DNA from: Candidatus Brocadia sinica JPN1 | Lineage (GTDB): Bacteria > Planctomycetota > Brocadiia > Brocadiales > Brocadiaceae | NCBI RefSeq assembly: GCF_000949635.1 | Contig: NZ_BAFN01000001.1 | Location: 868,001-932,000, forward strand | Direction of reading: 5' to 3' | DNA length: 64,000 bases | Shown: piece by piece, positions 1 to 64,000 of the stretch | Position numbering within the stretch: the stretch's first letter is position 1 | How the letters are laid out: each line of letters starts with the position of its first letter | The notes under the pieces: model-generated | The model's database searches: none | What the model was told of the DNA's origin: nothing | What the model saw: the letters and a program-made list of their open reading frames with translations, nothing else | Translations under genes and position numbers: made by a program

Positions 1-218
1 TTGAATGCCTGAAAAATACTGGTAAAATCATGAGAGGACAAAATACATCAAGACATCGAAAAGGCCATGAAAATATTGTTAAAGAAATTTTTCCTTGGTT
101 TTCATATAATCATGTGACTTTACACCGCACATTTCTTGTATGTATCCTTATCGGCGTTAATTCGTGGCTCAATAATTTTAATTATATGAGAAAAGCCACC
201 TATTTTTGGAGTACTTTC

Positions 219-635
219 ATGGAAACATTTTTCCTTGCCTTACTTACAGCCTTTATTTGGGGATTCGTGCCTTTTCTGGAAAAGGTAGGACTCTCGTCTG
301 TTGAACCCACTGCAGCGTACATGGTAAGATGTTCAGGCGTTTTTCTGGGTGTTGTAATCCTTATCGCTTTTACCCCTCAGTTTCCATCCTTTGGGAAGAT
401 GGGGGTTAAATCGATTTTCTTTCTTATCTTTGCTGGTATTCTGGCGGGTGTTGTAGCACAATTGGTATTTTACAAGGCGCTCAAGATGGGTGAGATATCA
501 AGGGTTATTCCCATTACAAGCTGTTACCCGTTATTTACATTTCTTTTGGGTTGGATTTTCCTGGGCGAGGAGGTGACTCTGTCCAAGGTAGCAGGTATGT
601 TACTTATTTTAGGCGGGATATTGCTCTTAAAATAG
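219..635 (+). CDS. EamA-like small membrane transporter
   Basis: Predicted integral membrane protein of 138 residues, about four to five hydrophobic helices, matching one half of a drug/metabolite (EamA) transporter. Full EamA permeases carry two such repeats in about 300 residues, so this one would have to dimerise; single-repeat members are known. The start at 219 is preferred because GGAG lies 7 bases upstream and the protein opens directly with a hydrophobic segment (METFFLALL). The frame is open upstream to the window edge, but that part is basic and unlike EamA. The stop is 6 bases before the histidine kinase, so the two are probably cotranscribed. The substrate cannot be inferred. Confidence 0.7.
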   Translation: METFFLALLTAFIWGFVPFLEKVGLSSVEPTAAYMVRCSGVFLGVVILIAFTPQFPSFGKMGVKSIFFLIFAGILAGVVAQLVFYKALKMGEISRVIPITSCYPLFTFLLGWIFLGEEVTLSKVAGMLLILGGILLLK

Positions 636-641
636 TTTTTT

Positions 642-2576
642 ATGAATTATTACAGAAACATCTTCAAAAGTATTAAGATACAACTCATCTCTTATATCTG
701 TCTTTTAACCACCGTTCCGTTATTGTTTGTTTGTGTCGTGGAATATTACAGTAGTAAGAGCGCCATTGAGCAGCGGATGATCGAACAACTGACCTCCATT
801 GCTGACCTGAAAAAAAGTGAGCTGAACAATTGGCTGGAAGAGCGGTTGACCGATACCTCGGTAATTGCCCGCAACAAGGTGCTTGCTGCGGCAGCAACAA
901 GCCTTTTACAGCAGAGGAGAAGATTTGAAAGTATCGATGAGTTGAGAAAATCAGAAGCCGGCCGTATAAATTATGAACGGATTTTAGACAATCTTCATGT
1001 CCTGAAGCAGTTTTATAAACATTACAACGTTATCTCTATAATAGACGGTGCAAATGGAGAGGTGGTTATATCCACATACCCCGGGATCGTGGGTAAAACC
1101 CTGAGCTCGTTTGGCAGTTATATAGATACCCTCGGGAAAAAAGAGGTAGCCGTGAAGGATATCTACACCTCTGAACTGACCGACCAGAATTGTATGACGT
1201 ATTTTTGCCCGGTTTGCATGACAGATACCATTACCCTGGAAAGCAGCGATATTATCATTGGCGCCATATTATTGGATGTTAATGTGAAAAACAGCGTTGA
1301 ACCGGTGATTCGCAACTGGCCAGGAATGGGAACAACAGGAGAAACACTCCTGGTGAGGAGAGAAGGGAATACCATTGTCTATTTAAATGACCTTCGTCAC
1401 AAGGAGGGAGCGGCCTTGCAATTTATCAGCCCCATCCATTCTACCCTGGATATCCCTTCGGTGTTAAGCTCCGGTGGCGAAGAAGGGATTAAAGAATCTG
1501 TAGACTACAGGAATGTTCCCGTACTTTCTGCCTACCGGCACATCCCCGTTCTCAATTGGGGACTTGTGGCAAAACAGGATTTAACAGAGGCATTTGCCCC
1601 GGTTGAAAAACTGAAAAACCGCGTTGTCGTGCTGATCTTTGTTTGTATTACCGTTGTCATTGCTCTTGGCGTTTCATTCACCAATCGTATTACGCAACCT
1701 CTGTTACAACTGGCGCAGGGGGCGAAGGCTATTGGTTCAGGAAATCTTGACCATCGTATATCGATTCTATCGGAGAATGAGGTGGGTCTTCTTGCCAAAG
1801 AATTTAATCACATGGCTGCAAAACTGAAAGAGTCATATTCAAATCTGGAACAAAAGGTGGAGGAACGAACGGCCCAGTTGCTGCGAGCCGAGCGACTCGC
1901 TGCGGTAGGTGAGCTTGCAGCCGAGGTGGCCCATGAAATCAATAACCCGTTAGGTGGTTTGCAGAATTTTGCCAGCATGATTGAACATGAACCGGAAAAT
2001 GTCCCGCAAACAAAGAAGTACGCCACTCTTATGCTGGAAGGACTGAAGCGGGTTGAGTTGATTGTAAAACGTCTTTTAACATTTTCCCGACCCTATACAC
2101 TTCGTATTTCTGAAAACAATATTAACGTGGTCATAAATAATTCTCTTGAGTTTGTAGAGCACAGGATTGAACCCAGCCTTGTACGTATTCATAAAGAACT
2201 TAACGAATCCCTTCCCATGGTTTTCATAGATGTGGATCACGTCTCTATGGTATTCATCAATATGATGGTTAATGCCCTTGAGAGTATGCCAGACGGGGGA
2301 ACACTGACCATAAAGACAGATACTTGCAAGAGACATGAAGGGTGTGTTACCGTTTATATTAGTGACACCGGATGCGGTATCCAGGGAGAAATTATGGATA
2401 AGATTTTCGAGCCCTTTTTTACCACGAAGAACAAAGAAGGTGAAAAAGGGCTGGGGATGGGATTGGCAATATCGAAGAGGATTATCGAGGATCACGGCGG
2501 GGAAATCCGTATAGAAAGTCACGTGGGGGAAGGGACTACCTTTCTGGTATGCCTTCCCAGTCGCAGAGGAGAGTGA
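642..2576 (+). CDS. Cache/HAMP sensor histidine kinase
   Basis: Membrane-bound sensor kinase of 644 residues. A first membrane helix (about 14-35) is followed by a roughly 290-residue periplasmic sensor region with Cache-like features, a second helix (about 328-347), a HAMP linker (about 348-400) and a short coiled coil. The HisKA phosphoacceptor is His431 in AEVAHEINNPL. The ATPase domain carries an N box (NMMVNALESM), DTGCGIQ, FEPFFTTK and GLGMGLAI. This is the NtrB/ZraS-like group that pairs with sigma-54 activators, and such a regulator follows 10 bases downstream. The sensor domain holds a CPVC pair that could bind metal or sense redox; this is inference. The signal sensed is unknown. 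Confidence 0.93.
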   Translation: MNYYRNIFKSIKIQLISYICLLTTVPLLFVCVVEYYSSKSAIEQRMIEQLTSIADLKKSELNNWLEERLTDTSVIARNKVLAAAATSLLQQRRRFESIDELRKSEAGRINYERILDNLHVLKQFYKHYNVISIIDGANGEVVISTYPGIVGKTLSSFGSYIDTLGKKEVAVKDIYTSELTDQNCMTYFCPVCMTDTITLESSDIIIGAILLDVNVKNSVEPVIRNWPGMGTTGETLLVRREGNTIVYLNDLRHKEGAALQFISPIHSTLDIPSVLSSGGEEGIKESVDYRNVPVLSAYRHIPVLNWGLVAKQDLTEAFAPVEKLKNRVVVLIFVCITVVIALGVSFTNRITQPLLQLAQGAKAIGSGNLDHRISILSENEVGLLAKEFNHMAAKLKESYSNLEQKVEERTAQLLRAERLAAVGELAAEVAHEINNPLGGLQNFASMIEHEPENVPQTKKYATLMLEGLKRVELIVKRLLTFSRPYTLRISENNINVVINNSLEFVEHRIEPSLVRIHKELNESLPMVFIDVDHVSMVFINMMVNALESMPDGGTLTIKTDTCKRHEGCVTVYISDTGCGIQGEIMDKIFEPFFTTKNKEGEKGLGMGLAISKRIIEDHGGEIRIESHVGEGTTFLVCLPSRRGE

Positions 2577-2586
2577 ACATTTTCAA

Positions 2587-3990
2587 ATGAAAAGCAAAAT
2601 ACTTATTGTTGACGATGAAAAACTTATGCGTGTATCCCTTGAAGACAAATTGGTGAAAGAGGGATATGCCGTCGCTTGCCTGTCAAATGCCATTGAAGGT
2701 CTCAAGGTACTACAATCAACAAACTTCGATGCGGTAATAACCGATGTACGACTGCCTAAGATAGATGGTATAGAATTTTTGAAGGAAATAAAAAAGTTAT
2801 CTCCGGATACCATTGTTATCATCATGACTGCCTATGGTTCCATTGAAAATGCGGTTCTAGCGATGAAAGAAGGGGCATATGACTACGTGACAAAGCCTTT
2901 TTCCCTGGAAGAATTACTGATTAAACTCAGGAAGGCACTCAAACACAAAGATGTGGTTGCAGAGAACATCTTACTAAAACAGCAGGTACTGAGCCAATAC
3001 GGTTATGATAATATGATCGGAAAGAGCGATGCTATGAAGCACGTGTTTGAAATTATAAACACGGTGTCCAATCGTGATACCACAATCCTTATTCAAGGAG
3101 AGAGCGGTACCGGAAAGGAACTTACAGCAGGGGCTATTCATTACAATAGTAACCGGCGGAATGGGCCTTTTATAAAGCTCAGTTGCGCCTCTTTAAACAA
3201 GGAAATCCTGGAAAGCGAACTCTTTGGACATGAGAAGGGTTCTTTTACCGGCGCGATAAAAACGAGGCGAGGCCGTTTTGAACTCGCCGATGGGGGCACG
3301 ATATTTCTCGATGATGTAGATGATATTCCATTAGAAATGCAGGTGAAACTCCTGCGAGTCCTTCAGGAACGGGAATTTGAACGCGTTGGAGGGGAAGAAA
3401 CGATTCCCGTCAATGTCCGCGTTATCTGCGCAACCAAAAAAGACCTGAAAAAGCTTGTCCAGGAAGGGCGGTTTCGTGAAGACCTGTATTATCGGCTCCA
3501 TGTAGTCACTCTTCATCTTCCACCCTTAAGGGAAAGGAAGGAAGATATACCGCTCCTGGTAAATTACTTTATGAAAAAATATGCCGCACAGCAACGTGTC
3601 GTAATTAATTCAATATCTCAGGAAGCGCTTCATTTGTTGTTATTGTATAATTGGCCGGGAAACATCCGGGAATTAGAAAACGCTGTGGAACATGCCGTGG
3701 CGTTTTGCACCTCTGGTGCAATTCTCTCAAAAAATCTCCCACAAAATTTAACGCAGGGAGAGACCTCTTCTGGTATATTTCCTGTCGAACTTTCTACGAT
3801 TGACTCCCTGGACCTGCAGGAGACCCTTAGTGAAGCTGAAAGAAAGCTCCTTTTGTGGGCATATCAGAAGACAAACGGTAACCAGGTGCGCATGTCAGAG
3901 ATATTGCGGATACCTCGTACTACACTTCAAAATAAGCTCGTGAAGTATAACATAACAAAAACCCATATCCCCGCCACTGAACAGACATAG
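2587..3990 (+). CDS. NtrC-family sigma-54 response regulator
   Basis: Cytoplasmic transcription activator of 467 residues. The receiver domain (1-120) has phosphoacceptor Asp53 in TDVRLPK. The AAA+ domain (about 145-380) has Walker A GESGTGKE at 171-178, the sigma-54 contact loop GSFTGA at 218-223 (Ser replaces the usual Ala, a known variant) and Walker B IFLDDVDD at 239-246. A Fis-type helix-turn-helix sits at about 425-460. Walker B shows Asp-Asp at 242-243 where most of the family has Asp-Glu. It is encoded with its cognate kinase, and a sigma-54 promoter lies about 415 bases downstream in front of the peroxidase operon, the obvious candidate target. Confidence 0.95.
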
Positions 3991-4197
3991 TGCCGCATAG
4001 CTGCAATCCCATTCCATTTTTTCGTCGACACTATTCACAGATTCAATACATTGTCCGGTTAAAGCATTATCCCATTCAGACTGAGCAGAACTATGATAAT
4101 AAAATGAAGTATTCTTTCTTTTATTTTCTCCGTGTTCTCTGCGTCCTCTGTGGTAAACTATACATTAAAAGAAAGCTCCTGCCAGTGAATGGGCGAG

Positions 4198-4221
4198 ATA
4201 GTGCCCACATTTAGGCACTAT
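4198..4221. promoter_or_regulatory. Inverted repeat, candidate activator site (UAS)
   Basis: Perfect 8-base inverted repeat ATAGTGCC, 8-base spacer, GGCACTAT. It lies about 190 bases upstream of the -24 element at 4405, a normal distance for an enhancer bound by an NtrC-type dimer. A second 12-base palindrome, CTTCCCGGGAAG, is at 4262-4273. Function as enhancer is inferred from position and symmetry. A transcript-end hairpin is less likely because it is 200 bases past the regulator stop and no T run follows. Confidence 0.45.
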
Positions 4222-4261
4222 TCTAAGTCTTATATTTTCAAGGCTTAATACAAAATTTATT

Positions 4262-4273
4262 CTTCCCGGGAAG
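4262..4273. promoter_or_regulatory. 12-bp palindrome upstream of sigma-54 promoter
   Basis: Perfect palindrome CTTCCCGGGAAG about 135 bases upstream of the -24 element. It could be a second activator site; only symmetry and position support this. Confidence 0.25.
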
Positions 4274-4404
4274 CATTCCAGACTTACCCTAGTCAAATTT
4301 CAAGTGTTACCGATTTCTAAAAAAACAAACAACTTTGTTTTGAATCTCCTTAAGGTATGAATTTATAAATAGTTATAGAACTACATACCCACGTGAATTT
4401 AACC

Positions 4405-4419
4405 TGGCACTCTCATTGC
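4405..4419 (+). promoter_or_regulatory. Sigma-54 (-24/-12) promoter
   Basis: TGGCAC, 5-base spacer TCTCA, then TTGC, matching the sigma-54 consensus TGGCAC-N5-TTGC at every defined position and flanked by C on the left and T on the right as usual. The expected start of transcription is about 4430, giving a leader of roughly 110 bases to the 23-residue peptide gene. It is on the same strand as the peroxidase operon and downstream of the NtrC-type regulator gene. Confidence 0.8.
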
Positions 4420-4540
4420 TAATTCTATAAACCAGATATTTACCTACGACAGAGAATAGAAGGGAAATTAAACCCGAATGAAAGGAGGTGGTTCCGGAGG
4501 AACTGTTTAGACGAGTGAAATAGCGGAAGGAGGATAAATT

Positions 4541-4612
4541 ATGATGTGTTTTACTGTTCTTGTCGGTCTTATTGTTGGATTTGCAATTTTTTATGTAGTG
4601 AAGGAGGTTTAA
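4541..4612 (+). CDS. 23-residue single-helix membrane peptide
   Basis: Small open reading frame (MMCFTVLVGLIVGFAIFYVV, then KEV) that is almost entirely one transmembrane helix with a charged C-terminus. It has a strong ribosome site (GGAAGGAGG, ending about 7 bases before the ATG), and its stop lies one base before the peroxidase ATG. The peroxidase ribosome site AAGGAGGT is embedded in the last codons, so translation is likely coupled. It is the first gene after the sigma-54 promoter. No family was recognised; a membrane anchor or assembly peptide for the cytochrome, or a translational leader, are both possible. The ribosome site and spacing argue that it is translated. Confidence 0.6.
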   Translation: MMCFTVLVGLIVGFAIFYVVKEV

Positions 4613-4613
4613 C

Positions 4614-5639
4614 ATGTTTACAATGACTTTAAAATTAGGTTTAATTGTGGCCCTTGGTATAGCAGGGGTGATGACAACTGGAGAGTTGATGGCGGGTACG
4701 CCGCAGGTAGTAGCAACGATCCAGACGGGGCCGGAGTGGGAGCCTCTTCCCAGGGGTGAGCCATTGACGGTGCCTGAGGTACATTATCGGGTAAAACACT
4801 CACCATTCAAGAGTGAGCTGGTGAGGTACGGGCAGTTCATATTCAATGATGCATCATGGGGGTTGCAGGGTGAGTATGCATGCGCCAGCTGCCATTATGA
4901 GAGGGGACAGACGACGGGTTTGATCTGGGACCTTGGAGATGAAGGATGGGGAAGCTGGAAGAACGTGAAGTATATCCGTGGCGGAAGGTATTTGCCTCCG
5001 TTCAGGCATGAAGGGTTTACGGGTCATCCGGATGAAATCGTAGGTGCAACAAGTTCGCTGGACAGGGTGTGTGGAAGAGACCCTGGGTTTGTGTTCAGGA
5101 GCGAGAACTTTTCGCCGGAGAGGTTAGAATCTTTGATTTGTTACATCAGGGCATTGGAGTTTACGGGAAGTCCGTTCAGGAATGCGGATGGCAGTTTGAC
5201 AGAGGCGGCAAAGAGGGGTGAGAAGTTATTTAACGACCCTGCTGTGGGATGTGCAGAGTGTCATCCGGGGGATGCAATGGATCCGAAAGCCTTGTTTAGC
5301 GATGCACAGACCCATGATGTGGGAACCGGTCGTGTAGGAGTGAAGGGTTTCAGGTCAACGCCGGGTAAGGTATTTAACATGCAGGCATTGAATGCCGGTG
5401 AGGATCCTTATGGCGAGGAGAGCGATACGCCGATCATTGGGTTGGACCTGGTAAAGGAATTTGATACGCCGACGCTGAGGGACATCTATGCATCAGGCAC
5501 GTATTTCCATGACGGGAGCGCCAGGACGTTGATTGATACGATCAACAACACGGTAAATGATAAGGACATGCATGGAAGGACGTCACACCTGAGCGCTCAG
5601 GATTTGCAGGATTTGGTGGAGTTCCTGAAGGCGTTGTAA
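4614..5639 (+). CDS. Di-heme cytochrome c peroxidase (CCP/MauG family)
   Basis: Exported di-heme c-type cytochrome of 341 residues. An N-terminal signal sequence (about 1-27, ending near LMAG) is followed by two CXXCH heme sites: Cys90-Cys93-His94 (CASCH) and Cys213-Cys216-His217 (CAECH). Length and the spacing of the two hemes fit the bacterial cytochrome c peroxidase/MauG family, which reduces peroxide or performs long-range oxidations in the periplasm. YFHDGSART near residue 300 is typical of the C-terminal domain. Codon use is strongly biased toward G-ending codons, unlike the neighbours, and the ribosome site is near-perfect, suggesting very high expression. It is probably driven by the sigma-54 promoter at 4405. 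Peroxidase versus another oxidase role cannot be decided here. Confidence 0.92.
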   Translation: MFTMTLKLGLIVALGIAGVMTTGELMAGTPQVVATIQTGPEWEPLPRGEPLTVPEVHYRVKHSPFKSELVRYGQFIFNDASWGLQGEYACASCHYERGQTTGLIWDLGDEGWGSWKNVKYIRGGRYLPPFRHEGFTGHPDEIVGATSSLDRVCGRDPGFVFRSENFSPERLESLICYIRALEFTGSPFRNADGSLTEAAKRGEKLFNDPAVGCAECHPGDAMDPKALFSDAQTHDVGTGRVGVKGFRSTPGKVFNMQALNAGEDPYGEESDTPIIGLDLVKEFDTPTLRDIYASGTYFHDGSARTLIDTINNTVNDKDMHGRTSHLSAQDLQDLVEFLKAL

Positions 5640-5650
5640 AGTACCGGATT

Positions 5651-5678
5651 GAATGACCCGTCATATGGCGGGTCATTC
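5651..5678 (+). terminator. Hairpin after peroxidase gene
   Basis: Perfect 10-base stem (GAATGACCCG / CGGGTCATTC) with an 8-base loop, 11 bases after the peroxidase stop. No clear T run follows, so it may act as a terminator or as a 3' stability hairpin that dampens read-through into the next gene. Confidence 0.6.
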
Positions 5679-5729
5679 AGTCTATTAAAAGACTATTTTG
5701 ATAAATACTATCTTCAGGAAGGAATGCAA

Positions 5730-6500
5730 ATGAAGATTGCGTGTAAATACAAGACGATATTACTATTGTTATTATCCGTAAGTTTCGTATTGTTCAATAC
5801 TATTTCGAATAAGCTCTATGCATGCGGTGGCGGTGGTTCATCGCCTGATGGCATTACTCTAAAATTACGGGGAGTAAATGATCTTGCAGAGGCCATTCAA
5901 CTAAAAGCCACTTTACAAAAGAACGAGGCGATCAAGTGCGCCAATATCAGCCCTCATAAAACTGAGATATGTATTTCCACCCTCTGCCCGGGAGCAATCA
6001 CAGAGGAACAGATTATAAAAGCCATTAAAGATGCAGGCTATGATGCATCGTTACCCGATTACCTTACTTTTAAAATTGATAATTTCATACATGAATCAGA
6101 TGTGAAAAGATTAAGGGAGTGCCTGGATGAACTACCGGGAGTTACAACAGCCAATATCGACCTTAATACAAAGGACATCACTATAAACTATTACGAAGGC
6201 TGGATCCGATTTGCCAGAAAGATAGTCAAAACCCTTGAAGATAACGGATTTAAGGCTATAGTGCCCATAGACACAATTACCTTTGAGACAGAGGGTATGG
6301 CTGAGGTTGATGCCCACGATGTGCGGGCATATCTCTTGGGTATATTTGGAGTGTCCGGTTCGGATGTCGATATTGGTACCAATGAAGTGAAGGTTAGTTT
6401 TTATCGGGGATGGACGACGAAAGAAAAACTTATAAAGACCATTGAAGAGCGTGGAAACACAAAGGTAAAACACGACCTTATGGTCCTGAAAACTTCGTAG
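5730..6500 (+). CDS. Exported protein with three degenerate HMA-like folds
   Basis: Predicted exported protein of 256 residues. The start at 5730 is chosen because AGGAAGGA lies 7 bases upstream and the product opens with a signal peptide; LYAC at its end could be a lipobox, making this a lipoprotein. The mature part appears to be three consecutive units of about 70 residues with the beta-alpha-beta-beta-alpha-beta rhythm of heavy-metal-associated (HMA) domains: each starts with a strand such as ITLKLRG, YLTFKID or TITFETE and ends in a helix of the TLEDNGFKA type. None has the CXXC metal site. It sits just downstream of the di-heme peroxidase hairpin. Metal binding is doubtful; a scaffold or protein-interaction role is conjecture. 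Confidence 0.65.
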   Translation: MKIACKYKTILLLLLSVSFVLFNTISNKLYACGGGGSSPDGITLKLRGVNDLAEAIQLKATLQKNEAIKCANISPHKTEICISTLCPGAITEEQIIKAIKDAGYDASLPDYLTFKIDNFIHESDVKRLRECLDELPGVTTANIDLNTKDITINYYEGWIRFARKIVKTLEDNGFKAIVPIDTITFETEGMAEVDAHDVRAYLLGIFGVSGSDVDIGTNEVKVSFYRGWTTKEKLIKTIEERGNTKVKHDLMVLKTS

Positions 6501-6599
6501 TGCTGTGCACCCGTAACCAAATTGACCCTCTTTTCCCTCCTTGCAAGGAGAGACGAAGTAAGACGAACTTAAGTTCGCCCTCCTGTATAGTGTAAAAAC

Positions 6600-6628
6600 T
6601 TGTTGAAAAGAAGTATTTACCGTATTAT
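6600..6628 (+). promoter_or_regulatory. Sigma-70-type promoter
   Basis: TTGTTG, 17-base spacer, TATTAT, about 125 bases upstream of the transglutaminase-like gene. The -10 is near consensus and the -35 matches four of six. Confidence 0.45.
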
Positions 6629-6752
6629 AACTAGAGTAAACGTAACTAAAATTCGGTTTTGTGGATTACAGCATGTGGGTTACGGTATCGGCAAAAAACA
6701 GAAATCCGCAATCCAAAATCCAAAATGAGCGGAGTTGCAACTGAAGCCATTT

Positions 6753-7523
6753 ATGAAACATTTGGTAATGATTGTAACCACCTTAGTTTTATCGGGGATA
6801 TGTTGCGTGGAAACATATGCGGATGTTTCGTATGCCGATTTATTTCTTACGGGAAGGGGTTATAAACCGGTTGAAGATATCTGGACAAAAAAGCCATTGA
6901 CGGCTCATTCGCCGGATGGGAGCTGCATACCTGACAATCTATTTTACAAAGAATGGTGTATTAACACCTTCAAGAACGGCGAACAAATTTATGAGGCGTA
7001 TAGAGAAATAGCTTTTGATATTGACTACCGGGCCGAACCACCAAAGACAGACTACTGGCAGACACCAGGAGAAACTCGCCAAAGCAAAAAGGGCGATTGT
7101 GAAGATTCGGTCTTCCTGTTTTTTTCTAATCTCTCCGGACTGGATATTAATGGCGACCTGGTATGGGGCTGGGTGACAGACAAGGATACTTCGATTGCCT
7201 TTGCCCATGTATGGTATCAATTATTTGATAAGCATGGCAGGGCATATATTGTGGAGGGTTTTTCGAAGGAGTGGAATGGAATCATCCCTCTTGAGACGAT
7301 TACCAGGGTAGAAGAGCGTGTGCCAACTTTGATGTTACGGCATGACCAGGTAAATTACCTGATAGAGAAGGCAACTCCAATTTCCGATCATGGCTGGGGA
7401 CGGAAATTTGCAGAATCTTTTGAGGACGGGCAATTCTCCTGGGATATTTTCCTTAATAATACCTCGTTTGTTAAAGAAATCTTCAGGAAACTTCATGATA
7501 TGATTATCCGGTATAAGGGTTAG
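6753..7523 (+). CDS. Exported transglutaminase-like cysteine peptidase
   Basis: Protein of 256 residues with a signal peptide (MKHLVMIVTTLVLSG..., cleaved near VETYA). The start at 6753 is preferred over a TTG six codons upstream because it puts the signal peptide at the N-terminus. The core has the transglutaminase-like triad pattern: Cys in KKGDCEDSVFL, His in FAHVWYQL and an acidic residue in the following strand (IVEGFSKEW). This resembles the bacterial transglutaminase-like (BTLCP) group. The enzyme probably acts on proteins or peptides outside the cytoplasmic membrane; the substrate is unknown. A sigma-70-like promoter precedes it and a terminator structure follows, so it is likely its own transcription unit. 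Confidence 0.75.
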   Translation: MKHLVMIVTTLVLSGICCVETYADVSYADLFLTGRGYKPVEDIWTKKPLTAHSPDGSCIPDNLFYKEWCINTFKNGEQIYEAYREIAFDIDYRAEPPKTDYWQTPGETRQSKKGDCEDSVFLFFSNLSGLDINGDLVWGWVTDKDTSIAFAHVWYQLFDKHGRAYIVEGFSKEWNGIIPLETITRVEERVPTLMLRHDQVNYLIEKATPISDHGWGRKFAESFEDGQFSWDIFLNNTSFVKEIFRKLHDMIIRYKG

Positions 7524-7557
7524 ATCAAAATTTGAGAAATTCTTCGTTTTTAAAATC

Positions 7558-7645
7558 GGGCTTCTAAGAGGCGTACATTACTTCAAACCCCTTACTAACG
7601 AAAAAAGCCATTCTGAGCAGACGGAATGGTTCTTTTTAGAAGCCC
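7558..7645 (+). terminator. Nested inverted repeat with terminator hairpin
   Basis: An inner hairpin (AGCCATTC at 7606-7613 with GAATGGTT at 7624-7631) followed by CTTTTTAG looks like an intrinsic terminator for the gene ending at 7523. An outer perfect 10-base inverted repeat (GGGCTTCTAA at 7558-7567, TTAGAAGCCC at 7636-7645) encloses it, so the full 88-base segment can fold as one long structure, or may be a small inserted element. Confidence 0.6.
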
Positions 7646-7726
7646 TTTCATTTCCGACAAAACTTCATTGCCTCCGCTCACAGAAGAACACGAAAAATGT
7701 AATACCAGGTATAAGGTTTAAAATCT

Positions 7727-8662
7727 ATGACACTCTTCATTTATGATGAAATCTTCTTAAAACATGATACTGGCTTTGGGCACCCGGAAAATTCCCGGCG
7801 ACTGGAAAACACCCTACGGTATCTGAAAGAAAACCACCTCTGGGAACAATTAAGGGTGGAGAATCCCCGCGCAGCATCAATGCAGGAAATCGGCCTGATT
7901 CATCCGCAAACCTATATTGAGGCTATCAAACAAATCGCTGATACCGGCGGAGGATGGCTGGATAGTGATACCGTGGTTTCTACCGCCTCATATGATGTCG
8001 CTGTTCATGCAGCGGGGGCACCATTAACGGCGATAGATTTGATAATGAAAGGTGAAGGGAAGAATGCCTTTTGTCTCGTGCGTCCACCGGGTCACCATGC
8101 AATACCCTCAAGGGGAATGGGGTTTTGCCTTTTCAATAATGTAGCCATTGCAGCAAAATACATTCAATCCAGGTATCAGCTAGAAAAAATCTGTATCGTT
8201 GATTGGGATGTTCACCATGGAAACGGGACACAGGATGCGTTTTACCGTGACCCAACGGTGTTGTATTTTTCCATGCACCGGTATCCATTTTACCCTGGTT
8301 CGGGAAGGAAAGAGGAAGATGGACAGGGTAAAGGCAAGGGATTTACCATTAATATGCCTCTCCCGGCAGATACAACTTCTCAAGAGTATATCGCAGCGTT
8401 TCTGGATATCATGGAGCATCGGGTAAATCAATTTGCCCCGGAATTTATCGTTATCTCAGCAGGTTTTGATACCTATAGAAAAGACACCATTGGCGGGTTG
8501 AATTTGGATATACAGGACTTCCGTACGCTGACAGAAATTGTTATGAAGCATGCGGATAGATGCTGCGGCGGCAGGATTGTATCATGCCTTGAAGGTGGTT
8601 ACAATCTATCCGATCTTCCTTTATGTATAGAAGCCCACCTCAAGGCACTGCTTCAGGCATAA
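7727..8662 (+). CDS. Histone deacetylase-family zinc amidohydrolase
   Basis: Cytoplasmic zinc hydrolase of 311 residues in the arginase/deacetylase fold; bacterial members remove acyl groups from polyamines, acetoin-pathway substrates or proteins. Signature segments are in order: HPENSRRL near the N-terminus, RPPGHHA at 119-125 (catalytic His123-His124), DWDVHHGNGTQ from 159 (zinc ligands Asp161 and His163), SAGFD at 244-248 (third ligand Asp248) and LEGGYN near the C-terminus. All catalytic residues are present and the length is normal. It stands alone, convergent with rpsT. The physiological substrate cannot be told from sequence. Confidence 0.92.
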   Translation: MTLFIYDEIFLKHDTGFGHPENSRRLENTLRYLKENHLWEQLRVENPRAASMQEIGLIHPQTYIEAIKQIADTGGGWLDSDTVVSTASYDVAVHAAGAPLTAIDLIMKGEGKNAFCLVRPPGHHAIPSRGMGFCLFNNVAIAAKYIQSRYQLEKICIVDWDVHHGNGTQDAFYRDPTVLYFSMHRYPFYPGSGRKEEDGQGKGKGFTINMPLPADTTSQEYIAAFLDIMEHRVNQFAPEFIVISAGFDTYRKDTIGGLNLDIQDFRTLTEIVMKHADRCCGGRIVSCLEGGYNLSDLPLCIEAHLKALLQA

Positions 8663-8947
8663 TTAACTTTTTTGTGGCGCCGCGGTTTTTATTTTATTCA
8701 ATTGTTTTGTCAGACGAGACTTCTTTCTGCTGGCAGTATTTTTATGTAAAATCCCCTTCGCTGCTGCTTTGTCTAATTTTTTTATCGCAAGCCGGAGTTT
8801 TTCTTCGGCTGACGGAATATTCCCTTCCTTCACAACACCTAAAAAATGCTTTATTTGAGTTCTCAGCGCAGATTTGCGAGACCTGTTTCTCAAATTACGC
8901 TTTATGTTTTGCCTGAGCCTTTTTTTGGCCGATTTCATTGTTGGCAT
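8663..8947 (-). CDS. rpsT: 30S ribosomal protein S20
   Basis: Small basic protein of 94 residues (MPTMKSAKKRLRQNIKRN...), typical of bacterial S20, which binds the 5' domain and helix 44 of 16S rRNA. The start at 8947 is supported by AGAGGAG about 10 bases upstream; longer in-frame extensions are not S20-like. A TTGACT-17-TACATT promoter is just upstream. Its stop abuts the end of the convergent deacetylase gene with no visible terminator between them. Confidence 0.96.
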   Translation of the reverse strand: MPTMKSAKKRLRQNIKRNLRNRSRKSALRTQIKHFLGVVKEGNIPSAEEKLRLAIKKLDKAAAKGILHKNTASRKKSRLTKQLNKIKTAAPQKS

Positions 8948-9017
8948 GGTTATGATGCTCCTCTCATTCAGATTAATAAATTCAAATATTATCAGATTCG
9001 AAAACCAGAAGACGTAT

Positions 9018-9046
9018 AATGTATTGAATTCATAACCTAAAGTCAA
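9018..9046 (-). promoter_or_regulatory. Sigma-70-type promoter for rpsT
   Basis: On the minus strand TTGACT, 17-base spacer, TACATT, giving a leader of about 60 bases before the rpsT start. Confidence 0.5.
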
Positions 9047-9074
9047 CAGGAAAACACAGGAAAATGAAAGAGAC

Positions 9075-9103
9075 TTGCAATCTTTCTGTTTTTTTAGTAT
9101 AGT
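9075..9103 (+). promoter_or_regulatory. Sigma-70-type promoter for def operon
   Basis: TTGCAA, 17-base spacer, TATAGT, placed about 40 bases before the def start and divergent from the rpsT promoter. Confidence 0.6.
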
Positions 9104-9141
9104 GAAGCGAGTATTATCAGTACCTTAGCCAATTTAGAGAA

Positions 9142-9663
9142 ATGAAATTCATGAATATTGTCTTGTATCCAGACCCGGCACTTCGCCAAAAGGCGAAGCC
9201 GCTTACGGAAATTAATAAAGAAGTATGCAAAAAAGCAGAAGAAATGATGGAATTGATGTATCAAGCCCATGGTATAGGGCTGGCAGCGCCCCAGGTGGGG
9301 TGGTCTGTCCGCCTGTTCATTATTGATGCCGGTGGGAATAGCCACGAAGAAAAGGTGTTTATCAATCCGACAATAGTTGAAGAAACGGGCGAGTTGAACA
9401 AAGAAGAGGGTTGTTTAAGTTTTCCGGGTATTATGGGGAAGATTATTCGGTCCCAGCGAATTAAGGCTTATGCTTATAACCTCAAAGGGCAAAAATTAGA
9501 AATAGAGGCGGAAGGGCTGGCTGCACGTGCATGGCAGCACGAGCTGGATCATCTTAACGGGGAACTTTTTATCGACAGAATGAGTCCTTCAAATCGTTTG
9601 GCTGTATCACAACGGTTAAAAGAGTTTGAACGGACATACAAAAGCACACATGTTCCTGTGTGA
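9142..9663 (+). CDS. def: Peptide deformylase
   Basis: Removes the formyl group from the N-terminal methionine of new proteins. The 173-residue protein has all three motifs: GIGLAAPQVG from Gly44, EGCLS with metal ligand Cys91, and QHELDH with His133, Glu134 and His137. It is followed after 60 bases by fmt, the enzyme that puts the formyl group on, the common def-fmt pairing. The start is ATG at 9142; a second in-frame Met lies three codons later and cannot be excluded. Confidence 0.96.
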   Translation: MKFMNIVLYPDPALRQKAKPLTEINKEVCKKAEEMMELMYQAHGIGLAAPQVGWSVRLFIIDAGGNSHEEKVFINPTIVEETGELNKEEGCLSFPGIMGKIIRSQRIKAYAYNLKGQKLEIEAEGLAARAWQHELDHLNGELFIDRMSPSNRLAVSQRLKEFERTYKSTHVPV

Positions 9664-9723
9664 TGTATAATTACACTTACGTAAAAAAGGTCAAACAAGG
9701 AACACAGGATGGTGTTTTAAATA

Positions 9724-10680
9724 ATGAATGTGGTCTTTATGGGAACGCCTGGTTTTGCAGTTCCCAGTTTATGTTCATTGGCAGCAACACAGAAAATTAT
9801 CACTGTTATTACACAACCAGACAGACCAAAAGGGAGAAGCAAAATACCGTGTCCTTCTCCGGTGAAGGAAGCCGCGGAAAAATTGGGGTTAAAAATCATG
9901 CAACCTCTCAATGTTAATGATGAACCGGTTGTGAAACAACTTCAAAATCTTTCACCCGATTGTATCGTTGTTGTTGCCTTCGGACAATTCTTGTCCAATT
10001 CGATTATCCATCTTCCACGCTATCAATGCATTAACATCCACGCCTCTCTATTGCCTAAATTTCGCGGCGCCGCACCCATTAACTGGGCGATCATACAGGG
10101 AGAAGCCGTCACCGGTGTTACTGCTGTGGTTATGACTGCAAAAATGGATGCAGGAGACATTATTGCCCAGAAAAAAACGCCACTATTTTTAGAAGAAAAT
10201 GCAGGAGACATTGAAAAGAGACTTGCTTCCATGGGCGCAGACCTATTGGTTGAGACGTTAAACCTTGTGGAAACAGGAAAGGCAACTTACACAAAACAGG
10301 ACGAAAGAGAAGTAACCTTTGCGCCGAAACTGAAGAAAGAAGACGGCTTAATTCCATGGTCCCATGAAACAAAAAAAATTCACAATCTGATACGTGGACT
10401 AACCCCCTCGCCCGGCGCTTACACGTATTGTCTCAAAAATGATACCAAAGAAAAAAAAAGAATTATTATCCTGAAGACACAGATTCACGATATGCCAAAC
10501 ATGAAAACATCCCTTAACCCCGGCATGATAAATGAAATTGCTCAATGTGGAATCCATGTTGCTACCGGAGACGGGTTTGTTTGTATCACACAATTACAGC
10601 CGGAGGGTAAGCGTGCAATGAATGCACAGGAATACTTACATGGTCATAAGATAACCGTTGAAGACATGCTTGTATCGTAA
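9724..10680 (+). CDS. fmt: Methionyl-tRNA formyltransferase
   Basis: Transfers a formyl group from 10-formyl-tetrahydrofolate to Met-tRNA(fMet). At 318 residues it has normal length: the N-terminal Rossmann formyltransferase domain opens MNVVFMGTPGFAVP and has the active-site segment NIHASLLPKFRGAAPI with Asn104 and His106, and a C-terminal OB-like domain starts near residue 210. Directly downstream of def. The formyl donor connects it to the folate C1 pathway encoded further along (metF, metV). Confidence 0.96.
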   Translation: MNVVFMGTPGFAVPSLCSLAATQKIITVITQPDRPKGRSKIPCPSPVKEAAEKLGLKIMQPLNVNDEPVVKQLQNLSPDCIVVVAFGQFLSNSIIHLPRYQCINIHASLLPKFRGAAPINWAIIQGEAVTGVTAVVMTAKMDAGDIIAQKKTPLFLEENAGDIEKRLASMGADLLVETLNLVETGKATYTKQDEREVTFAPKLKKEDGLIPWSHETKKIHNLIRGLTPSPGAYTYCLKNDTKEKKRIIILKTQIHDMPNMKTSLNPGMINEIAQCGIHVATGDGFVCITQLQPEGKRAMNAQEYLHGHKITVEDMLVS

Positions 10681-10705
10681 TACGTATTTTTCATTTGCTG
10701 TAATA

Positions 10706-10739
10706 CTTTACCGCAACCGTGGTGTTTTCTGCGGTAAAG
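10706..10739 (+). terminator. Stem-loop between fmt and DUF116 gene
   Basis: Perfect 10-base stem (CTTTACCGCA / TGCGGTAAAG) with a 14-base loop in the fmt-DUF116 gap. No T run follows, so a partial terminator or RNA-processing hairpin is more likely than a full stop. Confidence 0.4.
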
Positions 10740-10772
10740 CGAATCTCTATCATTTACACAAAGGCAGGTACC

Positions 10773-11216
10773 ATGGAATTTATTGATAAAAAAGTTGTTT
10801 CTATCAATAACCTTATGTTGAAGTTTCGCAAGAAAAAGTGTTCTCCGAAAAATTTGTTGATCTTGTTTCCCCATTGCATCCAGAATTCACAGTGCAAGCA
10901 AAATGTCAGGAACGACCTGAACGAATGTAAACGTTGTGGGAAATGTAAAATCAAGGATTTACTGGAATTTTCAGAGAAATATGGAGTGAATATTAGCCTC
11001 GCCACAGGGGGGCGCGTCGCCCTTCAAAGGGTAATGGCTGAAGACATACATGGGGTAATAGCGATTGCCTGCGAAAAGGAACTCCGGACGGGTTTGATGG
11101 CAGCTATGTCTAAGGCAATATTTGCAGTTCCTAATCTAAGACCTCACGGATATTGCAAGGATACGGATGTATATCTGGATGAGGTAAAAGAAGCTATTGA
11201 AAAATTCCTCACATAA
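10773..11216 (+). CDS. DUF116 family protein
   Basis: Cytoplasmic protein of 147 residues. A cysteine-rich N-terminal part (CIQNSQC, then CKRCGKCKI) precedes a Rossmann-like part (ISLATGGRVALQRVM, GVIAIACEKELRTGL), the DUF116 pattern. The cysteines suggest a metal or FeS site. No biochemical role is established that I can name. In this window it lies between fmt and rsmB and overlaps the rsmB start by 20 bases, implying coupled translation and a link to ribosome or initiator-tRNA work. The start at 10773 (MEFIDKK) is the first sensible ATG. Confidence 0.85.
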   Translation: MEFIDKKVVSINNLMLKFRKKKCSPKNLLILFPHCIQNSQCKQNVRNDLNECKRCGKCKIKDLLEFSEKYGVNISLATGGRVALQRVMAEDIHGVIAIACEKELRTGLMAAMSKAIFAVPNLRPHGYCKDTDVYLDEVKEAIEKFLT

Positions 11217-12594
11217 GACAGACGTTCGTTATGCAGGTATCCGGGTACTAAGAGAGGTTGATGAAAAAGAGGTTTTTGCCCAGGAACTTATCTCTGAAAG
11301 ATGTGCACAGAGTGATTTATCGAAACGGGACAAAAACCTTCTCACAGAATTAGTAAACGGCGTTATTCGCCATCGTTTACCCCTTGACACCCTCATCTCC
11401 TTTTTTTCGAATATACCCTTAAATAAGATAGAACCATGGGTATTATACGCCCTGCGTGTGGGTCTCTATCAAATTGCCTATTTGGACAGAATCCCCCTTT
11501 CCGCCGCGATAAACACGTCTGTAGCACTCGTAAAAAAATTGGTCCGACGGACGGACGCGGTCAGATTTACCAATGCAGTTCTCCGGGCAGCCGAAAGAAG
11601 TATTCAAAATAAATCTGCATGCGAACCGGAGATTACCGACCTGCAAAAGGCCCTGTACAGAAGGAAAAACATATGGTGTACATTTCACCATCCGATCTTT
11701 CCCGATCCGGCTAAACATCTTACCTCTTTCCTTGCAATTAATTATAGTCACCCTGAATGGTTGATAAAACGTTGGATCAGCAGGTATGGGAAGGAAAAAA
11801 CCGTTGAGATGTGCAAAGCCAACAATCTTGCCCCAAGGGTATTCCTTCGCGTAAATCAGGGGAAAATATCCACCCGGGAATTCCTTGCTTTGCTCGATAA
11901 AGATGGTATCAGCGCACGCACTATCAACACCGCAGTCGTTGTTGAAAATATTGCAGTTTTTGAAATTCCGGGGTTTGCAGAAGGATTGTTCTTTGTGCAA
12001 GACATATCCGCTATGAAGGTTGCGGAATTCCTCAAGATAGAAAAATCGAACACCGTGTTGGATATGTGCGCAGCGCCTGGAGGGAAGACGACTCATATTG
12101 CAGAATTTTTGGGGAACACGGGGTGGATATATGCGTTAGATATTTCTGCAAAACGTTTACAGTTGACCAAAGAAAATTGTCTGCGGATGGGAATTCATAA
12201 CGTCTCTATTGTTTGTGGCGACGCATCTGACGAAAAGGCCCCTTTCCGGATGAAATTTGATCGCATACTCATAGATGCACCGTGTTCCAATACGGGAGTA
12301 CTTTCACGTCGCGTGGAAGCCCGGTGGCGGTTAAAAGAAAGCGATATAAATAAACTTGCCGCCCTCCAATACTCTATACTAAAAACGGGCGCCTCTTTGC
12401 TAAAATCTAACGGCTATCTGGTGTATAGCACCTGCAGTATCGAACCAGAAGAAAATCAGGGTATAATAAAAAAATTTATGGGTAGTGAGCCCCAATTTTC
12501 CCTGGACGCAGAGGAGCACTATTTACCCGACATGGATAAAGGGGATGGAGGATACATGGCAAGGCTTTGCAAAAGGCAGGTTTATAGCTACTAA
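11197..12594 (+). CDS. rsmB: 16S rRNA m5C967 methyltransferase RsmB
   Basis: S-adenosylmethionine-dependent rRNA cytosine-5 methyltransferase of 465 residues. A NusB-like RNA-binding domain (about 1-145) is followed by a Rossmann methyltransferase domain with VLDMCAAPGGKTTHIAE, DAPCSNTG (Cys363, product release) and YSTCSIEPEEN (Cys413, catalytic). Both cysteines of the RsmB/RsmF mechanism are present. The ATG at 11197 lies inside the DUF116 gene end. The stop is 29 bases from the end of a convergent lipoprotein gene. Confidence 0.95.
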   Translation: MKNSSHKTDVRYAGIRVLREVDEKEVFAQELISERCAQSDLSKRDKNLLTELVNGVIRHRLPLDTLISFFSNIPLNKIEPWVLYALRVGLYQIAYLDRIPLSAAINTSVALVKKLVRRTDAVRFTNAVLRAAERSIQNKSACEPEITDLQKALYRRKNIWCTFHHPIFPDPAKHLTSFLAINYSHPEWLIKRWISRYGKEKTVEMCKANNLAPRVFLRVNQGKISTREFLALLDKDGISARTINTAVVVENIAVFEIPGFAEGLFFVQDISAMKVAEFLKIEKSNTVLDMCAAPGGKTTHIAEFLGNTGWIYALDISAKRLQLTKENCLRMGIHNVSIVCGDASDEKAPFRMKFDRILIDAPCSNTGVLSRRVEARWRLKESDINKLAALQYSILKTGASLLKSNGYLVYSTCSIEPEENQGIIKKFMGSEPQFSLDAEEHYLPDMDKGDGGYMARLCKRQVYSY

Positions 12595-12622
12595 CCGTTT
12601 AAAGCCTCAACAGCCCGTTAGA

Positions 12623-13195
12623 TTATTTCCGGCATTTCCTGGACCGATGATGCTCCCTTCTGAGCAAAAGATGGCTTTGCCACCACCAATAGTCATCATA
12701 GTAATAGTAGGGATAAGGATCGTAGTATCTTTTTTCAATTACCGGCCAGAGGTATATTTCTTTCACATGAATCAGTGGATAGGCGTACTCTGTTTTGTCC
12801 AGAGGCAAAATCTTCTTTCCCCGAACTTCTCCTGCAATTGTAACAGCCCGCTCCTTCGCGTATACGTATGTATCCAGGTAGCGGCTGTCAAGCGCCAGAA
12901 ATCTTCCTTCGGTTTCGTCAACCTCTTTCGGCTGCCCACGGAAACCAGCAGGGCGCTGTAATACTTGCAATAGAGTCCCCTCCGCAGTGTTTTTGGCTTC
13001 GATAATGATGCCACTGAAAATCATCGTTTGACCTTTGTAACGTTCAGGATCGCTGAGTACATCCTTAAAAGTAACATCTGGCCTTGCTTGATCCCTGACT
13101 TGCTTCGATATAACCGGTGCGCAACCAGCCATGGAAAATAATACTACAAACATCATTGATTGAGGAAATGTAAAGTATTTACTACTTATCATCAT
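12623..13195 (-). CDS. Slp-family outer membrane lipoprotein (copy A)
   Basis: Predicted lipoprotein of 190 residues: signal peptide with lipobox SMAGC, then the Slp domain (PVISKQVRDQARPDVTF, the YKGQTMIFSGIIIEAKNT strand pair, GRFLALDSRYLD, AVTIAGEVRGKK, YPLIHVKEIYLWP). Slp is a starvation- or stationary-phase-induced outer membrane lipoprotein in enterobacteria. The C-terminus is an aromatic tail rich in Tyr and Trp, then a basic end. A close paralogue lies just upstream on the same strand, so this is a tandem duplication. Confidence 0.88.
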   Translation of the reverse strand: MMISSKYFTFPQSMMFVVLFSMAGCAPVISKQVRDQARPDVTFKDVLSDPERYKGQTMIFSGIIIEAKNTAEGTLLQVLQRPAGFRGQPKEVDETEGRFLALDSRYLDTYVYAKERAVTIAGEVRGKKILPLDKTEYAYPLIHVKEIYLWPVIEKRYYDPYPYYYYDDYWWWQSHLLLRREHHRSRKCRK

Positions 13196-13308
13196 GTATT
13201 CACTTTCTCATGACTGTTTGTACTCTGGAAATTATTACCTGCATATTTTTCATAGTAACCGCAGGAACCCATGCTTATCCACTCCTCCGGTTGTGCAAGA
13301 TGTCTTGG

Positions 13309-13839
13309 TTAGTAATACGGATAGCGGCTTCTCCACCACCAATAGTCATGATAGTAATAATCACGGCTTGGATAATTTTTTTCAACTGGCCAGAGGTATA
13401 TCTCTTTCACAGAAATCAGGGGATAGGAGTACTCTATTTGTCCCAACGGTAGCGTCCTCCTTCCCTGAATCTCCCCCGCAATCGTAACGGACCGTCCTTT
13501 GGCAAATACATCCACATCGAGATAGCGATTGTCAATCGCAAGAAACCTTCCTCCTGTTTCGTCCGCATCTTTAGGTTTCCCTCGGTAACCAGCAGGACAT
13601 TGCAATACTTCTAATAAGGTTCCTTCTTTGGTATTTTTGGTCTCGATAATGATACCGCTTAAGATAATCATCCGGCCTTTGTATTGTTCAGGGTCGCTCA
13701 GTACCTCTCTGAAAACAATGTCTGGTCTGGCCTGGTCCCTGGCTTGCTTCGATATAACCGGTGCACAGCCAGACAGCGACAACAAGAAGATAATCAGCAT
13801 TGAATGAGAAAAACTGAAGCATTCGCCTCTTTTTATCAT
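13309..13839 (-). CDS. Slp-family outer membrane lipoprotein (copy B)
   Basis: Paralogue of the neighbouring Slp protein, 176 residues: lipobox SLSGC, the same CAPVISKQARDQARPD opening and the same domain order. It also ends in an aromatic tail (DYYYHDYWWWRSR). The start is supported by GGAGGGTAA 6 bases upstream. The two copies are close along the domain but differ in the last 20 residues, where copy A is longer and more basic. About 110 bases separate them and they are probably cotranscribed. Confidence 0.88.
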   Translation of the reverse strand: MIKRGECFSFSHSMLIIFLLSLSGCAPVISKQARDQARPDIVFREVLSDPEQYKGRMIILSGIIIETKNTKEGTLLEVLQCPAGYRGKPKDADETGGRFLAIDNRYLDVDVFAKGRSVTIAGEIQGRRTLPLGQIEYSYPLISVKEIYLWPVEKNYPSRDYYYHDYWWWRSRYPYY

Positions 13840-14028
13840 TTTTATTACCCTCCATTCAGAGACATTCGCGCTTTTGAATTATCGTGTTATTACTCTTATT
13901 ATATTAACGGTTGGTAATAATGTCATCAACAAGATTGTTAAGCAAAAACGATATGGTACTCCCTTCAGGTACAAGAAATTTGAATCCGGGAAAAAAAGTT
14001 TGTTTTAAGTCATTTATAGATTTATAAT

Positions 14029-15033
14029 TTGTCATTTAGAATTTCAAATGATTATTTCATTGATGGGAGACATATCATCGAACACATTCATAGTATAGAT
14101 TATTATCATATCGAAGATGAACATGGCCACAAACATGAGTATAGGGCTCACGAACGAAAGAAACTCATTCTGGCGAGTGTGATTACCGGCAGCATCTTTA
14201 TCGTAGAAGTTATCGGGGGATTTATTACTAATAGCCTTGCCTTGATTAGTGACGCAGGTCACATGCTTACTCACCTCTTTGCACTGTTGGTAAGCCTGTT
14301 TGCGTTATTCTTCGCAGCAAAACCTCCTACTGAAAAAAAGACCTATGGCTTTTACCGTTTAGAAATATTAGCAGCCTTGTTTAATGGTATAACCCTTTTT
14401 GTGATCACCTTGTGGATATTTTATGAGGCTTACCAACGCTTTACGCATCCGGAGACCATATCAAGCGGCAAGATGTTTATCGTGGCCATGATGGGTTTAA
14501 TCGCCAATATAGGCTGTGTCTACATCCTAAAAGGGGGTGGGGACGGACATGAGCACAGCCTGAATGTCAGGGCAGCATTTCTGCATATGCTGGGTGACAC
14601 TTTTTCTTCCTTCGGCGTCATCATCGGGGCCATTATCATTTATTATACCAACTGGTTTATTGTCGACCCCATCATTAGCGTCATGATCTGCGTACTCATC
14701 CTGATCTGGTCTTATAAACTGATAATGGAATCCGTTGACATTCTCTTGGAAGCAACGCCGAAGGGGATCAATATTGAAGAAGTTATTGCCAGCCTCAGAC
14801 AGATTCCCGGTGTTGACGACGCCCACGACATCCATGTCTGGACCATTACCTCTGGTATGTATTCCATGAGTGGCCATATTGATACGAAAGATATGATGAT
14901 CAGCGAAACCACCAGGCTTTCCAAAGAAATTAACCGCATCCTTGGTGAAAAATTTAAGATTGGCCATGCGGTAATTCAGTTTGGATGTGAGTGCAAAATC
15001 AACCACTCGCACGACAACCATAATCATAGTTAA
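14029..15033 (+). CDS. Cation diffusion facilitator (Zn/Co/Cd exporter)
   Basis: Inner-membrane metal/proton antiporter of 334 residues. A His-rich N-terminal segment (HIEDEHGHKHEYRAHE) precedes six membrane helices; the metal-site motif SLALISDAGHMLTH is in helix 2 and MLGDTFSS in helix 5, and a cytoplasmic C-terminal domain (VDDAHDIHVWTI) ends in a His-rich tail. These are CzcD/ZitB features, so zinc, cobalt or cadmium export is likely. The only in-frame start ahead of helix 1 is TTG at 14029, with no clear ribosome site, so the exact N-terminus is uncertain. It ends 4 bases inside the convergent lipoprotein gene. Confidence 0.9.
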   Translation: MSFRISNDYFIDGRHIIEHIHSIDYYHIEDEHGHKHEYRAHERKKLILASVITGSIFIVEVIGGFITNSLALISDAGHMLTHLFALLVSLFALFFAAKPPTEKKTYGFYRLEILAALFNGITLFVITLWIFYEAYQRFTHPETISSGKMFIVAMMGLIANIGCVYILKGGGDGHEHSLNVRAAFLHMLGDTFSSFGVIIGAIIIYYTNWFIVDPIISVMICVLILIWSYKLIMESVDILLEATPKGINIEEVIASLRQIPGVDDAHDIHVWTITSGMYSMSGHIDTKDMMISETTRLSKEINRILGEKFKIGHAVIQFGCECKINHSHDNHNHS

Positions 15034-15410
15034 TGCCCTATAAAAACGACTTCCATTGAGGCCTTTTGTCCTGCGGCAGAAAAGATGATATTTGTGACGC
15101 CCGGTGAAATACCGTGTACGATAAATATTGCCTTGCCAACCGGGTCAGTCAATGCCTCCGGAGTAACCGTCGCAACCGTTGGAGAAGTGCTTGTTGCTGT
15201 GACTTTTATACCAAAGAGCGGACCTTCCTGCCTATCCAATAATTTAACAAATACTTTATCCTCAGAACCTGAATGAACACTCAGCTTATGAGGGCTTACA
15301 ATAATTCTCACCTCTTCCTCATAGCGAGGCGTTTGTGCACAAGAACTCAGCAAAATGATACCAAGCCAAAGTAAAGAAAAATACTGGGCCCTCTGATTGA
15401 GCAATTTCAC
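15030..15410 (-). CDS. Small lipoprotein with bacterial Ig-like domain
   Basis: Predicted lipoprotein of 126 residues. A GTG start at 15410 is chosen because AGGAGGT sits 6 bases upstream and the product then begins with a signal peptide (VKLLNQRAQYFSLLWLG...) ending in lipobox LSSC. The rest forms one immunoglobulin-like beta sandwich of the Big-1/invasin type (VKLLDRQEGPLFGIKVTATS, VTPEALTDPVGKAIFIV, PGVTNIIFSAAG). Likely surface or periplasmic; function unknown. The last 4 bases overlap the convergent CDF gene. Confidence 0.75.
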   Translation of the reverse strand: MKLLNQRAQYFSLLWLGIILLSSCAQTPRYEEEVRIIVSPHKLSVHSGSEDKVFVKLLDRQEGPLFGIKVTATSTSPTVATVTPEALTDPVGKAIFIVHGISPGVTNIIFSAAGQKASMEVVFIGH

Positions 15411-15503
15411 GGTATTACCTCCTCTGATAAAAATCAATAATAAACGGGTCATTTCTTCACCAAACCATATGGACTCTGTTGAGAGTTCTCCTGCTACTGC
15501 CAA

Positions 15504-15872
15504 ATCAATATCCGGTGTGTTTTTTTCAGAGGATTACCATATTTGCTGATACATGTCAATGGTCTTTGTAATTTTCAGGGTATTGCATGCATGTAAAAAT
15601 ATTTTTCATAAGAAGCCCAAGGTAAATTTACCTTGCAATTTTACCCCTGTTTGTATAACTTAAATAAATCTTAAGGAACATCCATGAGCACAGGATAAAT
15701 TCATCAGCTATCTGATATCAGCAAAGACGTCCGATTGATCACTGGTGTGAATTTTAACTTCTGTTTAACCAACCTGCCTGTGTGTTGAGTCCCCCTGCGT
15801 GCGGTTCATCCGTACTGGCCCGACTCCTGCAGGTAAGAAATTTTTCAACAACTGATTTTACTAGTTTTCCCC
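15504..15872. other. 369-bp intergenic region with 16-bp palindrome
   Basis: No gene seen. It holds a perfect 16-base palindrome, AAGGTAAATTTACCTT, at 15619-15634, about 210 bases upstream of the lipoprotein GTG and about 240 bases upstream of the GNAT fusion gene. It could be an operator between the divergent genes. No strong promoter pair was recognised. Confidence 0.4.
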
Positions 15873-16886
15873 ATGGCGTTTACCATCGAAAACCTCAAGG
15901 AATCAGATGTGGAGGCGGCCGTTGACCTTTTTCGTCTCGTTATAGATGAATTACACGCAAGGAGCCCTGAGGTGGAACGTCTGCACTTCAAGGACATTTA
16001 TCCTGTGGAAGAGGTCAAGGAGCGCCTCAACAACAAAGAATGCGTCTATCTTGTTGGTAAGGAAGATGGCGAGGTAGTGGGTTTTGTGTTCGCCTGGGTG
16101 TCGGAGGGTGTGGGGAATTTACACTGGATGGGTTTGGCGCCGGGATCCAGGAAAAAGGGATACGGGGATAAACTCCTGGGGGAAATGATAAGGCGCTTCG
16201 TGGAAAAGGGCTGTCATGAAGCAAAGCTGTTTACCTATCCTTCCGAAAAGGCAACATATCACCTTTTTCAAAAGCACGGATTTAAAGAGGTATCCTTCAT
16301 TGATCGCAGATTTTTTGGAACGAGCATCATTCTCATGGTGCGGAAGATTACCCCAATCCCGGAGGAATTTAAAGCAAAAAAGATTGTGCTGGCCGGGGAG
16401 GCTGGGCAGGGCATTAAACTCATGGCTCATGCCCTTGCCAACATCCTGGCCAAATTAGGGAAAGAGGTTGCCCTGAATCTTGTCTATGATGCCGCCGTAC
16501 GCGGTGGTAACATTCGGGCTGAGATTGTATATTCTGATGAACCGGTCGACGTTCCTTTTTTTGAGGAGGCCGACATCGGACTTCAACTTTCAAAAACGCC
16601 GGATCCTGCGGTATGTGCCAAACATGTGCTTATCGAGGCGTCTGCCTGCGAAGGGGAATGCAAAAAATGTGAACTCCGCTGCCCTGTGAGTGACCGTGTC
16701 CCTTTTGAGAAACTTGCTGTAGAGCAGTTTAACAGTCCCATTTTTGTCAATATGATTGCCCTGGGCAGATTGTTGAGCAAGATTGGTATTAATATTGAAA
16801 CGGTAAATTTTGCCGCTGAATTTCCTTCACAGTTTCTCGATGAAAACATAAAGGCAATACGCTATGGTTACACGTACCAGGATTAG
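15873..16886 (+). CDS. GNAT acetyltransferase - 2-oxoacid oxidoreductase gamma fusion
   Basis: Two-domain protein of 337 residues. Residues about 1-155 form a GNAT N-acyltransferase (GLAPGSRKKGYGDKLLGEMI is the acetyl-CoA loop). Residues about 165-335 match the gamma subunit of 2-oxoacid:ferredoxin oxidoreductases (KKIVLAGEAGQGIKLMAHAL, YDAAVRGGNIRAEIVYSDEP). Inside the second domain is an extra Cys cluster, Cys259-X3-Cys263-X2-Cys266-X3-Cys270, which may bind Zn or FeS. No alpha/beta or delta subunit genes are nearby. Its end overlaps the fumarase alpha start by 23 bases, so it is in the fumarase operon. Known as separate families; the combination is what is odd. The role is unclear. Confidence 0.85.
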   Translation: MAFTIENLKESDVEAAVDLFRLVIDELHARSPEVERLHFKDIYPVEEVKERLNNKECVYLVGKEDGEVVGFVFAWVSEGVGNLHWMGLAPGSRKKGYGDKLLGEMIRRFVEKGCHEAKLFTYPSEKATYHLFQKHGFKEVSFIDRRFFGTSIILMVRKITPIPEEFKAKKIVLAGEAGQGIKLMAHALANILAKLGKEVALNLVYDAAVRGGNIRAEIVYSDEPVDVPFFEEADIGLQLSKTPDPAVCAKHVLIEASACEGECKKCELRCPVSDRVPFEKLAVEQFNSPIFVNMIALGRLLSKIGINIETVNFAAEFPSQFLDENIKAIRYGYTYQD

Positions 16887-17721
16887 CGCCTCTGAAATAA
16901 TTGAAAAGGTATCTCATCTTTGCAGGGATGCCAATTTCAATTTGAATGTGGATGTCCTTGATGCGTTGAGAGACTCATATGAGGCCGAGGGGTCCCCCGT
17001 CGCAAAAGAGGTATTTGCAGAATTATTAGAAAATGCAAAAATAGCCCGTGAATGCCAGATGCCTATATGTCAGGACACGGGGGTTGCCGTTGTCTTTGTT
17101 GAGGCGGGAGAGCATGTGGAGATTGCGGGAGGGCATCTTTACCAGGCCATCCACGAAGGTGTTCGCCAGGGATATGAAAAGGGTTTTTTGAGAAAATCCA
17201 TGGTTGCAGACCCCTTCAGCCGGGTCAACACCGGGAATAACACGCCGGCCATTATTCATACGGAACTTGTCCCCGGAGATCGCTTAAAGATTACCTTCAT
17301 GGCAAAGGGCGGTGGCTGTGAAAACATGAGCCGGATTGCTATGTTAACACCGGCCGATGGCAGGACAGGAGTGATTAATTTTGTGGTAGAAACCGTAAAG
17401 ATAGCGAGGGCTAATCCTTGTCCCCCCATTATCGTGGGCGTGGGTATCGGAGGCACATTCGATTACGCAGCCATGCTTGCCAAGAAGTCCCTTTTGAGAC
17501 CTTTAGGAACAAGACCGAGCGATCCCGACACCGCTGCCCTAGAACAGGAAATGCTGGAACGGATAAACGATTCAGGCATTGGCGCTCAAGGGTTGGGTGG
17601 TTGGATTACAGCCCTTGCCGTCCATGTAGAACGCTATCCATGCCACATTGCCAGTCTCCCTGTGGCCGTCAATATTGAATGCCATGCGCACCGGGTTAAA
17701 ACGGTTGTGTTAGGTGCTTAA
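16864..17721 (+). CDS. Class I fumarate hydratase, alpha (N-terminal) subunit
   Basis: Catalytic FeS subunit of a two-subunit class I fumarase or tartrate dehydratase, 285 residues. The [4Fe-4S] cysteines are visible: Cys69 in MPICQDTG, Cys152 in GGGCENMSR and Cys186 in ANPCPPIIVG. It interconverts fumarate and malate in the (reverse) citrate cycle. It overlaps the GNAT fusion gene by 23 bases. Its beta partner follows at 18017, but a small four-helix-bundle gene has been inserted between the two. Fumarase is favoured over tartrate dehydratase because of the central-carbon neighbours. Confidence 0.92.
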   Translation: MVTRTRISASEIIEKVSHLCRDANFNLNVDVLDALRDSYEAEGSPVAKEVFAELLENAKIARECQMPICQDTGVAVVFVEAGEHVEIAGGHLYQAIHEGVRQGYEKGFLRKSMVADPFSRVNTGNNTPAIIHTELVPGDRLKITFMAKGGGCENMSRIAMLTPADGRTGVINFVVETVKIARANPCPPIIVGVGIGGTFDYAAMLAKKSLLRPLGTRPSDPDTAALEQEMLERINDSGIGAQGLGGWITALAVHVERYPCHIASLPVAVNIECHAHRVKTVVLGA

Positions 17722-17759
17722 GCCTTGTTAGTTTAATTCTCGTAAAACATATTTGTTAG

Positions 17760-18000
17760 ATGGTTAAATGGTTGAATGATTTATTATGGAAAAGATATTT
17801 TTACGATTAAATGATGTACAGCCATACAAGACGGCATTTAATCTGAGCAATTTTGTTTGGGAAATTGTTACAAAATGGGATTATTTTGCTAAAGATACTG
17901 TTGGCAAACAGTTTGTAAAGGCAGTTGATTCTATTTCGGCAAATATCGCTGAGGGATTTGGTAGATATTTTAAAAAAGAACCATAAAGCCATTTAACCAT
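17760..18000 (+). mobile_element. Four-helix-bundle (IVS-type) mini-element
   Basis: A 241-base insert-like unit bounded by perfect 12-base inverted repeats, ATGGTTAAATGG at 17760-17771 and CCATTTAACCAT at 17989-18000, with further imperfect matching outside. It carries only a truncated four-helix-bundle gene. Such genes were first seen in intervening sequences of 23S rRNA and are scattered elsewhere in many genomes. Here it separates the fumarase alpha and beta genes. Mobility is inferred from the ends and from the split operon. Confidence 0.5.
17786..17986 (+). CDS. Truncated four-helix bundle protein
   Basis: 66 residues matching the N-terminal half of the four-helix bundle/23S rRNA intervening-sequence protein family (LNDVQPYKTAFNLSNFVWEIV, KQFVKAVDSISANIAEGFGRYFKK). 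Full members are about 115-125 residues with a second helical hairpin; here a stop follows directly after FKKEP, so roughly the second half is missing. Probably non-functional or a minimal relic. It lies inside the inverted-repeat unit between fumarase subunit genes. Confidence 0.6.
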   Translation: MEKIFLRLNDVQPYKTAFNLSNFVWEIVTKWDYFAKDTVGKQFVKAVDSISANIAEGFGRYFKKEP

Positions 18001-18016
18001 GTAGCCATCCAATTTT

Positions 18017-18574
18017 ATGTCAAATATAATCCATATAAAAACGCCCCTCACGAACGAGAGTATTGTGCGCCTCAGGATTGGCGACAGGGTCTTGCTAAGC
18101 GGACTTATTTATACGGCCAGGGATGCAGCCCACAAACGGCTTGTGGAACTTATCGACCAGGATAAGGAATTACCCTTTGATGTTCGAAATCAAATTATTT
18201 ATTATGTAGGTCCGAGCCCTGCGCAACCCGGCAGACCGGTTGGATCTTGTGGTCCTACCAGCAGCTATCGTATGGATGTTTATACGCCCAGGTTGCTGGA
18301 AAAAGGTTTAAAGGCTACTATTGGCAAGGGTAATCGTTCTGACGCTGTTATTGAGGCTATGAAGCAATATAAAGCGGTCTACTTTGCTGCTACGGGTGGC
18401 GCCGCTGCCTTATTGGCAAAGAGGGTTAAAAAGGCAGAGGTTATTGCTTACACAGATTTAGGGGCAGAAGCCATCATGAGATTCGAGGTAGAAAATTTTC
18501 CTGTGGTAGTTGCCAATGATATCTATGGAAATGATTTGTTTCGAGAAGGAATGGAAAAATATAAGAGAAATTGA
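18017..18574 (+). CDS. Class I fumarate hydratase, beta (C-terminal) subunit
   Basis: 185-residue swivel-domain subunit that pairs with the alpha subunit. Typical segments are LRIGDRVLLSGLIYTARDAAHKR near the N-terminus, VGPSPAQPGRPVGSCGPTSS with the substrate-binding region, and FAATGGAAALLAKRVKKAEVIAY. Length is normal. It lies 296 bases after the alpha subunit because of the inserted mini-element, and 21 bases before apgM. Confidence 0.92.
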   Translation: MSNIIHIKTPLTNESIVRLRIGDRVLLSGLIYTARDAAHKRLVELIDQDKELPFDVRNQIIYYVGPSPAQPGRPVGSCGPTSSYRMDVYTPRLLEKGLKATIGKGNRSDAVIEAMKQYKAVYFAATGGAAALLAKRVKKAEVIAYTDLGAEAIMRFEVENFPVVVANDIYGNDLFREGMEKYKRN

Positions 18575-18595
18575 ATATACAAGGAGATATGAGAC

Positions 18596-19900
18596 ATGAA
18601 AAAAATTTTGTATATTGTGCTGGACGGTCTGGGGGATGGAAAATATCCTTGTAAAGAACTTGGCAATCGCACGCCTCTTGAGGCGGCATCTACTCCGGCA
18701 ATGGACATGCTGGCAAGGGAGGGACAGTCCGGATTAATGTACACGGTAGGAAAAGACATTGCGCCGGAATCCGATATTGCGGTGATCAGTATCCTGGGAT
18801 ATGATGCCATGAAATATTATACCGGTCGCGGTCCTTTGGAGGCGCTTGCAGCGGGAATAAAGATCAATGACGGCGACCTTGCCTTTCGGGCAAACTTTGC
18901 AACAAGGGGAACTGGGAGATCAATAAAAGACCGTCGCGTCGGCAGGAATCTTTCTACGGAAGAGGCCACTCAACTCTGTAAAGAAATTAAAAAGAAGGTA
19001 AAATTGGAATCTGTCCCAGCCACATTTACCTTTAAAAATACCCTCGAATACAGGGGTGTATTGGTTATCCGGGATAATAATGATAAACTTTCCGGATATG
19101 TCACCAACACCGACCCGGCTTATATAAAACACGGTCTTTTGGGCGTTGCAAAGGAAACGGGGACCTTTGAGAACATCGTGGAGTACTGCATGCCCACGAG
19201 AGATTGTCCGGATACTGAAGCGGCCTATCGTTCTGCACTTCTGGTGAATGAATTTACCTTAAAGAGTTGTGAGGTGCTGGATCAATCCGAGGTTAACAAA
19301 AATCGCATTAAAAAAGGACACCTTCCCGCAAACCTTGTTCTGTTAAGGGATGCCGGCGACCACCTTCCGAAACTGCCCAGTATAAAAAGCAAATTTAAGA
19401 CACATTTCGGCTGTTTTGTGGAAATGCCAACAGAAGAGGGCATTGCTTTACTGACCGGCATGAAAATCGTCCCTATTCCACCTCCGACAAAAGACCTGGA
19501 AAAGGATTACACCCTGCGCGCCAATATGACTATCAAACATATGAAAAATTATGACGGGCTTTATATCCACATCAAAGGGCCCGATGTGCCTGGTCATGAT
19601 GGCGATGCAATCAGGAAAAAGGCCGTGATTGAAGCAATTGACCAATACTATCTTACACCATTAATAAACAGCATAGACCTCGACAAAACCATTGTTGCGA
19701 TTACGGCAGACCATTCGACACCCTGCCGGCTAAAATCTCATTCTGATGATCCGGTACCTTTGCTTATCTGCGGTGGAAATATCAAACCGGATACCACACG
19801 TTCCTTTTCTGAAAAGACCTGTCTCGCCGGAAAGATTGGGAAAATCCACGGCACACAGCTTCTGCCGTTACTTATTAAATATGCAAATACAAAGAAATAA
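18596..19900 (+). CDS. apgM: Archaeal-type phosphoglycerate mutase (cofactor-independent)
   Basis: 2,3-bisphosphoglycerate-independent phosphoglycerate mutase of the short archaeal-type (ApgM) branch, 434 residues, interconverting 3- and 2-phosphoglycerate. Alkaline-phosphatase-superfamily metal motifs are visible: YIVLDGLGDG at the N-terminus, the catalytic Ser region APESDIAVISILGYD, HIKGPDVPGHDGD and ITADHSTPC near the C-terminus. AAGGAGA precedes the ATG. ApgM occurs in archaea and some bacteria. In series with fumarase and, far downstream, pyruvate phosphate dikinase, it fits gluconeogenic carbon flow. Confidence 0.93.
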   Translation: MKKILYIVLDGLGDGKYPCKELGNRTPLEAASTPAMDMLAREGQSGLMYTVGKDIAPESDIAVISILGYDAMKYYTGRGPLEALAAGIKINDGDLAFRANFATRGTGRSIKDRRVGRNLSTEEATQLCKEIKKKVKLESVPATFTFKNTLEYRGVLVIRDNNDKLSGYVTNTDPAYIKHGLLGVAKETGTFENIVEYCMPTRDCPDTEAAYRSALLVNEFTLKSCEVLDQSEVNKNRIKKGHLPANLVLLRDAGDHLPKLPSIKSKFKTHFGCFVEMPTEEGIALLTGMKIVPIPPPTKDLEKDYTLRANMTIKHMKNYDGLYIHIKGPDVPGHDGDAIRKKAVIEAIDQYYLTPLINSIDLDKTIVAITADHSTPCRLKSHSDDPVPLLICGGNIKPDTTRSFSEKTCLAGKIGKIHGTQLLPLLIKYANTKK

Positions 19901-21008
19901 GAGGAGTTGGGCGAGGAAGACTGTATTATCCTGTGGAATCGTATTCTGCATTGTTTTCGCTGTTATCCTCATCACCCGGGTATTTATTTCCGAAGATTTT
20001 ATACAGGAAAAAGTTACTCGGATACTAGAAGACAGGTTCAAATATATCGATCAGGTTGGTCCTGTTTCTTTTCATCGGCCCAACAGTATTACGATTGCTT
20101 ATCTTACGGTGCAAAAGCCGGAACAAAACAAAGATTCTCCAATACATTTTGAGAATATTCAAAGCACTTTTCAGTTGCTCCCCTTATTATTGAAAAAAAT
20201 TATCGTTAAAAAACTTTCCGTACAGCAGATCAACTATGAAAATCGGCTGTTGATAAAAAACCTTATTACCGATAAATTTTCATTCATAGATGGTGTGATC
20301 TCCGCTCAGGCACGATTATGTATAAATGAAGGCCCTGCTACCATGAAAGGGGTCGTTGACCTTCAGCAAAAAGAACCGGCCTTTGATCTCGTGTTTGAGG
20401 CAAAGGATGTTCACATTACCCAGGACATCCCCGCCCTCGGTCTCCTTCCAATATTCACAGTCAAGCAAGGTGAAATAGGCGGCATTTTGAACGCCACAGG
20501 TTTTCTGCAGGGTAAGGGTTTCGGGAAGGAGGCCTTTAACGAGAAGCTTGTTGCCAATATTAATCTCGATGTAAAGGATGGTTACATCCGGGGCAACAAG
20601 TTATTATCCGCCATACTGGAAATTTTGGGAGAAAAAGATTTATATTCGTTTGACTCAATTGAGTCGGTAATCCATATAAAAGACGGTAAGGTTTATACCA
20701 AAAAAATGGATATGCAGGGTCCGCTCATGAGCATAAATGCATCTGGCATAGCCGAATTTGAAGGTTCGATCTCTTACGACGCTGTGGTTAGATTTAATAA
20801 AGAACATCTGGGTAAGGATGCCGAAAAAATCGCTGAGCTAGTTCTAAAACAAAATGAGTTACCAATAGAAATTCGGGGCACTGCCAAAGATCCCAGGGTT
20901 GCTGTAAAACTGGATAAAGAAAGTCTGGAAAATGTTTTCAAAGGGTTGGTCAATGATTTTTTACGCAACCCGAAAGAGAAACAGAAAAAAGAGACGAATG
21001 AAAAATGA
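19881..21008 (+). CDS. AsmA-like envelope protein
   Basis: 375-residue protein anchored by one N-terminal helix (KTVLSCGIVFCIVFAVILIT) and otherwise beta-rich, like the C-terminal region of AsmA/DUF3971 proteins (GEIGGILNATGFLQGKG, YSFDSIESVIHIKDGKVYTKKMDMQGPLMSINASG). AsmA-like proteins are thought to bridge the envelope and help move lipids to the outer membrane. The ATG at 19881 lies within the last codons of apgM, overlapping by 20 bases. A longer reading from 19746 would duplicate apgM sequence out of frame and is rejected. Confidence 0.7.
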   Translation: MQIQRNKRSWARKTVLSCGIVFCIVFAVILITRVFISEDFIQEKVTRILEDRFKYIDQVGPVSFHRPNSITIAYLTVQKPEQNKDSPIHFENIQSTFQLLPLLLKKIIVKKLSVQQINYENRLLIKNLITDKFSFIDGVISAQARLCINEGPATMKGVVDLQQKEPAFDLVFEAKDVHITQDIPALGLLPIFTVKQGEIGGILNATGFLQGKGFGKEAFNEKLVANINLDVKDGYIRGNKLLSAILEILGEKDLYSFDSIESVIHIKDGKVYTKKMDMQGPLMSINASGIAEFEGSISYDAVVRFNKEHLGKDAEKIAELVLKQNELPIEIRGTAKDPRVAVKLDKESLENVFKGLVNDFLRNPKEKQKKETNEK

Positions 21009-21577
21009 ATTGGATTGACTACTCAATCTTTGCCATCTTGTTTTTTGCAACGGTTTTTGGGCTTGCCAGTGGTCCGGCACTTCAATTTCTCAGGATTGGA
21101 TGCCTGTTGATCTCTTTCTTTACGGCGCTGCTTTTTCATGATGTCCTGAGTAACTTCCTGGGGGGCATTTTTACCCCATCCACGGCCAACTTACTGGGCT
21201 ACTTTATTATCTTTGGCGTTGCATTCATGGTCACCTATATTGTTACCGACCTTGTAAAAAGGATCACGGGGAAATGGGGGATAGGGATTGGGCTCAGGTT
21301 GTTAGGAGGATTGTTCGGTATCCTGAAAGGGCTTGTGTTTTGCGGTGTAATAATCTTTGGTGTCTTATTGTTTTGCAGTAAACCGGCCTGTGATACGGTT
21401 CATACCTCAAAGATTGCAACTCAGATTGGGAAAGGCATGCAGGCTATCGTTTCCAGTATTCCGGAAAATGTCTCAAACAAAATCAAGGGGTATGCAAACA
21501 GTATCAAGAAAAAGAATGTATCGAAAGAAGCAAAGCCAAATGAAGATGAAGATTTCAAGGAAACAAATTCCGAATAA
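21005..21577 (+). CDS. cvpA: CvpA family membrane protein
   Basis: 190-residue protein with four hydrophobic helices in the first 125 residues (MNWIDYSIFAILFFATVFGL..., LLGYFIIFGVAFMVTYIVTD) and a charged C-terminal tail, the CvpA pattern. CvpA homologues are needed for colicin V production and envelope integrity in other bacteria. ATGA overlap with the AsmA-like gene indicates translational coupling; the two probably work together at the envelope. Confidence 0.8.
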   Translation: MNWIDYSIFAILFFATVFGLASGPALQFLRIGCLLISFFTALLFHDVLSNFLGGIFTPSTANLLGYFIIFGVAFMVTYIVTDLVKRITGKWGIGIGLRLLGGLFGILKGLVFCGVIIFGVLLFCSKPACDTVHTSKIATQIGKGMQAIVSSIPENVSNKIKGYANSIKKKNVSKEAKPNEDEDFKETNSE

Positions 21578-21606
21578 ATCTCAAACTCCTATTAACAGAC
21601 AATCTG

Positions 21607-21810
21607 TCACAAGTTATCTATTTCCTTCAATACTTCCTCAAGATCGTGTTCATGAGAAACGGTCGTTTTATTCCTTCGTAAATCCTCAAGATAACTTATT
21701 GCCGCTTCATCGGATAAAAGAAGAGGTGCTCTGTAAATAAAATCGTGTGAGTATACCGGCGATATCAGAACCTTCACAGAGAAAGGTTTCTGTTCTTGCA
21801 GACGTGACAC
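21607..21810 (-). CDS. Possible small antitoxin-like protein
   Basis: 67-residue reading frame on the minus strand with a GTG start and no clear ribosome site. The C-terminal half (LLSDEAAISYLEDLRRNKTTV... EEVLKEIDNL) is helical and charged, like small antitoxin or addiction-module proteins, but no family was recognised and no toxin partner is adjacent. It could also be a chance frame or a relic. Confidence 0.25.
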   Translation of the reverse strand: MSRLQEQKPFSVKVLISPVYSHDFIYRAPLLLSDEAAISYLEDLRRNKTTVSHEHDLEEVLKEIDNL

Positions 21811-21985
21811 TAAGAATCATTAAAAATGAACATTTAATTTTGCAATGTGCGTTTTTTAATTTTCATTTTACCACTACAATTTTTTGTTTGACAATCCATA
21901 TTTTTCATATATTCTAATTTTTTCGATGTTTTTATAACGATTCATTTGTTATCCTTATTACATTCGCCAGGGAGTTTTCCGGTAT

Positions 21986-22375
21986 ATGAGTCCTCTTTCT
22001 AAAAATTTTGTGCGTGCAAGCCTGATTTACTTTTTCATTGCGGCCATACTTGGCACAATTATGATTTCTATGAAGAGCTATCCGGCCCAATTGCTCTTTT
22101 CCCACGTCCACTTGAACCTTCTCGGATGGATGTCTATGATGATTTACGGGGTTGGATATCATATCTTACCCAGATTTTCAGGAACACCACTTGCCTATCC
22201 CAAATTAGGAAATCTTCAGTTCTATCTTGCGAATATCGGTCTTGTAGGATTGGTGTCTTTCCGTCCGATACATCCACTCGCAGAAATTTTTGCTGGTATA
22301 CAAGTGGTTTCTGCCGGCTTGTTCGTATTCAATATCTGGATGAGCACACTGCCACCCAAACCTGAACCTGAATAA
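21986..22375 (+). CDS. Small heme-copper oxidase subunit I-like membrane protein
   Basis: 129-residue membrane protein with four predicted helices. FSHVHLNLLGWMSMMIYGVGYHILPRFSG closely resembles the helix of cbb3-type/NO-reductase subunit I that carries heme-binding histidines; stand-alone short proteins of this kind occur in several phyla and are often labelled cbb3 subunit I-like. Three histidines here could bind heme. It is far too short for an oxidase. A role as heme sensor or carrier is conjecture. It lies 28 bases before the dehydratase activase gene. Confidence 0.55.
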   Translation: MSPLSKNFVRASLIYFFIAAILGTIMISMKSYPAQLLFSHVHLNLLGWMSMMIYGVGYHILPRFSGTPLAYPKLGNLQFYLANIGLVGLVSFRPIHPLAEIFAGIQVVSAGLFVFNIWMSTLPPKPEPE

Positions 22376-22402
22376 CCATTGTTAAAAAGGAGATTTCTCA
22401 GA

Positions 22403-24316
22403 ATGTATACGATAGGAATCGATATTGGTTCTATGTCCACCAATGGAATTCTGATAAATGATAAAAAGGAAATCCTTTCCTCAATAATTATACCTACCGG
22501 CGCCAGCAGCAAAAAGGCAGCGGATAAAACTTTTCGTCAGATACTTACAGAAAACCAATTGTCGGAAAAAGACATTGATTATATTATTGCTACCGGATAC
22601 GGACGTATAAAAGTACCGTTCGCTAATGAAGTTGTAACAGAAATTACCTGCCACGCCAAAGGAGCAAACTTTTTTTTCCCGAAGGCCAGGACTATCATTG
22701 ATATTGGCGGGCAAGACAGCAAGGTCATTAAAATCGATGCGAATGGAAACGTTCTTGACTTTGTAATGAATGATAAGTGTGCAGCCGGGACAGGCCGATT
22801 CCTGGAGGTTATGGCCAGAACCCTGGAGATAGATCTGGAAGAAATGGGGCCGATTTCACTGAATGGAAAGGATAACGTTTCCGTGAGTAGCCTTTGCACG
22901 GTTTTTGCGGAATCTGAGGTGGTATCCCTTATTGGTGCAGACCACAGAACGGCAGATATCTGCAGGGGATTACATATCTCCATCGCCAAACGAATCACAG
23001 CCCAGGTGAAGAGGATCGGGTTGGAAGAAGAGATTGTTATGACAGGCGGCGTGGCAAAGAATATCGGCGTTGTAACGGAGTTAGAGAAGAATCTTGGTTG
23101 CAAGATCAGGATTTCGGAAGAACCACAAATCAACGGTGCGCTTGGGGCCGCACTGATTGCCTTAGAAAAGGCACTGTCAAAGATTCAACCTTCGGTGTCC
23201 GTTTCTGGAAATTCATCCACTGGCGCGTCCATTGCGGAATTTTCGGTCGAAGACAGTACCTTGCCGAAAATCGGTTATTTTTGTTCGTATACCCCGGTGG
23301 AACTTATTCGCGCCGCCGGATTTCATCCGGTCAGGATCAAGGGTTCTGAACAGGAATCGAGCGCTGCAAATGAAATGCTTTGTGGCAATATCTGCCCTTA
23401 TATTAAGGCCGTTGTTGATCAAAAAATCAATGGCAACCTGGAAGATTTTAAAGGGATGGTGTTTGTTAACTCATGTGACGGGATGCGCCGGCTTTATGAT
23501 GCGTGGGTAAAATTGGACGAAGGGAAAAAGTCGTTTAACTATATTCTGGATATTCCCAAAAATACCGACGATGCGGCAGTTTTTTATTACGCAAACCTGC
23601 TCAAAAACTTCAAAGAAAAACTGGAAACCTTTTTCACTCTCAAAATTCACCACGACGATATCAACCAGAGTATTACCCTGTACAATGCGGTCAGGGAGAA
23701 GGTCAGGTTATTTTTGCAAAAGTACTGGAGCGGGTATATCGGGCAATCCGGTTATGAGATATTTTCCCTGTTAAAGAAGGGTGTCAATGTAGTTCCGGAA
23801 AAATTCCAAACCTATTTAACCAACATTATGAAACAAAGGGAAGGTATATGTGATACGAGGGACATACCCAGGCTTTTCGTCTGGGGAAGTATTATGGAAA
23901 ATGAGAAGATTATGAAGATTATAGAAGATGCAGGAGCCAAGGTTGTTGCGGAGGATTTGTGCAACGGAAGCCGATACTTTGATGCCCAAATTCATATCAG
24001 CGACGACCCCATACTATCAATCGCCAAAAGATATATCAAGCGGTCTCCCTGCTCCCGTATGGTCAATATCTTTGAGAGGATAAATAAAGTATTGACCATT
24101 ATGCAGGAGAAATCGATTCATGGGGCGATTTATCACACCCTAAAATTCTGTGATCATAATCTCCTGGATTATCCCATGATTAAAAAGACATTCCATGAAA
24201 AAAATATCCCGCTTCTTCATCTCAATTGCGATTATACCCTTAGCAGCGAAGGGCAAATCAAAACCCGAGTTGAAGCATTTCTTGAACAATTAACCAGCAC
24301 CTCCAGGAAAGAATAA
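22403..24316 (+). CDS. 2-hydroxyacyl-CoA dehydratase activase fused to dehydratase-like domain
   Basis: 637-residue protein. Residues about 1-260 form an ASKHA-fold activase ATPase (HgdC/BcrA/BadG type): GIDIGSMSTNG for ATP, and two cysteines for the bridging [4Fe-4S] cluster of the dimer, Cys126 in CAAGTGRFLE and Cys165 in SSLCTVFAESEV. Residues about 285-630 resemble an HgdB-type dehydratase subunit (IGYFCSYTPVELIRAAGFHPVRI, NICPYIKAVVD, VNSCDGMRRLYDAW). The start at 22403 is preceded by AAAAAGGAGAT. The activase uses ATP to push one electron into the dehydratase for difficult radical eliminations or ring reductions. The next gene encodes a second dehydratase-like protein. Substrate unknown. 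Confidence 0.88.
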   Translation: MYTIGIDIGSMSTNGILINDKKEILSSIIIPTGASSKKAADKTFRQILTENQLSEKDIDYIIATGYGRIKVPFANEVVTEITCHAKGANFFFPKARTIIDIGGQDSKVIKIDANGNVLDFVMNDKCAAGTGRFLEVMARTLEIDLEEMGPISLNGKDNVSVSSLCTVFAESEVVSLIGADHRTADICRGLHISIAKRITAQVKRIGLEEEIVMTGGVAKNIGVVTELEKNLGCKIRISEEPQINGALGAALIALEKALSKIQPSVSVSGNSSTGASIAEFSVEDSTLPKIGYFCSYTPVELIRAAGFHPVRIKGSEQESSAANEMLCGNICPYIKAVVDQKINGNLEDFKGMVFVNSCDGMRRLYDAWVKLDEGKKSFNYILDIPKNTDDAAVFYYANLLKNFKEKLETFFTLKIHHDDINQSITLYNAVREKVRLFLQKYWSGYIGQSGYEIFSLLKKGVNVVPEKFQTYLTNIMKQREGICDTRDIPRLFVWGSIMENEKIMKIIEDAGAKVVAEDLCNGSRYFDAQIHISDDPILSIAKRYIKRSPCSRMVNIFERINKVLTIMQEKSIHGAIYHTLKFCDHNLLDYPMIKKTFHEKNIPLLHLNCDYTLSSEGQIKTRVEAFLEQLTSTSRKE

Positions 24317-24323
24317 GTGAAAC

Positions 24324-25667
24324 ATGGCATCAATTCGTAAATTTAAGGAATGGACAGAGCCATTTCTTCGTCGTATTTCCCCGATTTTATTCAGGGAACT
24401 TTTGCGTTTTTTGAAGATATATTATTTTTTCTGTCGTGGAAACAAAAAGAAGGAATTGGTTTCACTGCATGTTCAGACCCGCGTGGGTGTAAAGCATTTA
24501 TACAACGCATTTGCCCACCCCAAACGGACTGTTTGGACAACAATGTTTGTTCCCTCAGAAATTCTGTTTCCTATGGGACTCTATCCTTTTTGCCTGGAAA
24601 TTGGCGCTGCACTCTTTGCGGGTCTGGGGCAAAGTTCGCGGGGGCTCATGGAAGCCGAATCGTATGGAGTTCCCACCGATATCTGTTCCTTTCACCGGTC
24701 GGCAATCGGACACACATTCAGAAACCTGTTTCCTAAAAACATCCTTCAGGTAGCCACCACGACGCTCTGCGATAACAACACCAAGACGATGAAGATATGT
24801 GAGTCTGTGACAGGAAAAGAGACCATCGTTATCGATGTACCGTACGAAGCGGATGATTATTCCGTCAAATACCTCACGAAACAGCTTGAGGATTTTACCC
24901 AGCGGCTGGAGGAAGCGACGGGCAGGAAGATGGATCAAGCAGCATTTGAAAAGGCGATTGAATACTCGAATCAGACGCGGGAAAAGATGATCGAAATCAA
25001 TGAATTGAGAAAAGATCCCGATTGTCCCCTTCAGGGCAGCAACGCCCTGGGATTTATGTTTCCCGGATATTTGTTAATTGGTTCCCAGTTATCAGTAGAG
25101 TTTTTCTCCAGCCTGGCTGCAGAATTACGTGAAAAAATCGAAGAGAAGAAAAGAAATGTAAACAGAAAATCTCCGAGAGATCAGATCAGAATTCTCTGGC
25201 TCGAATTGAAACCGTATTTTAAAATTGATTTTTTAACAAAGTTAGAACAGGAACAGGGGGTCAAGATCGTCTTTGAGGAAACAAACTACGTTTATTGGGA
25301 TAAACTGGACCCGCAGAAACCTTACGAAAGTCTCGCCAGGAAACTTATTACCAGCCATTATAATGGTCCGTTAGAGCGTCGTATTGAGGTAACCAAGAAA
25401 CTTGCCCGGGAATATCAGGTGGATGGCGTGGTTGTATTCTCATCGTGGGGTTGCAGAAGAAATAACGCCGCGGTACCCACGCTGAAAAGAGAATTGAACA
25501 AGATAGGTTATCCACTCCTCAGCCTCGACGGAGATTGCGTCGACGACCACAACTACATGCCGGGACAGTTTTCCACAAGGATTGAGGGCTTTTTGGAGAT
25601 GCTGCGCGGAAGGAAAGCCACCACGAATATTTCGCAGCGTGAAATGACCGAAGCCGGTGTAGCCTGA
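24324..25667 (+). CDS. 2-hydroxyacyl-CoA dehydratase subunit D-like protein
   Basis: 447-residue protein of the HgdB/HgdC-partner (2-hydroxyglutaryl-CoA dehydratase D) family, sharing this architecture with the second half of the preceding protein: WTTMFVPSEILFPMGLYPFCLEIGA, ICSFHRSAIGHTFRNLFPKN, and near the end VVVFSSWGCRRNNAAVPTLKRE. Cysteines in ICSFH, LCDN and WGCRRN could hold an FeS cluster. It begins 7 bases after the activase fusion gene, so both are made together. Probably the catalytic partner of an ATP-driven low-potential electron transfer; the substrate may be an acyl-CoA or aromatic compound, not determinable here. Confidence 0.85.
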   Translation: MASIRKFKEWTEPFLRRISPILFRELLRFLKIYYFFCRGNKKKELVSLHVQTRVGVKHLYNAFAHPKRTVWTTMFVPSEILFPMGLYPFCLEIGAALFAGLGQSSRGLMEAESYGVPTDICSFHRSAIGHTFRNLFPKNILQVATTTLCDNNTKTMKICESVTGKETIVIDVPYEADDYSVKYLTKQLEDFTQRLEEATGRKMDQAAFEKAIEYSNQTREKMIEINELRKDPDCPLQGSNALGFMFPGYLLIGSQLSVEFFSSLAAELREKIEEKKRNVNRKSPRDQIRILWLELKPYFKIDFLTKLEQEQGVKIVFEETNYVYWDKLDPQKPYESLARKLITSHYNGPLERRIEVTKKLAREYQVDGVVVFSSWGCRRNNAAVPTLKRELNKIGYPLLSLDGDCVDDHNYMPGQFSTRIEGFLEMLRGRKATTNISQREMTEAGVA

Positions 25668-25768
25668 TTTAATGCACAGGAATTTTCATGCCACAAAGCC
25701 ATTAAGACACTAAACGATCTTTAAATCGTTCTTCATTTACTTTTAAATCGGCTCTCATCTGATTCTTG

Positions 25769-25850
25769 CGAAATTTGTTTCCCTGATAATCTCCATACAA
25801 GTGCCAAGATTGATCAAGAAAACAAAAAACCCGCCTTTTTAGCCACTCAT
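25769..25850 (-). pseudogene. Scrap of a polysaccharide deacetylase gene
   Basis: A stretch of about 80 bases that clearly aligns with 27562-27640, the 3' part of the deacetylase gene on the same strand: matching blocks include TTTCCCTG, AATCT, CATACA, GTGCCA and CCCGCCTTT. It has no open frame of its own. It is a decayed second copy, and places a duplication or deletion boundary about 1.7 kb from the intact gene. Confidence 0.65.
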
Positions 25851-25882
25851 TCCCTGCATAACAGCAACACTATACTCGTTGA

Positions 25883-26362
25883 GAAACGAACAACAATCCG
25901 GGTATTTATCTTTGTAAAGACGGAGATAAATATTGGTACGTTGATAAAATTGTAAAAAGTTATCTTTTTGCTCAAAATCTATGGAAGGAAACAGCATCTG
26001 AATGGCATACATTTAAGGACGAAAATAAAAGATTTTTAAAAAAAATGTCAGAAAAAATAGGCCACTGCCCTTCTGCTCTATATGCTATTTCAAAACTATT
26101 AAATGATATCGGAAGTTCTTATTTGAATGATGGAGTATCTTGGATCTCAGATATATTAAAGAATAATAAAAATTTGCTGAATGCAAAACTAGAAACTAAC
26201 ACTGTTTACTACTTAGAAAATCTTGCTAGAAAATACATTTATGAAAATCGTGAAAAAATAAAGAAAACGAAAAAATTAAAACAAGAGGTTTTAATAATAT
26301 TAGACTTTTTAATAGAAAAAGGATCAGTTGTTGGGTACTTATTGAGAGAGAATATTTTATAA
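25883..26362 (+). pseudogene. 5'-truncated AT-rich gene, unknown product
   Basis: An open frame runs from just after a stop at 25880 to 26362, but no ATG, GTG or TTG is found before the ATG at 26045, and the 54 codons upstream of that ATG read like protein (LCKDGDKYWYVDKIVKSYLF, NLWKETASEWHTFK). No ribosome site precedes 26045. The remaining product is helical and Lys/Asn/Ile-rich (YAISKLLNDIGSSYLNDGVSW). The segment is markedly more AT-rich than its neighbours, suggesting transfer. A truncated immigrant gene is the best reading; a 105-residue protein from 26045 is the alternative. Confidence 0.5.
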
Positions 26363-26460
26363 ACATTGCATTATATTTCTATCAGAAGTTTATTATATAA
26401 ATAAAGAGCTTTAAGATAAACAAATGCAAAATATTACTATAATGACACATAAAAATTCGC

Positions 26461-26517
26461 TACACTTGACCGCTATACCTCTGTGCTTCATAGCGGCAGG
26501 TGAGTGCTGGACGTTAG
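26461..26517 (+). repeat. attC-like hairpin (3' half)
   Basis: An imperfect hairpin: CCGCTAT at 26470-26476 pairs with ATAGCGG at 26490-26496 across a 13-base loop, and CACTT pairs with GAGTG outside it (one G-T). The right side ends GGTGAGTGCTGGACGTTAG, a sequence characteristic of the 3' end of integron cassette attC sites. The matching 5' core could not be found, so it would be a decayed site. It lies in a 480-base gap without genes. Confidence 0.35.
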
Positions 26518-26837
26518 TAACAATATAATCGGTCGACGAATTTATGATCAGTGCGTCACGGTGTAGGGGTCTTTAATCTGTGTGTTCTAATTTGTATTGA
26601 CAACAGGGTTTTGCATGAATAAAGTTATTACTGATGATTAAAGGAAAAGGGATAAAGGTGTCAGAAAAGGACAAAGGTGTTAAAATCTTTATAATTGACA
26701 AATTTGAGCATCCGACCCTGTGAGTTGTCTATCTTGTCGCCTCTATGGGGCAAACCCAAACGTCCGCTCTCTACGCCCCGTCTGTGGTTGCCGCTCAATT
26801 CCGTCATTAGACACGCTACCTAGATAAAATTTAGTAT

Positions 26838-26882
26838 ATGCAATTTGAATGGGACAGGGAAAAAGCAAAAAAATTAGTAATG
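26838..26882 (+). pseudogene. BrnT toxin N-terminal fragment
   Basis: The frame starting at 26838 reads MQFEWDREKAKKLVMN, the hallmark start of BrnT-family ribonuclease toxins, then diverges. Only the first 15 or so codons remain. The following antitoxin-like gene is joined in another frame, so this is a deletion scar fusing the head of one toxin gene to a different gene. Confidence 0.5.
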
Positions 26883-27109
26883 AATTACGCCCAGAATATA
26901 ATTTTGACTATTCAAAGGCAGTTCGTGGCAAGTATTACAAACGCATTTTAGATGAAGGAGCTAACGTTGTCATGCTTGAGCCGGATGTAGCCAAGGCGTT
27001 TGTTGATTCAGCTGCTGTAAATGATGCGTTAAGGTCATTACTTAATTTAACACGAACAACTCAGCGCCTAACAAAGCACTCCAGCAAACGGGCTATTGCC
27101 CGCCGTTGA
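26849..27109 (+). CDS. Antitoxin-like protein, chimeric 5' end
   Basis: 86 residues. From about residue 9 it reads ISNELRPEYNFDYSKAVRGKYYKRIL... VVMLEPDVAKAFVDSAAVNDALRSLL, a pattern common to small antitoxin-like proteins that accompany toxins in mobile loci. The first eight residues come from reading the BrnT fragment out of frame, so the native start is lost and the present ATG may or may not serve. The C-terminal codons and stop run into the attC-like element at 27066-27124, as is usual for cassette genes. No toxin partner remains. Confidence 0.5.
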   Translation: MGQGKSKKISNELRPEYNFDYSKAVRGKYYKRILDEGANVVMLEPDVAKAFVDSAAVNDALRSLLNLTRTTQRLTKHSSKRAIARR

Positions 27110-27124
27110 GTTTTGTCGTTAAAT
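27066..27124 (+). repeat. 59-bp attC-like integron cassette site
   Basis: Exactly 59 bases. The left core GCCTAAC fits RYYYAAC and the right core GTTAAAT fits GTTRRRY. Between them the arms pair as ACAAA/TTTGT, ACTC/GAGT, AAC/GTT and GGGC/GCCC around a TATT loop. This matches the classical 59-base element in both cores, length and folding. It directly follows the antitoxin-like gene and directly precedes a disrupted gene, as expected of a cassette integrated at a secondary site. No integron integrase gene is in the window. Confidence 0.55.
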
Positions 27125-27410
27125 ATGTTCAGGAGGCTTGCGGTACCGCCTATCTTGCAATACTGAAGGCGATCGATGAGTATTTACTGAATAAGGGGCT
27201 CAATAAGAAGGAATTGCCCGATCTGTTAACGCTTATAGGAAGGTGTTGCAAAAATATCTGGGGGTTTATAACGGTAAACTGTTAAAAGAGTTTGAAGACC
27301 TCAATGACGAACTCCATATCGCTGGTTATTATAGGGGAATGCTGCATTCTGTGGGTATAGTCAAAGAAGCTTTGAAAGCAGCAAAGGCTTTTATTGAGAA
27401 AATTAAATAA
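27121..27410 (+). pseudogene. Frameshifted, 5'-truncated DUF5618-like gene
   Basis: Reads KYVQEACGTAYLAILKAIDE, then LLNKGLNKKELPDLLTLIG in one frame, then shifts near 27240 to KVLQKYLGVYNGKLLKEFED... YYRGMLHSVGIVKEALKAAK in the next frame and ends at TAA 27408. This looks like a DUF5618-type HEPN-like helical protein. Its first third is missing; the break coincides with the right end of the attC-like element. Both the truncation and the frameshift make it non-functional. Confidence 0.65.
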
Positions 27411-27438
27411 TTTTCGGAGTTACTTTGCCTATCACAAC

Positions 27439-28317
27439 TTACTTAACTAACCAGTTTTTTAAATACTTGTCTTGTCTGGTTAATTGAATCCCTTGCATCT
27501 GCTTCAATTGGGAAAGTATAGATTCCAAATTCTCCAAATTCTTTTTTATTTGTTCCATGGTAAACGGGTTTCCCTGGCAATCTGCATACAGGTGCCAGGG
27601 GTGGATCGAAAATATGAAAAGCCCGCCTTTGGCCACATCTCTTGCACTCAAAACCGCATCAATATAGTCGCTGGAAACCCTTCGGCCTTCAAAAATGGCC
27701 CATAAATAAGAAGACATCCTCTTGCCCTTCGTATCATGAAAAGAAGGCAATGCCAGTTCTAAAAGATTCGAATCAAAGATTTCCAGGGGAAACGGATCTC
27801 CTGTCCATTCAGTACCCATTGTTACCGTCTCAGAGGAATCATACAGAAATCCTTGCCATTCTAAGACTTTTACCACAGTCCGATTGATTCGAGTATAAGG
27901 AGCGCGAAACCCTTTGATATCTCTCTCAAAAATGTTTTCCAGGATATCCTTTGCCTTCGTTATGGCTTCCTCAATGGATTCTTCTTCCATAGGCATGCCG
28001 GATACCTTTCCTAAAAAGTCCTCGTGTTTCAACGAATGACAGGATACCTCATGCCTTTCAGACAACTTTGGCAAATTCATTCCATCTGCAACAAGCATCT
28101 GGGCCGTTCTTGCCTCATAAAATAACGTGGCATCTATATCATATATATCCAATAATTCCAGTATCTTTTGCAATCCCCTTTTGCATGCCCCGATAGTTAT
28201 CTTGCCATGCTCTGTTGGAGAAGAAAGTGCATCATGCCGTCCTTCAACAGCGCTATTAGCATCCGGGTCGATATCCAGAGAGATTGCAACGTATAAAAGT
28301 TCATCAATCTTTGTCAT
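27439..28317 (-). CDS. Polysaccharide deacetylase family protein
   Basis: 292-residue NodB-type carbohydrate esterase. Metal and catalytic motifs are SLDIDPD near residue 13 (Asp pair), HEVSCHSLKHEDF (the H-S-X-X-H-type metal site, here with Cys before His), GFRAPYTRINR and a late IHPWHL with the catalytic His. No signal peptide is visible, so it acts in the cytoplasm or at the inner face. Members deacetylate sugar residues of cell-surface polysaccharides. A decayed partial copy of its 3' end is found at 25769-25850. Confidence 0.85.
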   Translation of the reverse strand: MTKIDELLYVAISLDIDPDANSAVEGRHDALSSPTEHGKITIGACKRGLQKILELLDIYDIDATLFYEARTAQMLVADGMNLPKLSERHEVSCHSLKHEDFLGKVSGMPMEEESIEEAITKAKDILENIFERDIKGFRAPYTRINRTVVKVLEWQGFLYDSSETVTMGTEWTGDPFPLEIFDSNLLELALPSFHDTKGKRMSSYLWAIFEGRRVSSDYIDAVLSARDVAKGGLFIFSIHPWHLYADCQGNPFTMEQIKKNLENLESILSQLKQMQGIQLTRQDKYLKNWLVK

Positions 28318-28369
28318 GTAAATTTTTCTTTGTGTCCTTTGCGTCTTTGCGGTGAATCAATTGGTAAAA

Positions 28370-29800
28370 TTATTTTGGTTTCAGAAGCGGGAAAAGGATG
28401 ACTTCCCTGATGGAAACATTGTTTGTTAAAACCATGATAAGCCTGTCTATACCGATCCCAAGCCCACCGGCAGGCGGCATACCATATTTTAAGGCAGTCA
28501 AAAAATCTTCATCGATCTTCCCGGTAATATCGGCTTCGGTGCCTAGTTGCTCCCGGAATCTCTTATCCTGCTCCGGGGCGTCGTTCAGCTCAGAATAAGA
28601 GTTGGCAATTTCCATAGATGCGATGTACAGCTCGAACCGTTGGGCGAAACGAGGGTCATATTCACATGCCTTTGTTAATGGACAAATTGAGGTAGGATAG
28701 TCTAACACAAAGGTGGGATTGTTCAATGCCTGCTCTACCACCTGTTCGAAGATGTTGTTTGCCATGTTGTCTCTGTCAACACCCTGGGTCTCGAGCCCCA
28801 ATTCCTTTGATTTTCTTGCCAGACCAGCCTCGTCCTCAAAACTCACACCGCTGTATTCTTTTAACAATTCGGAAAATGTGGCGCGACGCCATGGCGGAGT
28901 CATATCAATCTTCCGTTCCCCCAAAGGTATCTCATATCCACCGTACAGTTCTTTTACCAGTGATGTTATAAGACCCTCTGTAAGCTCCATCATACCATTA
29001 TAGTCGCTGTAAGCCTGATACAACTCCATCATAGTAAATTCAGGGTTATGTTTCGTGGAGATGCCCTCGTTTCTGAAATTGCGGTTGATCTCATAGACTC
29101 GTTCCATTCCACCCACAAGCAGCCTTTTCAGATAAAGTTCCGGTGCAATCCTCAGATAGAGATCGATATCGAGGGCATTATGATGTGTAATGAAAGGTCT
29201 TGCCACGGCGCCACCGGGAATGGACTGCATCATGGGGGTTTCTACCTCTACGAACCCGCGGTCGTCCAGGAATCTTCTGACGTACTTCAGGATCTTAATA
29301 CGTTTCAAAAAGGTTTCCATTACCTCGGGATTGGTAAACAAGTCGACATAACGCTGCCGGTGTCTTAACTCCACGCCTTTGAGTCCGTGCCACTTCTCGG
29401 GCGGTGTTAACAGGGATTTTGTCAGGATAGTAAAATCATCCGCATAAATCGTGATTTCACCGGTTCTGGTCTTAAAGAGGGCTCCTTCCACGCCCATAAT
29501 ATCGCCAAGGTCGAGCAATTTCAATATCTCAAATTTCTCCGGGCCAATCTTATCGAGTTTTAGATAAACCTGTATCTTCCCCGTCCAGTCTCTTATATCC
29601 AAAAATGCCGTCTTCCCATGCGGGCGCATGGTCGAGATACGTCCGGCGGCCTTAACCTTTCCATCGTCCTGGTCTGCAACAAAGCTATCCAAAATTGATT
29701 TTATGGGTTGTGTATTATCGTATCGTTTCCCGTAGGGATCGATTCTCTTCTCACGCAGTTTTTGGAGTTTATCAAGGCGTTCTTGTTCGAAATTTTCCAT
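28370..29800 (-). CDS. lysS: Lysyl-tRNA synthetase, class II
   Basis: Charges tRNA(Lys). 476 residues from an ATG at 29800 ([20 protein letters not shown]), which is preferred to a longer frame whose extra 22 residues are hydrophobic and unlike LysRS. An N-terminal OB-fold anticodon-binding domain ([26 protein letters not shown] has the usual pattern) is followed by the class II core with motif 2 ([20 protein letters not shown]) and motif 3 ([11 protein letters not shown]). Normal length. Single gene, upstream end facing a long intergenic region. Confidence 0.96.
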
Positions 29801-30056
29801 AATGTTTTGTATCCCAGAAAGACTTACATACAGCAATAATGTAAAATAAATGCCACAAAATTTCACTCATTTTATCAGTAATACAAAGACAGTCAAGGGA
29901 AATGGCTATCGATTTTGTCCCGCAATTCTTTACCAAAACCGGTAACAGAATTTTACAAAAGGGTTTTTCGTGATTACTACGGAAGTCCTCTGGTTGATGA
30001 TAAAAAGCCGATATTTTACATCTTCGGTCTTTTCAATTCCATGACTATGAATTTTA

Positions 30057-30086
30057 TTGACCGTTTGCTGCTATTTAATGTATAAT
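30057..30086 (+). promoter_or_regulatory. Sigma-70 promoter for DUF4912-glgB operon
   Basis: TTGACC, 18-base spacer, TATAAT: the -10 is perfect and the -35 has five of six bases. It lies in the 384-base gap between lysS and the DUF4912 gene, giving a leader of about 90 bases. Nothing else was recognised in this gap. Confidence 0.7.
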
Positions 30087-30184
30087 TCTCCATTATGTTT
30101 TATATTGAGTTTTTGTTAAGTCCGTATTTCACAATTGCTTAAATAATGAGAAAATTCTGAGTGTCTTTCAGGATTTAAAGAATT

Positions 30185-31009
30185 ATGGATAAAGATGTTA
30201 TCAAAGAAATCTTCCTGCTCATCCTAGAGATTATCAAGGCATTATGCGAGATACTTTGGAAGAAGGTAAAAAATCTCACAGGCCTGATCTGGGACAGGTT
30301 TTTTGGTATGGCGGATATCTCATCAAAAGAACAGGCAGGGAAACAGGAATGGGGGGTTACCGGCGAAGATACATGGCCGGTTGCTCTGGAAGCGCCGCTA
30401 GTCAAACCGGAAGAACCCCAACCAAGGATTGAAAGAGAAGAGATTGCATACGCCCCAAGAATTCCGGAACTTCCCGATAATTACGGGGATACTCGAATTG
30501 TATTGATGGTGCGGGATCCGGAGTGGTTGTTTACCTATTGGGAAATTCAAAAAGAGGTAATGGACAGCGTTTTGAATACGCTTGGCGGCATGGCGCATGG
30601 CGCGAAAATTGTATTGCGGGTTTATGACGTAACGGATGTTATCTTTGACGGTAACAATGCCCATAAGTACTTTGATATTGAAGTAACCGGTGGTACGCGA
30701 AATTGGTACATCCATGTGGGTGAACCGAACAGGTCGTTTTGCGTGGATATTGGATTCCTCACCTCTCATGGGATCTTTTATACCCTCTCCAGATCGAATA
30801 CGGTGAGAACTCCCCGTACGAGCGTGTCCGAGGTAGTTGACGAAAAGTGGATGGGCATTGAGGAGCTTTATGAAAAGATATATGCCCCTATGGGCATTGG
30901 TATCAGCGAATCTGTATTTGAAAGGGCACACAAGGGATGGCAGGAAATACTGAAAGAGGGTGTGTCTTCACCTGAGTCTTTAAGCGGTTTAACAGTTTCA
31001 AAAAAATAA
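30185..31009 (+). CDS. DUF4912 domain protein
   Basis: 274 residues. An N-terminal amphipathic/hydrophobic stretch (VIKEIFLLILEIIKALCEIL) is followed by a linker and the DUF4912 domain from about residue 95 (PDNYGDTRIVLMVRDPEWLFTYWEI, then a predicted beta-sandwich reminiscent of carbohydrate-binding modules). The gene ends 3 bases before the GH57 branching enzyme; DUF4912-GH57 neighbours are common, so a role in alpha-glucan handling is likely. Confidence 0.82.
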   Translation: MDKDVIKEIFLLILEIIKALCEILWKKVKNLTGLIWDRFFGMADISSKEQAGKQEWGVTGEDTWPVALEAPLVKPEEPQPRIEREEIAYAPRIPELPDNYGDTRIVLMVRDPEWLFTYWEIQKEVMDSVLNTLGGMAHGAKIVLRVYDVTDVIFDGNNAHKYFDIEVTGGTRNWYIHVGEPNRSFCVDIGFLTSHGIFYTLSRSNTVRTPRTSVSEVVDEKWMGIEELYEKIYAPMGIGISESVFERAHKGWQEILKEGVSSPESLSGLTVSKK

Positions 31010-31012
31010 CGT

Positions 31013-32599
31013 ATGGGAAAAGGCTACCTAGCATTAATTCTCCACGCACATCTGCCGTTTGTCCGTCATCCGGAATACGCCGAATTTCTTGAAGAAGACT
31101 GGCTCTTTGAGGCCATCACTGAAACCTACATCCCCCTTATTGATGTCTTTGACAAGCTGATCGACGATGGTATCGACTTCCGCATAACGATGTCTTTGAC
31201 CCCGCCACTGATCTCGATGCTTACCGATACGCTTTTGCAATCCCGTTATATTCGTTATGTTGAAAAACGAATCGAACTCTCAGCTAAGGAGATCGAAAGG
31301 ACAAAGCATCAGCCAGAATTTCACCGGCTTGCGCAGATGTATTACTGGCATTTTACCGATGCACGATACGTTTTTGCCGAGAAGTATCATCGGAACATTG
31401 TAAATGCCTTCAAAAAATTTCAGGATGCGGGCAAGCTGGAGATAATTACCTGCGGGGCTACCCATGGTTATTTGCCCCTTATGAATAACAATGTGAATGC
31501 CATGCGTGCCCAAATCCATGTGGCGGCAAGTCATTATGAGAAACATTTTGGCAGGAGGCCGCGTGGAATATGGCTGCCCGAGTGTGCCTATGAGCCCGGA
31601 GCAGACCAGATACTCAGGGAGGCAGGTATTCGCTTTTTTATTACCGAAACCCATGGAATCCTGTTTGCTTCTCCAAGGCCGAAATATGGTATTTATGCCC
31701 CCGTCTACTGTCCATCCGGCGTGGCTGCCTTTGGCAGGGATATGGAATCTTCGAAACAGGTTTGGAGTGCTAAAGAAGGGTATCCGGGCGATTTTTTCTA
31801 CCGTGAGTTTTACCGGGATGTGGGCTTTGATCTTGATTATGACTATGTAAGACCGTATCTTCATGGGGATGGTAAGCGCTCCAATATCGGCATAAAATAT
31901 TACCGGATTACCGGTAAGACCGATCATAAGGAACCCTACTCACCTGAAAAGGCATTGGGCAAGGCTGCTGAACACGCCGGAAATTTTATGTTTAACCGGG
32001 AGAAACAGGTAGAGTACCTGGCCTCGGTAATGGACCGGAAACCCATCGTTGTCGCACCTTATGATGCAGAGCTCTTTGGTCACTGGTGGTTTGAGGGACC
32101 TCACTGGATTAATTTCCTGTTTCGAAAGATTGCCTTCGACCAAAAGACGATCTCGCTGATTACTCCGATGGAATATCTTGAAATATATCCCGTTAATCAG
32201 GTTTCCACGCCCTCTCTTTCGAGCTGGGGGTACAAGGGTTACCATGAATACTGGCTGAACGGTAGTAATGATTGGATTTACCGGCACCTCCATAAAGCAG
32301 CGGAGCGTATGGTTGAATTAGCGAAGACATATCCACACACCGATAAAGATTCGTTACAGGGTCGTGCACTCAACCAGGCTGCACGGGAACTCTTGTTGGC
32401 ACAGAGCAGTGATTGGGCATTTATTATGAAAACCGGCACCATGGTTGAATATGCCGTAAAGAGGACAAAAGAACACCTCTTTCGTTTTACGAAACTCTAT
32501 GATGATATTCGATCCGGCAATATCGACGCTGTATGGCTCTCTGACATCGAAGGCAAGGATAATATCTTTCCGGACATCGATTATCATATCTATCAATAG
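31013..32599 (+). CDS. GH57 1,4-alpha-glucan branching enzyme
   Basis: 528-residue cytoplasmic glycoside hydrolase family 57 enzyme that makes alpha-1,6 branches in glycogen. Motifs are HAHLPFVRHPE near the N-terminus, the nucleophile Glu190 in WLPECAYEPG and the acid/base Asp351 in APYDAELFGHWWFEG; a C-terminal helical domain (DUF1957 type) follows. Length matches the bacterial/thermophile branching enzymes. It is cotranscribed with the DUF4912 gene. The presence of GH57 type implies glycogen-like storage. Confidence 0.92.
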   Translation: MGKGYLALILHAHLPFVRHPEYAEFLEEDWLFEAITETYIPLIDVFDKLIDDGIDFRITMSLTPPLISMLTDTLLQSRYIRYVEKRIELSAKEIERTKHQPEFHRLAQMYYWHFTDARYVFAEKYHRNIVNAFKKFQDAGKLEIITCGATHGYLPLMNNNVNAMRAQIHVAASHYEKHFGRRPRGIWLPECAYEPGADQILREAGIRFFITETHGILFASPRPKYGIYAPVYCPSGVAAFGRDMESSKQVWSAKEGYPGDFFYREFYRDVGFDLDYDYVRPYLHGDGKRSNIGIKYYRITGKTDHKEPYSPEKALGKAAEHAGNFMFNREKQVEYLASVMDRKPIVVAPYDAELFGHWWFEGPHWINFLFRKIAFDQKTISLITPMEYLEIYPVNQVSTPSLSSWGYKGYHEYWLNGSNDWIYRHLHKAAERMVELAKTYPHTDKDSLQGRALNQAARELLLAQSSDWAFIMKTGTMVEYAVKRTKEHLFRFTKLYDDIRSGNIDAVWLSDIEGKDNIFPDIDYHIYQ

Positions 32600-32641
32600 G
32601 GCATAGAATAGTTTATTTTCTGTTTTTTTATAAAAGGAGCA

Positions 32642-33166
32642 ATGAATAGAATGAAAGTGCCAAAGGAGGTTGGGAAACCACATACCAGAGATAAGGTTTA
32701 TGCAGAGAACGATCCGTATTTACCCCCGAAGGGATCGGGACTGCCTGAGGTTGCTATCTGTAAGGATTGTACTGCCGTTTATCAGAAAAAGAAATGGTTT
32801 CTTGATCCCAAGCTTTATAAGGAAAAAAAAGCGGCGAAAGATATCAACTGGGTAATCTGTCCTGCATGTAAAAAGACAAAAGAAAATGTGCCGGGTGGAA
32901 TTGTTACACTCAAGGGCGATTTCCTGCAACAGCACAAACAGGAAATAATGAATCTCATCCATAATGAAGATGAACGCTCGAAGAAATATAATCCTTTAAA
33001 GCGGATTATGAAGATCAACGAAAAAGGCAACGAGGTTGAGATACTTACCACAGAAGGCAGGCTGGCATATCGCATCGGGTCCATTCTGTTTAAGGCTTAT
33101 GATGGCGAGGTAGAATACAAAAAACACGAGAATACAAAATTTATGCGGGTGGAGTGGAGGCGTTAA
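32642..33166 (+). CDS. BCAM0308-type zinc-ribbon protein
   Basis: 174 residues with two CXXC pairs (ICKDCTAVYQKKKWF and VICPACKKT), forming a zinc ribbon reminiscent of the archaeal/eukaryotic ribosome-export factor Nmd3, followed by an alpha/beta domain (NEVEILTTEGRLAYRIGSILFKAYDGEVEYK). This is the BCAM0308 family. A ribosome or RNA link has been suggested from the zinc-ribbon similarity, not shown. AAAAGGAG lies just upstream of the start. Next to a universal stress gene. Confidence 0.75.
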   Translation: MNRMKVPKEVGKPHTRDKVYAENDPYLPPKGSGLPEVAICKDCTAVYQKKKWFLDPKLYKEKKAAKDINWVICPACKKTKENVPGGIVTLKGDFLQQHKQEIMNLIHNEDERSKKYNPLKRIMKINEKGNEVEILTTEGRLAYRIGSILFKAYDGEVEYKKHENTKFMRVEWRR

Positions 33167-33203
33167 AACCCCTACCTTTAAAATTTACTGAGGAGTCTGC
33201 GTT

Positions 33204-33668
33204 ATGATTAAAATCGAAAAAATTCTGTTTCCCACAGATTTTTCTGCGTGTTCGAAACATGCCTTAAAGTATGCCCTGGATATTGCCTCAGAACGGGGGG
33301 CAAAACTCTACATCCTGCATGTAATTCCTAAACTAAATGTACCTGTTGGCACCGGGGGATTGACCTTTCCGGTATCCAAACTGTACGATGATATGGAACG
33401 GGAGGCAAAAAAGAATATTTATCGCTTGGTGCCCAAGCGATTCCTGGAGAAGATAAAAGTTGAAAATATTATTATACGGGGAACACCTTTTCAGGAAATC
33501 ATCAAGGCCGCCAAAAAATACGATATTGACCTGATTACCATCGCTACACATGGTCGGACGGGGCTTTCTCATGCGCTTCTGGGGAGTACGGCAGAAAAGG
33601 TCGTGAGAACCGCTCCCTGCCCGGTCTTGTGCGTCAAATATCCTGAACGCGAATTTGTACAGCCATAA
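33204..33668 (+). CDS. Universal stress protein (UspA family)
   Basis: 154-residue single-domain Usp. N-terminal IEKILFPTDFSACSKHALKYAL and C-terminal ITIATHGRTGLSHALLGSTAEKVVRTAPCPVL give the nucleotide-binding G-X2-G-X9-G(S/T) motif, so an ATP-binding Usp is likely. It lies 37 bases after the zinc-ribbon gene, with a GAGGAG ribosome site. Confidence 0.92.
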   Translation: MIKIEKILFPTDFSACSKHALKYALDIASERGAKLYILHVIPKLNVPVGTGGLTFPVSKLYDDMEREAKKNIYRLVPKRFLEKIKVENIIIRGTPFQEIIKAAKKYDIDLITIATHGRTGLSHALLGSTAEKVVRTAPCPVLCVKYPEREFVQP

Positions 33669-33851
33669 TATACAGTTTCATTTTTGTGGATAATGAATTT
33701 GTATCTACATGCTGTGTCAGCACAGATAGGCATCATTCTCAGGATCTTGCTAGTATTTGCCTCCTATTGCTTCCCTGTTCATTGTTTCAGAACATTTCGT
33801 AATGGCTTGCCTCTGTATTGTTGATTTTTTTTATCCCGCATATTGACTGAC

Positions 33852-35033
33852 ATGGAAATAATTGTTGAAAAAACGAAAGGCGTCGCCGTTCAACAATCAG
33901 CCATTGAGATTGTTGAACGCAAAGGCTTAGGACATCCCGATACTCTGTGCGATCGTGTAGCTGAAGAACTGAGCATTGCCTTTTCCCGGTACTATTTAAA
34001 AAGGTTTGGCAGGGTACTCCATCATAATATTGATAAATGCCTTCTCGTGGGTGGACGTTCTGCGGTTTGTTTCGGCGGAGGTGAGATGATAACTCCCATA
34101 CAGATAATTGTCGTGGGCCGGGCTGTAGAAGTCGTGGGAGATGAAAAGGTGCCTTTGGAAGAGATTGCCAGGGAAACTACCCACAGGTGGTTAAAAGAAC
34201 GGTTACGGTTCCTGGAGCCTGAAAAAAATGTCATTGTGGAAACAAAGATTCGAACCGGCAGTGTGGACCTGCGGGCGACATTTGACAGTTCAATTCCCCT
34301 GGCAAACGATACCTCGATTGGTGTTGGTTTTTCACCTTTAACAGAAACAGAGTCGCTTGTTTATCACACAGAACAATTTCTCAATTCTGCGGAAGTGAAA
34401 CAGGATTATTCCATGATTGGCGAGGACATAAAAATTATGGGTATACGAGTAAACGATCGGATAAACCTTACGATCGCCATGGCCTTTGTTTCAAGATTTA
34501 TTTCTTCAAAAGATGAGTATTTTAATATCAAAAAGGATCTGCTCGAATATATCCGGGCCTTTGTGAAAAAGTTGACGTCCCATGAGGTTACTGTCGCAAT
34601 CAACGCCGCAGACAATTATGAAAAAAATATTGTCTATTTAACGGTGACAGGAACCAGTGCGGAGTGTGGGGATGATGGTCAGGTGGGCAGAGGAAACAGG
34701 GCAAATGGGTTGATTACACCGTACAGGCCAATGACACTTGAGGCCACAGCGGGGAAAAATCCTATTACCCACACAGGTAAATTATATAATCTGATTGCTG
34801 GTGAAATATCTGCAGAGGTGGCTAAGGACCCTGATATTGCCGGAGCGGAATGTTATCTGGTAAGCCAGATAGGAATGCCCATTACGGAACCTCAAATTGT
34901 CCATATAAAAATCCACTCCAGTCTTGCCCAAAAGATAGTGGAAGAAAAATGCAGGGGTATCATAAAAAAACATCTCGATCAAATACCGCAATTGTGGAAG
35001 GGGATTCTGGAAAGACGCTATTCACTGTTTTAG
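33852..35033 (+). CDS. Archaeal-type methionine adenosyltransferase
   Basis: 393-residue S-adenosylmethionine synthetase of the archaeal type, distinct from bacterial MetK. Motifs are VERKGLGHPDTLCDRVAEELS near the N-terminus, HHNIDKCLLVGG, and GTSAECGDDGQVGRGNRANGL, the glycine-rich loop that binds substrate phosphates. ATG at 33852 is chosen; a TTG three codons earlier is possible. AdoMet from this enzyme would feed the methyltransferases in the window. The archaeal type in a bacterium points to old transfer. Confidence 0.93.
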   Translation: MEIIVEKTKGVAVQQSAIEIVERKGLGHPDTLCDRVAEELSIAFSRYYLKRFGRVLHHNIDKCLLVGGRSAVCFGGGEMITPIQIIVVGRAVEVVGDEKVPLEEIARETTHRWLKERLRFLEPEKNVIVETKIRTGSVDLRATFDSSIPLANDTSIGVGFSPLTETESLVYHTEQFLNSAEVKQDYSMIGEDIKIMGIRVNDRINLTIAMAFVSRFISSKDEYFNIKKDLLEYIRAFVKKLTSHEVTVAINAADNYEKNIVYLTVTGTSAECGDDGQVGRGNRANGLITPYRPMTLEATAGKNPITHTGKLYNLIAGEISAEVAKDPDIAGAECYLVSQIGMPITEPQIVHIKIHSSLAQKIVEEKCRGIIKKHLDQIPQLWKGILERRYSLF

Positions 35034-35188
35034 TGAGATATTGGCTGAGAAGGTGAAAGTTGTAAGTTCCGAGATTGAGATTCAAAGGAATAGCTTTTAA
35101 CTGAAAACTTACAGCTTACATCTTTAACTCAGTGAGATTCCGGAGTATCCCTATGACGAGCTATTACCGATTCATTGAGGATTAGCCT

Positions 35189-36232
35189 ATGGTTGCCAAT
35201 ACAACGGTCAAGGGCACTTTGGTCTCTTTTCTTGTGGGAATAACGGAGATCGATATCGATACGGTAGAAATTGTCGATATCAAAAAGATAAAGAGTTCAC
35301 CATCGTATCCTGACGTGATTCCCAAACAGATGGTGGTCAAGGTTGAAAAGAAAATTGTTGAATCCAGAGAAGTAGGTTTTCTGGTTAAGTTTTGTCCACC
35401 GGGAATTGTCATTGTAGAAGCGTCTGTTGATTTGGAGAACATCTTGGATGAACATATCTTTGATATTAAAAAAAGCCTCATTGTGGAATGCAGAACTCTT
35501 TTGTGGGAATATTATTGTGACCAGCATTTTGACGAAGAGTACACCGTATACTGTGTATCCAATTACCATGGAGACCCGGAAGACATTGTTTCAGAGTATA
35601 AAGAGAGTATCGCAGGGCTTCTGAAGACAGAAAGAATACCGTTAGATGAGGAAGAGATCAATTCCACGCTGAAATTTAACATTAAGTATTCGAAAGATGA
35701 TTTAACGATTGTGGATTGGGATGGGGCGTTTGTATTTGATCCGCGCAGTGATTTTGCCAGCAATATTGAACTTTTAGAGATTGCCAATCTCCAGTTATTG
35801 AAATTGAGGCTTTTGGAACATGAGTTGGAGGAACGATTGGAAAAGGCAGCATACCTGTTACAGAAGTCTACTTTAAGGAGAATACCCTGGCTCAATTCGC
35901 GTAAAATCAGGCACTCCTTGCGTGAAATCATACAAATCCGAACAGAATCCATCCAGGAATTTGCAGCTACCGAACGCCACATTAACCTTATTGGAGACTG
36001 GTATTCAGCCCGGTTGTTTGACCTGATAGCAAAAAAACTCCACCTCGAAGCATGGAAGATAAATATTAACAAGACACTTGACGCACTGGAAGATATTTAC
36101 AGTATGATCGCTGAGAATTTTTCCATATCCTTTTCTACCACAATGGATTTTATCATGACCTTTGGTTGGTTCGTTTTATTGGTTGGATATTTCTTATTGT
36201 TCCTTTTGGAGTTGTTACAGAAGAAATCATGA
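35189..36232 (+). CDS. RMD1/DUF155 family membrane protein
   Basis: 347 residues: an N-terminal alpha/beta domain, the conserved TIVDWDGAFVFD and SNIELLEIANLQLLKLRLLEHELE segments of the RMD1/YagE (DUF155) family, helices, and a C-terminal membrane helix (TFGWFVLLVGYFLLFLLELL). Yeast relatives are mitochondrial membrane proteins involved in meiotic division or mitochondrial translation; the bacterial role is unknown. GAGGATT precedes the start. It lies 22 bases before the cupredoxin gene. Confidence 0.82.
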   Translation: MVANTTVKGTLVSFLVGITEIDIDTVEIVDIKKIKSSPSYPDVIPKQMVVKVEKKIVESREVGFLVKFCPPGIVIVEASVDLENILDEHIFDIKKSLIVECRTLLWEYYCDQHFDEEYTVYCVSNYHGDPEDIVSEYKESIAGLLKTERIPLDEEEINSTLKFNIKYSKDDLTIVDWDGAFVFDPRSDFASNIELLEIANLQLLKLRLLEHELEERLEKAAYLLQKSTLRRIPWLNSRKIRHSLREIIQIRTESIQEFAATERHINLIGDWYSARLFDLIAKKLHLEAWKININKTLDALEDIYSMIAENFSISFSTTMDFIMTFGWFVLLVGYFLLFLLELLQKKS

Positions 36233-36256
36233 TGTTTTTGTGAAGAGGAGATTTTG

Positions 36257-36898
36257 ATGTTTATGCTGATGAAAAATAAATGGGTTTATAGGAAGATACT
36301 CATCGTCTTTTTTGCAGCGATATCCGTTATAACAGCAAATTCCATTTTTTTCGCATTTGCCGGAGAAAAAGGTCCTGGTATTGTTAATGGTACCGTTAAG
36401 GTCAAAAAGGCAAAGTATCTCAAGGATACCATTGTCTATATCGAGCATGTACCGGATGCTTTTGAGCCCCCCGAAGAACATGCCGTCATAGATCAAAAAA
36501 ACATGACCTTTATTCCCCATGTGCTTCCCCTGCTAAAAGGAACTACCGTCGATTTTCTTAACAGCGATCTGGTTCAGCACAACGTCTATTCTCCTGACGC
36601 AGTTGCAGATAATTTTAATTTGGGGACATGGCTTAAGGGCGAAACAAGACCGTTCACGTTTAACAAATCAGGGGTTGCCTCCATCCGGTGTAATGTGCAC
36701 GTCGATATGCTGGCCTACGTCCTTGTCCTCCAAAATCCGTACTTTGCCAGGGTCGATAACGAAGGGAAATTTTCTATTACGAATGTGCCCGATGGGAAGT
36801 ACATCATAAAGGTGTGGAATGAACGGCTCAAGGCACCGGATCAGCAGGTCGGGATTAAGGCAGATGCCCCTGCCACGGTAGTGTTTGAGTTAAAATGA
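36257..36898 (+). CDS. Exported cupredoxin (type 1 copper) protein
   Basis: 213 residues with signal peptide (VYRKILIVFFAAISVITANS..., cleaved near FAFAG). It has a plastocyanin-like domain with visible copper ligands His108 (QHNVYSP) and, in CNVHVDM, Cys145, His148 and Met151. The last 60 residues form a small carboxypeptidase-regulatory-like beta domain (KFSITNVPDGKYIIKVWNERL). Start is ATG at 36257 after AAGAGGAG. Single-electron carriers of this type work in the periplasm, or in anammox cells in the anammoxosome, between respiratory complexes. Often annotated as methylamine-utilisation-like. Confidence 0.85.
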   Translation: MFMLMKNKWVYRKILIVFFAAISVITANSIFFAFAGEKGPGIVNGTVKVKKAKYLKDTIVYIEHVPDAFEPPEEHAVIDQKNMTFIPHVLPLLKGTTVDFLNSDLVQHNVYSPDAVADNFNLGTWLKGETRPFTFNKSGVASIRCNVHVDMLAYVLVLQNPYFARVDNEGKFSITNVPDGKYIIKVWNERLKAPDQQVGIKADAPATVVFELK

Positions 36899-36907
36899 TT
36901 TTAACTA

Positions 36908-37000
36908 ATGAAATATGCAAGTTTGCTCATAACAATTGAGCTACTTGTGTTTATTGCCTTTTTCATTCCCCTCAATATCCGGGTGCGTATTCTTTCATGA
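36908..37000 (+). CDS. Possible 30-residue membrane peptide
   Basis: A short frame (MKYASLLITIELLVFIAFFI, then PLNIRVRILS) that is one hydrophobic helix with a basic end. Its stop overlaps the Nudix start as ATGA, which suggests translational coupling. The ribosome site is weak and no homologue was recognised, so it may be only a leader. Confidence 0.35.
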   Translation: MKYASLLITIELLVFIAFFIPLNIRVRILS

Positions 37001-37401
37001 AACATATTCACGTTGCTTGCGCAATTATTGAGAAGGAGCGGAAAGTTCTTTCTGCGCAGCGGAGCAAATCTATGAGTTTGCCGCTAAAATGGGAATTTCC
37101 TGGTGGCAAGATGAAGAACGGGGAAAGCCTTACAGAATGTCTCAGGCGTGAATTACAGGAAGAATTAGGCATAGAAGCTGCTATAGGACATCCCCTTCCC
37201 CCTGTAACGCACAGCTACCAAACATTTCTAGTAACACTCCATCCGTTCATCTGTACCATCATTGCCGGCGAAATCACGCTTTATGAACATGCAGCGCTTG
37301 CCTGGTTAACTCCCCAGGAACTTCATACCCTCGACTGGGCAGAAGCAGACGTGCCAGTGGTCCAGTTATACCGGGAATTTCTCAAGACTCCTCAGGAGTG
37401 A
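36997..37401 (+). CDS. Nudix (MutT-like) pyrophosphohydrolase
   Basis: 134-residue enzyme with an intact Nudix box GGKMKNGESLTECLRREL followed by QEELGI. It opens HVACAIIEKERKVLSAQRS, like MutT-type 8-oxo-dGTP diphosphatases or CTP pyrophosphohydrolases that cleanse the nucleotide pool. The start overlaps the preceding 30-codon frame as ATGA. The stop is the immediate boundary of a truncated transposase frame. Confidence 0.9.
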   Translation: MKHIHVACAIIEKERKVLSAQRSKSMSLPLKWEFPGGKMKNGESLTECLRRELQEELGIEAAIGHPLPPVTHSYQTFLVTLHPFICTIIAGEITLYEHAALAWLTPQELHTLDWAEADVPVVQLYREFLKTPQE

Positions 37402-37791
37402 CATATTAATACAGTACCCTATACACCCAGAACCGTACAGGAAAAGCTGATTTCCTTCTATGTCGGGACACTTATTCTCTGTTGGGGCCACTTCAGCGCA
37501 AGTTTCGTTGCGCACTATCTCAAAAAACATAAAGCAAATATTTCACGACATATGAAAAAAGACCTTTCTTTATCCACCCTTCGGCAAACCATGCTGAAAA
37601 AAGTCATTGAGAAAGCAGGCAAGAGGACCTGGCTTATCATCAATTCTACCATCAAAGGAAAACGAGGCAAAAAACTCTGTAACTTACAGAAATTCAGGAC
37701 CGCTCATGGATACGCCATTGGTCACTGTTTTGTCTTTGCCCAGCTTATCTGCGAAGACGATACCCAGCATATTGTAGCCGTAAAACCCTAA
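37402..37791 (+). pseudogene. Truncated transposase
   Basis: An open frame runs from immediately after the Nudix stop to 37791 and reads as transposase N-terminus (VPYTPRTVQEKLISFYVGTL, HISKHMK-like segment near the Met at 37552, TWLIINSTIKGKRGKKL, FRTAHGYAIGHCFVFAQ). No proper start codon precedes it and it stops after about 130 codons, well short of DDE transposases; the DDE core beyond the first Asp-like position is missing. The family (IS4/IS701-like) is a guess. Confidence 0.6.
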
Positions 37792-37792
37792 A

Positions 37793-38389
37793 ATGATTTC
37801 TGATTATAAGGTTCTCAGATATGGGGAAGGAGCAAAACCTTCCAGCATCAACAAGGAACTGGCAATGCTTTCAAAGGCTTTCAATCTTGCTGTAAAGGAA
37901 TGGGAATGGCTTAAGGAAAATCCTGTCAGCAAAGTAAAAAAAGAAAGAGAGAACAACCAGCGGGATCGTTGGTTGACAGAGGGCGAAGAAAAGAGACTAC
38001 TTGAAAATTCCTCAAAAAGGCTTCGGAAGATAATCGCTTTTGCTCTTCGTACAGGGTTACGTTAAGGTGAGTTGTTTTCGCTTCAATGGGCCAGGGTAGA
38101 TTTCTCCCGTAAGACAATCATAATTCAGGAATCAAAGAACGGAAAACCAAGAACTATTCCATTAGATCGGGTAGCATTTGACATCCTGGCAGAAAAGTCA
38201 AAGATACGGAATATCAAGTATGACTTTGTATTTATCAGTCGCATTGGTACGAAGATTAACTGTCACAATCTCAGAAGGATTTTTAATATTGCTGTTAAAA
38301 AGGCTGGTTTACAGAATTTCCGTTTCCATGATTTGAGGCATACCTTATTTTCATCAATATTCAAGTGGGAAATCTTTTGGGTTGGATGA
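37793..38389 (+). pseudogene. Broken tyrosine recombinase/integrase
   Basis: Tyrosine-recombinase sequence in a single frame interrupted by an in-frame TAA at 38063-38065, exactly inside the conserved RTGLRxGE motif (RTGLR, stop, GELFSLQWARVDF). Before it is the SAM-like N-terminal domain (SSINKELAMLSKAFNLAVKEW); after it come ISRIGTKINCHNLRRIF and HDLRHT. The C-terminus ends soon after HDLRHT, so the final His/Trp and the nucleophile Tyr are missing. Nonsense mutation plus truncation make this dead. It lies next to a transposase relic. Confidence 0.8.
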
Positions 38390-38436
38390 GTTTTCTTTGA
38401 CAAATAAATTTACGAGGGATAAAATCCTTTTATCTT

Positions 38437-40044
38437 ATGAAAAAATACACGGAACCCAAAAGACATCTTATTTCCTTCAACAGCCATACCTCATCACACG
38501 TCTTTACCGATATACTGATAATGGGGAGCGGAGTGGCGGGACTCAGTGCTGCTATAGAGGCATCAAAACATTGTTCAGTACTGGTTGTCACCAAAGATAA
38601 GATCGATGAAAATAACACAGTCTATGCGCAGGGTGGCATTGCCGTGGTATTATCTGCCGGGGATACCATAGTGAAGCACATAAAAGACACCCTGGATGCC
38701 GGGCAGGGCTTGTGTGATAAAGCGGCGGTAAAAACGGTTGTCAGCGAAGGCCCGAAACGGGTACATGAACTGATTGAGTGGGGTGCAGCATTTGACAAAG
38801 AGGATGATCGTCTGATCTTTACTCAAGAAGGGGGGCACAGTTTCCCGCGCATCATCCGTGCCCAGGGCGATTCAACAGGAAGGGAAGTAGAACACGCACT
38901 TATACGCCTTGTGAAAGAATATAAAAATATTACAGTGCTTGAACACACCTTTGCCACTGACCTTATTACCAGAGACGGTATTTGTCACGGCGCTATTGTC
39001 TGGCATGCGAAAAAGGGGACCACCTTAATCTGGGCAAAGCGAACAATTCTGGCCACCGGAGGATGCGGACAGGTCTACCGGGAGACAACCAACCCCGATG
39101 TGGCTACCGGCGATGGACTGGCAATGGCCTACCGTGCCGGCGCTGTCCTCCAGGATATGGAGTTTGTACAGTTTCACCCCACAACCCTCTATATTGCCGG
39201 AGCTGTACGGTTTCTCATTACTGAAACCGTGCGGGGTGAGGGTGGCATATTAAGAAACAAAAGGGGGGAACGGTTCATGCCAAGGTATCATCAACAGGCG
39301 GAACTTGCACCCAGAGACGTGGTGAGCCAGAGTATTCTGAAAGAAATGCAAAAGACCGACCACACGAATGTTTATATCGATGTTCGTCATATTCCAAGAG
39401 AACGGCTTTACACCCGTTTCCCAAAGATCAAAGAAATCTGCGATTCATTTGGAATTGATATTGCCAAAGACCTGATCCCTGTGCGTCCCAGTGCTCATTA
39501 TATGATCGGTGGTATCAAGACCGACCAATTTTCCAGAACTACAGTCAGGCAGCTTTACGCCTGCGGCGAAGCGGCCTGTACCGGTATGCACGGGGCCAAC
39601 CGGCTTGGCAGCAATTCCCTTCTTGAAGGACTGGTAACGGGTTATACAGCAGGAAAAGATGCCTGCGAGTCAATCCAGAAGAGTGTGCGTAAATTGGTCC
39701 CCTACACCATCCGCGAATCTATGGGTTTATCAAAGATTAGCTGGTTGGATCTGAATGATATCCGAAATTCCTTAAAAAGCCTCATGTGGAGGGATGCGGG
39801 GATCGAGCGTGACGAAAGACATCTGCTTGAGGCCGAAGAAATGATCGAAATGTGGGGCAGCTACGTAATGGACAAAGAATTTTCCAACCCGACGGGCTGG
39901 GAGTTACAGAACATGATTCTCGTTTCCAGCCTTATCGTTTCATCAGCCCTGAAGCGGAAGGAATCACGTGGGGTCCATCACCGTACAGATTATCCAGAGA
40001 CGGACAATATCCGCTGGAAAAAGCATATCACCTGGGTGCTATAA
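38437..40044 (+). CDS. nadB: L-aspartate oxidase
   Basis: First enzyme of NAD de novo synthesis: oxidises L-aspartate to iminoaspartate. 535 residues in the succinate dehydrogenase/fumarate reductase flavoprotein fold: FAD site MGSGVAGLSAAIEAS, the HPTTLY and RGEGGILRN segments of the active site, RPSAHYMIGGI and GANRLGSNSLLEGLVTGY. In anaerobes it can use fumarate as acceptor. It stands alone after the recombinase relic. Confidence 0.95.
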   Translation: MKKYTEPKRHLISFNSHTSSHVFTDILIMGSGVAGLSAAIEASKHCSVLVVTKDKIDENNTVYAQGGIAVVLSAGDTIVKHIKDTLDAGQGLCDKAAVKTVVSEGPKRVHELIEWGAAFDKEDDRLIFTQEGGHSFPRIIRAQGDSTGREVEHALIRLVKEYKNITVLEHTFATDLITRDGICHGAIVWHAKKGTTLIWAKRTILATGGCGQVYRETTNPDVATGDGLAMAYRAGAVLQDMEFVQFHPTTLYIAGAVRFLITETVRGEGGILRNKRGERFMPRYHQQAELAPRDVVSQSILKEMQKTDHTNVYIDVRHIPRERLYTRFPKIKEICDSFGIDIAKDLIPVRPSAHYMIGGIKTDQFSRTTVRQLYACGEAACTGMHGANRLGSNSLLEGLVTGYTAGKDACESIQKSVRKLVPYTIRESMGLSKISWLDLNDIRNSLKSLMWRDAGIERDERHLLEAEEMIEMWGSYVMDKEFSNPTGWELQNMILVSSLIVSSALKRKESRGVHHRTDYPETDNIRWKKHITWVL

Positions 40045-40070
40045 AATTGAAGGATATTCAATAATGTTAA

Positions 40071-40637
40071 ATGCATAAGCATTTAATGTTAAAAAGTAAT
40101 TACTTTAAGAAGTACGTTCTCCTTTTCTTATCCTATTATTTCTGCTTCACAGATATTATATCCGCTCAAGAAGGACAAAACCATTTTCGTGATACGATGA
40201 TTACCCTTGATAAGAAGACCTATGTTCATTTTCAGGCAGCCTTACTGTCTTATCAATATATTTACAGTTACCTGGTAAAAGGCGGAGGTGATGGAGTTGC
40301 CGATGTAGTTCAAAATCTAATTGACGCTGCAAAACAGGGTATTGAAACCGAATCTGAAGGAACCGGAGAAGATATGATGCAAAACATCCTTGAAGTCGGG
40401 GAAAAATTAAAAAATGCAAAAGGCAGAAATGCACAACACGAGGCCTTTTTTGCCATCAGTGACGCGTTTATTTCATACTTTGGGTCATGGCCTAACCAAC
40501 TAATTCGCAATAGATTGAAGATTTGCCGTTGCAAGAATGGGCATCAATGGCTCCAGCCGGAGAGTAGTCCAACTGCATGTCCATATGCTACCAATAAATT
40601 TTTAGATTGTTTAATTATTGTAGAGACAAAATACTGA
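40071..40637 (+). CDS. Exported protein of unknown function
   Basis: 188-residue protein with a signal-like N-terminus (MLKSNYFKKYVLLFLSYYFC, cleaved near IISAQ) and a helical body (TYVHFQAALLSYQYIYSYL, DVVQNLIDAAKQGIETE). The C-terminus has a Cys/His cluster (KICRCKNGHQWL ... TACPYA) that could bind a metal. The segment of about 120 residues before it resembles DUF3347-like four-helix domains only loosely. Not recognised. It lies 26 bases after nadB; Met at codon 6 (40086) may be the real start. Confidence 0.55.
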   Translation: MHKHLMLKSNYFKKYVLLFLSYYFCFTDIISAQEGQNHFRDTMITLDKKTYVHFQAALLSYQYIYSYLVKGGGDGVADVVQNLIDAAKQGIETESEGTGEDMMQNILEVGEKLKNAKGRNAQHEAFFAISDAFISYFGSWPNQLIRNRLKICRCKNGHQWLQPESSPTACPYATNKFLDCLIIVETKY

Positions 40638-40721
40638 AATCTTTAAGCAGGTACACGAGCAAATCCCGATTCCCCCTATTCGACTCCCTTGTTGTCTCAA
40701 GTTTATCAGACTTGGCTTTTA

Positions 40722-40849
40722 CGCTAACGATAAATTGAGCTGTATCGATACAATGCCTTAAACTGAAATAAGTAAGTATACTGTTCCCGAAAAAAGCGAT
40801 AAAAATATCTTCTGAAAAACCAAGTATCGCCTCAAATAATACGTTAGGT
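40722..40849 (-). repeat. attC-like element, long form
   Basis: On the minus strand it starts ACCTAAC (fits RYYYAAC) and ends GTTAGCG (near GTTRRRY). Just inside, TTTGAG and GCGATAC pair with GTATCG and CTCAA near the other end. The 128-base length is like the long Vibrio-type repeats. It lies directly after the DUF2442 gene in that gene's direction, where a cassette attC is expected. Confidence 0.4.
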
Positions 40850-41161
40850 ATTTTTATTTTGTTTTTGTTGTGATCTTTTTTTTAGCCATTTATCAAGGGA
40901 GCTTTGACTTTCTCCTGAACGTCTGCCGGCTAATATTCCTTCGACGCTAATATCTTCATCGATATCCGGCCAATGGATTCCTTCTCCATCTCCAATGAGT
41001 TCATAGTTTTCTCGTTCTTGTTTATTGCTGTTTAGCAATCGAGGATACCAAATAATAGGCACGGATATATTTCTCCCATCGTTAAGATAAACTACAAAAG
41101 AACCCTCTGTAAACACAACTCGTTGGGCCAAACATTCATGTTCAAGCACTAAAGTACTCAT
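40844..41161 (-). CDS. DUF2442 family protein
   Basis: 105 residues matching DUF2442 (VVYLNDGRNISVPIIWYPRLL ... WPDIDEDISVEGILAGR), with a charged tail. DUF2442 proteins are commonly encoded right after DUF4160 proteins and are thought to be the antitoxin or DNA-binding partner. The start lies 20 bases inside the DUF4160 gene end, so the two are coupled. Found in mobile and cassette contexts elsewhere. Confidence 0.85.
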   Translation of the reverse strand: MSTLVLEHECLAQRVVFTEGSFVVYLNDGRNISVPIIWYPRLLNSNKQERENYELIGDGEGIHWPDIDEDISVEGILAGRRSGESQSSLDKWLKKRSQQKQNKNT

Positions 41162-41378
41162 TCCATTTCTCCTGAAATATTTCTTTATTCTTTTCTATCA
41201 ATTTTTGGATTTTTATAAGATCGTTATCACTAAATCCCTTAGATTTTTGCAACCGGATTGGGTTTAACCAAAATTTAGCCGTAAATCTTTCATGTTTTAC
41301 ATGGATATGGGCTGGTTCATTTGCATCACTGGAATAAAAGTAAAAACGATATGAACCAATTTTAGCAACAGTTGGCAT
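41142..41378 (-). CDS. DUF4160 family protein
   Basis: 78-residue protein of the DUF4160 family (MPTVAKIGSYRFYFYSSDANEPAHIHVKHE). The HIHV segment and compact alpha/beta fold are conserved. Usually paired with DUF2442 in a putative toxin-antitoxin unit; the overlap here fits this. Activity has not been established to my knowledge. Confidence 0.88.
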   Translation of the reverse strand: MPTVAKIGSYRFYFYSSDANEPAHIHVKHERFTAKFWLNPIRLQKSKGFSDNDLIKIQKLIEKNKEIFQEKWNEYFSA

Positions 41379-41488
41379 TATTTTACATTAAGTTAACGAT
41401 TAAAAAAGTCTGCAATGCGATTCAAAGCAAAAATTTGATAAACAAAATCTAAGATAAAGTGTATAAAACAAGTTAATTCCTATAATTT

Positions 41489-41704
41489 CTATATTTGCTT
41501 GGCGTGTCGCACCGATTTAAATGGAATTGAAAGAACTTCGCCATTATCTTTTGTTAAAATAAACGTTGCGCTTGATGGATCCCTGCAAACTGATGAAGCA
41601 GTTGGCACGCCAATTAATTCAGTATTGTCCTTGAGTTTTATATGATATTTGTTATCTATCATCACATTTTTGAGAAATCGCTCATAAATATCTACGTATC
41701 CCAT
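41489..41704 (-). CDS. Small protein of unknown function
   Basis: 71 residues (MGYVDIYERFLKNVMIDNKY, then a beta-rich part FILTKDNGEVLSIPFKSVRHAKQI). GGAGGTAAA gives a strong ribosome site 4-8 bases upstream, so it is likely translated. Not recognised. It follows the EcsC gene after 42 bases and may belong to the same transferred unit. Confidence 0.6.
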   Translation of the reverse strand: MGYVDIYERFLKNVMIDNKYHIKLKDNTELIGVPTASSVCRDPSSATFILTKDNGEVLSIPFKSVRHAKQI

Positions 41705-41746
41705 TTTACCTCCTTAACACTAATAATCCTTATGTTTAATTAAACC

Positions 41747-42562
41747 TTATACCTCCAGTATTTTTTGGTTATCAATTAGCCACCTTTCTTGAAATGGACG
41801 GCGAGCAGCCCATCCAACATCTTTGATATACCAGCCATTAACAGAACCACCAACTAAAGCACCAATTACGGGAATTGCTTGAAGCGCCTTTCGTTTAGTT
41901 ATATTTATGCCAATTTGTTTTGCCAAATTCTTTATCGCTATAATTGCACTCTCTTTACTGATTTGTCGCTTTGCAGCCTTTTCCGCCATAGCCTTCCATG
42001 TTTGTTTTGCAATAGTTACCTCAATGCTTCGTAGCATAGTTAATGCTGCAACTTTCTCTTCAACAGAATTGGCGCCTGATGCCGCTAAAATCCCTAAAAT
42101 AAATTGATTGTCATTGTCATCTATTGATTCGTAGCCATAACAAAGACCTATTTTATGAATTGTTCTCAGTGCTAATGTTACAATTACAGGAATATCGGCC
42201 GCTATCGCAAATATTCCACCAAATCCTGTTGCAGCACCCTCGGCAGCAGCCATTCCTATTGCCCAATTATGTACGCTATTTGCTAATTTATCTGACAATT
42301 CCAAGTCTTTGTTACGTAGATTTTGTATTTCTGAAACCATTCCGTTCCTTTTAATATCGCCTGCATCTGATAGCCACTTTCCTGCTGAATTTACCACATC
42401 TATTGCGCTTCTAATTGCGGCGTGAGGTATAATCTTTTGAACTAACCAAGTAACGGGAACCGCTACTTTTCCAAACGTTTTACTCATAACGCTTGGTTCT
42501 TTTATCTTCCACTCTCTTATTTTTCTAACTTGTTCATCTTCGTATTTAGTCAGTGAACTCAC
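41747..42562 (-). CDS. EcsC family protein
   Basis: 271 residues: helical N-terminal part, a glycine/alanine-rich hydrophobic core (GMAAAEGAATGFGGIFAIAADIPVIVTLALRTIH), and a C-terminal GALVGGSVNGWYIKDVGWAARRPFQERWL, all typical of the EcsC family. EcsC in Bacillus is encoded with an ABC exporter, but stand-alone members are common in mobile islands and cassettes. Start is GTG at 42562, 15 bases inside an attC-like element boundary. Confidence 0.85.
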   Translation of the reverse strand: MSSLTKYEDEQVRKIREWKIKEPSVMSKTFGKVAVPVTWLVQKIIPHAAIRSAIDVVNSAGKWLSDAGDIKRNGMVSEIQNLRNKDLELSDKLANSVHNWAIGMAAAEGAATGFGGIFAIAADIPVIVTLALRTIHKIGLCYGYESIDDNDNQFILGILAASGANSVEEKVAALTMLRSIEVTIAKQTWKAMAEKAAKRQISKESAIIAIKNLAKQIGINITKRKALQAIPVIGALVGGSVNGWYIKDVGWAARRPFQERWLIDNQKILEV

Positions 42563-42577
42563 GGGTTAATTCTTTCT

Positions 42578-42657
42578 CCTAACGTAACGTTTAGCTGCCG
42601 GCGCGCTTGCCGCCCGCCCTGCCCTCTTGTTCTCACTATCTTCACTGTCACATTAGG
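42578..42657 (-). repeat. attC-like element
   Basis: On the minus strand it runs CCTAAT ... ACGTTACGTTAGG, 80 bases, with a GC-rich middle able to fold (CGGGCGGCAAG / CGCGCCGGC). AGCTAAACGTTA at the 3' side is typical of attC right ends. It lies directly behind the Abi-alpha gene and ahead of EcsC. The cores are imperfect. Confidence 0.35.
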
Positions 42658-42676
42658 ACGAGAGCAAGCGTGACGA

Positions 42677-43422
42677 TCAGCTACGACTCCTGGTTGGGTC
42701 ACCTTTTCTTGTGGCCGTGCATGCAAGTATGAAGTTGTATCCAAGTCTCGTTGGAAGGATCTTGTCATAGATGACGCTTCCATCCAAGACCATAGTTCCA
42801 GTGATTAGGCCGAGCCTTGCCAGGTTGGCAAGCGCTAGGAGAACCGCTTCATCTGGGAAATGCCTTTCATCTCCCCCTGGATTCTCGAATACGAGTTCCT
42901 CAGGAAGCTTGTATGTGAATATGGGTTTCATCAAGTGTTCCTCAGGAACCGTAAGGAGTTCTGCATGATAGCAGCATCAAGCGAAGTCATGTCTTGGAGT
43001 ATGCTGATATATGCCCTTCGTACTTCCCGCCTGCAATCTGCGTCGGCCGCGTTGGCCAACAACTGTACCCACATGTCCTGCAACTCGTCATCTTCTTCGA
43101 GGAAGGCTGACTGCAGCAGCGGAATCGCGATACTCATTGGAACGGCCTTGTGCCTATTTGCAATCCCTAGTTTCCGAAACAGTTCTTCCGCGCGCTTGAT
43201 GAATCTTGCTTGACGCTCCCATCGCATGTAAACGAGTTTATCCTTGACGATGCCCATTGCCTGATCAATCGGCCCTGAAATGACATCAGCGACGAAACTA
43301 CCTAGACTGCGGACAGTGTCAATTGCCTTGCCAGATGCTTTAGCAATCTCCCGAATTGCCTTCGACACCTCGGTAACTGCATTCTCTTCATCGATCATAT
43401 ATTCCTTTTTCAGCCCCAACAT
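42677..43422 (-). pseudogene. Frameshifted Abi-alpha (DUF4393) gene
   Basis: The first 163 codons (AVTEVSKAIREIAKASGKAI ... LEEDDELQDMWVQLLANAAD ... ISILQDMTSLDAAIM) are clearly an Abi-alpha/DUF4393 protein. The frame then shifts around 42955-42965 and stops with TGA near 42931, while the neighbouring frame continues as TVPEEHLMKPIFTYKLPEEL, then VLLALANLARLGLITGTMVL. One base change restores about 248 residues. Abi-alpha proteins are associated with abortive phage infection. It may be a true mutation, an assembly error, or two coupled products, since ATG overlaps the TGA. Confidence 0.75.
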
Positions 43423-43488
43423 GAAATAGGTGTACTAAAAGCTGTCTTATTTTACGGCTATTAGTACGTATAATACCTTTCCTGTGGC

Positions 43489-43518
43489 TTATAATATGCC
43501 CATTTGGGCATATTATAA
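43489..43518. promoter_or_regulatory. Perfect 13-bp inverted repeat, candidate operator
   Basis: TTATAATATGCCC, ATTT loop, GGGCATATTATAA. It overlaps the expected transcription start of the minus-strand promoter at 43523-43551 and lies about 70 bases from the Abi-alpha start, so an operator or an early RNA hairpin is plausible. Confidence 0.5.
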
Positions 43519-43522
43519 AGTT

Positions 43523-43551
43523 TGTATACTTATTGACGATATACTAAGCAA
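43523..43551 (-). promoter_or_regulatory. Sigma-70-type promoter for minus-strand island
   Basis: On the minus strand TTGCTT, 17-base spacer, TATACA. It would drive the Abi-alpha gene and perhaps the genes behind it. Confidence 0.4.
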
Positions 43552-43645
43552 TTGGCAAAACAATGTCAAGTTTTTCATGAATGAAAACTCATCTGTCAAA
43601 AGTAAAAAATTACTAAGAAAGTAACAATTTAGTTCTTTGAAAAAG

Positions 43646-43799
43646 GTAGCGCCGATCCCTCATGGTCGGCTTGTGCGGGGGGATAAACCCCGTGAGATAT
43701 TGTGTCGTAGTGAGTAACGTGTCTTTGGAAAAACTTGTGAATTTTCATTGTGTCTTGTGTTAGATATCCGTTATCTAACGGGGTAAACCACCGCGCTAC
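43646..43799. repeat. MITE-like structured element
   Basis: Bounded by inverted GTAGCGC (43646-43652) and GCGCTAC (43793-43799). Inside are hairpins: GCCGA/TCGGC, CGGGG/CCCCG and a perfect GTTAGATA/TATCTAAC (43759-43779). The rest of the 705-base gap 43441-44145 has no convincing gene. Confidence 0.4.
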
Positions 43800-44044
43800 G
43801 TATTCTGTTTTGTTTGTATTAAATTCAAATGTATGGATTTTCCAAAAACCCAAATTGTTACGATTTTCCGTATAATCAAATTATGGTTTGCAGATTTTTC
43901 CTTGATAAATAAGGAATTGCGAAGGTGAGATAAGGCTGATGACCGAAGGGCTAAAAGGGGTAATGGAAAAATAATGAAATTTCCTTGAATAGCTTAAAAT
44001 TACTGATAAAATTTAGTATTTGATGAAGGGAATTTGAGAAGTCT

Positions 44045-44093
44045 CCTAGTGAGGGGCTCCACCCCTTTGTCCCCTCTCTAGGTTTTGTCTTTT
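44045..44093 (+). terminator. Intrinsic-terminator-like hairpin
   Basis: CCTAGTGAGGGG at 44045-44056 pairs with CCCCTCTCTAGG at 44071-44082 with one T-T mismatch, followed by TTTTGTCTTTT. It lies on the plus strand in a gene-free region, so it may end an unrecognised transcript or insulate the next gene. Confidence 0.5.
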
Positions 44094-44145
44094 AAAAAGC
44101 AATCTAATTTAAATTTCTGAGCATCTTAATAATAAGGTTTTTCCT

Positions 44146-44560
44146 ATGAAATTTCTGACCGAATACATTACCTTTCATACAAAAAAAACGTCGTGAGTTC
44201 ATCAATATCACAAGGGAAATAGATAGGGTACTTCAGAAGAGCGGCATTAAAGAAGGTATGGTTTTGGTCTCTGCCATGCATATAACGTCAGGTATCTTCG
44301 TTAACGATGCCGAACCGGGGCTTCATCGCGATATTGAAGAGTGGCTCCTGAAACTGATTCCTGAGGGCCACGATTACTATCATCACCGGACAGGAGAAGT
44401 GAATGGTGACGCGCATCTCAGAAATCTTCTTATCGGACACCAGGTGGTCATCCCGGTAACTGATGGAAAATTAGACCTCGGAACCTGGCAAAAGGTGTTT
44501 TATGCTGAATTTGATGGTCAGCGTAGCAAGCGACTAGTTATTAAGGTGATGGGGGAATAA
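44146..44560 (+). pseudogene. YjbQ/UPF0047 family gene with A8 frameshift
   Basis: From ATG 44146 the frame reads [14 protein letters not shown] and hits TGA just after a run of eight A (44181-44188). Moving by one base after the run gives [20 protein letters not shown], then [20 protein letters not shown] to the stop at 44560: a normal 138-residue YjbQ protein with [20 protein letters not shown] and LGTWQ motifs. YjbQ proteins have been reported with weak thiamin phosphate synthase activity. The shift may be real, a sequencing error in a homopolymer, or slippage that is tolerated. Confidence 0.8.
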
Positions 44561-44633
44561 TTATTCTTCTAAAAAGCTGAGAAAATTAAAAGTAAAAGAT
44601 AAGAATGCAAAAATACAAATCAAAGAATTCATT

Positions 44634-46706
44634 ATGGAAATAGACAAACCATGCACAAAATCTAATAAAAAAGGAAACGAGGAGGCGCCATGCATTCTGG
44701 CCTGTCCGATACGGCAGGATGCCCGCGATTATGTTCAGCTCATTGCCAGGGGGAGATTTCAAGAGGCGTTCAGAGTGGTAAGGGAGAGAAATCCGTTGCC
44801 TTCGGCGTGTGGCCGTATCTGTACCCATCCTTGTGAGACAAAGTGCCGACGGAATAGCACCGACGCGCCGATTGCGATTGCATGGCTCAAGCGTTTCCTC
44901 GGTGATAATTTTTCTCACGAAACCGGGAAAATAACCAGCGAAAAATATCCGGAAAAAATCGCTATCATTGGCGCTGGCCCGGCTGGACTTGCCGCTGCAA
45001 ATGATTTGGCCCTTTTGGGCTATTCATGCACCATCTTTGAATCCAATCCCACCCCCGGCGGCATGCTTCGCATGGGTGTGCCAACCTATCGTTTACCAAG
45101 AACGGCTATTGATAATGACGTTGAATATATTAAAAAATTAGGAGTTGAAATCAGATATAATACAACATTTGGCGTAGATATCACCTTCGACAGTTTAAAA
45201 AAGGATGGGTTTTCTGTCCTTTTTATTGGTGTGGGTCTGTCCGAGAGCCGCAGCCTGAATATCGAAGGGGTGCAACTTGAAGGCGTCCTCAAAGGTGTAT
45301 CTTTTCTCAACGAAGTAAACACCACAGGAAGCGCCAAGATAGGCAAGAATGTCCTGGTAATAGGAGGCGGCGCCGTTGCTATGGACTGTGCACGGACGGC
45401 CTTACGCCTGAGGACAGATAAGGTATCCGTCGCCTGTCTTGAGTCACGCAAGGAAATGCCAACGACCGATTTTGAAATCGAGGAGGCAGTTCATGAAGGG
45501 GTGGCGCTTTACAACTCCATAGGCCCGAAACGTATCCTTGGAAAGAACGGAAGGGTTTCTGGACTGGAAACCCTTAAAGTAAAATATGTCTTTGATGAAC
45601 AAAAGCGGTTCAATCCCGCCTTCTATGAAGGCTCAGAGTCTGTTATTGAGGCAGATACTATCATCCTTGCAATTGGCCAGGCATCAAATCTCTCATTCCT
45701 GAAAGGGCAGGAGGGTATTCAAATCACACGCGGTGGCACGATCATCGTCAATCCAAATACCTTTAGCGCCTCCGTGCATGGTATCTATGCAGGTGGCGAT
45801 GTCGTGTTAGGCAGGGGAACCATGACTGAAAGTATGGCCCAGGGCAAAAAAGCAGCGATTGCCATTCATAATGCCTTAAGAAACGCAGCGTTAAAAGACG
45901 AGAAATGGGCAGAAAAACCGGCAGTGCCCGATGTGGCTGAATCCAGAATCGCCCTTATCAAGAAAGAGCAGAAACACGAGATGTCTACCATGCCTTTGGA
46001 TGGAAGGCTGAAAACCTTTGATGAGGTAGAGCTGGGATTCCCCTTAAACAAAGCGGTGAAGGAGGCGCAGCGGTGCATGAACTGCGGCGCCGGTGCCTTT
46101 GTGGATGATAATCTCTGTGTGGGATGCCTTACCTGTGTGAGGATATGCCCTTTTGAAGTGCCGAAGATTAAAAAGGGTGACACCACGGCTTACATCGATG
46201 GAGATTGCCAGTCCTGCGGTTTGTGTATTGTGGAATGTCCTGCGAAGGCAATCAGTTTCAAAACACCATTAGAAGATCGTGGCAAAGATGCCCTTAAGTC
46301 GGTTTTCCAGGAAAAATTAGTCCATGACATAAAACCATTTATCATTAATTTTTATTGTCAATATGGCGCGTATAAAGAGGAAAAAGAAGGCGCAACGGAT
46401 AATTTACTTGTTTTTCATTTCAGGCGGGTGGGAGTTTTGGGGTTGGGTAAAGTGGATCCATCATTATATCTCAGGGCATTTGAGTTGGGCGCTCATGGCG
46501 TATTGGTAACGGCCTGTAAAGGAGATACCTGTCATTTTTGCAAAGAACAGGAATGGGTTGAAAGGCGGACAAAATATGCCAGTCAATTATTGAGCGGATT
46601 GGGAATGGATAGCCGAAGACTTCAGACCCATTTTATTTCTTCACAAAATGGTAAAGAAATACTTGAAATTGCGCTCAGGATGGTCGAAGAACTGAGAAAT
46701 GTATAA
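44634..46706 (+). CDS. GltD-like flavoprotein / ferredoxin / MvhD fusion oxidoreductase
   Basis: 690-residue electron-transfer protein. Residues about 1-85: GltD/DPYD-type FeS domain with Cys clusters (APCILACPIRQD, SACGRICTHPCETKC). About 105-430: two-dinucleotide-binding flavin oxidoreductase (IAIIGAGPAGLAAANDLAL for FAD, VLVIGGGAVAMDCARTALRL for NAD(P)H, GIYAGGDVVLG). About 475-545: two 4Fe-4S ferredoxin clusters (CVGCLTCVRICPFE, CQSCGLCIVECPA). About 565-690: MvhD domain with CKGDTCHFCKEQEW. Such fusions link NAD(P)H to ferredoxin- or heterodisulfide-type electron flow. The next genes are metV and metF, pointing to methylene-tetrahydrofolate reduction in the acetyl-CoA pathway. Confidence 0.9.
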   Translation: MEIDKPCTKSNKKGNEEAPCILACPIRQDARDYVQLIARGRFQEAFRVVRERNPLPSACGRICTHPCETKCRRNSTDAPIAIAWLKRFLGDNFSHETGKITSEKYPEKIAIIGAGPAGLAAANDLALLGYSCTIFESNPTPGGMLRMGVPTYRLPRTAIDNDVEYIKKLGVEIRYNTTFGVDITFDSLKKDGFSVLFIGVGLSESRSLNIEGVQLEGVLKGVSFLNEVNTTGSAKIGKNVLVIGGGAVAMDCARTALRLRTDKVSVACLESRKEMPTTDFEIEEAVHEGVALYNSIGPKRILGKNGRVSGLETLKVKYVFDEQKRFNPAFYEGSESVIEADTIILAIGQASNLSFLKGQEGIQITRGGTIIVNPNTFSASVHGIYAGGDVVLGRGTMTESMAQGKKAAIAIHNALRNAALKDEKWAEKPAVPDVAESRIALIKKEQKHEMSTMPLDGRLKTFDEVELGFPLNKAVKEAQRCMNCGAGAFVDDNLCVGCLTCVRICPFEVPKIKKGDTTAYIDGDCQSCGLCIVECPAKAISFKTPLEDRGKDALKSVFQEKLVHDIKPFIINFYCQYGAYKEEKEGATDNLLVFHFRRVGVLGLGKVDPSLYLRAFELGAHGVLVTACKGDTCHFCKEQEWVERRTKYASQLLSGLGMDSRRLQTHFISSQNGKEILEIALRMVEELRNV

Positions 46707-46815
46707 TCAAATAGAGTCACCAGGTAGCTAAGAGACTAAGAAAACATCCTGGTGTCTTTGTGACATGTGTCGTAAGTCAGTGTAATTCCATAAAAATTTG
46801 TGGTGGATTATAGCA

Positions 46816-47493
46816 ATGATCGTAGCATCATCAAAACCATTTCCGGAAATCAAACAGATGCTTTCCGGGTTTAAGAAGGTCTGTGTGCTGGGATGCGGTT
46901 CATGCGTGACCATATGCCATACGGGTGGCGAAAAACAGGTCGCCGAGCTTGCCGCGCAACTCCGTCTTGCTGCGAAATTAGAAGGCAGACAGATCGAAGT
47001 CAAAGAAGATTCCACGCTCAGGCAGTGTGAGTGGGAATTTATTGATGACATCAAAGAAGTAATTAAGGACTGTGATGCCGTCCTTTCCATTGCCTGCGGC
47101 GTCGGCGTGCAGTACATGGCCGAAAAATTCCCCAGGATGAGAATTTTTCCTGGTGTGAATACCACCTTTATGGGAGGACCCGTCGAACAAGGCATCTTCT
47201 GGGAACGGTGTGCTGGTTGCGGGAATTGTATCCTGGGAACTACGGGAGGGCTGTGCCCGGTAAGCCGATGCGCAAAAAGTCTCATGAACGGTCCGTGTGG
47301 CGGCTCACAAAACGGGAAGTGTGAGGTCTCACAGGAAACGCCCTGTGTGTGGCACCAAATATATGACCAGCTGGACACCCAGCAGCTTTTGGCAACGATG
47401 GAGAGGATTGTACCGCCCAAGGACTGGACCACGGGTATGGAAAATCATCCCCGGAAGATGGTTCTGGAACACCTGGTCATGAAAAAGCAATAA
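46816..47493 (+). CDS. metV: MetV: methylenetetrahydrofolate reductase C-terminal-domain protein
   Basis: 225-residue FeS/zinc protein with many cysteines: CVLGCGSCVTICHTGGEKQV at the N-terminus and CAGCGNCILGTTGGLCPVSRCAKSL later, then GPCGGSQNGKCE and TPCVW. This is the MTHFR C-terminal-domain family; in acetogens MetV forms a complex with MetF and couples it to other electron donors. It lies between the fusion oxidoreductase and metF. ATG at 46816 is preferred over an upstream TTG. Confidence 0.9.
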   Translation: MIVASSKPFPEIKQMLSGFKKVCVLGCGSCVTICHTGGEKQVAELAAQLRLAAKLEGRQIEVKEDSTLRQCEWEFIDDIKEVIKDCDAVLSIACGVGVQYMAEKFPRMRIFPGVNTTFMGGPVEQGIFWERCAGCGNCILGTTGGLCPVSRCAKSLMNGPCGGSQNGKCEVSQETPCVWHQIYDQLDTQQLLATMERIVPPKDWTTGMENHPRKMVLEHLVMKKQ

Positions 47494-47575
47494 AAACCTC
47501 CCTTTGAAGAATGATCTTGAGTTACCTGTAAGTGAAGGTATAGACCTTAATATTGTAGAAAGATTTTAACTGCTT

Positions 47576-47676
47576 GTTCCCAAACTCTGTTTGGGAACAC
47601 ACGAACCAGTAAAACTCTGTTTCATGTAAAACGGGAGTTTTGCAGAAAATTGCGTTCCCAAACGGAATTTGGGAAC
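47576..47676. repeat. Paired palindromic repeats (REP/MITE-like)
   Basis: Two nearly identical hairpins: GTTCCCAAA-CTCTG-TTTGGGAAC (47576-47598) and GTTCCCAAA-CGGAA-TTTGGGAAC (47654-47676). Between them AAAACTC and GAGTTTT form a third, so the 101 bases fold as a cloverleaf-like set. It lies between metV and the small exported gene. Typical of interspersed palindromic elements. Confidence 0.7.
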
Positions 47677-47742
47677 GAGCCGCAAGTCGTGCAATTATTC
47701 AAAAATCTTTTAATATTAAACTTTATTCGGAAAGGCACAACT

Positions 47743-48135
47743 ATGAAGAAAACAAGTATATTCATCATAATATCATTGATCTTCATATGTAATCTAAGTT
47801 ATGCTAAAAGTAATAAGTATTTCGAAATCGTTGATAATGGACAACAAGAGATTACTTTTGAACCGATAATAGTAGATGCCGGTTCTATAGAAGAGCAAAT
47901 GGTCGTTGTTGAAAATACCGACGATAAAAAATATTCGGGGGTTATTGCTTACGCTATTGATAGCGAAGTCCCAAATGACTACAAAAAAATGCTCCCGTAT
48001 GAAACGTATGTTAATCCTAATTTTCATATCCGGTACGAAATAGGTTACTCTCCAAGTAATCACACTATTGTAATCGTCAGAAGATTGGAAACAGAAGTAA
48101 TGTTGAAGATTGGGATGCAGACGAGGAAACTTTAA
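47743..48135 (+). CDS. Small exported protein of unknown function
   Basis: 130-residue protein with signal peptide (MKKTSIFIIISLIFICNLS, cleaved after YA) and a beta-rich mature part (ITFEPIIVDAGSIEEQMVVV, NDYKKMLPYETYVNPNFHIR). It is lower in GC than its neighbours and follows the palindromic element, interrupting the metV-metF arrangement, so it may be a later insertion. Not recognised. Start at 47743 chosen for the signal peptide; CGGAAAGG gives a ribosome site. Confidence 0.6.
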   Translation: MKKTSIFIIISLIFICNLSYAKSNKYFEIVDNGQQEITFEPIIVDAGSIEEQMVVVENTDDKKYSGVIAYAIDSEVPNDYKKMLPYETYVNPNFHIRYEIGYSPSNHTIVIVRRLETEVMLKIGMQTRKL

Positions 48136-48216
48136 GTTTGGAATGGTATCTTATAAAAAACAAGAAGCTAAAAAAATGAAATACTATTGCTTATCTCACA
48201 ATTCATTTCATCAAAT

Positions 48217-49152
48217 ATGGACTTAAAATCAGGTAGTAACTTAGAAAAAGTCCTTCAAAGCGGACAATTTGCTGTTACAGCAGAACTAGGTCCTCCACGG
48301 GGCGCAGACCGCTCAGTGATAGAAAAGAAGGCAGGACTGCTGAAAGGCTATGGGGACGCCTTCAATATTACTGACTGTCAGACTGCCGTGGTGCGTATGT
48401 CCAGTATTGCCGCCGGTCGGATAGTCCTGGATGCTGGCTTAGAACCCATCATCCAGATGACCTGCCGCGACAGGAACCGTATTGCTATACAGAGCGACCT
48501 CCTTGGTGCTGCGGCACTGGGTGCAAAAAACCTCTTATGTCTGACTGGTGACCACCAGAAATTTGGAGATCACCCTATGGCAAAGGGCGTCTTTGATATG
48601 GATTCGATCCAGCTCATTCAGATGGTCAAGGCCATTCGTGATGAGAAAAAATTTCAGGGCGGACAGGAGTTGAAGGCATCAGAGCCGAGATTCTTTATCG
48701 GCGCAGCAGAAAATCCCTTTGCCGACCCATTCAAATTCCGCGCCATCAGACTCGCCAAAAAGATCGCTGCCGGCGCCGATTTCATACAAACCCAGATTAT
48801 TTATAACATCAACAAATTTAAAGACTGGATGAAAATGGTCACCGATATGGGTCTCCACGAGAAGGCATTTATTCTCGCCGGTGTGGCCCCGCTCAAATCT
48901 GCCGGAATGGCCAGGCATATGAAGCATAATGTGCCGGGCATGGATGTGCCTGATGAAGTCATAAATCGCATGACAGCCGTCTCCGCCGCTAAGAAAGGAA
49001 AGGAAGAGGGCATTAAAATATGTTTAGAAGTCATAGAGCAGATCAGAGAAATCAAGGGCATTGCCGGTATCCACATTATGGCAGTAGAATGGGAAGAGGC
49101 CGTCCCAGAAATTGTCAAAGAAACGCGGCTGTATCCCAGACCACTGCTATAA
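48217..49152 (+). CDS. metF: Methylenetetrahydrofolate reductase
   Basis: 311-residue TIM-barrel enzyme that reduces 5,10-methylene-tetrahydrofolate to 5-methyl-tetrahydrofolate. Recognisable by QFAVTAELGPPRGAD at the start (catalytic Glu), NITDCQTAVVRMSS, NLLCLTGDHQKFGDHP and DFIQTQIIYNINKFKDWM. This is the MetF type that works with MetV. With metV and the fusion oxidoreductase it completes a methyl-branch module of the reductive acetyl-CoA pathway. The start at 48217 (MDLKSGSNLEK) is likely; the frame is open 10 codons further. Confidence 0.93.
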   Translation: MDLKSGSNLEKVLQSGQFAVTAELGPPRGADRSVIEKKAGLLKGYGDAFNITDCQTAVVRMSSIAAGRIVLDAGLEPIIQMTCRDRNRIAIQSDLLGAAALGAKNLLCLTGDHQKFGDHPMAKGVFDMDSIQLIQMVKAIRDEKKFQGGQELKASEPRFFIGAAENPFADPFKFRAIRLAKKIAAGADFIQTQIIYNINKFKDWMKMVTDMGLHEKAFILAGVAPLKSAGMARHMKHNVPGMDVPDEVINRMTAVSAAKKGKEEGIKICLEVIEQIREIKGIAGIHIMAVEWEEAVPEIVKETRLYPRPLL

Positions 49153-49154
49153 CC

Positions 49155-51803
49155 TTATTTTAAAATGTCTTTTAAAATATCGCCTATGGGCGACTTCTTG
49201 CCCTGCTGGTCTTTGTCACCTTTTTTGGGTAATCCTATCTTGTCGCCTAATTTCTCCAGTTCTTTCCTGCCGTAATATTTTGCCATGGCGCTGGTTACAT
49301 AGGGTATATCAAGGATAGGCATTGGCTTGTTTATACTTCCCTTTACCGTAATCGGAAGCACCATGCGGTTTTCCGGGTTGAGCAGGGCATTGAGAGGTTC
49401 GGTCTTTTTGGCTAATTTAGCAGAATATTCCGGGGAGAGAACGACCTTGCCCTTAAGGTCGAGACCACTGGTATTACAGTCAATCAGCCCTTCTATAAAT
49501 GCATCGGAATCAGTTGCTTTTGCAGTATGAATATTATGCAGAGCTACCTTCTTTAAATCGATTTTATTACCGGTCATGGAAAAATCACCATCCAGGGAAT
49601 CAAATCGTGTGATCTTTTGTTTTTCCAATTCACTGCCCTCTTTTTCCAGAAACTTAGATACGCCCTTAATACCAAAAAGCGCATCCAGGACCGTATCTAT
49701 AAGGTTTAAATTCATAATCTCTCCCTGGTCGAGCCGGAATGACCCGCTGGCATTCATAGCCCCTTTCTGTTTGCCATCTCCGGCATTGTTTGCCGTAAAA
49801 GACCCGGAAAATATCCCTTTGAATAAACCCTTGTATTGTGTAAAAGTGTCCATTGCTTCTGCCACATGTATATTCGTAATAACCGGTTTCACGTTCCATC
49901 GAAGTTCACGGGGCTTTACTTTACCGTCCATCGCAACGTCTCCCTGGAAGGCATGAACACGGAACCCGTGAATGCCGAGGATATCGTTCTGATAGTCAAA
50001 CTGTGCCTGCATCTTTTCAAAAGGTGCAGCCAACACCTCCCCCTTCTTGACTTCGAGATTGCCACTCCCCATTATTGCCTCATCCTTTTTCACGGCTTGC
50101 ACTTTCATATCCATGGATTCAAAAAAACCTTGAGAAGTTGCAGTTTTCTGGCCATCGTCTGACGACTGAGAGAGTTTGAATGCAAGCCTTGGGGACGAAA
50201 ACTGCAGATTAACAGCAGCATCTTCCATCGTTCCTTTCAAAGAACTTTGAAGGACAAAGTTTCCCTCCGGTTCGTACTCTTTCAGTGCAGGGACCAGCGA
50301 TTCCCAGCCTTTCAGGGACGTATCCTCGGTGTTCATCGAAAGATCAAAACGTGGATTCGTTAAACCGGTAATTTTTCCCGATGTCCTGAGAAACAAAGTA
50401 TGCATTTTGATAACGCATGGGTCTAACTGAATATCATCTCCTGTCTTGCTTGCCTTGATGGAAATTTGACAAGGGATAGGTCTCGGTTTGCGAAATGTTT
50501 CACCATACAGGATATCGAGGTCTTTCATATCCACGTTGCAATCGGCCTGGAGATTACCGATATTTCCCTTCGAAATCATCTCCATGCCCAATGAACCTGA
50601 AAAGCTCACGTCCTTGGGTAAAGATTCCCTGAGAGAAGGGTAAAACAGAAAGGCATAGTCCGGATTGATCGTCTGTGCCCGAAGGGTTATATCCCATTGT
50701 GGTTTCGTATTGAATCCTTCTACATTCCCTGTCAGAGAGATTGTATTTTCATTCATGCTCAAATCCAACCGGTCAATGTTCGCAATTCCCTTTTCCCATG
50801 CGAGCTTCATTTTTTCCAGGAGGGTAATATGCATTTTCCCGAGGGCTTTCTTATCGTTTCCTTCCGCAAGTATCAGTTCTTTGCACTGCATCTGCCCTTC
50901 AGAAGTAACTCCGGAGGCCATATCCCCCCTTAAAGAGATATCCATGCTAATAACCCCATCTATGGGGGATAAAGGCATGTCTGCCGGCAGGTACGATTTG
51001 CAGGTACCCAGATCAAATTCTTCGAGTGACAATGCGATATCCATAAAAAGCCGTTTTATATTCAGGGTATCACCCAGGGGACCAATAGCACCCTTTATCA
51101 TGAAATTTTGCTTCGCACCCCCGGGCAGACGGGCTGTCATGGACATCCGGATTGGTTTATTCACTGATACATCCGTGAATTTCATGTCTAACAAATCTAT
51201 CGTTGTCGTTGTGGTAGTACCCGGCTGAGTGAATTCATCAATAAAATCGATGTGGCCATGATTCAAAGTAAATTTAGAAACCAGCAATCCTGCCAAAAAA
51301 GTATTTCCGTTTTTCACCTCATTTTCATCATTTTCACTACCATTATTTTCATTATCCTTTTTCTCCGTGCTTTCAGTATCTTTCTGTTCTTTAGCTTTCT
51401 GTTCTTTTACCTCGGACCCCATCAGGTCTGCAATATTAAGCTCCCCTTTTGTGTTTTTTATCAGTCTTACCACCGGTTTATCAAGGATTAATTCCTTAAC
51501 TTGAATCTGCTTTTTTAACAGGGGAAATAATTTTACCTTTACCCGCAGGCGTTCCAGATTCAGAAAATCACCAACGCCAAATCCCGGATTTTCTGCAATG
51601 CGGAGTCCCTGAATCTCAGCTCCCAGCCCTTTCAAAATGGTGAGTTTTATGCCGCCAAAATCCAAATCTCTCGCCACGTGCGGCTTCGCAATGTCGATAA
51701 TTTTTCCTTTATATTTATTTAGATCAATAAGAAATGGTGTGACTACTGCACCGACCACAAGAACAAAAACCACGCCCAGAACAATACCAATGATCTTTTT
51801 CAT
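49155..51803 (-). CDS. Large AsmA family protein
   Basis: 882-residue envelope protein: N-terminal membrane helix (IIGIVLGVVFVLVVGAVVTPF), an AsmA N-terminal domain (LNKYKGKIIDIAKPHVARDL), a charged low-complexity linker rich in Lys/Glu/Asn/Asp (about 140-170), long beta-rich repeats, and an AsmA C-terminal domain (GEIMNLNLIDTVLDALFG ... NPENRMVLPITVKGSINKP). Such proteins are thought to form beta-taco lipid-transfer bridges. Ribosome site AGAGGAT. It is convergent with metF with 2 bases between the stops. Confidence 0.9.
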   Translation of the reverse strand: MKKIIGIVLGVVFVLVVGAVVTPFLIDLNKYKGKIIDIAKPHVARDLDFGGIKLTILKGLGAEIQGLRIAENPGFGVGDFLNLERLRVKVKLFPLLKKQIQVKELILDKPVVRLIKNTKGELNIADLMGSEVKEQKAKEQKDTESTEKKDNENNGSENDENEVKNGNTFLAGLLVSKFTLNHGHIDFIDEFTQPGTTTTTTIDLLDMKFTDVSVNKPIRMSMTARLPGGAKQNFMIKGAIGPLGDTLNIKRLFMDIALSLEEFDLGTCKSYLPADMPLSPIDGVISMDISLRGDMASGVTSEGQMQCKELILAEGNDKKALGKMHITLLEKMKLAWEKGIANIDRLDLSMNENTISLTGNVEGFNTKPQWDITLRAQTINPDYAFLFYPSLRESLPKDVSFSGSLGMEMISKGNIGNLQADCNVDMKDLDILYGETFRKPRPIPCQISIKASKTGDDIQLDPCVIKMHTLFLRTSGKITGLTNPRFDLSMNTEDTSLKGWESLVPALKEYEPEGNFVLQSSLKGTMEDAAVNLQFSSPRLAFKLSQSSDDGQKTATSQGFFESMDMKVQAVKKDEAIMGSGNLEVKKGEVLAAPFEKMQAQFDYQNDILGIHGFRVHAFQGDVAMDGKVKPRELRWNVKPVITNIHVAEAMDTFTQYKGLFKGIFSGSFTANNAGDGKQKGAMNASGSFRLDQGEIMNLNLIDTVLDALFGIKGVSKFLEKEGSELEKQKITRFDSLDGDFSMTGNKIDLKKVALHNIHTAKATDSDAFIEGLIDCNTSGLDLKGKVVLSPEYSAKLAKKTEPLNALLNPENRMVLPITVKGSINKPMPILDIPYVTSAMAKYYGRKELEKLGDKIGLPKKGDKDQQGKKSPIGDILKDILK

Positions 51804-52070
51804 AATGTTATCCTCTACCGATAATAATCACGGATCTATCGTTTTCTCAACGCATCTAATCCAGCATTTGGTATAATGTAGCAGAAGTCAGGTATTTTAT
51901 CAAGGGAAACAGAAGCCCCCAACAAACGTTCACACCAAGGAGACCAGACTTGTGTTTTTTTGTCACCCGGTATTTGTTTTCAGGGTCTCATGACTCATCA
52001 GGCATTTTACGCAAAGATGCTGAAAGCCAGTTCAGCCTGACAGGTATTCTATCTAAACGTCATAATTACA

Positions 52071-52100
52071 TTGACATAGTATTGCAGAAAAATTTATACT
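52071..52100 (+). promoter_or_regulatory. Sigma-70 promoter for M48 peptidase gene
   Basis: TTGACA, 18-base spacer, TATACT, about 75 bases before the start. The -35 is perfect. It lies in the 373-base gap between the divergent asmA-like and peptidase genes, in which nothing else was recognised. Confidence 0.7.
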
Positions 52101-52176
52101 GAAACAAAAAGTTCTGTAACAGCCCATATCCATCCTTATCATTTCATCATCTGGTTCAGTTTTTAGGAGGTTTACC

Positions 52177-52980
52177 ATGTTCAAAACGAGATTTTTCGTC
52201 TTACTTACTACAATAGTATTTTTCGTTGGTTGTTCTACCGTGCCAATAACGGGGAGAAAACAGCTTTCTTTCATACCACAGAACCAGCTTATTACCTCGA
52301 GCGCCGATAGCTATCGTCAACTGATATCTGAATCAAAGCTCTCAGGTGATGCACAAAAGAAACAAATGGTTGTTGATGTGGGTCGCAGAATCGCATCGTC
52401 AGCTGAAGAGTTTATGCGTGAAAACGGGATGGAAAAGGAAATACAGAACTACCATTGGGAATTTAAACTTATTGAGGATGATAAGACCGTAAATGCCTTT
52501 TGCATGCCCGGAGGAAAAATTGCCGTGTATACCGGAATACTTCCGGTTACACGGGACGAGGATGGACTGGCGGTTGTGATGGGACATGAGGTTGCACATG
52601 CGCTGGCAAATCATGGCGGCGAAAGAATGAGTCAACTCCTCATCGTTCAAATGGGAGCAACCTCTCTATCTGCAGCGCTCAGCGGCCAACCGGAACAAAC
52701 CCGGCAACTATTGATGCAAGCATTTGGGTTAGGCGCAAATGTAGGTGTTCTTTTGCCATATAGCCGCAGTCATGAACTGGAGGCAGACCATATTGGTCTT
52801 ATTCTGATGGCAAGGGCTGGTTATGATCCCCGAACTGCCATCCCGTTCTGGCAAAGAATGAATAACCTTGGTGGAGAACGGCCACCTGAATTTTTATCTA
52901 CGCATCCGGCGCCTGAAAAAAGGATTCAAGACCTTCAGAATGAACTTCCTGAAGCAATGAAATATTACAAACAGTTTTAA
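52177..52980 (+). CDS. M48 family metallopeptidase lipoprotein
   Basis: 267-residue predicted lipoprotein: hydrophobic signal then lipobox FVGC followed by STVPITGRKQLSFIP, the opening of the LoiP/YcaL/BepA-like outer-membrane M48 peptidases. Zinc site His137-Glu138-X2-His141 in MGHEVAHALANHGGERMS, third ligand Glu in SRSHELEADHIGL, and the late STHPAPEKRIQDL motif are all present. Functions in outer-membrane protein quality control elsewhere. AGGAGGT before the start; intrinsic terminator after. Confidence 0.93.
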   Translation: MFKTRFFVLLTTIVFFVGCSTVPITGRKQLSFIPQNQLITSSADSYRQLISESKLSGDAQKKQMVVDVGRRIASSAEEFMRENGMEKEIQNYHWEFKLIEDDKTVNAFCMPGGKIAVYTGILPVTRDEDGLAVVMGHEVAHALANHGGERMSQLLIVQMGATSLSAALSGQPEQTRQLLMQAFGLGANVGVLLPYSRSHELEADHIGLILMARAGYDPRTAIPFWQRMNNLGGERPPEFLSTHPAPEKRIQDLQNELPEAMKYYKQF

Positions 52981-53049
52981 TTGATCGCCTGAGAGCAAAC
53001 ACAGCCAAACCGTGTTTGAGGGATTGTATTCCGTTCGGGCACCAAACAA

Positions 53050-53084
53050 AAAGCCCCAATATCCTTTTACGATATTGGGGCTTT
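53050..53084 (+). terminator. Intrinsic terminator after M48 gene
   Basis: Perfect 14-base stem AAAGCCCCAATATC / GATATTGGGGCTTT with a 7-base loop. It works on both strands, so it can also serve the convergent cold-shock gene. T run is short. Confidence 0.8.
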
Positions 53085-53192
53085 CATGTCGTAATTATAA
53101 CGATACGTTAACCGGCTACTCCATATTTTTATACACCTTAACTATTGCAACTGATTATTCTTTAAAATATAAGAGTGTGCTTTTCAATAAAC

Positions 53193-53393
53193 TTATAATT
53201 TGACGACTTTTGTGGCTTTGTAGCCCTTCTGGTCCTTTATGACTTCGAACTCGACCTTGTCTCCCTCTGCAAGGGTTCTAAAACCCTCAGTTTCGATCGA
53301 TGTTTGATGCACAAACACATCCTGACCGTTATCCTGGGAAATAAAGCCAAATCCCTTCTTGTCATTGAACCACTTCACTGTTCCATTTGCCAT
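53193..53393 (-). CDS. Cold-shock protein (CspA family)
   Basis: 66-residue single-strand nucleic-acid-binding OB-fold protein with RNP1 (KGFGFIS) and RNP2 (DVFVHQ) motifs; an RNA chaperone. GGGGGTGA is a good ribosome site. The leader carries a terminator-like hairpin at 53441-53471, suggesting control at the RNA level. Confidence 0.96.
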
Positions 53394-53440
53394 TCTTCAA
53401 TCACCCCCTCTCACATTTAAAAAAACTTTTCAAAACGAAA

Positions 53441-53471
53441 AAGGCTACAAGGTTGTAAACCTTGTAGCCTT
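53441..53471 (-). terminator. Terminator-like hairpin in cold-shock gene leader
   Basis: Perfect 14-base stem (AAGGCTACAAGGTT / AACCTTGTAGCCTT) with a 3-base loop. On the minus strand it is followed by TTTTTCGTTTTG, the layout of an intrinsic terminator, 48 bases upstream of the cold-shock start. No gene upstream on this strand needs it, so attenuation is possible. Confidence 0.6.
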
Positions 53472-53723
53472 ACTATACCATCAATATATAATACGACTTC
53501 GAAATACAACCGGCCAACATATTAAAGATATGATATCAAACATTATGTAACAAAGCAAAGAAAAATAAAAATATATTTCTTTAGGAATTTCGATGCTCAT
53601 GAAATTCTCTTGCGAGTTACAGGTATTTTTGATAACATCAGGAACCTTTTTATCTGCATTTTCATGATAAAATCATGCACTTCATACGTATTAATCTTAT
53701 CTATTGTGGAAAGGAGTTTTTGG

Positions 53724-56495
53724 ATGTCGCCTAAGTATGTTTATTTCTTTGGCAACGGCTCTGCCGAGGGGAGGGCTGATATGAAACACCTGCTGGGTGG
53801 CAAGGGTGCTAACCTTGCAGAAATGACCAATCTGGGTATCCCCGTCCCCCCCGGATTTACCATAACCACAGAGGTTTGTGATGCGTATTATAAGAATAAT
53901 CAGCAGTACCCGAAAGGTCTTTCCGAAGAAATAGAACAGAATCTGTCCCGTTTAGAAAAACTTATGGGGGCAAAATTAGGTGATCCAGACAATCCTTTAT
54001 TGGTATCCGTCCGGAGTGGCGCCGCAGCGTCCATGCCAGGGATGATGGATACGGTTTTAAACCTTGGTTTAACTCCGGATGCCGTTAATAGGCTTATGAA
54101 AAAGACAGGCAACGAACGTTTTGTGTGGGATGCTTACCGACGGTTTATCACCATGTTTGGTGACGTTGTCATGGGTGTGGAGCGCCACTCTTTTGAAGAG
54201 ATTCTTGATAAATACAAAAAGAAGGCACAGGTAAAAAGTGATACAGAACTCACAACTGACCAGCTTAAAAAAATTGTCGAAGAATTTAAAGCCGTTTATA
54301 AAAAGAAGACACGTGAAAATTTTCCCAACGACCCAAAAGTACAACTCAAGAAGGCAATCGATGCGGTATTTGCCTCATGGAATAATCCGCGTGCCGTAAA
54401 ATACCGGCAACTTTATGAAATTAAGGGACTTCTTGGAACGGCAGTAAACGTCCAGGCCATGGTCTTCGGAAATATGGGAAATCACTCTGCCACGGGCGTA
54501 TGTTTTACGCGAAATCCCTCGACCGGTGAAAACAAATTCTACGGTGAATTCCTCATCAATGCCCAGGGTGAAGATGTCGTTGCCGGAATCCGTACCCCTG
54601 AACCGATTGCCAATCTTGAAAAAGAAATGCCGGAGGTTTACAAACAACTCGTCAAATACAAAAATATCCTGGAAAACCACTTTAAAGATGTCCAGGATAT
54701 AGAGTTCACCATCCAGGAAAACCGGTTGTTCATGTTACAGACAAGGACCGGCAAACGTACCACCCAGGCGGCAGTGAAGATTGCGGTTGATATGGTGAAA
54801 GAAGGGCTGATTGACAAAAAGACAGCAATTTCTCGTATTAATCCCAATGAACTTGATCAGCTGTTACACCCAACTTTTGACCCCAAGGCAAAGAAAGAGA
54901 TTATCGCAGCGGGGCTTCCGGCCTCACCGGGTGCAGCTACGGGAAAGGTAGTATTTAGCGCTGAAGACGCTGAAAAATGGACTCTTGAAAAGAAAGAAAA
55001 GGTTATTCTGGTCAGAAAAGAAACCTCACCCGAGGACATTGGGGGAATGCATGTTGCGAAAGGTATCCTGACAACACGCGGCGGCATGACTTCTCATGCA
55101 GCCGTGGTGGCAAGGGGAATGGGGAAATGCTGTGTTGCCGGATGCGGTTCATTACATGTGGATTATAAAACCCAGACCTTTAAGGTGGATGGCAAGATAA
55201 TAAAAAGGGGGGATTATATCTCGATAGATGGTAGTACCGGCGAAGTGATGTTGGGAATGGTTCCTACTGTTGAACCCGGACTCAGCGGAGATTTTGCCAC
55301 ACTTATGGAATGGGCTGATGATGTCCGTAAACTGAAGATCAGAACAAATGCCGATACACCAACGGATGCAAAAAAGGCGAGGGAATTGGGTGCAGAGGGT
55401 ATTGGACTCTGCAGAACTGAACACATGTTCTTTGGCGAAAACAGAATTGATTCCGTTCGTCAGATGATACTTTCCGCTCCGGACGTAAAAAATTTAAAGA
55501 TAAAGATTACTGCGCTGGAGAAGGAACTGGCAAAGGCCACAAATAATAAAACAGATGCTATTAAAAAGGAATTAATGCAAGTCAAAAAAGAGCTCAAAGA
55601 ACCATTGAATTTATATACATCAGCCCTTAAAAAACTGCTTCCCATGCAGCGTCGTGATTTTGAACAGATATTCACAACAATGGACGGGCTTCCGGTTACG
55701 ATAAGATTCCTCGATCCGCCTCTTCATGAATTTCTTCCACAGGAAGAATACAATCAGAAAGAAATGGCAAGACAGATGAAGATCAGCCTGAAAGAGGTGC
55801 AGGAGAAGGTATCTGCGCTTCATGAATTAAATCCCATGCTGGGTCATCGTGGCTGCAGGCTGGGTATCACATACCCAGAAATTTACGACATGCAGGTGCA
55901 GGCCATCATTGAGGCTGCCTGTAACGTGAAGAAAAAAGGTATTGCCGTATATCCGGAGATCATGTTACCCATTATTAGTACTGAACAGGAATTCAATCTA
56001 TTAAAAGACAATGTCCATAGAATTGCGAAAAATGTTATGGAGAAGAAGGGTATGCAGATTGAGTATATGGTAGGCACCATGATTGAGCTTCCACGAGCGG
56101 CCCTGATAGCGGATAAGATTGCCAAACATGCAGAATTCTTCTCCTTTGGGACGAATGACCTTACCCAGATGACCTTTGGTTTTAGCCGTGATGATGTGGG
56201 TTCCTTTGTACCTGATTACATTGAAAAAGGTATTCTTGAGAAAGATCCATTCCAGATATTGGATCAGGAAGGTACTGGACAACTCGTGGAGATTGGGATT
56301 AAGAAGGGACGAAGCACTCGGCCCGAACTAAAGGTAGGTATCTGCGGTGAGCACGGTGGTAACCCGCAAACCATCTTATTCTGCCATAAGGTGGGAATGA
56401 ACTATGTAAGTTGCTCGCCATTTCGGGTACCTATTGCCCGGCTAGCAGCGGCACAGGCGTCTTTACAGCAGCCGGTATCACAGGCAACTGTTTGA
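53724..56495 (+). CDS. ppdK: Pyruvate, phosphate dikinase
   Basis: 923-residue enzyme that reversibly converts pyruvate, ATP and phosphate to phosphoenolpyruvate, AMP and pyrophosphate. An ATP-grasp domain (LLGGKGANLAEMTNLGIPVPPGFT), the swivelling phosphohistidine domain with His458 in GGMTSHAAVVARG and the PEP-binding TIM barrel with Cys874 in GICGEHGGNP are all intact. Start at 53724 after AAAGGAG; a longer frame upstream is not protein-like. It carries an insertion of Lys-rich helices near 600-650 (LEKELAKATNNKTDAIKKEL). It suits gluconeogenesis from acetyl-CoA-pathway pyruvate, together with apgM. Confidence 0.96.
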   Translation: MSPKYVYFFGNGSAEGRADMKHLLGGKGANLAEMTNLGIPVPPGFTITTEVCDAYYKNNQQYPKGLSEEIEQNLSRLEKLMGAKLGDPDNPLLVSVRSGAAASMPGMMDTVLNLGLTPDAVNRLMKKTGNERFVWDAYRRFITMFGDVVMGVERHSFEEILDKYKKKAQVKSDTELTTDQLKKIVEEFKAVYKKKTRENFPNDPKVQLKKAIDAVFASWNNPRAVKYRQLYEIKGLLGTAVNVQAMVFGNMGNHSATGVCFTRNPSTGENKFYGEFLINAQGEDVVAGIRTPEPIANLEKEMPEVYKQLVKYKNILENHFKDVQDIEFTIQENRLFMLQTRTGKRTTQAAVKIAVDMVKEGLIDKKTAISRINPNELDQLLHPTFDPKAKKEIIAAGLPASPGAATGKVVFSAEDAEKWTLEKKEKVILVRKETSPEDIGGMHVAKGILTTRGGMTSHAAVVARGMGKCCVAGCGSLHVDYKTQTFKVDGKIIKRGDYISIDGSTGEVMLGMVPTVEPGLSGDFATLMEWADDVRKLKIRTNADTPTDAKKARELGAEGIGLCRTEHMFFGENRIDSVRQMILSAPDVKNLKIKITALEKELAKATNNKTDAIKKELMQVKKELKEPLNLYTSALKKLLPMQRRDFEQIFTTMDGLPVTIRFLDPPLHEFLPQEEYNQKEMARQMKISLKEVQEKVSALHELNPMLGHRGCRLGITYPEIYDMQVQAIIEAACNVKKKGIAVYPEIMLPIISTEQEFNLLKDNVHRIAKNVMEKKGMQIEYMVGTMIELPRAALIADKIAKHAEFFSFGTNDLTQMTFGFSRDDVGSFVPDYIEKGILEKDPFQILDQEGTGQLVEIGIKKGRSTRPELKVGICGEHGGNPQTILFCHKVGMNYVSCSPFRVPIARLAAAQASLQQPVSQATV

Positions 56496-56645
56496 TCAAA
56501 TATTTCCCAATCTTTCCCCTGACACAGAGAAAAGCAGTTCTTCTGAGAAGCATTTATGAGATGACAAATGCTCATCTTGAATCCGTTTTATTTTTGGGGG
56601 CGCTTGTAAGGAATGCGGAGGACAGAAATTTCCCAGGTATGTAAC

Positions 56646-56682
56646 AAAAGGCACCTAAGGGACGTATCCTCAGATGCCTTTT
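56646..56682. terminator. Bidirectional terminator between ppdK and CHRD gene
   Basis: AAAAGGCA / TGCCTTTT stem (8 perfect pairs, more imperfect inside), A run on one side and T run on the other, as expected between convergent genes. Confidence 0.75.
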
Positions 56683-56699
56683 GCCTGTACCTTCTTCGT

Positions 56700-57248
56700 T
56701 TAACCACCTTCACTTACATCTTTAAAATTTATTCCTCGAACAGGCAGCACCTGTCCCCTGATCTCCCCATTGGGGAACTCATCGGTGTGAATGTTGAGGT
56801 AGAGTAACCCTTTCTTCAAATCCCTGATCTGTTTTCCCACGAGGGGGCCTACGCTCCCAACTTTTGGACTGCCGGGAACCGGAGTTATCGCAAAGAGAAC
56901 CGGTGCATTCTCTCCCGGATTGGCAGGGCCATGGAAGTGTGCCGCAGTTTCTGACCCAATTAAATTGGTATCGGTAAAGGTTATCGAGTAAAAGAGAAGT
57001 TTTTCGTCTTCTTCAAAGGTTATAAATGCGACTCCAAAGGCATTGCTTTCATTTTGTGGAACTTCCTGCCCCCCGGTCAAAATGGCAGTAAATGCCTTTA
57101 CGCTTTTACCCTCTTGACTATATACACTCAACGGAACTAGCGATACCGTAAAAGCAACTATGAATATGGCCGAAATGATTAGTCCTACCTTTGATATCTT
57201 TGTGCTGGCAATAGCCATGCCCGCAATCTTCCTAAAAATCTTTTCCAT
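56700..57248 (-). CDS. Exported CHRD domain protein
   Basis: 182 residues: a long N-terminal signal/anchor (GLIISAIFIVAFTVSLVPLS, cleaved near VYSQ) and a single CHRD domain (FTAILTGGQEVPQNESNAFG, ETAAHFHGPANPGENAPVLF, LLYLNIHTDEFPNGEIRGQV). The HFHG and NIHT histidines are conserved in the family and may bind metal. Function in bacteria is not known. AGAAGGAG precedes the start. The 298 bases between it and the acyltransferase gene hold nothing recognised. Confidence 0.9.
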   Translation of the reverse strand: MEKIFRKIAGMAIASTKISKVGLIISAIFIVAFTVSLVPLSVYSQEGKSVKAFTAILTGGQEVPQNESNAFGVAFITFEEDEKLLFYSITFTDTNLIGSETAAHFHGPANPGENAPVLFAITPVPGSPKVGSVGPLVGKQIRDLKKGLLYLNIHTDEFPNGEIRGQVLPVRGINFKDVSEGG

Positions 57249-57546
57249 CTTTCTTCTCCTTCTATAAGTAGGTTTTAATTATTTTCTTCTTTAGCTATCC
57301 GACGAAACACAAAAACACAAACATCCACTCATGATCAAAGAAGACCTGCCTGCCTCCTTTCTGCAAAAAGTTTTCATACGATAGATAAGAAAAGACTTTA
57401 TACAATTGGCCTAAAAACAGAAAATATTTGAAAATTATAATTCAAGAGTTCCCGAAGAAATTTTGTACCTGATTTTTTCACAATCCTGCTATTTGTCTCA
57501 CTGGTAAATTTGCAAACCACTTGTTGCATAAATCAAACAGAGTGGC

Positions 57547-58197
57547 TTACCCATTTTTTTGCCGTGCCACGATATCCGCTCTTTCTGTCATTTCTTTCAT
57601 AATTTTTTCTACCAGCAGCCGGTAGTGTTCCGTTTCTTCCTCGCTGAGATTGGGTGGAATATAGATGGGATCACCATACATCATTATTGCACGGGAAAAT
57701 GGTTTCGGAATGCGGAATTTATCCCAGCTCGGAAGCTTCCAATAACGTGATAACCCAACGGTAGTGGGAACAATGGGTAGTCTTGTTTTTTGACTGAGAT
57801 AGATGCTTCCGGGTTGGACAACGAATCTCGGCCCCCGTGGTCCGTCGGGAGTAATTGCAATGGGATGCCCTTCCTGAATCTTATCAACCATAGCCTTTAC
57901 TGCCCGTACGCCACCTCGCGTACTCGACCCTCGTATGACACCGAAACCAAGCCTTTTTATTACCTGGGCGATAAATTCACCATCAGAGTGCTGGCTAATG
58001 AGTACCTGTATATTTTTGTTGCGGCCCACATAGGCAGGGATAAGCATCAGACAATGCCAGAAGGTGTAAATGGCATGGGTGGTTTGTATCTTTTCATTAA
58101 ATCCTTTAGGGTCATCATGAATACGAATGGTTAAGGCCAATATTCTTATGAGCCAGGAACCAAGAATACCTACCAGAAAGAATTTTATTTTTTTCAT
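57547..58197 (-). CDS. DUF374/lysophospholipid acyltransferase-like protein
   Basis: 216-residue protein with one N-terminal membrane helix and the DUF374 domain of the acyltransferase superfamily: TFWHCLMLIPAY, LISQHSDGEFIAQVIKRLGF (H-X-X-D-like active site), GVIRGSSTRGGVRAVKAMV, PIAITPDGPRGPRFVVQPG. It probably transfers an acyl chain to a lipid or lipid A-like precursor. The start at 58197 (MKKIKFFLVG) is preferred to one 11 codons upstream. Confidence 0.88.
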   Translation of the reverse strand: MKKIKFFLVGILGSWLIRILALTIRIHDDPKGFNEKIQTTHAIYTFWHCLMLIPAYVGRNKNIQVLISQHSDGEFIAQVIKRLGFGVIRGSSTRGGVRAVKAMVDKIQEGHPIAITPDGPRGPRFVVQPGSIYLSQKTRLPIVPTTVGLSRYWKLPSWDKFRIPKPFSRAIMMYGDPIYIPPNLSEEETEHYRLLVEKIMKEMTERADIVARQKNG

Positions 58198-58235
58198 TAT
58201 TCTTTTCACCGCGGAGGATGCAGAGGTCACAGAAA

Positions 58236-58392
58236 ATCAGGAAAATTATTAACAACTCGCTGAATACCGTCTTTTAATATTTCAACATGCTTCATAAGCA
58301 GATTCAAGAAGTCCTGGTCCCAATGAACGATGGATATTAATAGCCACACCGGTAATTATTTCTGTTATCTTGTTAAGTCTTTCTTCTTTGTT
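58236..58392 (-). pseudogene. Internally deleted GxxExxY protein gene
   Basis: From ATG at 58392 the minus strand reads [20 protein letters not shown], then [17 protein letters not shown] and a stop, the N-terminus of a GxxExxY protein. Immediately after, in another frame, comes EILKDGIQRVVNNFP, which is the usual C-terminus of the same family. The middle, with the catalytic-looking core, is gone. Flanked by the dispersed CTCTGCG-type motif on both sides. Confidence 0.7.
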
Positions 58393-58419
58393 CATCTCTG
58401 CGATCTCTGCGGTGAACCA

Positions 58420-60000
58420 TCAGTCTTTAACCATGGACAAATATAATGCACATTTGTTACAACTCATATTGTCATTTTCGCAAAAATCCTTAAAGATTTG
58501 ATACAATCCTTGTTGTCGCCTGACTGAATTGATAATTTTTTTTGATACATTTGGTTGTCCAAAGATACGATTGCCCATGAATTTCGTCACACTGGTGTCG
58601 GGGAGAGGGGTATAATTTCTATACGTAAGATGCAGCACTTTTTCTATTTTTGTGTTGCTATGCTTTCTGGCATAGATAAGTAAGATGGGGATAATAACAT
58701 TGATGAAAATATTGGAAGCCCTCTCTTTTCCAAGCAATTTAACGGGTTTTGCCAGTTTTTTCCCATACCATGTATAATGATATGACCAGTAGGAGTCGGA
58801 AATACCAAGAAAGATGGATTGTATATCCTCAACGAGTCTCTTGATGATTTTACGCTCTTCCTGGTAGTTTTCTACCTTTTCAAGTACAGATAAGAGATAT
58901 CGGAAGATGCTGAGGGATGAACACTCCGAAAGGATATTGGCAATGGCCGCAATTCTTCTTTCCGGAAAATTTGCAGGCCGGATCCCTGCATAACTCCAGT
59001 CATTTTTTGTCAAAGGATCCCGGTTTATTTTCTTTTGTATCTCGTTCCATGCATGTTCAATATCGTTTATATAGTTAGCAGTTTCTTTGTCATCCGTTGG
59101 TTTTTTGTTTCTTTGTTGCGGTAATAAACCCGCCATACCCAGAAGTAATGACTGCATGTTTTTTTTCTTTTTTTGGGCGGAGGCATCTTCCGGGATTACA
59201 TACCTGATGTCTTCAAGTGGCAGGCGAGAGGCTAATGTGAAAAACGGTTCCTTATTGTTTTTATATCCCAGTGATTCCATCACAGCCTCGTAAAGCACCT
59301 GCTCGAAGGTACCTTTTTCTAACCAGCGTTCATACCTCTTTGCCTTTTGAAGAATGCGCTCGTCGCCGGCATAATCAAGGAAACGACCTATCCATTGGTC
59401 ATTTACCTTCTGGTTTTCCATTTCTGTCTGACAGTATCCGGGATTTACCTTTTTCCCTTTTAGATAGGATTCAACGTCGATCAACTCTACCAGTTCATCC
59501 AATTCGGCATCTAAATATTTGGACAAGGTTAATTGGGGAATAGTTTGTCCGCGATGGTTCTTCATATATGCTCCGTGATTGTCATTCCACAGTGCAACGT
59601 GCAAACACACGGTGTCGTAGGTACTTTGTTTGTGGTGTTGATGCCGTATCCAATCAGATGAAAACACATGAACCTCGATATCTCCCTTTACAAGACCCTT
59701 GCCCTCAAGAAGAAATTCGGCGTGTTTGAAATCGGGTCCTCCCTCCGAATTCCACCATCCGGGTGAAAGGATTTCCAGACGTGAGCCATTGTCAGTACAG
59801 AGGCAAGCCCTTTTTAGATGCTGCCCAAACCAGATACATCGGACGAGTTCTTCCTTAATCAGTCTTTCCGTGCCTTCCAGGACATGGAGAGACGAACGGC
59901 TGTTCATTCCAATGTCGTTTCCGCCTGCATGAAAAGAACTTACCATCTCTTTGTAGACAGGGAAAAAACAATCGATGGGATTCTTGTTAAGGCAGAGCAT
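58420..60000 (-). CDS. DUF2851 family protein
   Basis: 526-residue cytoplasmic protein. The N-terminal part has the conserved LSPGWWNSEGGPDFKHAEF and GDIEVHVFSSDWIRHQHHK segments, which look like a nuclease-type Asp/Glu/His site, and the C-terminus ends in CDKCALYL-like cysteines (CENDNMSCNKCALYL). DUF2851 is common in Bacteroidetes and Planctomycetes; function unknown. The start shares a base with the era stop (TAATG), so it is cotranslated with era. Confidence 0.85.
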   Translation of the reverse strand: MLCLNKNPIDCFFPVYKEMVSSFHAGGNDIGMNSRSSLHVLEGTERLIKEELVRCIWFGQHLKRACLCTDNGSRLEILSPGWWNSEGGPDFKHAEFLLEGKGLVKGDIEVHVFSSDWIRHQHHKQSTYDTVCLHVALWNDNHGAYMKNHRGQTIPQLTLSKYLDAELDELVELIDVESYLKGKKVNPGYCQTEMENQKVNDQWIGRFLDYAGDERILQKAKRYERWLEKGTFEQVLYEAVMESLGYKNNKEPFFTLASRLPLEDIRYVIPEDASAQKKKKNMQSLLLGMAGLLPQQRNKKPTDDKETANYINDIEHAWNEIQKKINRDPLTKNDWSYAGIRPANFPERRIAAIANILSECSSLSIFRYLLSVLEKVENYQEERKIIKRLVEDIQSIFLGISDSYWSYHYTWYGKKLAKPVKLLGKERASNIFINVIIPILLIYARKHSNTKIEKVLHLTYRNYTPLPDTSVTKFMGNRIFGQPNVSKKIINSVRRQQGLYQIFKDFCENDNMSCNKCALYLSMVKD

Positions 60001-60899
60001 TATTTGTACCCCAATTTATAGAGTTTGTTTTTATCTTTCCGCCATTTCTCCATAACTTTAACCCGAAGTTCGAGATATACCTTTCTGCCTATTTGCTTTT
60101 CAATCTCTTCCCTTGCAATGAGGCCAACCCGCTTGATGGCTTTCCCCTCTTTACCAATAATGATACCCTTCTGGGAATCACGTTCCACGTAAATAATGGC
60201 TTTAATATAGTCCTTCCCTGCCTCCCGCTCTTTAAACTCTTCGATCTCGACCGTGGTGGAATAGGGGATTTCCTCCCCGTAAAACTCGAATACCTTCTCA
60301 CGAATGATTTCGGAGGCGAGGAATCTTTCGTTATAGTCAGTCATGTAATCCTCAGGGTAGAAAGGTTCTCCTTCTGGCAGGTATTTCTCAATGAGTGTCA
60401 GTGTCAGGTCAAGATTCATCCCTTTTAAGGCAGAGATCGGCACAATCTCAGCAAATTTGAACTGGGCGTCATACGCAGAAATAATAGGTATAATGCTGTC
60501 CTTTTCTACAAGGTCTACCTTATTAACAGCTAAAATCACCGGTATATTGAAACGCAATAACTTCTCAAAAATTGCCTTGTCCATGGTGTTAGGAGGTTCA
60601 AAAGGTTCTGCCATCAGCAATATTACATCCGCATCTTCTATAGCATTATAGGCAGTTCTCACCATGTATTCTTGTAATTCATATTTTGGATCCATAATGC
60701 CCGGTGTATCGTAAAAAACGATCTGATACCCTTCCCTGGTTAATACGCCCATGATTTTTTTCCGGGTCGTCTGGGGTTTGGGGGTAACGATGGATAATTT
60801 ACATCCCATAAAATCGTTAATGAGGGTTGATTTCCCCACGTTCGGTTTGCCTACAATGGCGACATAACCTGCCTTAAAGGTTTTTTTGTCTGATTGCAT
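60000..60899 (-). CDS. era: GTPase Era
   Basis: Essential ribosome-assembly GTPase that binds the 3' end of 16S rRNA. 299 residues: G1 GKPNVGKSTLIN, G3 DTPGIMDP, G4 NKVD, then a C-terminal KH domain (REKVFEFYGEEIPYSTTVEI, IIGKEGKAIKRVGLIAREEI). Normal length with all nucleotide motifs. First gene of an era-DUF2851 unit. Confidence 0.97.
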   Translation of the reverse strand: MQSDKKTFKAGYVAIVGKPNVGKSTLINDFMGCKLSIVTPKPQTTRKKIMGVLTREGYQIVFYDTPGIMDPKYELQEYMVRTAYNAIEDADVILLMAEPFEPPNTMDKAIFEKLLRFNIPVILAVNKVDLVEKDSIIPIISAYDAQFKFAEIVPISALKGMNLDLTLTLIEKYLPEGEPFYPEDYMTDYNERFLASEIIREKVFEFYGEEIPYSTTVEIEEFKEREAGKDYIKAIIYVERDSQKGIIIGKEGKAIKRVGLIAREEIEKQIGRKVYLELRVKVMEKWRKDKNKLYKLGYK

Positions 60900-61449
60900 A
60901 AGATGTCCGCATCAAAATTGCTTGCATAGAAAGGATGATTTCGATTATGATTATAACTCATAAGTTAAACAGTTGTGTTTATTTCCCAAATTCTAAACTT
61001 TACCCTGTATTGAATCAAGTATTTTCATAATGCAACTATGCATGGTGAGTACAGCAAGAAGAAAGAACATGGCACATAGTATACATACTCCACGATAAAC
61101 ACAGTATTTCTTAATCCTTGCATTCTCCTCTCAAAGAAAAGATAGAAAACTTTAAATACTCCCAATAAGACTGAAATTGTAAATCTGTCAAAAGTTTCTG
61201 AAGAATTAAAAAAAGAGATCATAAAGGACTTTATCGTGCGGAAAGACCAGAGCTAAGATATAAAGATACCTTAGGTGCCGTACATACATTCATTTGGTGA
61301 AATTTTACAACAACCGTTTTCTGTCATTGTAAGGGGTGCTACGATATAGCGCTTCGAATACACGTTTGAAGCATGAAAGGTTTATTAAAAAAATTTAGTG
61401 ATAAATTTTTTTATCAATCAGAGTTTACAAATTAAAGCGAAAATGATTT
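60900..61449. other. 550-bp intergenic region
   Basis: AT-rich gap between divergent era and the polyferredoxin gene. No gene or tRNA was recognised. A perfect AT-only hairpin, AAAAAAATTTA-GTGA-TAAATTTTTTT, lies at 61387-61412, 38 bases before the polyferredoxin start, and may be a leader structure. Confidence 0.5.
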
Positions 61450-62778
61450 ATGGAGACGCGATACTTGGAAAAAACAAAACAACCAAAACCAATAACTGCC
61501 TCTGCGCAGGATCTTTACATTGAAACGAACAAAAAAAAGACAGGTAAATATAAAAAGAGCGGCTTTAATTCTCAGAAGCTGCGCTGGTCTGTGCAAATAG
61601 CTTTTTTTATCGTAGTGCTTGTTATTGGCTGGCAATTCTATACCTTTGTCAAATACTGTGAGGCTGGCGGAAAGGGATTTTATCTGCCGCGGCCGCCTGG
61701 AGTTGAATCCTTCCTGCCGATCAGCGCCCTCATGGGCACAAAATACTTTTTTGGAACGGGTACGATTAACCCCATCCATCCCGCGGGCTTTGTTATCTTC
61801 GGGGCGCTGCTCCTGACAGCCTTATTTTTCAGGAGGGGTTTTTGCGGTTGGATATGTCCTATTGGCACCATTTCTGAATGGGAATGGCGTCTGGGGGATT
61901 GGTTTTTAAAGAAACTCCCTCAACGGGTTTCGTCCTTAATGCGTAATATCCCAACCAGATTTACGGCCGGTTTGAGCCTTATTTTCACCCCTATCATCAT
62001 CCTGCTGATCTTAGAGATCATAACCATGGAGAGCTTTAAATCGCCTGTCTTCAGATATCTGACCCCTGCCTATATCCTGGCAATGGCACTGCCATTTGTT
62101 GTCCCCGGAAAATTCTGGTCTGATCGAGTTAATGACATAATCGCTCGGGCATGGAAATATTCAATCCTCGCCTTTTTTATCCAGGTCATTATTATCAAGA
62201 TGCCTGTTGCACAATTGGAGGTCATGTACACCCGCGTACCTTTTATTCGTGTGGCTGACGTCAAGATGTTGAAATTTTTCACCAACATGTCTGGTATGGC
62301 ATTGTTTGTCATTCTGGCATTCTTCATTATTTCGCTGATGAATAAAAATTTTTGGTGCCGTTTTTTCTGCCCATACGGAGCCCTGCTAGGTATTATTGCA
62401 TACGCAAGCTCTATGAGAATTGCTCGCGATACGGAAAGATGTATTGATTGCGGGAAATGCACGAAGGCATGTGCTATGCACATCCTTGTGGAAAAAAAGA
62501 AACACGTCCTGACCCATGAATGTGTAGCCTGCTACGATTGCGTTAATGCTTGCCCGGTAAATGGAGCGCTGGATATGAAACTGGTTGGAGACCGCAAAAA
62601 GATCCATTACGGTCTTTATGCCATTATGCTCATTGGTTTGTATGTTGCTATAACAAATACTGCTCGTGCTGCGGGACACTGGTATACCAAAATATCAGGC
62701 GCTGAATATATCCTGAGGATATCGGAACTCAACAACCCCAAATACCTTCACAAAGCGGGTCAGTTTGAGACGGAATAA
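61450..62778 (+). CDS. NapH/NosR-type membrane polyferredoxin
   Basis: 442-residue inner membrane protein with about six to seven helices and four Cys motifs: CGWICPIG (about 137) and CRFFCPYGALLG (about 303) on the cytoplasmic face, then two ferredoxin clusters CIDCGKCTKAC and CVACYDCVNACP near 335-375. This is the NapH/NosR/CcoG-like group that moves electrons from quinol or ferredoxin across the membrane. The N-terminus is a long charged cytoplasmic tail. In an anammox-type cell it could feed electrons to nitrogen-cycle reductases; this is inference. No partner genes are adjacent. Confidence 0.88.
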   Translation: METRYLEKTKQPKPITASAQDLYIETNKKKTGKYKKSGFNSQKLRWSVQIAFFIVVLVIGWQFYTFVKYCEAGGKGFYLPRPPGVESFLPISALMGTKYFFGTGTINPIHPAGFVIFGALLLTALFFRRGFCGWICPIGTISEWEWRLGDWFLKKLPQRVSSLMRNIPTRFTAGLSLIFTPIIILLILEIITMESFKSPVFRYLTPAYILAMALPFVVPGKFWSDRVNDIIARAWKYSILAFFIQVIIIKMPVAQLEVMYTRVPFIRVADVKMLKFFTNMSGMALFVILAFFIISLMNKNFWCRFFCPYGALLGIIAYASSMRIARDTERCIDCGKCTKACAMHILVEKKKHVLTHECVACYDCVNACPVNGALDMKLVGDRKKIHYGLYAIMLIGLYVAITNTARAAGHWYTKISGAEYILRISELNNPKYLHKAGQFETE

Positions 62779-62913
62779 ATAACCAAATAATACTTGCATA
62801 AAAACCCCCATATCCTGAACGAGTTGTGAAATAAAAGAGGAAAGGGAGGAATGGAGAAATATGAGAGAAGCGGTCTTTTTTAATAGCAGGGGAAGTGTCT
62901 CCTTTTTTATCCC

Positions 62914-64000
62914 ATGACTGATATAAATGACAAGCTAAAAACCGCATGGATCAGGCAATTGAATGAAGACTGGAAGACGGCAAATTTCCTTTACTTTAAA
63001 GACTCTATGCGCCCCCCTAACTTTGAACTATCGTATTCAGAGGTGGCATTGGGCAGGTGGAAAGGCGGTTGTCACCGGCATCTCTCCATCAGCATTAATC
63101 TGATAAAGACGTATGCCTGGGAATACGTACAGGAGGTTCTTTACCATGAAATGGCACACCAGTACGTGGAGGAAGTTTTAGGAATCTGCGAGGTGCTTCC
63201 TCACGGAGAGGCATTCAAGAGGGTTTGCCAGGAAAAGGGGATTGATCCAACGGCTACGGGTGACATTCAAACCTGGATGGAAAAACGCAAAAACAGATTC
63301 GCCGTGAGTTCGGAAAACCACCAGATACTGGATAAGGTTCATAAGCTGCTGGCATTGGCCCAAAGCCCCAACGAACACGAGGCCCAGACTGCCATGGCCA
63401 AGGCCCATGAGTTGTTATTAAGACATAACCTGTCACTCCTGGATACTCAGACGAAATGGAACTACATTCATAAGCAAGTTGGTGAAATAGGGCGGAGAGA
63501 CCCTGCGAAGTCCATAATCAGCGCGATACTTTGCAAATATTTTTTTGTAGAGGCCATCTGGTCCTTCGGATACGACCAGCAGAGAAACCGGCGCGGCCGG
63601 GTCTTGGAAATTTATGGGACACCGGAAAATGTCGAGATGGCGGAATACGTGTATCATTATCTTCAAAACGTCTCGGAACTTTTATGGACGGAGTACAAAG
63701 AGAAAAATAAAATCATGGGAAACAGGCATCGAAGGACTTTTATCTACGGCCTCTTGGAAGGTTTTTATCATAAACTGGAAGGCAGGGTGCTGGAAAATGT
63801 GTCCCAAAAACTGGTATGGAAGGGAGATCCCCGGCTCAGGGAATTTTATCGTCAAAGAAATCCCAGGCGTACCCGCACTTTTTCCCGGTATTTCAGAACC
63901 TGCCAGGATGCCTATAATTCCGGAGTGTTTCAAGGAAAAAAACTGATTATTTGTAAGGGCGTCCGAGAGGGTGGCAACGGGGAAGTCAGGTATTTAAATT
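62914..64000 (+). CDS. SprT-like / DUF2786 protein (3' end beyond window)
   Basis: Open to the right edge, at least 362 residues. Residues about 1-120 form a SprT-like zinc metalloprotease domain with His78-Glu79-X2-His82 (YHEMAHQYVEE) and a later HGEAFKRVC carrying the third His. From about 130 comes a DUF2786 domain (ILDKVHKLLALAQSPNEHEAQTAMAKAHELLLRHNL in sense). DUF2786 proteins often occur in phages and plasmids; fusion to SprT-like domains is known in bacteria. Possible role in DNA-protein crosslink handling is by analogy with SprT/Spartan. ATG at 62914 is the first in a clear frame. Confidence 0.8.
   Translation, partial: MTDINDKLKTAWIRQLNEDWKTANFLYFKDSMRPPNFELSYSEVALGRWKGGCHRHLSISINLIKTYAWEYVQEVLYHEMAHQYVEEVLGICEVLPHGEAFKRVCQEKGIDPTATGDIQTWMEKRKNRFAVSSENHQILDKVHKLLALAQSPNEHEAQTAMAKAHELLLRHNLSLLDTQTKWNYIHKQVGEIGRRDPAKSIISAILCKYFFVEAIWSFGYDQQRNRRGRVLEIYGTPENVEMAEYVYHYLQNVSELLWTEYKEKNKIMGNRHRRTFIYGLLEGFYHKLEGRVLENVSQKLVWKGDPRLREFYRQRNPRRTRTFSRYFRTCQDAYNSGVFQGKKLIICKGVREGGNGEVRYLN

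What the first reader, a model, noticed from the sequence alone, without database searches (positions are those of the whole stretch)
642..5678. Apparently self-contained sigma-54 circuit controlling a di-heme peroxidase operon
Seen in sequence: a Cache/HAMP kinase, an NtrC-type activator with a GSFTGA loop, then a full-match -24/-12 promoter (TGGCAC-N5-TTGC at 4405), two upstream palindromes (4198-4221, 4262-4273), a small peptide gene and a peroxidase with exceptional codon bias and a hairpin end. Known: NtrC-family activators bind 100-200 bases upstream of such promoters. Inferred: the local regulator controls this operon and the kinase senses an envelope signal such as peroxide or a nitrogen oxide. 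I know of no described circuit of this composition, but I could not search.
Basis: partly seen in the sequence, partly recalled or inferred. Interest (0 to 1): 0.75.

Follow-up and report, generated by a model that had tools for sequence, protein, structure and literature searches.

The report
Private switch for lone hydrazine-synthase subunit
In this ammonium-oxidising (anammox) bacterium a sensor and an activator protein appear to be dedicated to switching on one extra, stand-alone copy of a piece of hydrazine synthase, the enzyme that defines anammox, which gives a concrete handle on how that enzyme is regulated.

Summary
The features are real, but the "peroxidase" is the gamma subunit of hydrazine synthase (HzsC; 738.8 bits, cut-off 625; PDB 5c2v chain C). 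The genome has two full hzsBCA operons plus this lone hzsC. One operon (locus A) has a paralogous kinase/activator pair in front.

The sigma-54 circuit is supported by comparison. At 15 of 15 intact orphan loci examined, operators TGCC-N8-GGC lie 22 bp apart, 175-199 bp upstream of TGGYAY-N5-TTGCT. Across 62 genomes this operator pair lies before orphan hzsC in 16 (one decayed), all carrying this activator; other matches are two strays and one duplicate. Locus A has different operators.

The orphan is homogenised with the operonic copies inside each genome while regulator and operators stay locus-specific: concerted evolution. One genome keeps a decayed hzsBC there.

Corrections: the 4262-4273 palindrome is not conserved; an operator at 4180-4195 was missed; the signal sensed is unknown. 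Everything is sequence comparison; nothing was tested experimentally.

The parts
642..2576 (+). sensor histidine kinase, dCache_1-HAMP-HisKA-HATPase_c; lacks a PAS-like segment (named by eye) that the paralogous kinase of locus A has
2587..3990 (+). NtrC-type response regulator (receiver, AAA+ with GSFTGA loop, Fis-type HTH with RTTLQNKL in the presumed recognition helix)
   Evidence: tandem pair at 15 of 15 intact orphan hzsC loci examined
4224..4229 (.). TAAGTC, largely conserved; inverted partner GACTTA at 4281-4286; role unknown
   Evidence: alignment, read by eye
4405..4419 (+). -24/-12 sigma-54 promoter TGGCAC-N5-TTGC; transcription start predicted near 4431 (inferred)
4480..4491 (+). 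GAAAGGAGGTGG in the 5' leader: complementary to the 16S rRNA 3' end, about 120 nt before the hzsC start
4541..4612 (+). 23-aa ORF MMCFTVLVGLIVGFAIFYVVKEV, hydrophobic, its end overlapping the hzsC ribosome-binding site; recognisable at 6 of 15 orphan loci
4614..5639 (+). orphan hzsC, hydrazine synthase subunit gamma, 341 aa, two CXXCH haem motifs (residues 90, 213) and a CGRD motif (153-156)
5646..5683 (+). stem-loop straight after hzsC, kept at 10 of 10 orphan loci examined; probable 3' end of the transcript (inferred)

Best explanation
This is a dedicated NtrC-type two-component, sigma-54 circuit that controls one transcription unit, a lone extra copy of hzsC. Supported by comparison: activator gene, a tandem operator pair about 195 bp upstream, the -24/-12 promoter, hzsC and a 3' stem-loop form one conserved unit, and the operator pair lies almost nowhere else. 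Inferred: the Cache kinase phosphorylates the regulator in response to an unknown extracytoplasmic signal; regulator dimers bind the two operators on one face of the helix, oligomerise, loop to the sigma-54 polymerase and start transcription near 4431. Supported: the mature protein is identical to the operonic gamma subunit in this genome, and the coding sequences are kept alike within genomes, which I read as gene conversion. Inferred function: an inducible supplement of gamma subunit, the proposed NO-to-hydroxylamine half of hydrazine synthase, fed into the same enzyme pool as the two full operons. The locus is probably the remnant of a third hzs operon that kept gamma only.
For: Identity. 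Three hzsC copies, two of them with hzsB and hzsA. One rpoN match. Operator pair and promoter at 15 of 15 intact loci examined; the activator gene lies upstream on the same contig at 14 of these 15. Operator pair over 62 genomes: 16 at the orphan hzsC locus (G035 decayed), 2 elsewhere, 1 extra copy at the same locus, reversed control 1. All 16 genomes have the C-type activator (73% identity or more), found at E <= 1e-150 in 23 of 62 (one a fragment); 0 of the other 39 has the operator at hzsC. Locus A has different operators and RTTLRNRL (RTTLRNKM in three Scalindua) where C has RTTLQNKL (RSTLQNKL in G035); the A pair gives one match in each of 19 of 62 genomes, 18 of them directly behind an A-type activator gene, reversed control 1. 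Extra DNA in five loci lies between activator gene and operators, not between operators and promoter. Within-genome orphan against operonic hzsC 95.8-99.9% DNA identity in five genomes, ten orphans between genomes 80.3-95.0%; homology confined to the coding region in 5 of 5 genomes. Decayed hzsB and hzsC behind the same operators in G035. 3' stem-loop 10 of 10.
Against: No expression, start-site or binding data. The genomes are related, so the counts are not independent. In five Jettenia/Loosdrechtia-like loci operator 1 overlaps the 3' end of the activator gene, so coding constraint may add to its conservation there (coordinates). Loop variants at the activator (GAFTSA in B. pituitae, GAFTGA in WS118 and G035) are not explained. 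In B. carolinensis operator and hzsC lie on another contig than the activator: none within 10 kb upstream, and no operator in 5 kb behind the activator gene. Seven genomes with the activator show no operator before their contigs end, 0.1-5.5 kb on, and could not be tested further. In G026 and G028 the orphan protein differs from the operonic one at 5 and 8 residues. Ten of 33 genomes of the family lack the C-type activator at the threshold used. Extra gamma without alpha and beta has no demonstrated use. Kinase partnership rests on gene order only.
Confidence: 0.72

Rival explanations
1. The orphan gamma works outside the HZS complex, as an inducible NO-binding or NO-to-hydroxylamine reductase made when NO is in excess; the sigma-54 circuit is a nitrogen-oxide stress switch.
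For: Only gamma is kept at intact loci although the decayed locus of G035 also has hzsB. Gamma carries the haem shown to bind NO (PMC12607021, abstract and passages). It has its own, probably monocistronic unit.
Against: The orphan protein is identical to the complex subunit in three of the five genomes compared, which argues against a separate role. No NO-sensing domain was found; the kinase has a Cache domain. Gamma activity without alpha and beta is not shown.
Confidence: 0.2
2. The orphan is a decaying leftover with no present role, its sequence kept young only by incidental gene conversion from the operons.
For: G035 shows that the locus can decay; 10 of 33 genomes of the family lack the C-type activator at the threshold used; the small ORF is recognisable at only 6 of 15 loci.
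Against: Operators and promoter are intact at 15 loci over several genera and the 3' stem-loop at 10 of 10 examined. Homology to the operonic copies stops at the coding ends while the control region stays locus-specific.
Confidence: 0.12
3. An ordinary NtrC-type regulator with many targets that happens to sit beside hzsC.
For: The genome has 23 strong sigma-54 activator domains and six other exact TGGCAC-N5-TTGC sites, some of them just before unrelated genes.
Against: The operator pair occurs once in the own genome and nearly only upstream of hzsC in 62 genomes. Single or degenerate sites elsewhere cannot be excluded.
Confidence: 0.1

Closest known systems
Kuenenia hzs gene cluster kuste2854-2861 with sigma-54 response regulator kuste2857
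   Same: A sigma-54 response regulator lies beside hydrazine synthase genes (PMC6423088 passages); locus B of the own genome has the same layout
   Different: The locus B regulator is another paralog (42% to the window's; RGTFRYRL helix); no TGGYAY-N5-[TC]TGC site was found at five type B loci and no site of 11 bits or more near the hzs genes of L010 other than one inside hzsB, though a weak GG-N10-GC, TGGTATAGTTTGTGC, can be seen by eye; that locus has complete hzsBCA
Locus A of the same genome: kinase and activator in front of hzsBCA
   Same: Paralogous kinase and activator (62% for the activator), GG-N10-GC promoter, paired operators, same leader element
   Different: Operators TGRCC-N6-RGTC 77-80 bp apart (8 of 12 loci examined) instead of TGCC-N8-GGC 22 bp apart; own -24 element is CGGTAC, too weak for the scan; a PAS-like segment in the kinase; full operon as target
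NtrB/NtrC, AtoS/AtoC and ZraS/ZraR sigma-54 two-component systems
   Same: Domain layout and (inferred) mode of action; AtoC model 501.4 bits
   Different: Below the curated cut-offs (AtoC 714, NtrC 558.6, ZraR 760); other target
Bacterial di-haem cytochrome c peroxidase and MauG
   Same: Fold family of the gamma subunit (CCP_MauG; homology stated in PMC12607021)
   Different: Scores 738.8 bits as hydrazine synthase gamma and 34.6 as MauG (cut-off 443.85)
Partial hzsBC copy in Kuenenia MBR1
   Same: Incomplete extra hzs copy of near-identical sequence (PMC5854607 and PMC7438415, passages)
   Different: Has hzsB and hzsC; in the Kuenenia-like genome G031 (likely equivalent, my inference) no A- or C-type kinase or activator lies in the stretch fetched (L088); its one listed activator hit (A-like, 61%) is elsewhere

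Membership tests
hydrazine synthase gamma subunit (HzsC) | score over the curated NCBIfam NF052341 cut-off | tested here: met
   738.8 bits, cut-off 625; 664.6 bits to 5c2v_C
hydrazine synthase gamma subunit (HzsC) | two CXXCH haem sites and the extra Cys/Asp motif near haem gamma-I | tested here: met
   CASCH 90, CAECH 213, CGRD 153-156; equating CGRD with the third haem Cys and Asp168 of Kuenenia is my inference
hydrazine synthase gamma subunit (HzsC) | encoded with hzsB and hzsA | tested here: not met
   lone copy; no hzsB or hzsA in window 1-9000; the two other copies of the genome meet it
hydrazine synthase gamma subunit (HzsC) | assembly into the alpha-beta-gamma complex | not testable with these tools
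   needs biochemistry
sigma-54 / NtrC-type two-component circuit | rpoN in the genome | tested here: met
   one Sigma54_DBD match, 207 bits
sigma-54 / NtrC-type two-component circuit | activator with receiver, AAA+ with GAFTGA-like loop, Fis-type HTH | tested here: met
   (GSFTGA)
sigma-54 / NtrC-type two-component circuit | -24/-12 promoter conserved in relatives | tested here: met
   15 of 15 intact orphan loci examined
sigma-54 / NtrC-type two-component circuit | activator-specific upstream sites | tested here: met
   tandem operators 15 of 15; all 16 genomes with the operator at hzsC have the activator; binding itself not shown
sigma-54 / NtrC-type two-component circuit | phosphorylation, binding and activation | not testable with these tools
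   bench work needed
AtoSC / NtrBC / ZraSR equivalogs | score over the curated cut-off | tested here: not met
   AtoC 501.4 of 714; NtrC 454.7 of 558.6; ZraR 430.7 of 760; AtoS 255 of 646
di-haem cytochrome c peroxidase / MauG | score over the MauG or MbnH curated cut-off | tested here: not met
   34.6 of 443.85; 55.5 of 362.85; the general Pfam CCP_MauG model is matched, 39.7 of 25.6

The most novel reading that the evidence does not exclude
An anammox-specific regulatory split: paralogous kinase/activator pairs with diverged recognition helices and operators control separate hydrazine synthase loci, while gene conversion keeps the enzyme sequence common; the orphan locus delivers gamma alone, possibly as an inducible NO-to-hydroxylamine module working apart from the full complex.
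Probability: 0.2. Interest if true: 0.82.

Novelty: new variant of a known kind. Interest (0 to 1): 0.62.

Why it matters
Hydrazine synthase defines anammox and makes up a major part of the protein of these cells (PMC7438415 passages), yet in the listings and passages I saw nothing on a promoter or operator controlling it. Here an activator, an operator pair and a promoter are named for two of the three hzs loci, so binding and reporter tests can be done in a laboratory strain although anammox bacteria themselves are hard to manipulate (recalled). RNA-seq work reported the Kuenenia hzs copies as too alike to tell apart (PMC7438415); the orphan's distinct leader, first codons and 3' end offer locus-specific markers. 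The system also shows enzyme genes evolving in concert while their switches diverge.

Tried and rejected
Peroxidase reading: rejected by family scores. Second palindrome 4262-4273 as operator: rejected, not conserved (by eye). Conserved uORF (M/V)KGGGSGG shared by locus A and the orphan leader: rejected as a peptide, since relatives keep the GAAAGGRGGTG-like core but mostly not the reading frame (by eye). CPVC in the kinase sensor as a redox motif: rejected, the second Cys varies among relatives. Sigma-70 promoter before orphan hzsC: the consensus scan found 6 matches in 3990-5760 (3.1 expected), all 9 of 12, none on the + strand within 4060-4610. Relatedness: genomes are not independent, so 15 of 15 and 16 of 16 are not separate events.

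Rows dropped or to be read with care: L040, L049 and L059 were printed in the type C list but have no C-type activator in the DNA held and, by eye, none of the operators; they were left out of later counts. At type A, operator pairs were found at 8 of 12 loci by my pattern; L090, L031 and L035 showed one operator and L033 none; its -24 element reads TGGYAY at 9 of 12, CGGTAC in the own genome and B. pituitae, GGGCAT in Loosdrechtia (where TTGC was required by the pattern). The hzsA query was out of frame, so its hzsA identities there are wrong; it was remade. One search stopped with an error half way and was finished. In one search the 22-bp spacing was part of the pattern; the result is that all 15 loci satisfy it (in one search the two sites were found separately at 10 of 11 loci; at L050 the first site ends GGCC). 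The stem-loop was examined at 10 of the 15 loci. Within-genome hzsC identity was computed for five genomes with an orphan and for two with operonic copies only. The plasmid search gave only distant hits (<60% identity) and was not followed. Paper searches were swamped by unrelated papers.
Full report
WHAT IS THERE. The window lies at C1:868001-932000 of a 4.08-Mb genome in 3 contigs; from size and gene content I take it to be Candidatus Brocadia sinica or a close relative (recalled, not shown by a call). The di-haem gene is hydrazine synthase gamma, hzsC: 738.8 bits against a curated cut-off of 625, and 664.6 bits to chain C of the Kuenenia enzyme structure 5c2v.

THREE COPIES. The genome has three complete hzsC genes and two hzsB genes. 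Locus A (minus strand, 674-683 kb) is kinase-activator-hzsB-hzsC-hzsA; locus B (2792-2802 kb) is the Kuenenia-type cluster with another sigma-54 regulator, then hzsB-hzsC-hzsA. A and B share a 4953-bp block at 99.88%. The window's copy, locus C, has only hzsC. Its kinase and activator are paralogs of those of locus A: activators 61.8% identical.

PHYLOGENETIC FOOTPRINT. Twenty-two bp is two helical turns, which fits two dimers side by side (inference). The activator gene lies upstream on the same contig at 14 of the 15; B. carolinensis is the exception. In five Jettenia/Loosdrechtia-like loci the first operator overlaps the 3' end of the activator gene (coordinates), so coding constraint may add to its conservation there. 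In five other loci with extra DNA between activator gene and hzsC, including genes that look by eye like toxin-antitoxin genes, that DNA lies between the activator gene and the operators, not between operators and promoter. Leader length varies more: GG to hzsC start is 153-217 nt at 11 loci and 261-801 nt at Jettenia ecosi, G026, G028 and G033.

SPECIFICITY. The operator pair was sought in 62 genomes of the order: 21 match rows in 17 genomes. Two rows are the same near-palindromic sites read on the other strand (G017, G035). Sixteen genomes have it at the orphan hzsC locus (decayed in G035), one of them (G038) with a second copy 3.2 kb further upstream; two matches, in G007 and G014, are elsewhere; the reversed pattern gives 1 match. 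The C-type activator (73% identity or more; E <= 1e-150) is in 23 of 62 genomes, one as a fragment, and all 16 genomes with the operator at hzsC are among them; none of the other 39 has it there. In the remaining 7 of the 23 the contig ends 0.1-5.5 kb behind the activator gene with neither operator nor hzsC. In B. carolinensis activator and operator-hzsC lie on different contigs. Locus A has its own operators, TGRCC-N6-RGTC, paired at 77-80 bp at 8 of 12 loci examined, with a GG-N10-GC promoter (TGGYAY at 9 of 12; CGGTAC in the own genome). As a 62-genome pattern this pair gives one match in each of 19 genomes and 1 in the reversed control; 18 of the 19 lie directly behind an A-type activator gene by the coordinates, the exception being G029. 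The presumed recognition helices differ: RTTLQNKL at C (RSTLQNKL in G035), RTTLRNRL at A (RTTLRNKM in three Scalindua), RGTFRYRL or RGTLRYRL at B. At locus B no comparable -24/-12 site was found by pattern.

CONCERTED EVOLUTION. Over 945 nt of the mature coding region the orphan is 99.15 and 98.73% identical to the two operonic copies here, with 0 amino-acid differences; in B. pituitae 99.37% (0 residues), G033 99.89% (0), G026 97.78% (5), G028 95.77% (8). Ten orphans of different genomes are 80.3-95.0% identical to each other, and a FastTree tree groups copies by genome. The activators do the opposite: C-type orthologs 73-95% to the window's, A-type paralogs about 58-65%. Homology between orphan and operonic copy begins at nt 16-24 and ends within 8 nt of the stop in 5 of 5 genomes under strict scoring; the looser extends it 4 nt past the stop. 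Gene conversion limited to the coding region explains this; I did not test other explanations formally. In G035 the same kinase, activator, operators, a TGGCGC-N5-TTGC site and the leader element precede a broken hzsB and a broken hzsC, so locus C probably once held at least hzsBC; no hzsA remnant was found in the 4 kb held downstream.

TRANSCRIPT. The leader carries GAAAGGAGGTGG, matching the complement of the 16S rRNA 3' end (L119; L119 identified as 16S by eye), about 120 nt before hzsC and therefore not its start-codon ribosome site. The 12-mer GAAAGGRGGTGR occurs 13 times in the genome, the 16S gene included, against 1 for the reversed control. At least four lie some 100-140 nt before a start: hzsB at locus A, orphan hzsC, a CXXCH-rich gene that I call HAO-like by eye, and a short ORF in L114; several others lie just before a start and look like ordinary ribosome sites. 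The leader position recalls the stabilising Shine-Dalgarno (STAB-SD) of Bacillus thuringiensis cry genes, known to me from memory and a search listing. The 23-aa ORF is recognisable at 6 of 15 loci, with differences falling at codon positions 68:32:80, weak support for coding. The 3' stem-loop is kept at 10 of 10 loci examined with changes on both arms (by eye), so the unit is probably monocistronic.

HOW IT MAY WORK. Haem gamma-I of hydrazine synthase binds NO and is proposed to reduce it to hydroxylamine (PMC12607021, abstract and passages). hzs genes rise under ammonium limitation in Kuenenia MBR1, with copies too similar to tell apart (PMC7438415, passages); they fall after acute hydrazine exposure (PMC12053348, passages). 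Neither study concerns this locus. The most economical reading is an inducible supply of extra gamma for the common enzyme pool; a separate NO-handling role is possible. The signal is unknown: the kinase has a Cache domain and lacks the PAS-like segment of its locus A paralog.

KNOWN OR NEW. The parts are of known kinds. A sigma-54 regulator in the Kuenenia hzs cluster is in print (PMC6423088, passages), and two identical HZS copies in Brocadiaceae with different surroundings are in print (PMC12758564, passages; the words hzsC and orphan do not occur there). A sigma-54 regulon survey has no occurrence of anammox or hydrazine in its main text (PMC12316311). In the listings and passages I saw (searches; 37 and 80 swamped by unrelated papers) nothing describes the orphan locus, its operators or its concerted evolution; the library lacks most subscription papers, so this is not proof of absence.

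Noticed in passing
window 4480-4491; also G000:C1:679036-679047 and 2806576-2806587: A full anti-Shine-Dalgarno complement (GAAAGGRGGTGR) lies in the leaders of locus A hzsB, orphan hzsC and a HAO-like (by eye) multihaem gene, about 110-140 nt before the start codon; possibly an mRNA-stabilising ribosome site.
   Followed up: partly
window 4224-4229 and 4281-4286: TAAGTC and its inverted partner GACTTA, between operators and promoter, are partly conserved at the orphan loci (by eye); perhaps a further protein site.
   Followed up: no
L010 5039-6433 and other type B loci: The locus B activator has GAFTSA or GAFTNA instead of GAFTGA in several Brocadia and Jettenia-like genomes (GAFTGA in L053, L089, L094 and the Scalindua rows), and no TGGYAY-N5-[TC]TGC site was found at the five type B loci; it may have lost sigma-54 activation.
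   Followed up: partly
L009 5983-10935 and L010 7316-12268: The two hzsBCA operons share 4953 bp at 99.88% identity, from just upstream of hzsB to downstream of hzsA.
   Followed up: no
L095 (G035:C7), hzsC remnant 11209-12054 on the reversed strand: Decayed hzsB and hzsC behind intact-looking operators and leader: a natural loss of the third hzs locus.
   Followed up: partly
window 5748-7523: A heavy-metal-associated-domain protein and a transglutaminase-like protein follow orphan hzsC, and relatives of one or both do so in several other genomes.
   Followed up: no
L098 (G038:C19) 6065-6101 on the reversed strand: A second copy of the operator pair lies 3.2 kb upstream of the one before orphan hzsC, with no sigma-54 site of the searched form beside it.
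   Followed up: no
L018, L025, L084, L087, L092: The first operator overlaps the 3' end of the activator gene in these Jettenia/Loosdrechtia-like loci, so the same bases code for the regulator's tail and may bind it.
   Followed up: no

What the first reader, a model, noticed from the sequence alone, without database searches (positions are those of the whole stretch)
27066..27124. Canonical-looking 59-base element outside a recognised integron
Length 59, left core GCCTAAC, right core GTTAAAT, and four paired arm blocks satisfy the attC rules. It follows an antitoxin-like gene whose stop is inside the site, and abuts a gene disrupted exactly there. Integrases can insert cassettes at secondary GTT sites, which would explain the disruption.
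Basis: partly seen in the sequence, partly recalled or inferred. Interest (0 to 1): 0.65.

Follow-up and report, generated by a model that had tools for sequence, protein, structure and literature searches.

The report
Integron cassette wedged into DUF5618 gene
The 59-base hairpin is a real integron recombination site (attC) at the end of a small, decaying row of mobile gene cassettes that broke into an ordinary chromosomal gene of an anammox-type bacterium, far from any integron; the kind is known, but the exact integration point can be read here by comparison with relatives.

Summary
27066-27124 is an attC site: GCCTAAC and GTTAAAT cores, pairing arms, an unpaired base in the left arm. A covariance model built from 16 other attCs finds it as the only strong hit in 64 kb (25.7 bits, E 2.4e-4). 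Its only other hit, 26447-26519, is a decayed attC in the same locus and orientation.

The cassette ending here carries a BrnT-type toxin-antitoxin pair, intact in several relatives; in the window about 244 nt of the toxin are deleted. Relatives carry this cassette in unrelated places, and complete matches stop at the attC end.

Right of the attC, starting exactly at G|TT (27118|27119), lies the 3' part of a DUF5618 gene. The gene is intact at the same locus in another genus (G030). The closest relative (G009) has different cassettes whose last attC stops at the same base of the same gene. The genome holds two full-length integron integrases, about 240 kb or more away.

Best reading: integrase-driven cassette insertion at a secondary (attG-like) GTT site, later decayed into a CALIN. 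The right junction is shown. The left junction is eroded, and relics of an in-situ integron are not fully excluded. New example of a known process.

The parts
27066..27124 (+). attC site of the BrnTA cassette. R'' 27066-27072; R' 27118-27124, of which TTAAAT is target DNA; crossover point 27118|27119.
   Evidence: Model R1: 25.7 bits, E 2.4e-4. Hairpin. Homologous attCs in about 10 relatives end here and flanks then diverge.
26807..27118 (+). Gene cassette of BrnT/antitoxin type; left limit placed at the right core of the preceding decayed attC.
   Evidence: 26862-27121 (or most of it) matches 11 or more relatives at 70-90%. Left limit inferred from the 26674-26810 block that ends at 26807-26811 in several genomes.
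26849..27109 (+). Antitoxin ORF (86 aa); its last 14 codons and stop lie inside the attC.
   Evidence: No Pfam or NCBIfam family. Position next to BrnT in relatives.
26838..26880 (+). First codons of a BrnT toxin (MQFEWDREKAKK...); about 244 nt of its body deleted.
   Evidence: Intact in L037 (PF04365 E 7.7e-26), similar frames in L040 and L046. In L037 the two flanks of the deletion lie about 244 nt apart in addition to the window distance.
26674..26810 (+). Decayed attC-type block preceding the BrnTA cassette (L''-like AATTTGAGC, L'-like GCTCAATT, right core decayed to ATTAGAC).
   Evidence: Homologous blocks end at 26807-26811 in 6 relatives. In G009:C41, a contig with an intI fragment and an attC, the block ends at a canonical GTTAGAT.
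26447..26519 (+). Second, decayed attC (ACATAAA...GTTAGTA), same orientation.
   Evidence: Model R1 11.3 bits, E 1.7. 83% identical to an attC in the genome's own array at C1:3257385-3257455.
26045..26362 (+). Remnant: C-terminal 105 aa of an Avs4 anti-phage protein.
   Evidence: NCBIfam NF041815 E 7.6e-46, PADLOC Avs4 E 7e-49, last 105 of about 1575 positions.
26589..26626 (+). Upstream (promoter) region of the DUF5618 gene, left side of the insertion.
   Evidence: 87% over 38 nt to G030:C10, where it lies directly upstream of the intact DUF5618 gene.
27119..27410 (+). 3' part of the interrupted DUF5618 gene; also frameshifted near 27211 (pseudogene).
   Evidence: PF18498 positions 32-60 and 60-120 in two frames. 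78% over 297 bp to the intact gene in G030:C10.
24324..25667 (+). Left flanking gene: 2-hydroxyglutaryl-CoA dehydratase D-component family, conserved neighbour.
   Evidence: PF06050 E 3.5e-76; synteny.
27439..28317 (-). Right flanking gene, conserved neighbour (polysaccharide-deacetylase-like by inspection).
   Evidence: Synteny in G009, G030, G003, G004. Family not tested with a profile.

Best explanation
27066-27124 is a genuine attC at the 3' end of a small decaying cassette array without an integrase (a CALIN). An integron integrase acting in trans joined a cassette's attC to a GTT triplet inside a resident DUF5618 gene (crossover G|TTAAATATG), as described for secondary or attG sites. The insertion predates or recurred in the closest relative, where other cassettes occupy the same base. 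The array then decayed: the BrnT toxin lost about 244 nt between short repeats, two more attCs degenerated, and the gene's first codons at the left junction were lost. Shown: the attC, the cassette in different contexts, the exact right junction, the intact target elsewhere, integrase genes in the genome. Inferred: that IntI did it in trans, and the order of events.
For: Model hit E 2.4e-4, with the only other window hit 550 bp away in the same orientation. Cassette homologs in relatives end at the attC, then flanks diverge. DUF5618 homology begins at 27117-27119 in three separate relatives' genes. Intact gene at the same locus in G030:C10. In G009 a different attC (12.3 bits, E 0.094 in a 6.5-kb search) ends ATTGTCG|TTACATATATTCAGGAGACTTG, the same base of the gene. 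Full-length IntIs at C1:3995227-3996162 and C1:653296-654216. The antitoxin with an attC at its end occurs also in contigs labelled Bacteroidetes, Thermodesulfovibrionia, Nitrospirae and Deltaproteobacteria.
Against: The left junction is not preserved: between the DUF5618 upstream region (to 26626) and the decayed attC block (from 26674) the gene's first codons are missing or unrecognisable, so a clean two-sided insertion is not shown. The intact G030:C10 gene reads GTA at the crossover; a GTT there is seen only in other DUF5618 genes (G030:C199, G044). attC 26447-26519 lies left of the DUF5618 upstream region, which a single insertion event does not explain. A broken intI lies between the same flanking genes in G004.
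Confidence: 0.72

Rival explanations
1. Relic of a sedentary integron: an intI/attI platform once stood between the two flanking genes, the array grew there, intI was lost, and the array's end happens to lie next to DUF5618.
For: CALINs have been proposed to be degraded integrons (PMC9024848). G004 has a broken intI and one attC between the same flanking genes. The intergenic region is an insertion hotspot in the genus.
Against: G004's intI and attC run in the opposite orientation and share no detected sequence with the window's insert. No intI relic was found here or in G009's locus. The attC abuts the inside of a coding gene at G|TT, and DUF5618's upstream region lies left of the cassette.
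Confidence: 0.2
2. The attC-DUF5618 junction arose by non-integrase rearrangement (deletion or illegitimate recombination) and falls at G|TT by accident.
For: The locus has clearly suffered deletions (BrnT body, DUF5618 start, G009's DUF5618 interior).
Against: Two species have different attCs ending at the same base.
Confidence: 0.06
3. Chance hairpin that satisfies the attC rules.
For: The rules alone give at least one hit in 4 of 40 resampled windows; the folding z-score is modest.
Against: Covariance model E 2.4e-4, cassette homologs with the same attC, covarying hairpins in the training set.
Confidence: 0.02

Closest known systems
CALIN / SALIN (clusters of attC, or a single attC, lacking an integron integrase)
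   Same: attC-ended cassettes with no intI nearby, in a genome that has intI elsewhere; decayed sites.
   Different: The array end lies inside an identifiable gene at a readable crossover, shared with a sister species.
Cassette insertion at secondary / attG sites (Recchia et al. 1994; Francia et al. 1993; Loot et al. 2024; known here only through citing papers PMC12901181, PMC12444791, PMC10127599)
   Same: Crossover G|TT in a non-att chromosomal sequence; interrupted gene.
   Different: Old natural event in an anammox-type planctomycete, not an experiment with IntI1 in E. coli; the left junction is lost; the same base is used in two species.
BrnT (PF04365) type II toxin-antitoxin cassettes
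   Same: BrnT toxin followed by an antitoxin in relatives' cassettes.
   Different: Toxin deleted here; the antitoxin matches no Pfam family and its tail is encoded by the attC.

Membership tests
attC site | R'' RYYYAAC and R' GTTRRRY cores at the ends | tested here: met
   GCCTAAC and GTTAAAT
attC site | Imperfect inverted repeat L''/L' with an extrahelical base in L'' | tested here: met
   Left arm ACTCCAGC against right-arm complement ACTCAAC, one extra base on the left; model alignment
attC site | Score against a covariance model of attCs | tested here: met
   25.7 bits, E 2.4e-4 in 64 kb; E 0.016 in the whole genome. Own model, not IntegronFinder's.
attC site | Recombination by an IntI | not testable with these tools
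   Needs an assay
Gene cassette | Same gene + attC unit found in different contexts | tested here: met
CALIN | Two or more attCs, no intI nearby | tested here: met
   Two model hits plus one homology-defined decayed attC; nearest full-length intI about 240 kb away. Only one hit is strong, so a strict caller would report a SALIN.
attG / secondary-site insertion | Right junction at G|TT in non-integron DNA | tested here: met
attG / secondary-site insertion | Left junction at the same G|TT, no loss of target | tested here: inconclusive
   Left junction eroded; first codons of DUF5618 missing or unrecognisable
Complete integron | intI and attI adjoining the array | tested here: not met
   No TIGR02249 match over the cut-off in the window

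The most novel reading that the evidence does not exclude
The GTT inside this DUF5618 gene is a recurrently used secondary site: cassettes entered it independently in two sister species, so one ordinary gene has worked as a substitute attI for integrases encoded elsewhere in the chromosome.
Probability: 0.2. Interest if true: 0.5.

Novelty: new member of a known kind. Interest (0 to 1): 0.36.

Why it matters
It shows how cassettes can leave integrons and lodge in ordinary genes, and gives a natural, comparative case in the anammox order (Brocadiales-like, inferred), where in this sample 26 of 62 genomes carry at least one intI over the cut-off. It makes a test possible: whether these IntIs use GTT sites in genes, and whether single attCs elsewhere are footprints of such insertions. 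Natural cases with an identifiable interrupted gene are useful for calibrating attG rules derived from IntI1 in E. coli.

Tried and rejected
Rfam has no match in the window. BLAST of the site against plasmids gave nothing. A first attC alignment misaligned the arms, so an arms-only alignment with a fixed linker was used; the unfiltered model searches behaved poorly on long loops and did not report the weaker attCs, so the default-filter results are used. I first took 26680-27118 as one cassette with its left end at 26680; this was dropped when 26674-26810 proved to be an attC-type block ending at 26807-26811 in other genomes. Homology of 26627-26685 to the DUF5618 start is too weak to use, because 26640-26703 matches an unrelated repeat in G009:C1. 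A possible third interrupted DUF5618 (G007:C89, match from profile position 31) turned out to be a frameshift without attC. Orthology of attC 26447-26519 with G009's last attC was not accepted (72%, less than the 83% to the genome's own array). Loot et al. 2024 is not held in the library and could not be read.

Full report
The observation. The sequence GCCTAACAAAGCACTCCAGCAAACGGGCTATTGCCCGCCGTTGAGTTTTGTCGTTAAAT is at 27066-27124 as described. It folds on the bottom strand into a symmetric hairpin with 19 pairs. A rule-based scan alone would not be convincing: 4 of 40 Markov resamples of the window also give at least one such site, and the DNA folding energy is only 1.6 standard deviations better than shuffles. 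So I built a covariance model from 16 attCs taken from integrase-linked arrays and other cassettes in this genome and its relatives, leaving out both window sites and the homologous attCs of the same cassette. The alignment supports the structure strongly (30 double-changed cells against 16 shuffled; sliding the partners by one column drops pairing from 85% to 29-42%). With E up to 10, the model finds two places in 64 kb: 27066-27124 (25.7 bits, E 2.4e-4) and 26447-26519 (11.3 bits, E 1.7), both on the + strand and 550 bp apart.

The genome. The window is C1:868001-932000 of a 4.08-Mb genome. It holds two full-length integron integrases over the TIGR02249 cut-off, an intI fragment at C1:3260495-3260890, and a clean attC pair near that fragment. 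None is closer than about 240 kb. In the order, 26 of 62 genomes have an intI over the cut-off.

The cassette. The region 26862-27121 matches 11 or more relatives at 70-90%, and in the complete cases the match stops at the attC end, after which the flanks differ. In L037 the unit is a BrnT toxin (PF04365, E 7.7e-26) followed by a small antitoxin, and similar pairs of frames are seen in L040 and L046. In the window the first 12 toxin codons run straight into the antitoxin: about 244 nt are gone between two AAAGCAAAAAAA-like repeats. The antitoxin frame stays open and ends with a TGA inside the attC. A degenerate pattern for the same antitoxin finds 18 contigs of a genome collection across several phyla. 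In about six of them a good attC covers its end, in others the attC is decayed, yet much of the attC-encoded tail RLTKH...RR often persists.

The target. DUF5618 homology begins at 27117-27119, at the G|TT of the right core, in comparisons with three genes (G030:C10, G001:C84, G030:C199). In G030:C10, of another genus, an intact DUF5618 gene lies between the same two neighbours, and 38 nt of its upstream region (87%) are found in the window at 26589-26626, left of the cassette. The window's gene is therefore split, and is also frameshifted near 27211. In G009, 94% identical to the window over the left flanking gene, other cassettes (an Unstab_antitox gene, a weakly ParE-like gene, a RelA/SpoT-domain gene) fill the locus. 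Their last attC (12.3 bits) ends ATTGTCG|TTACATATATTCAGGAGACTTG, the same base of DUF5618.

The left side. It is eroded. A block at 26674-26810 is shared with several genomes, and its right end falls at 26807-26811 in each complete case. In G009:C41, a contig with an intI fragment, it ends in a canonical GTTAGAT, so I read it as a decayed attC of a preceding cassette. Between 26626 and 26674 the first codons of DUF5618 are lost or unrecognisable. Further left lie the second attC (26447-26519) and the last 105 aa of an Avs4 defence protein. Colinearity with G009 stops at 25900.

How it works. The best-supported account is integrase-mediated insertion in trans of a cassette at a GTT in a resident gene, followed by array turnover and decay. 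That IntI1 recombines at degenerate GTT-like secondary sites is established (PMC10127599; attG sites as cited in PMC12901181, and PMC12444791). For this organism it is inferred. The rival, a relic integron in situ, is kept because G004 has a broken intI between the same neighbours. But that intI and its attC are in the opposite orientation and not homologous to the window's insert, so I consider it an independent insertion in a hotspot.

Verdict. The finding is a natural, partly eroded example of a known process; the shared integration base in two species is its most unusual feature. One shared ancestral insertion is the simpler account of that; two independent insertions are not excluded.

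Noticed in passing
L130, L134, L135, L143, L145, L149, L151, L157, L159 and others (own genome C1:2648619-2649025, 2972722-2972853, 2650578-2650718; G001, G002, G004, G009): A conserved sequence TTATACTGGAAATATATACTAATCTCAAAACCTTCTAATTCATACTTGCGTTATTGATAAA directly follows the G|TT of many different attCs in five genomes of the genus. It may be the right flank of an attI, a conserved cassette leader, or a preferred target.
   Followed up: partly
window 27066-27109; L108, L109, L110, L112, L113, L116: The attC encodes the last 14 codons of the antitoxin. Much of the tail is kept in several phyla even where the attC has decayed.
   Followed up: partly
window 26045-26362: C-terminal 105 aa of an Avs4 anti-phage protein remain as an open frame without the rest of the gene.
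   Followed up: no
L083 (G004:C1:286000-295000): Between the same flanking genes, G004 carries a broken intI and one attC in the opposite orientation, and the stretch contains two c-di-GMP-I riboswitch-type aptamers in near-repeat sequences.
   Followed up: partly
window 25740-25900: A partial, diverged copy of the end of the right-hand flanking gene (27439-28317) sits next to the left-hand flanking gene, a duplicated remnant.
   Followed up: no
window 37967-38350: A tyrosine recombinase with an internal TAA, a broken phage-type integrase (PF00589 91 bits).
   Followed up: no
L009 (own genome C1:3312355-3312401): A decayed attC 83% identical to the window's site, with both cores mutated.
   Followed up: no
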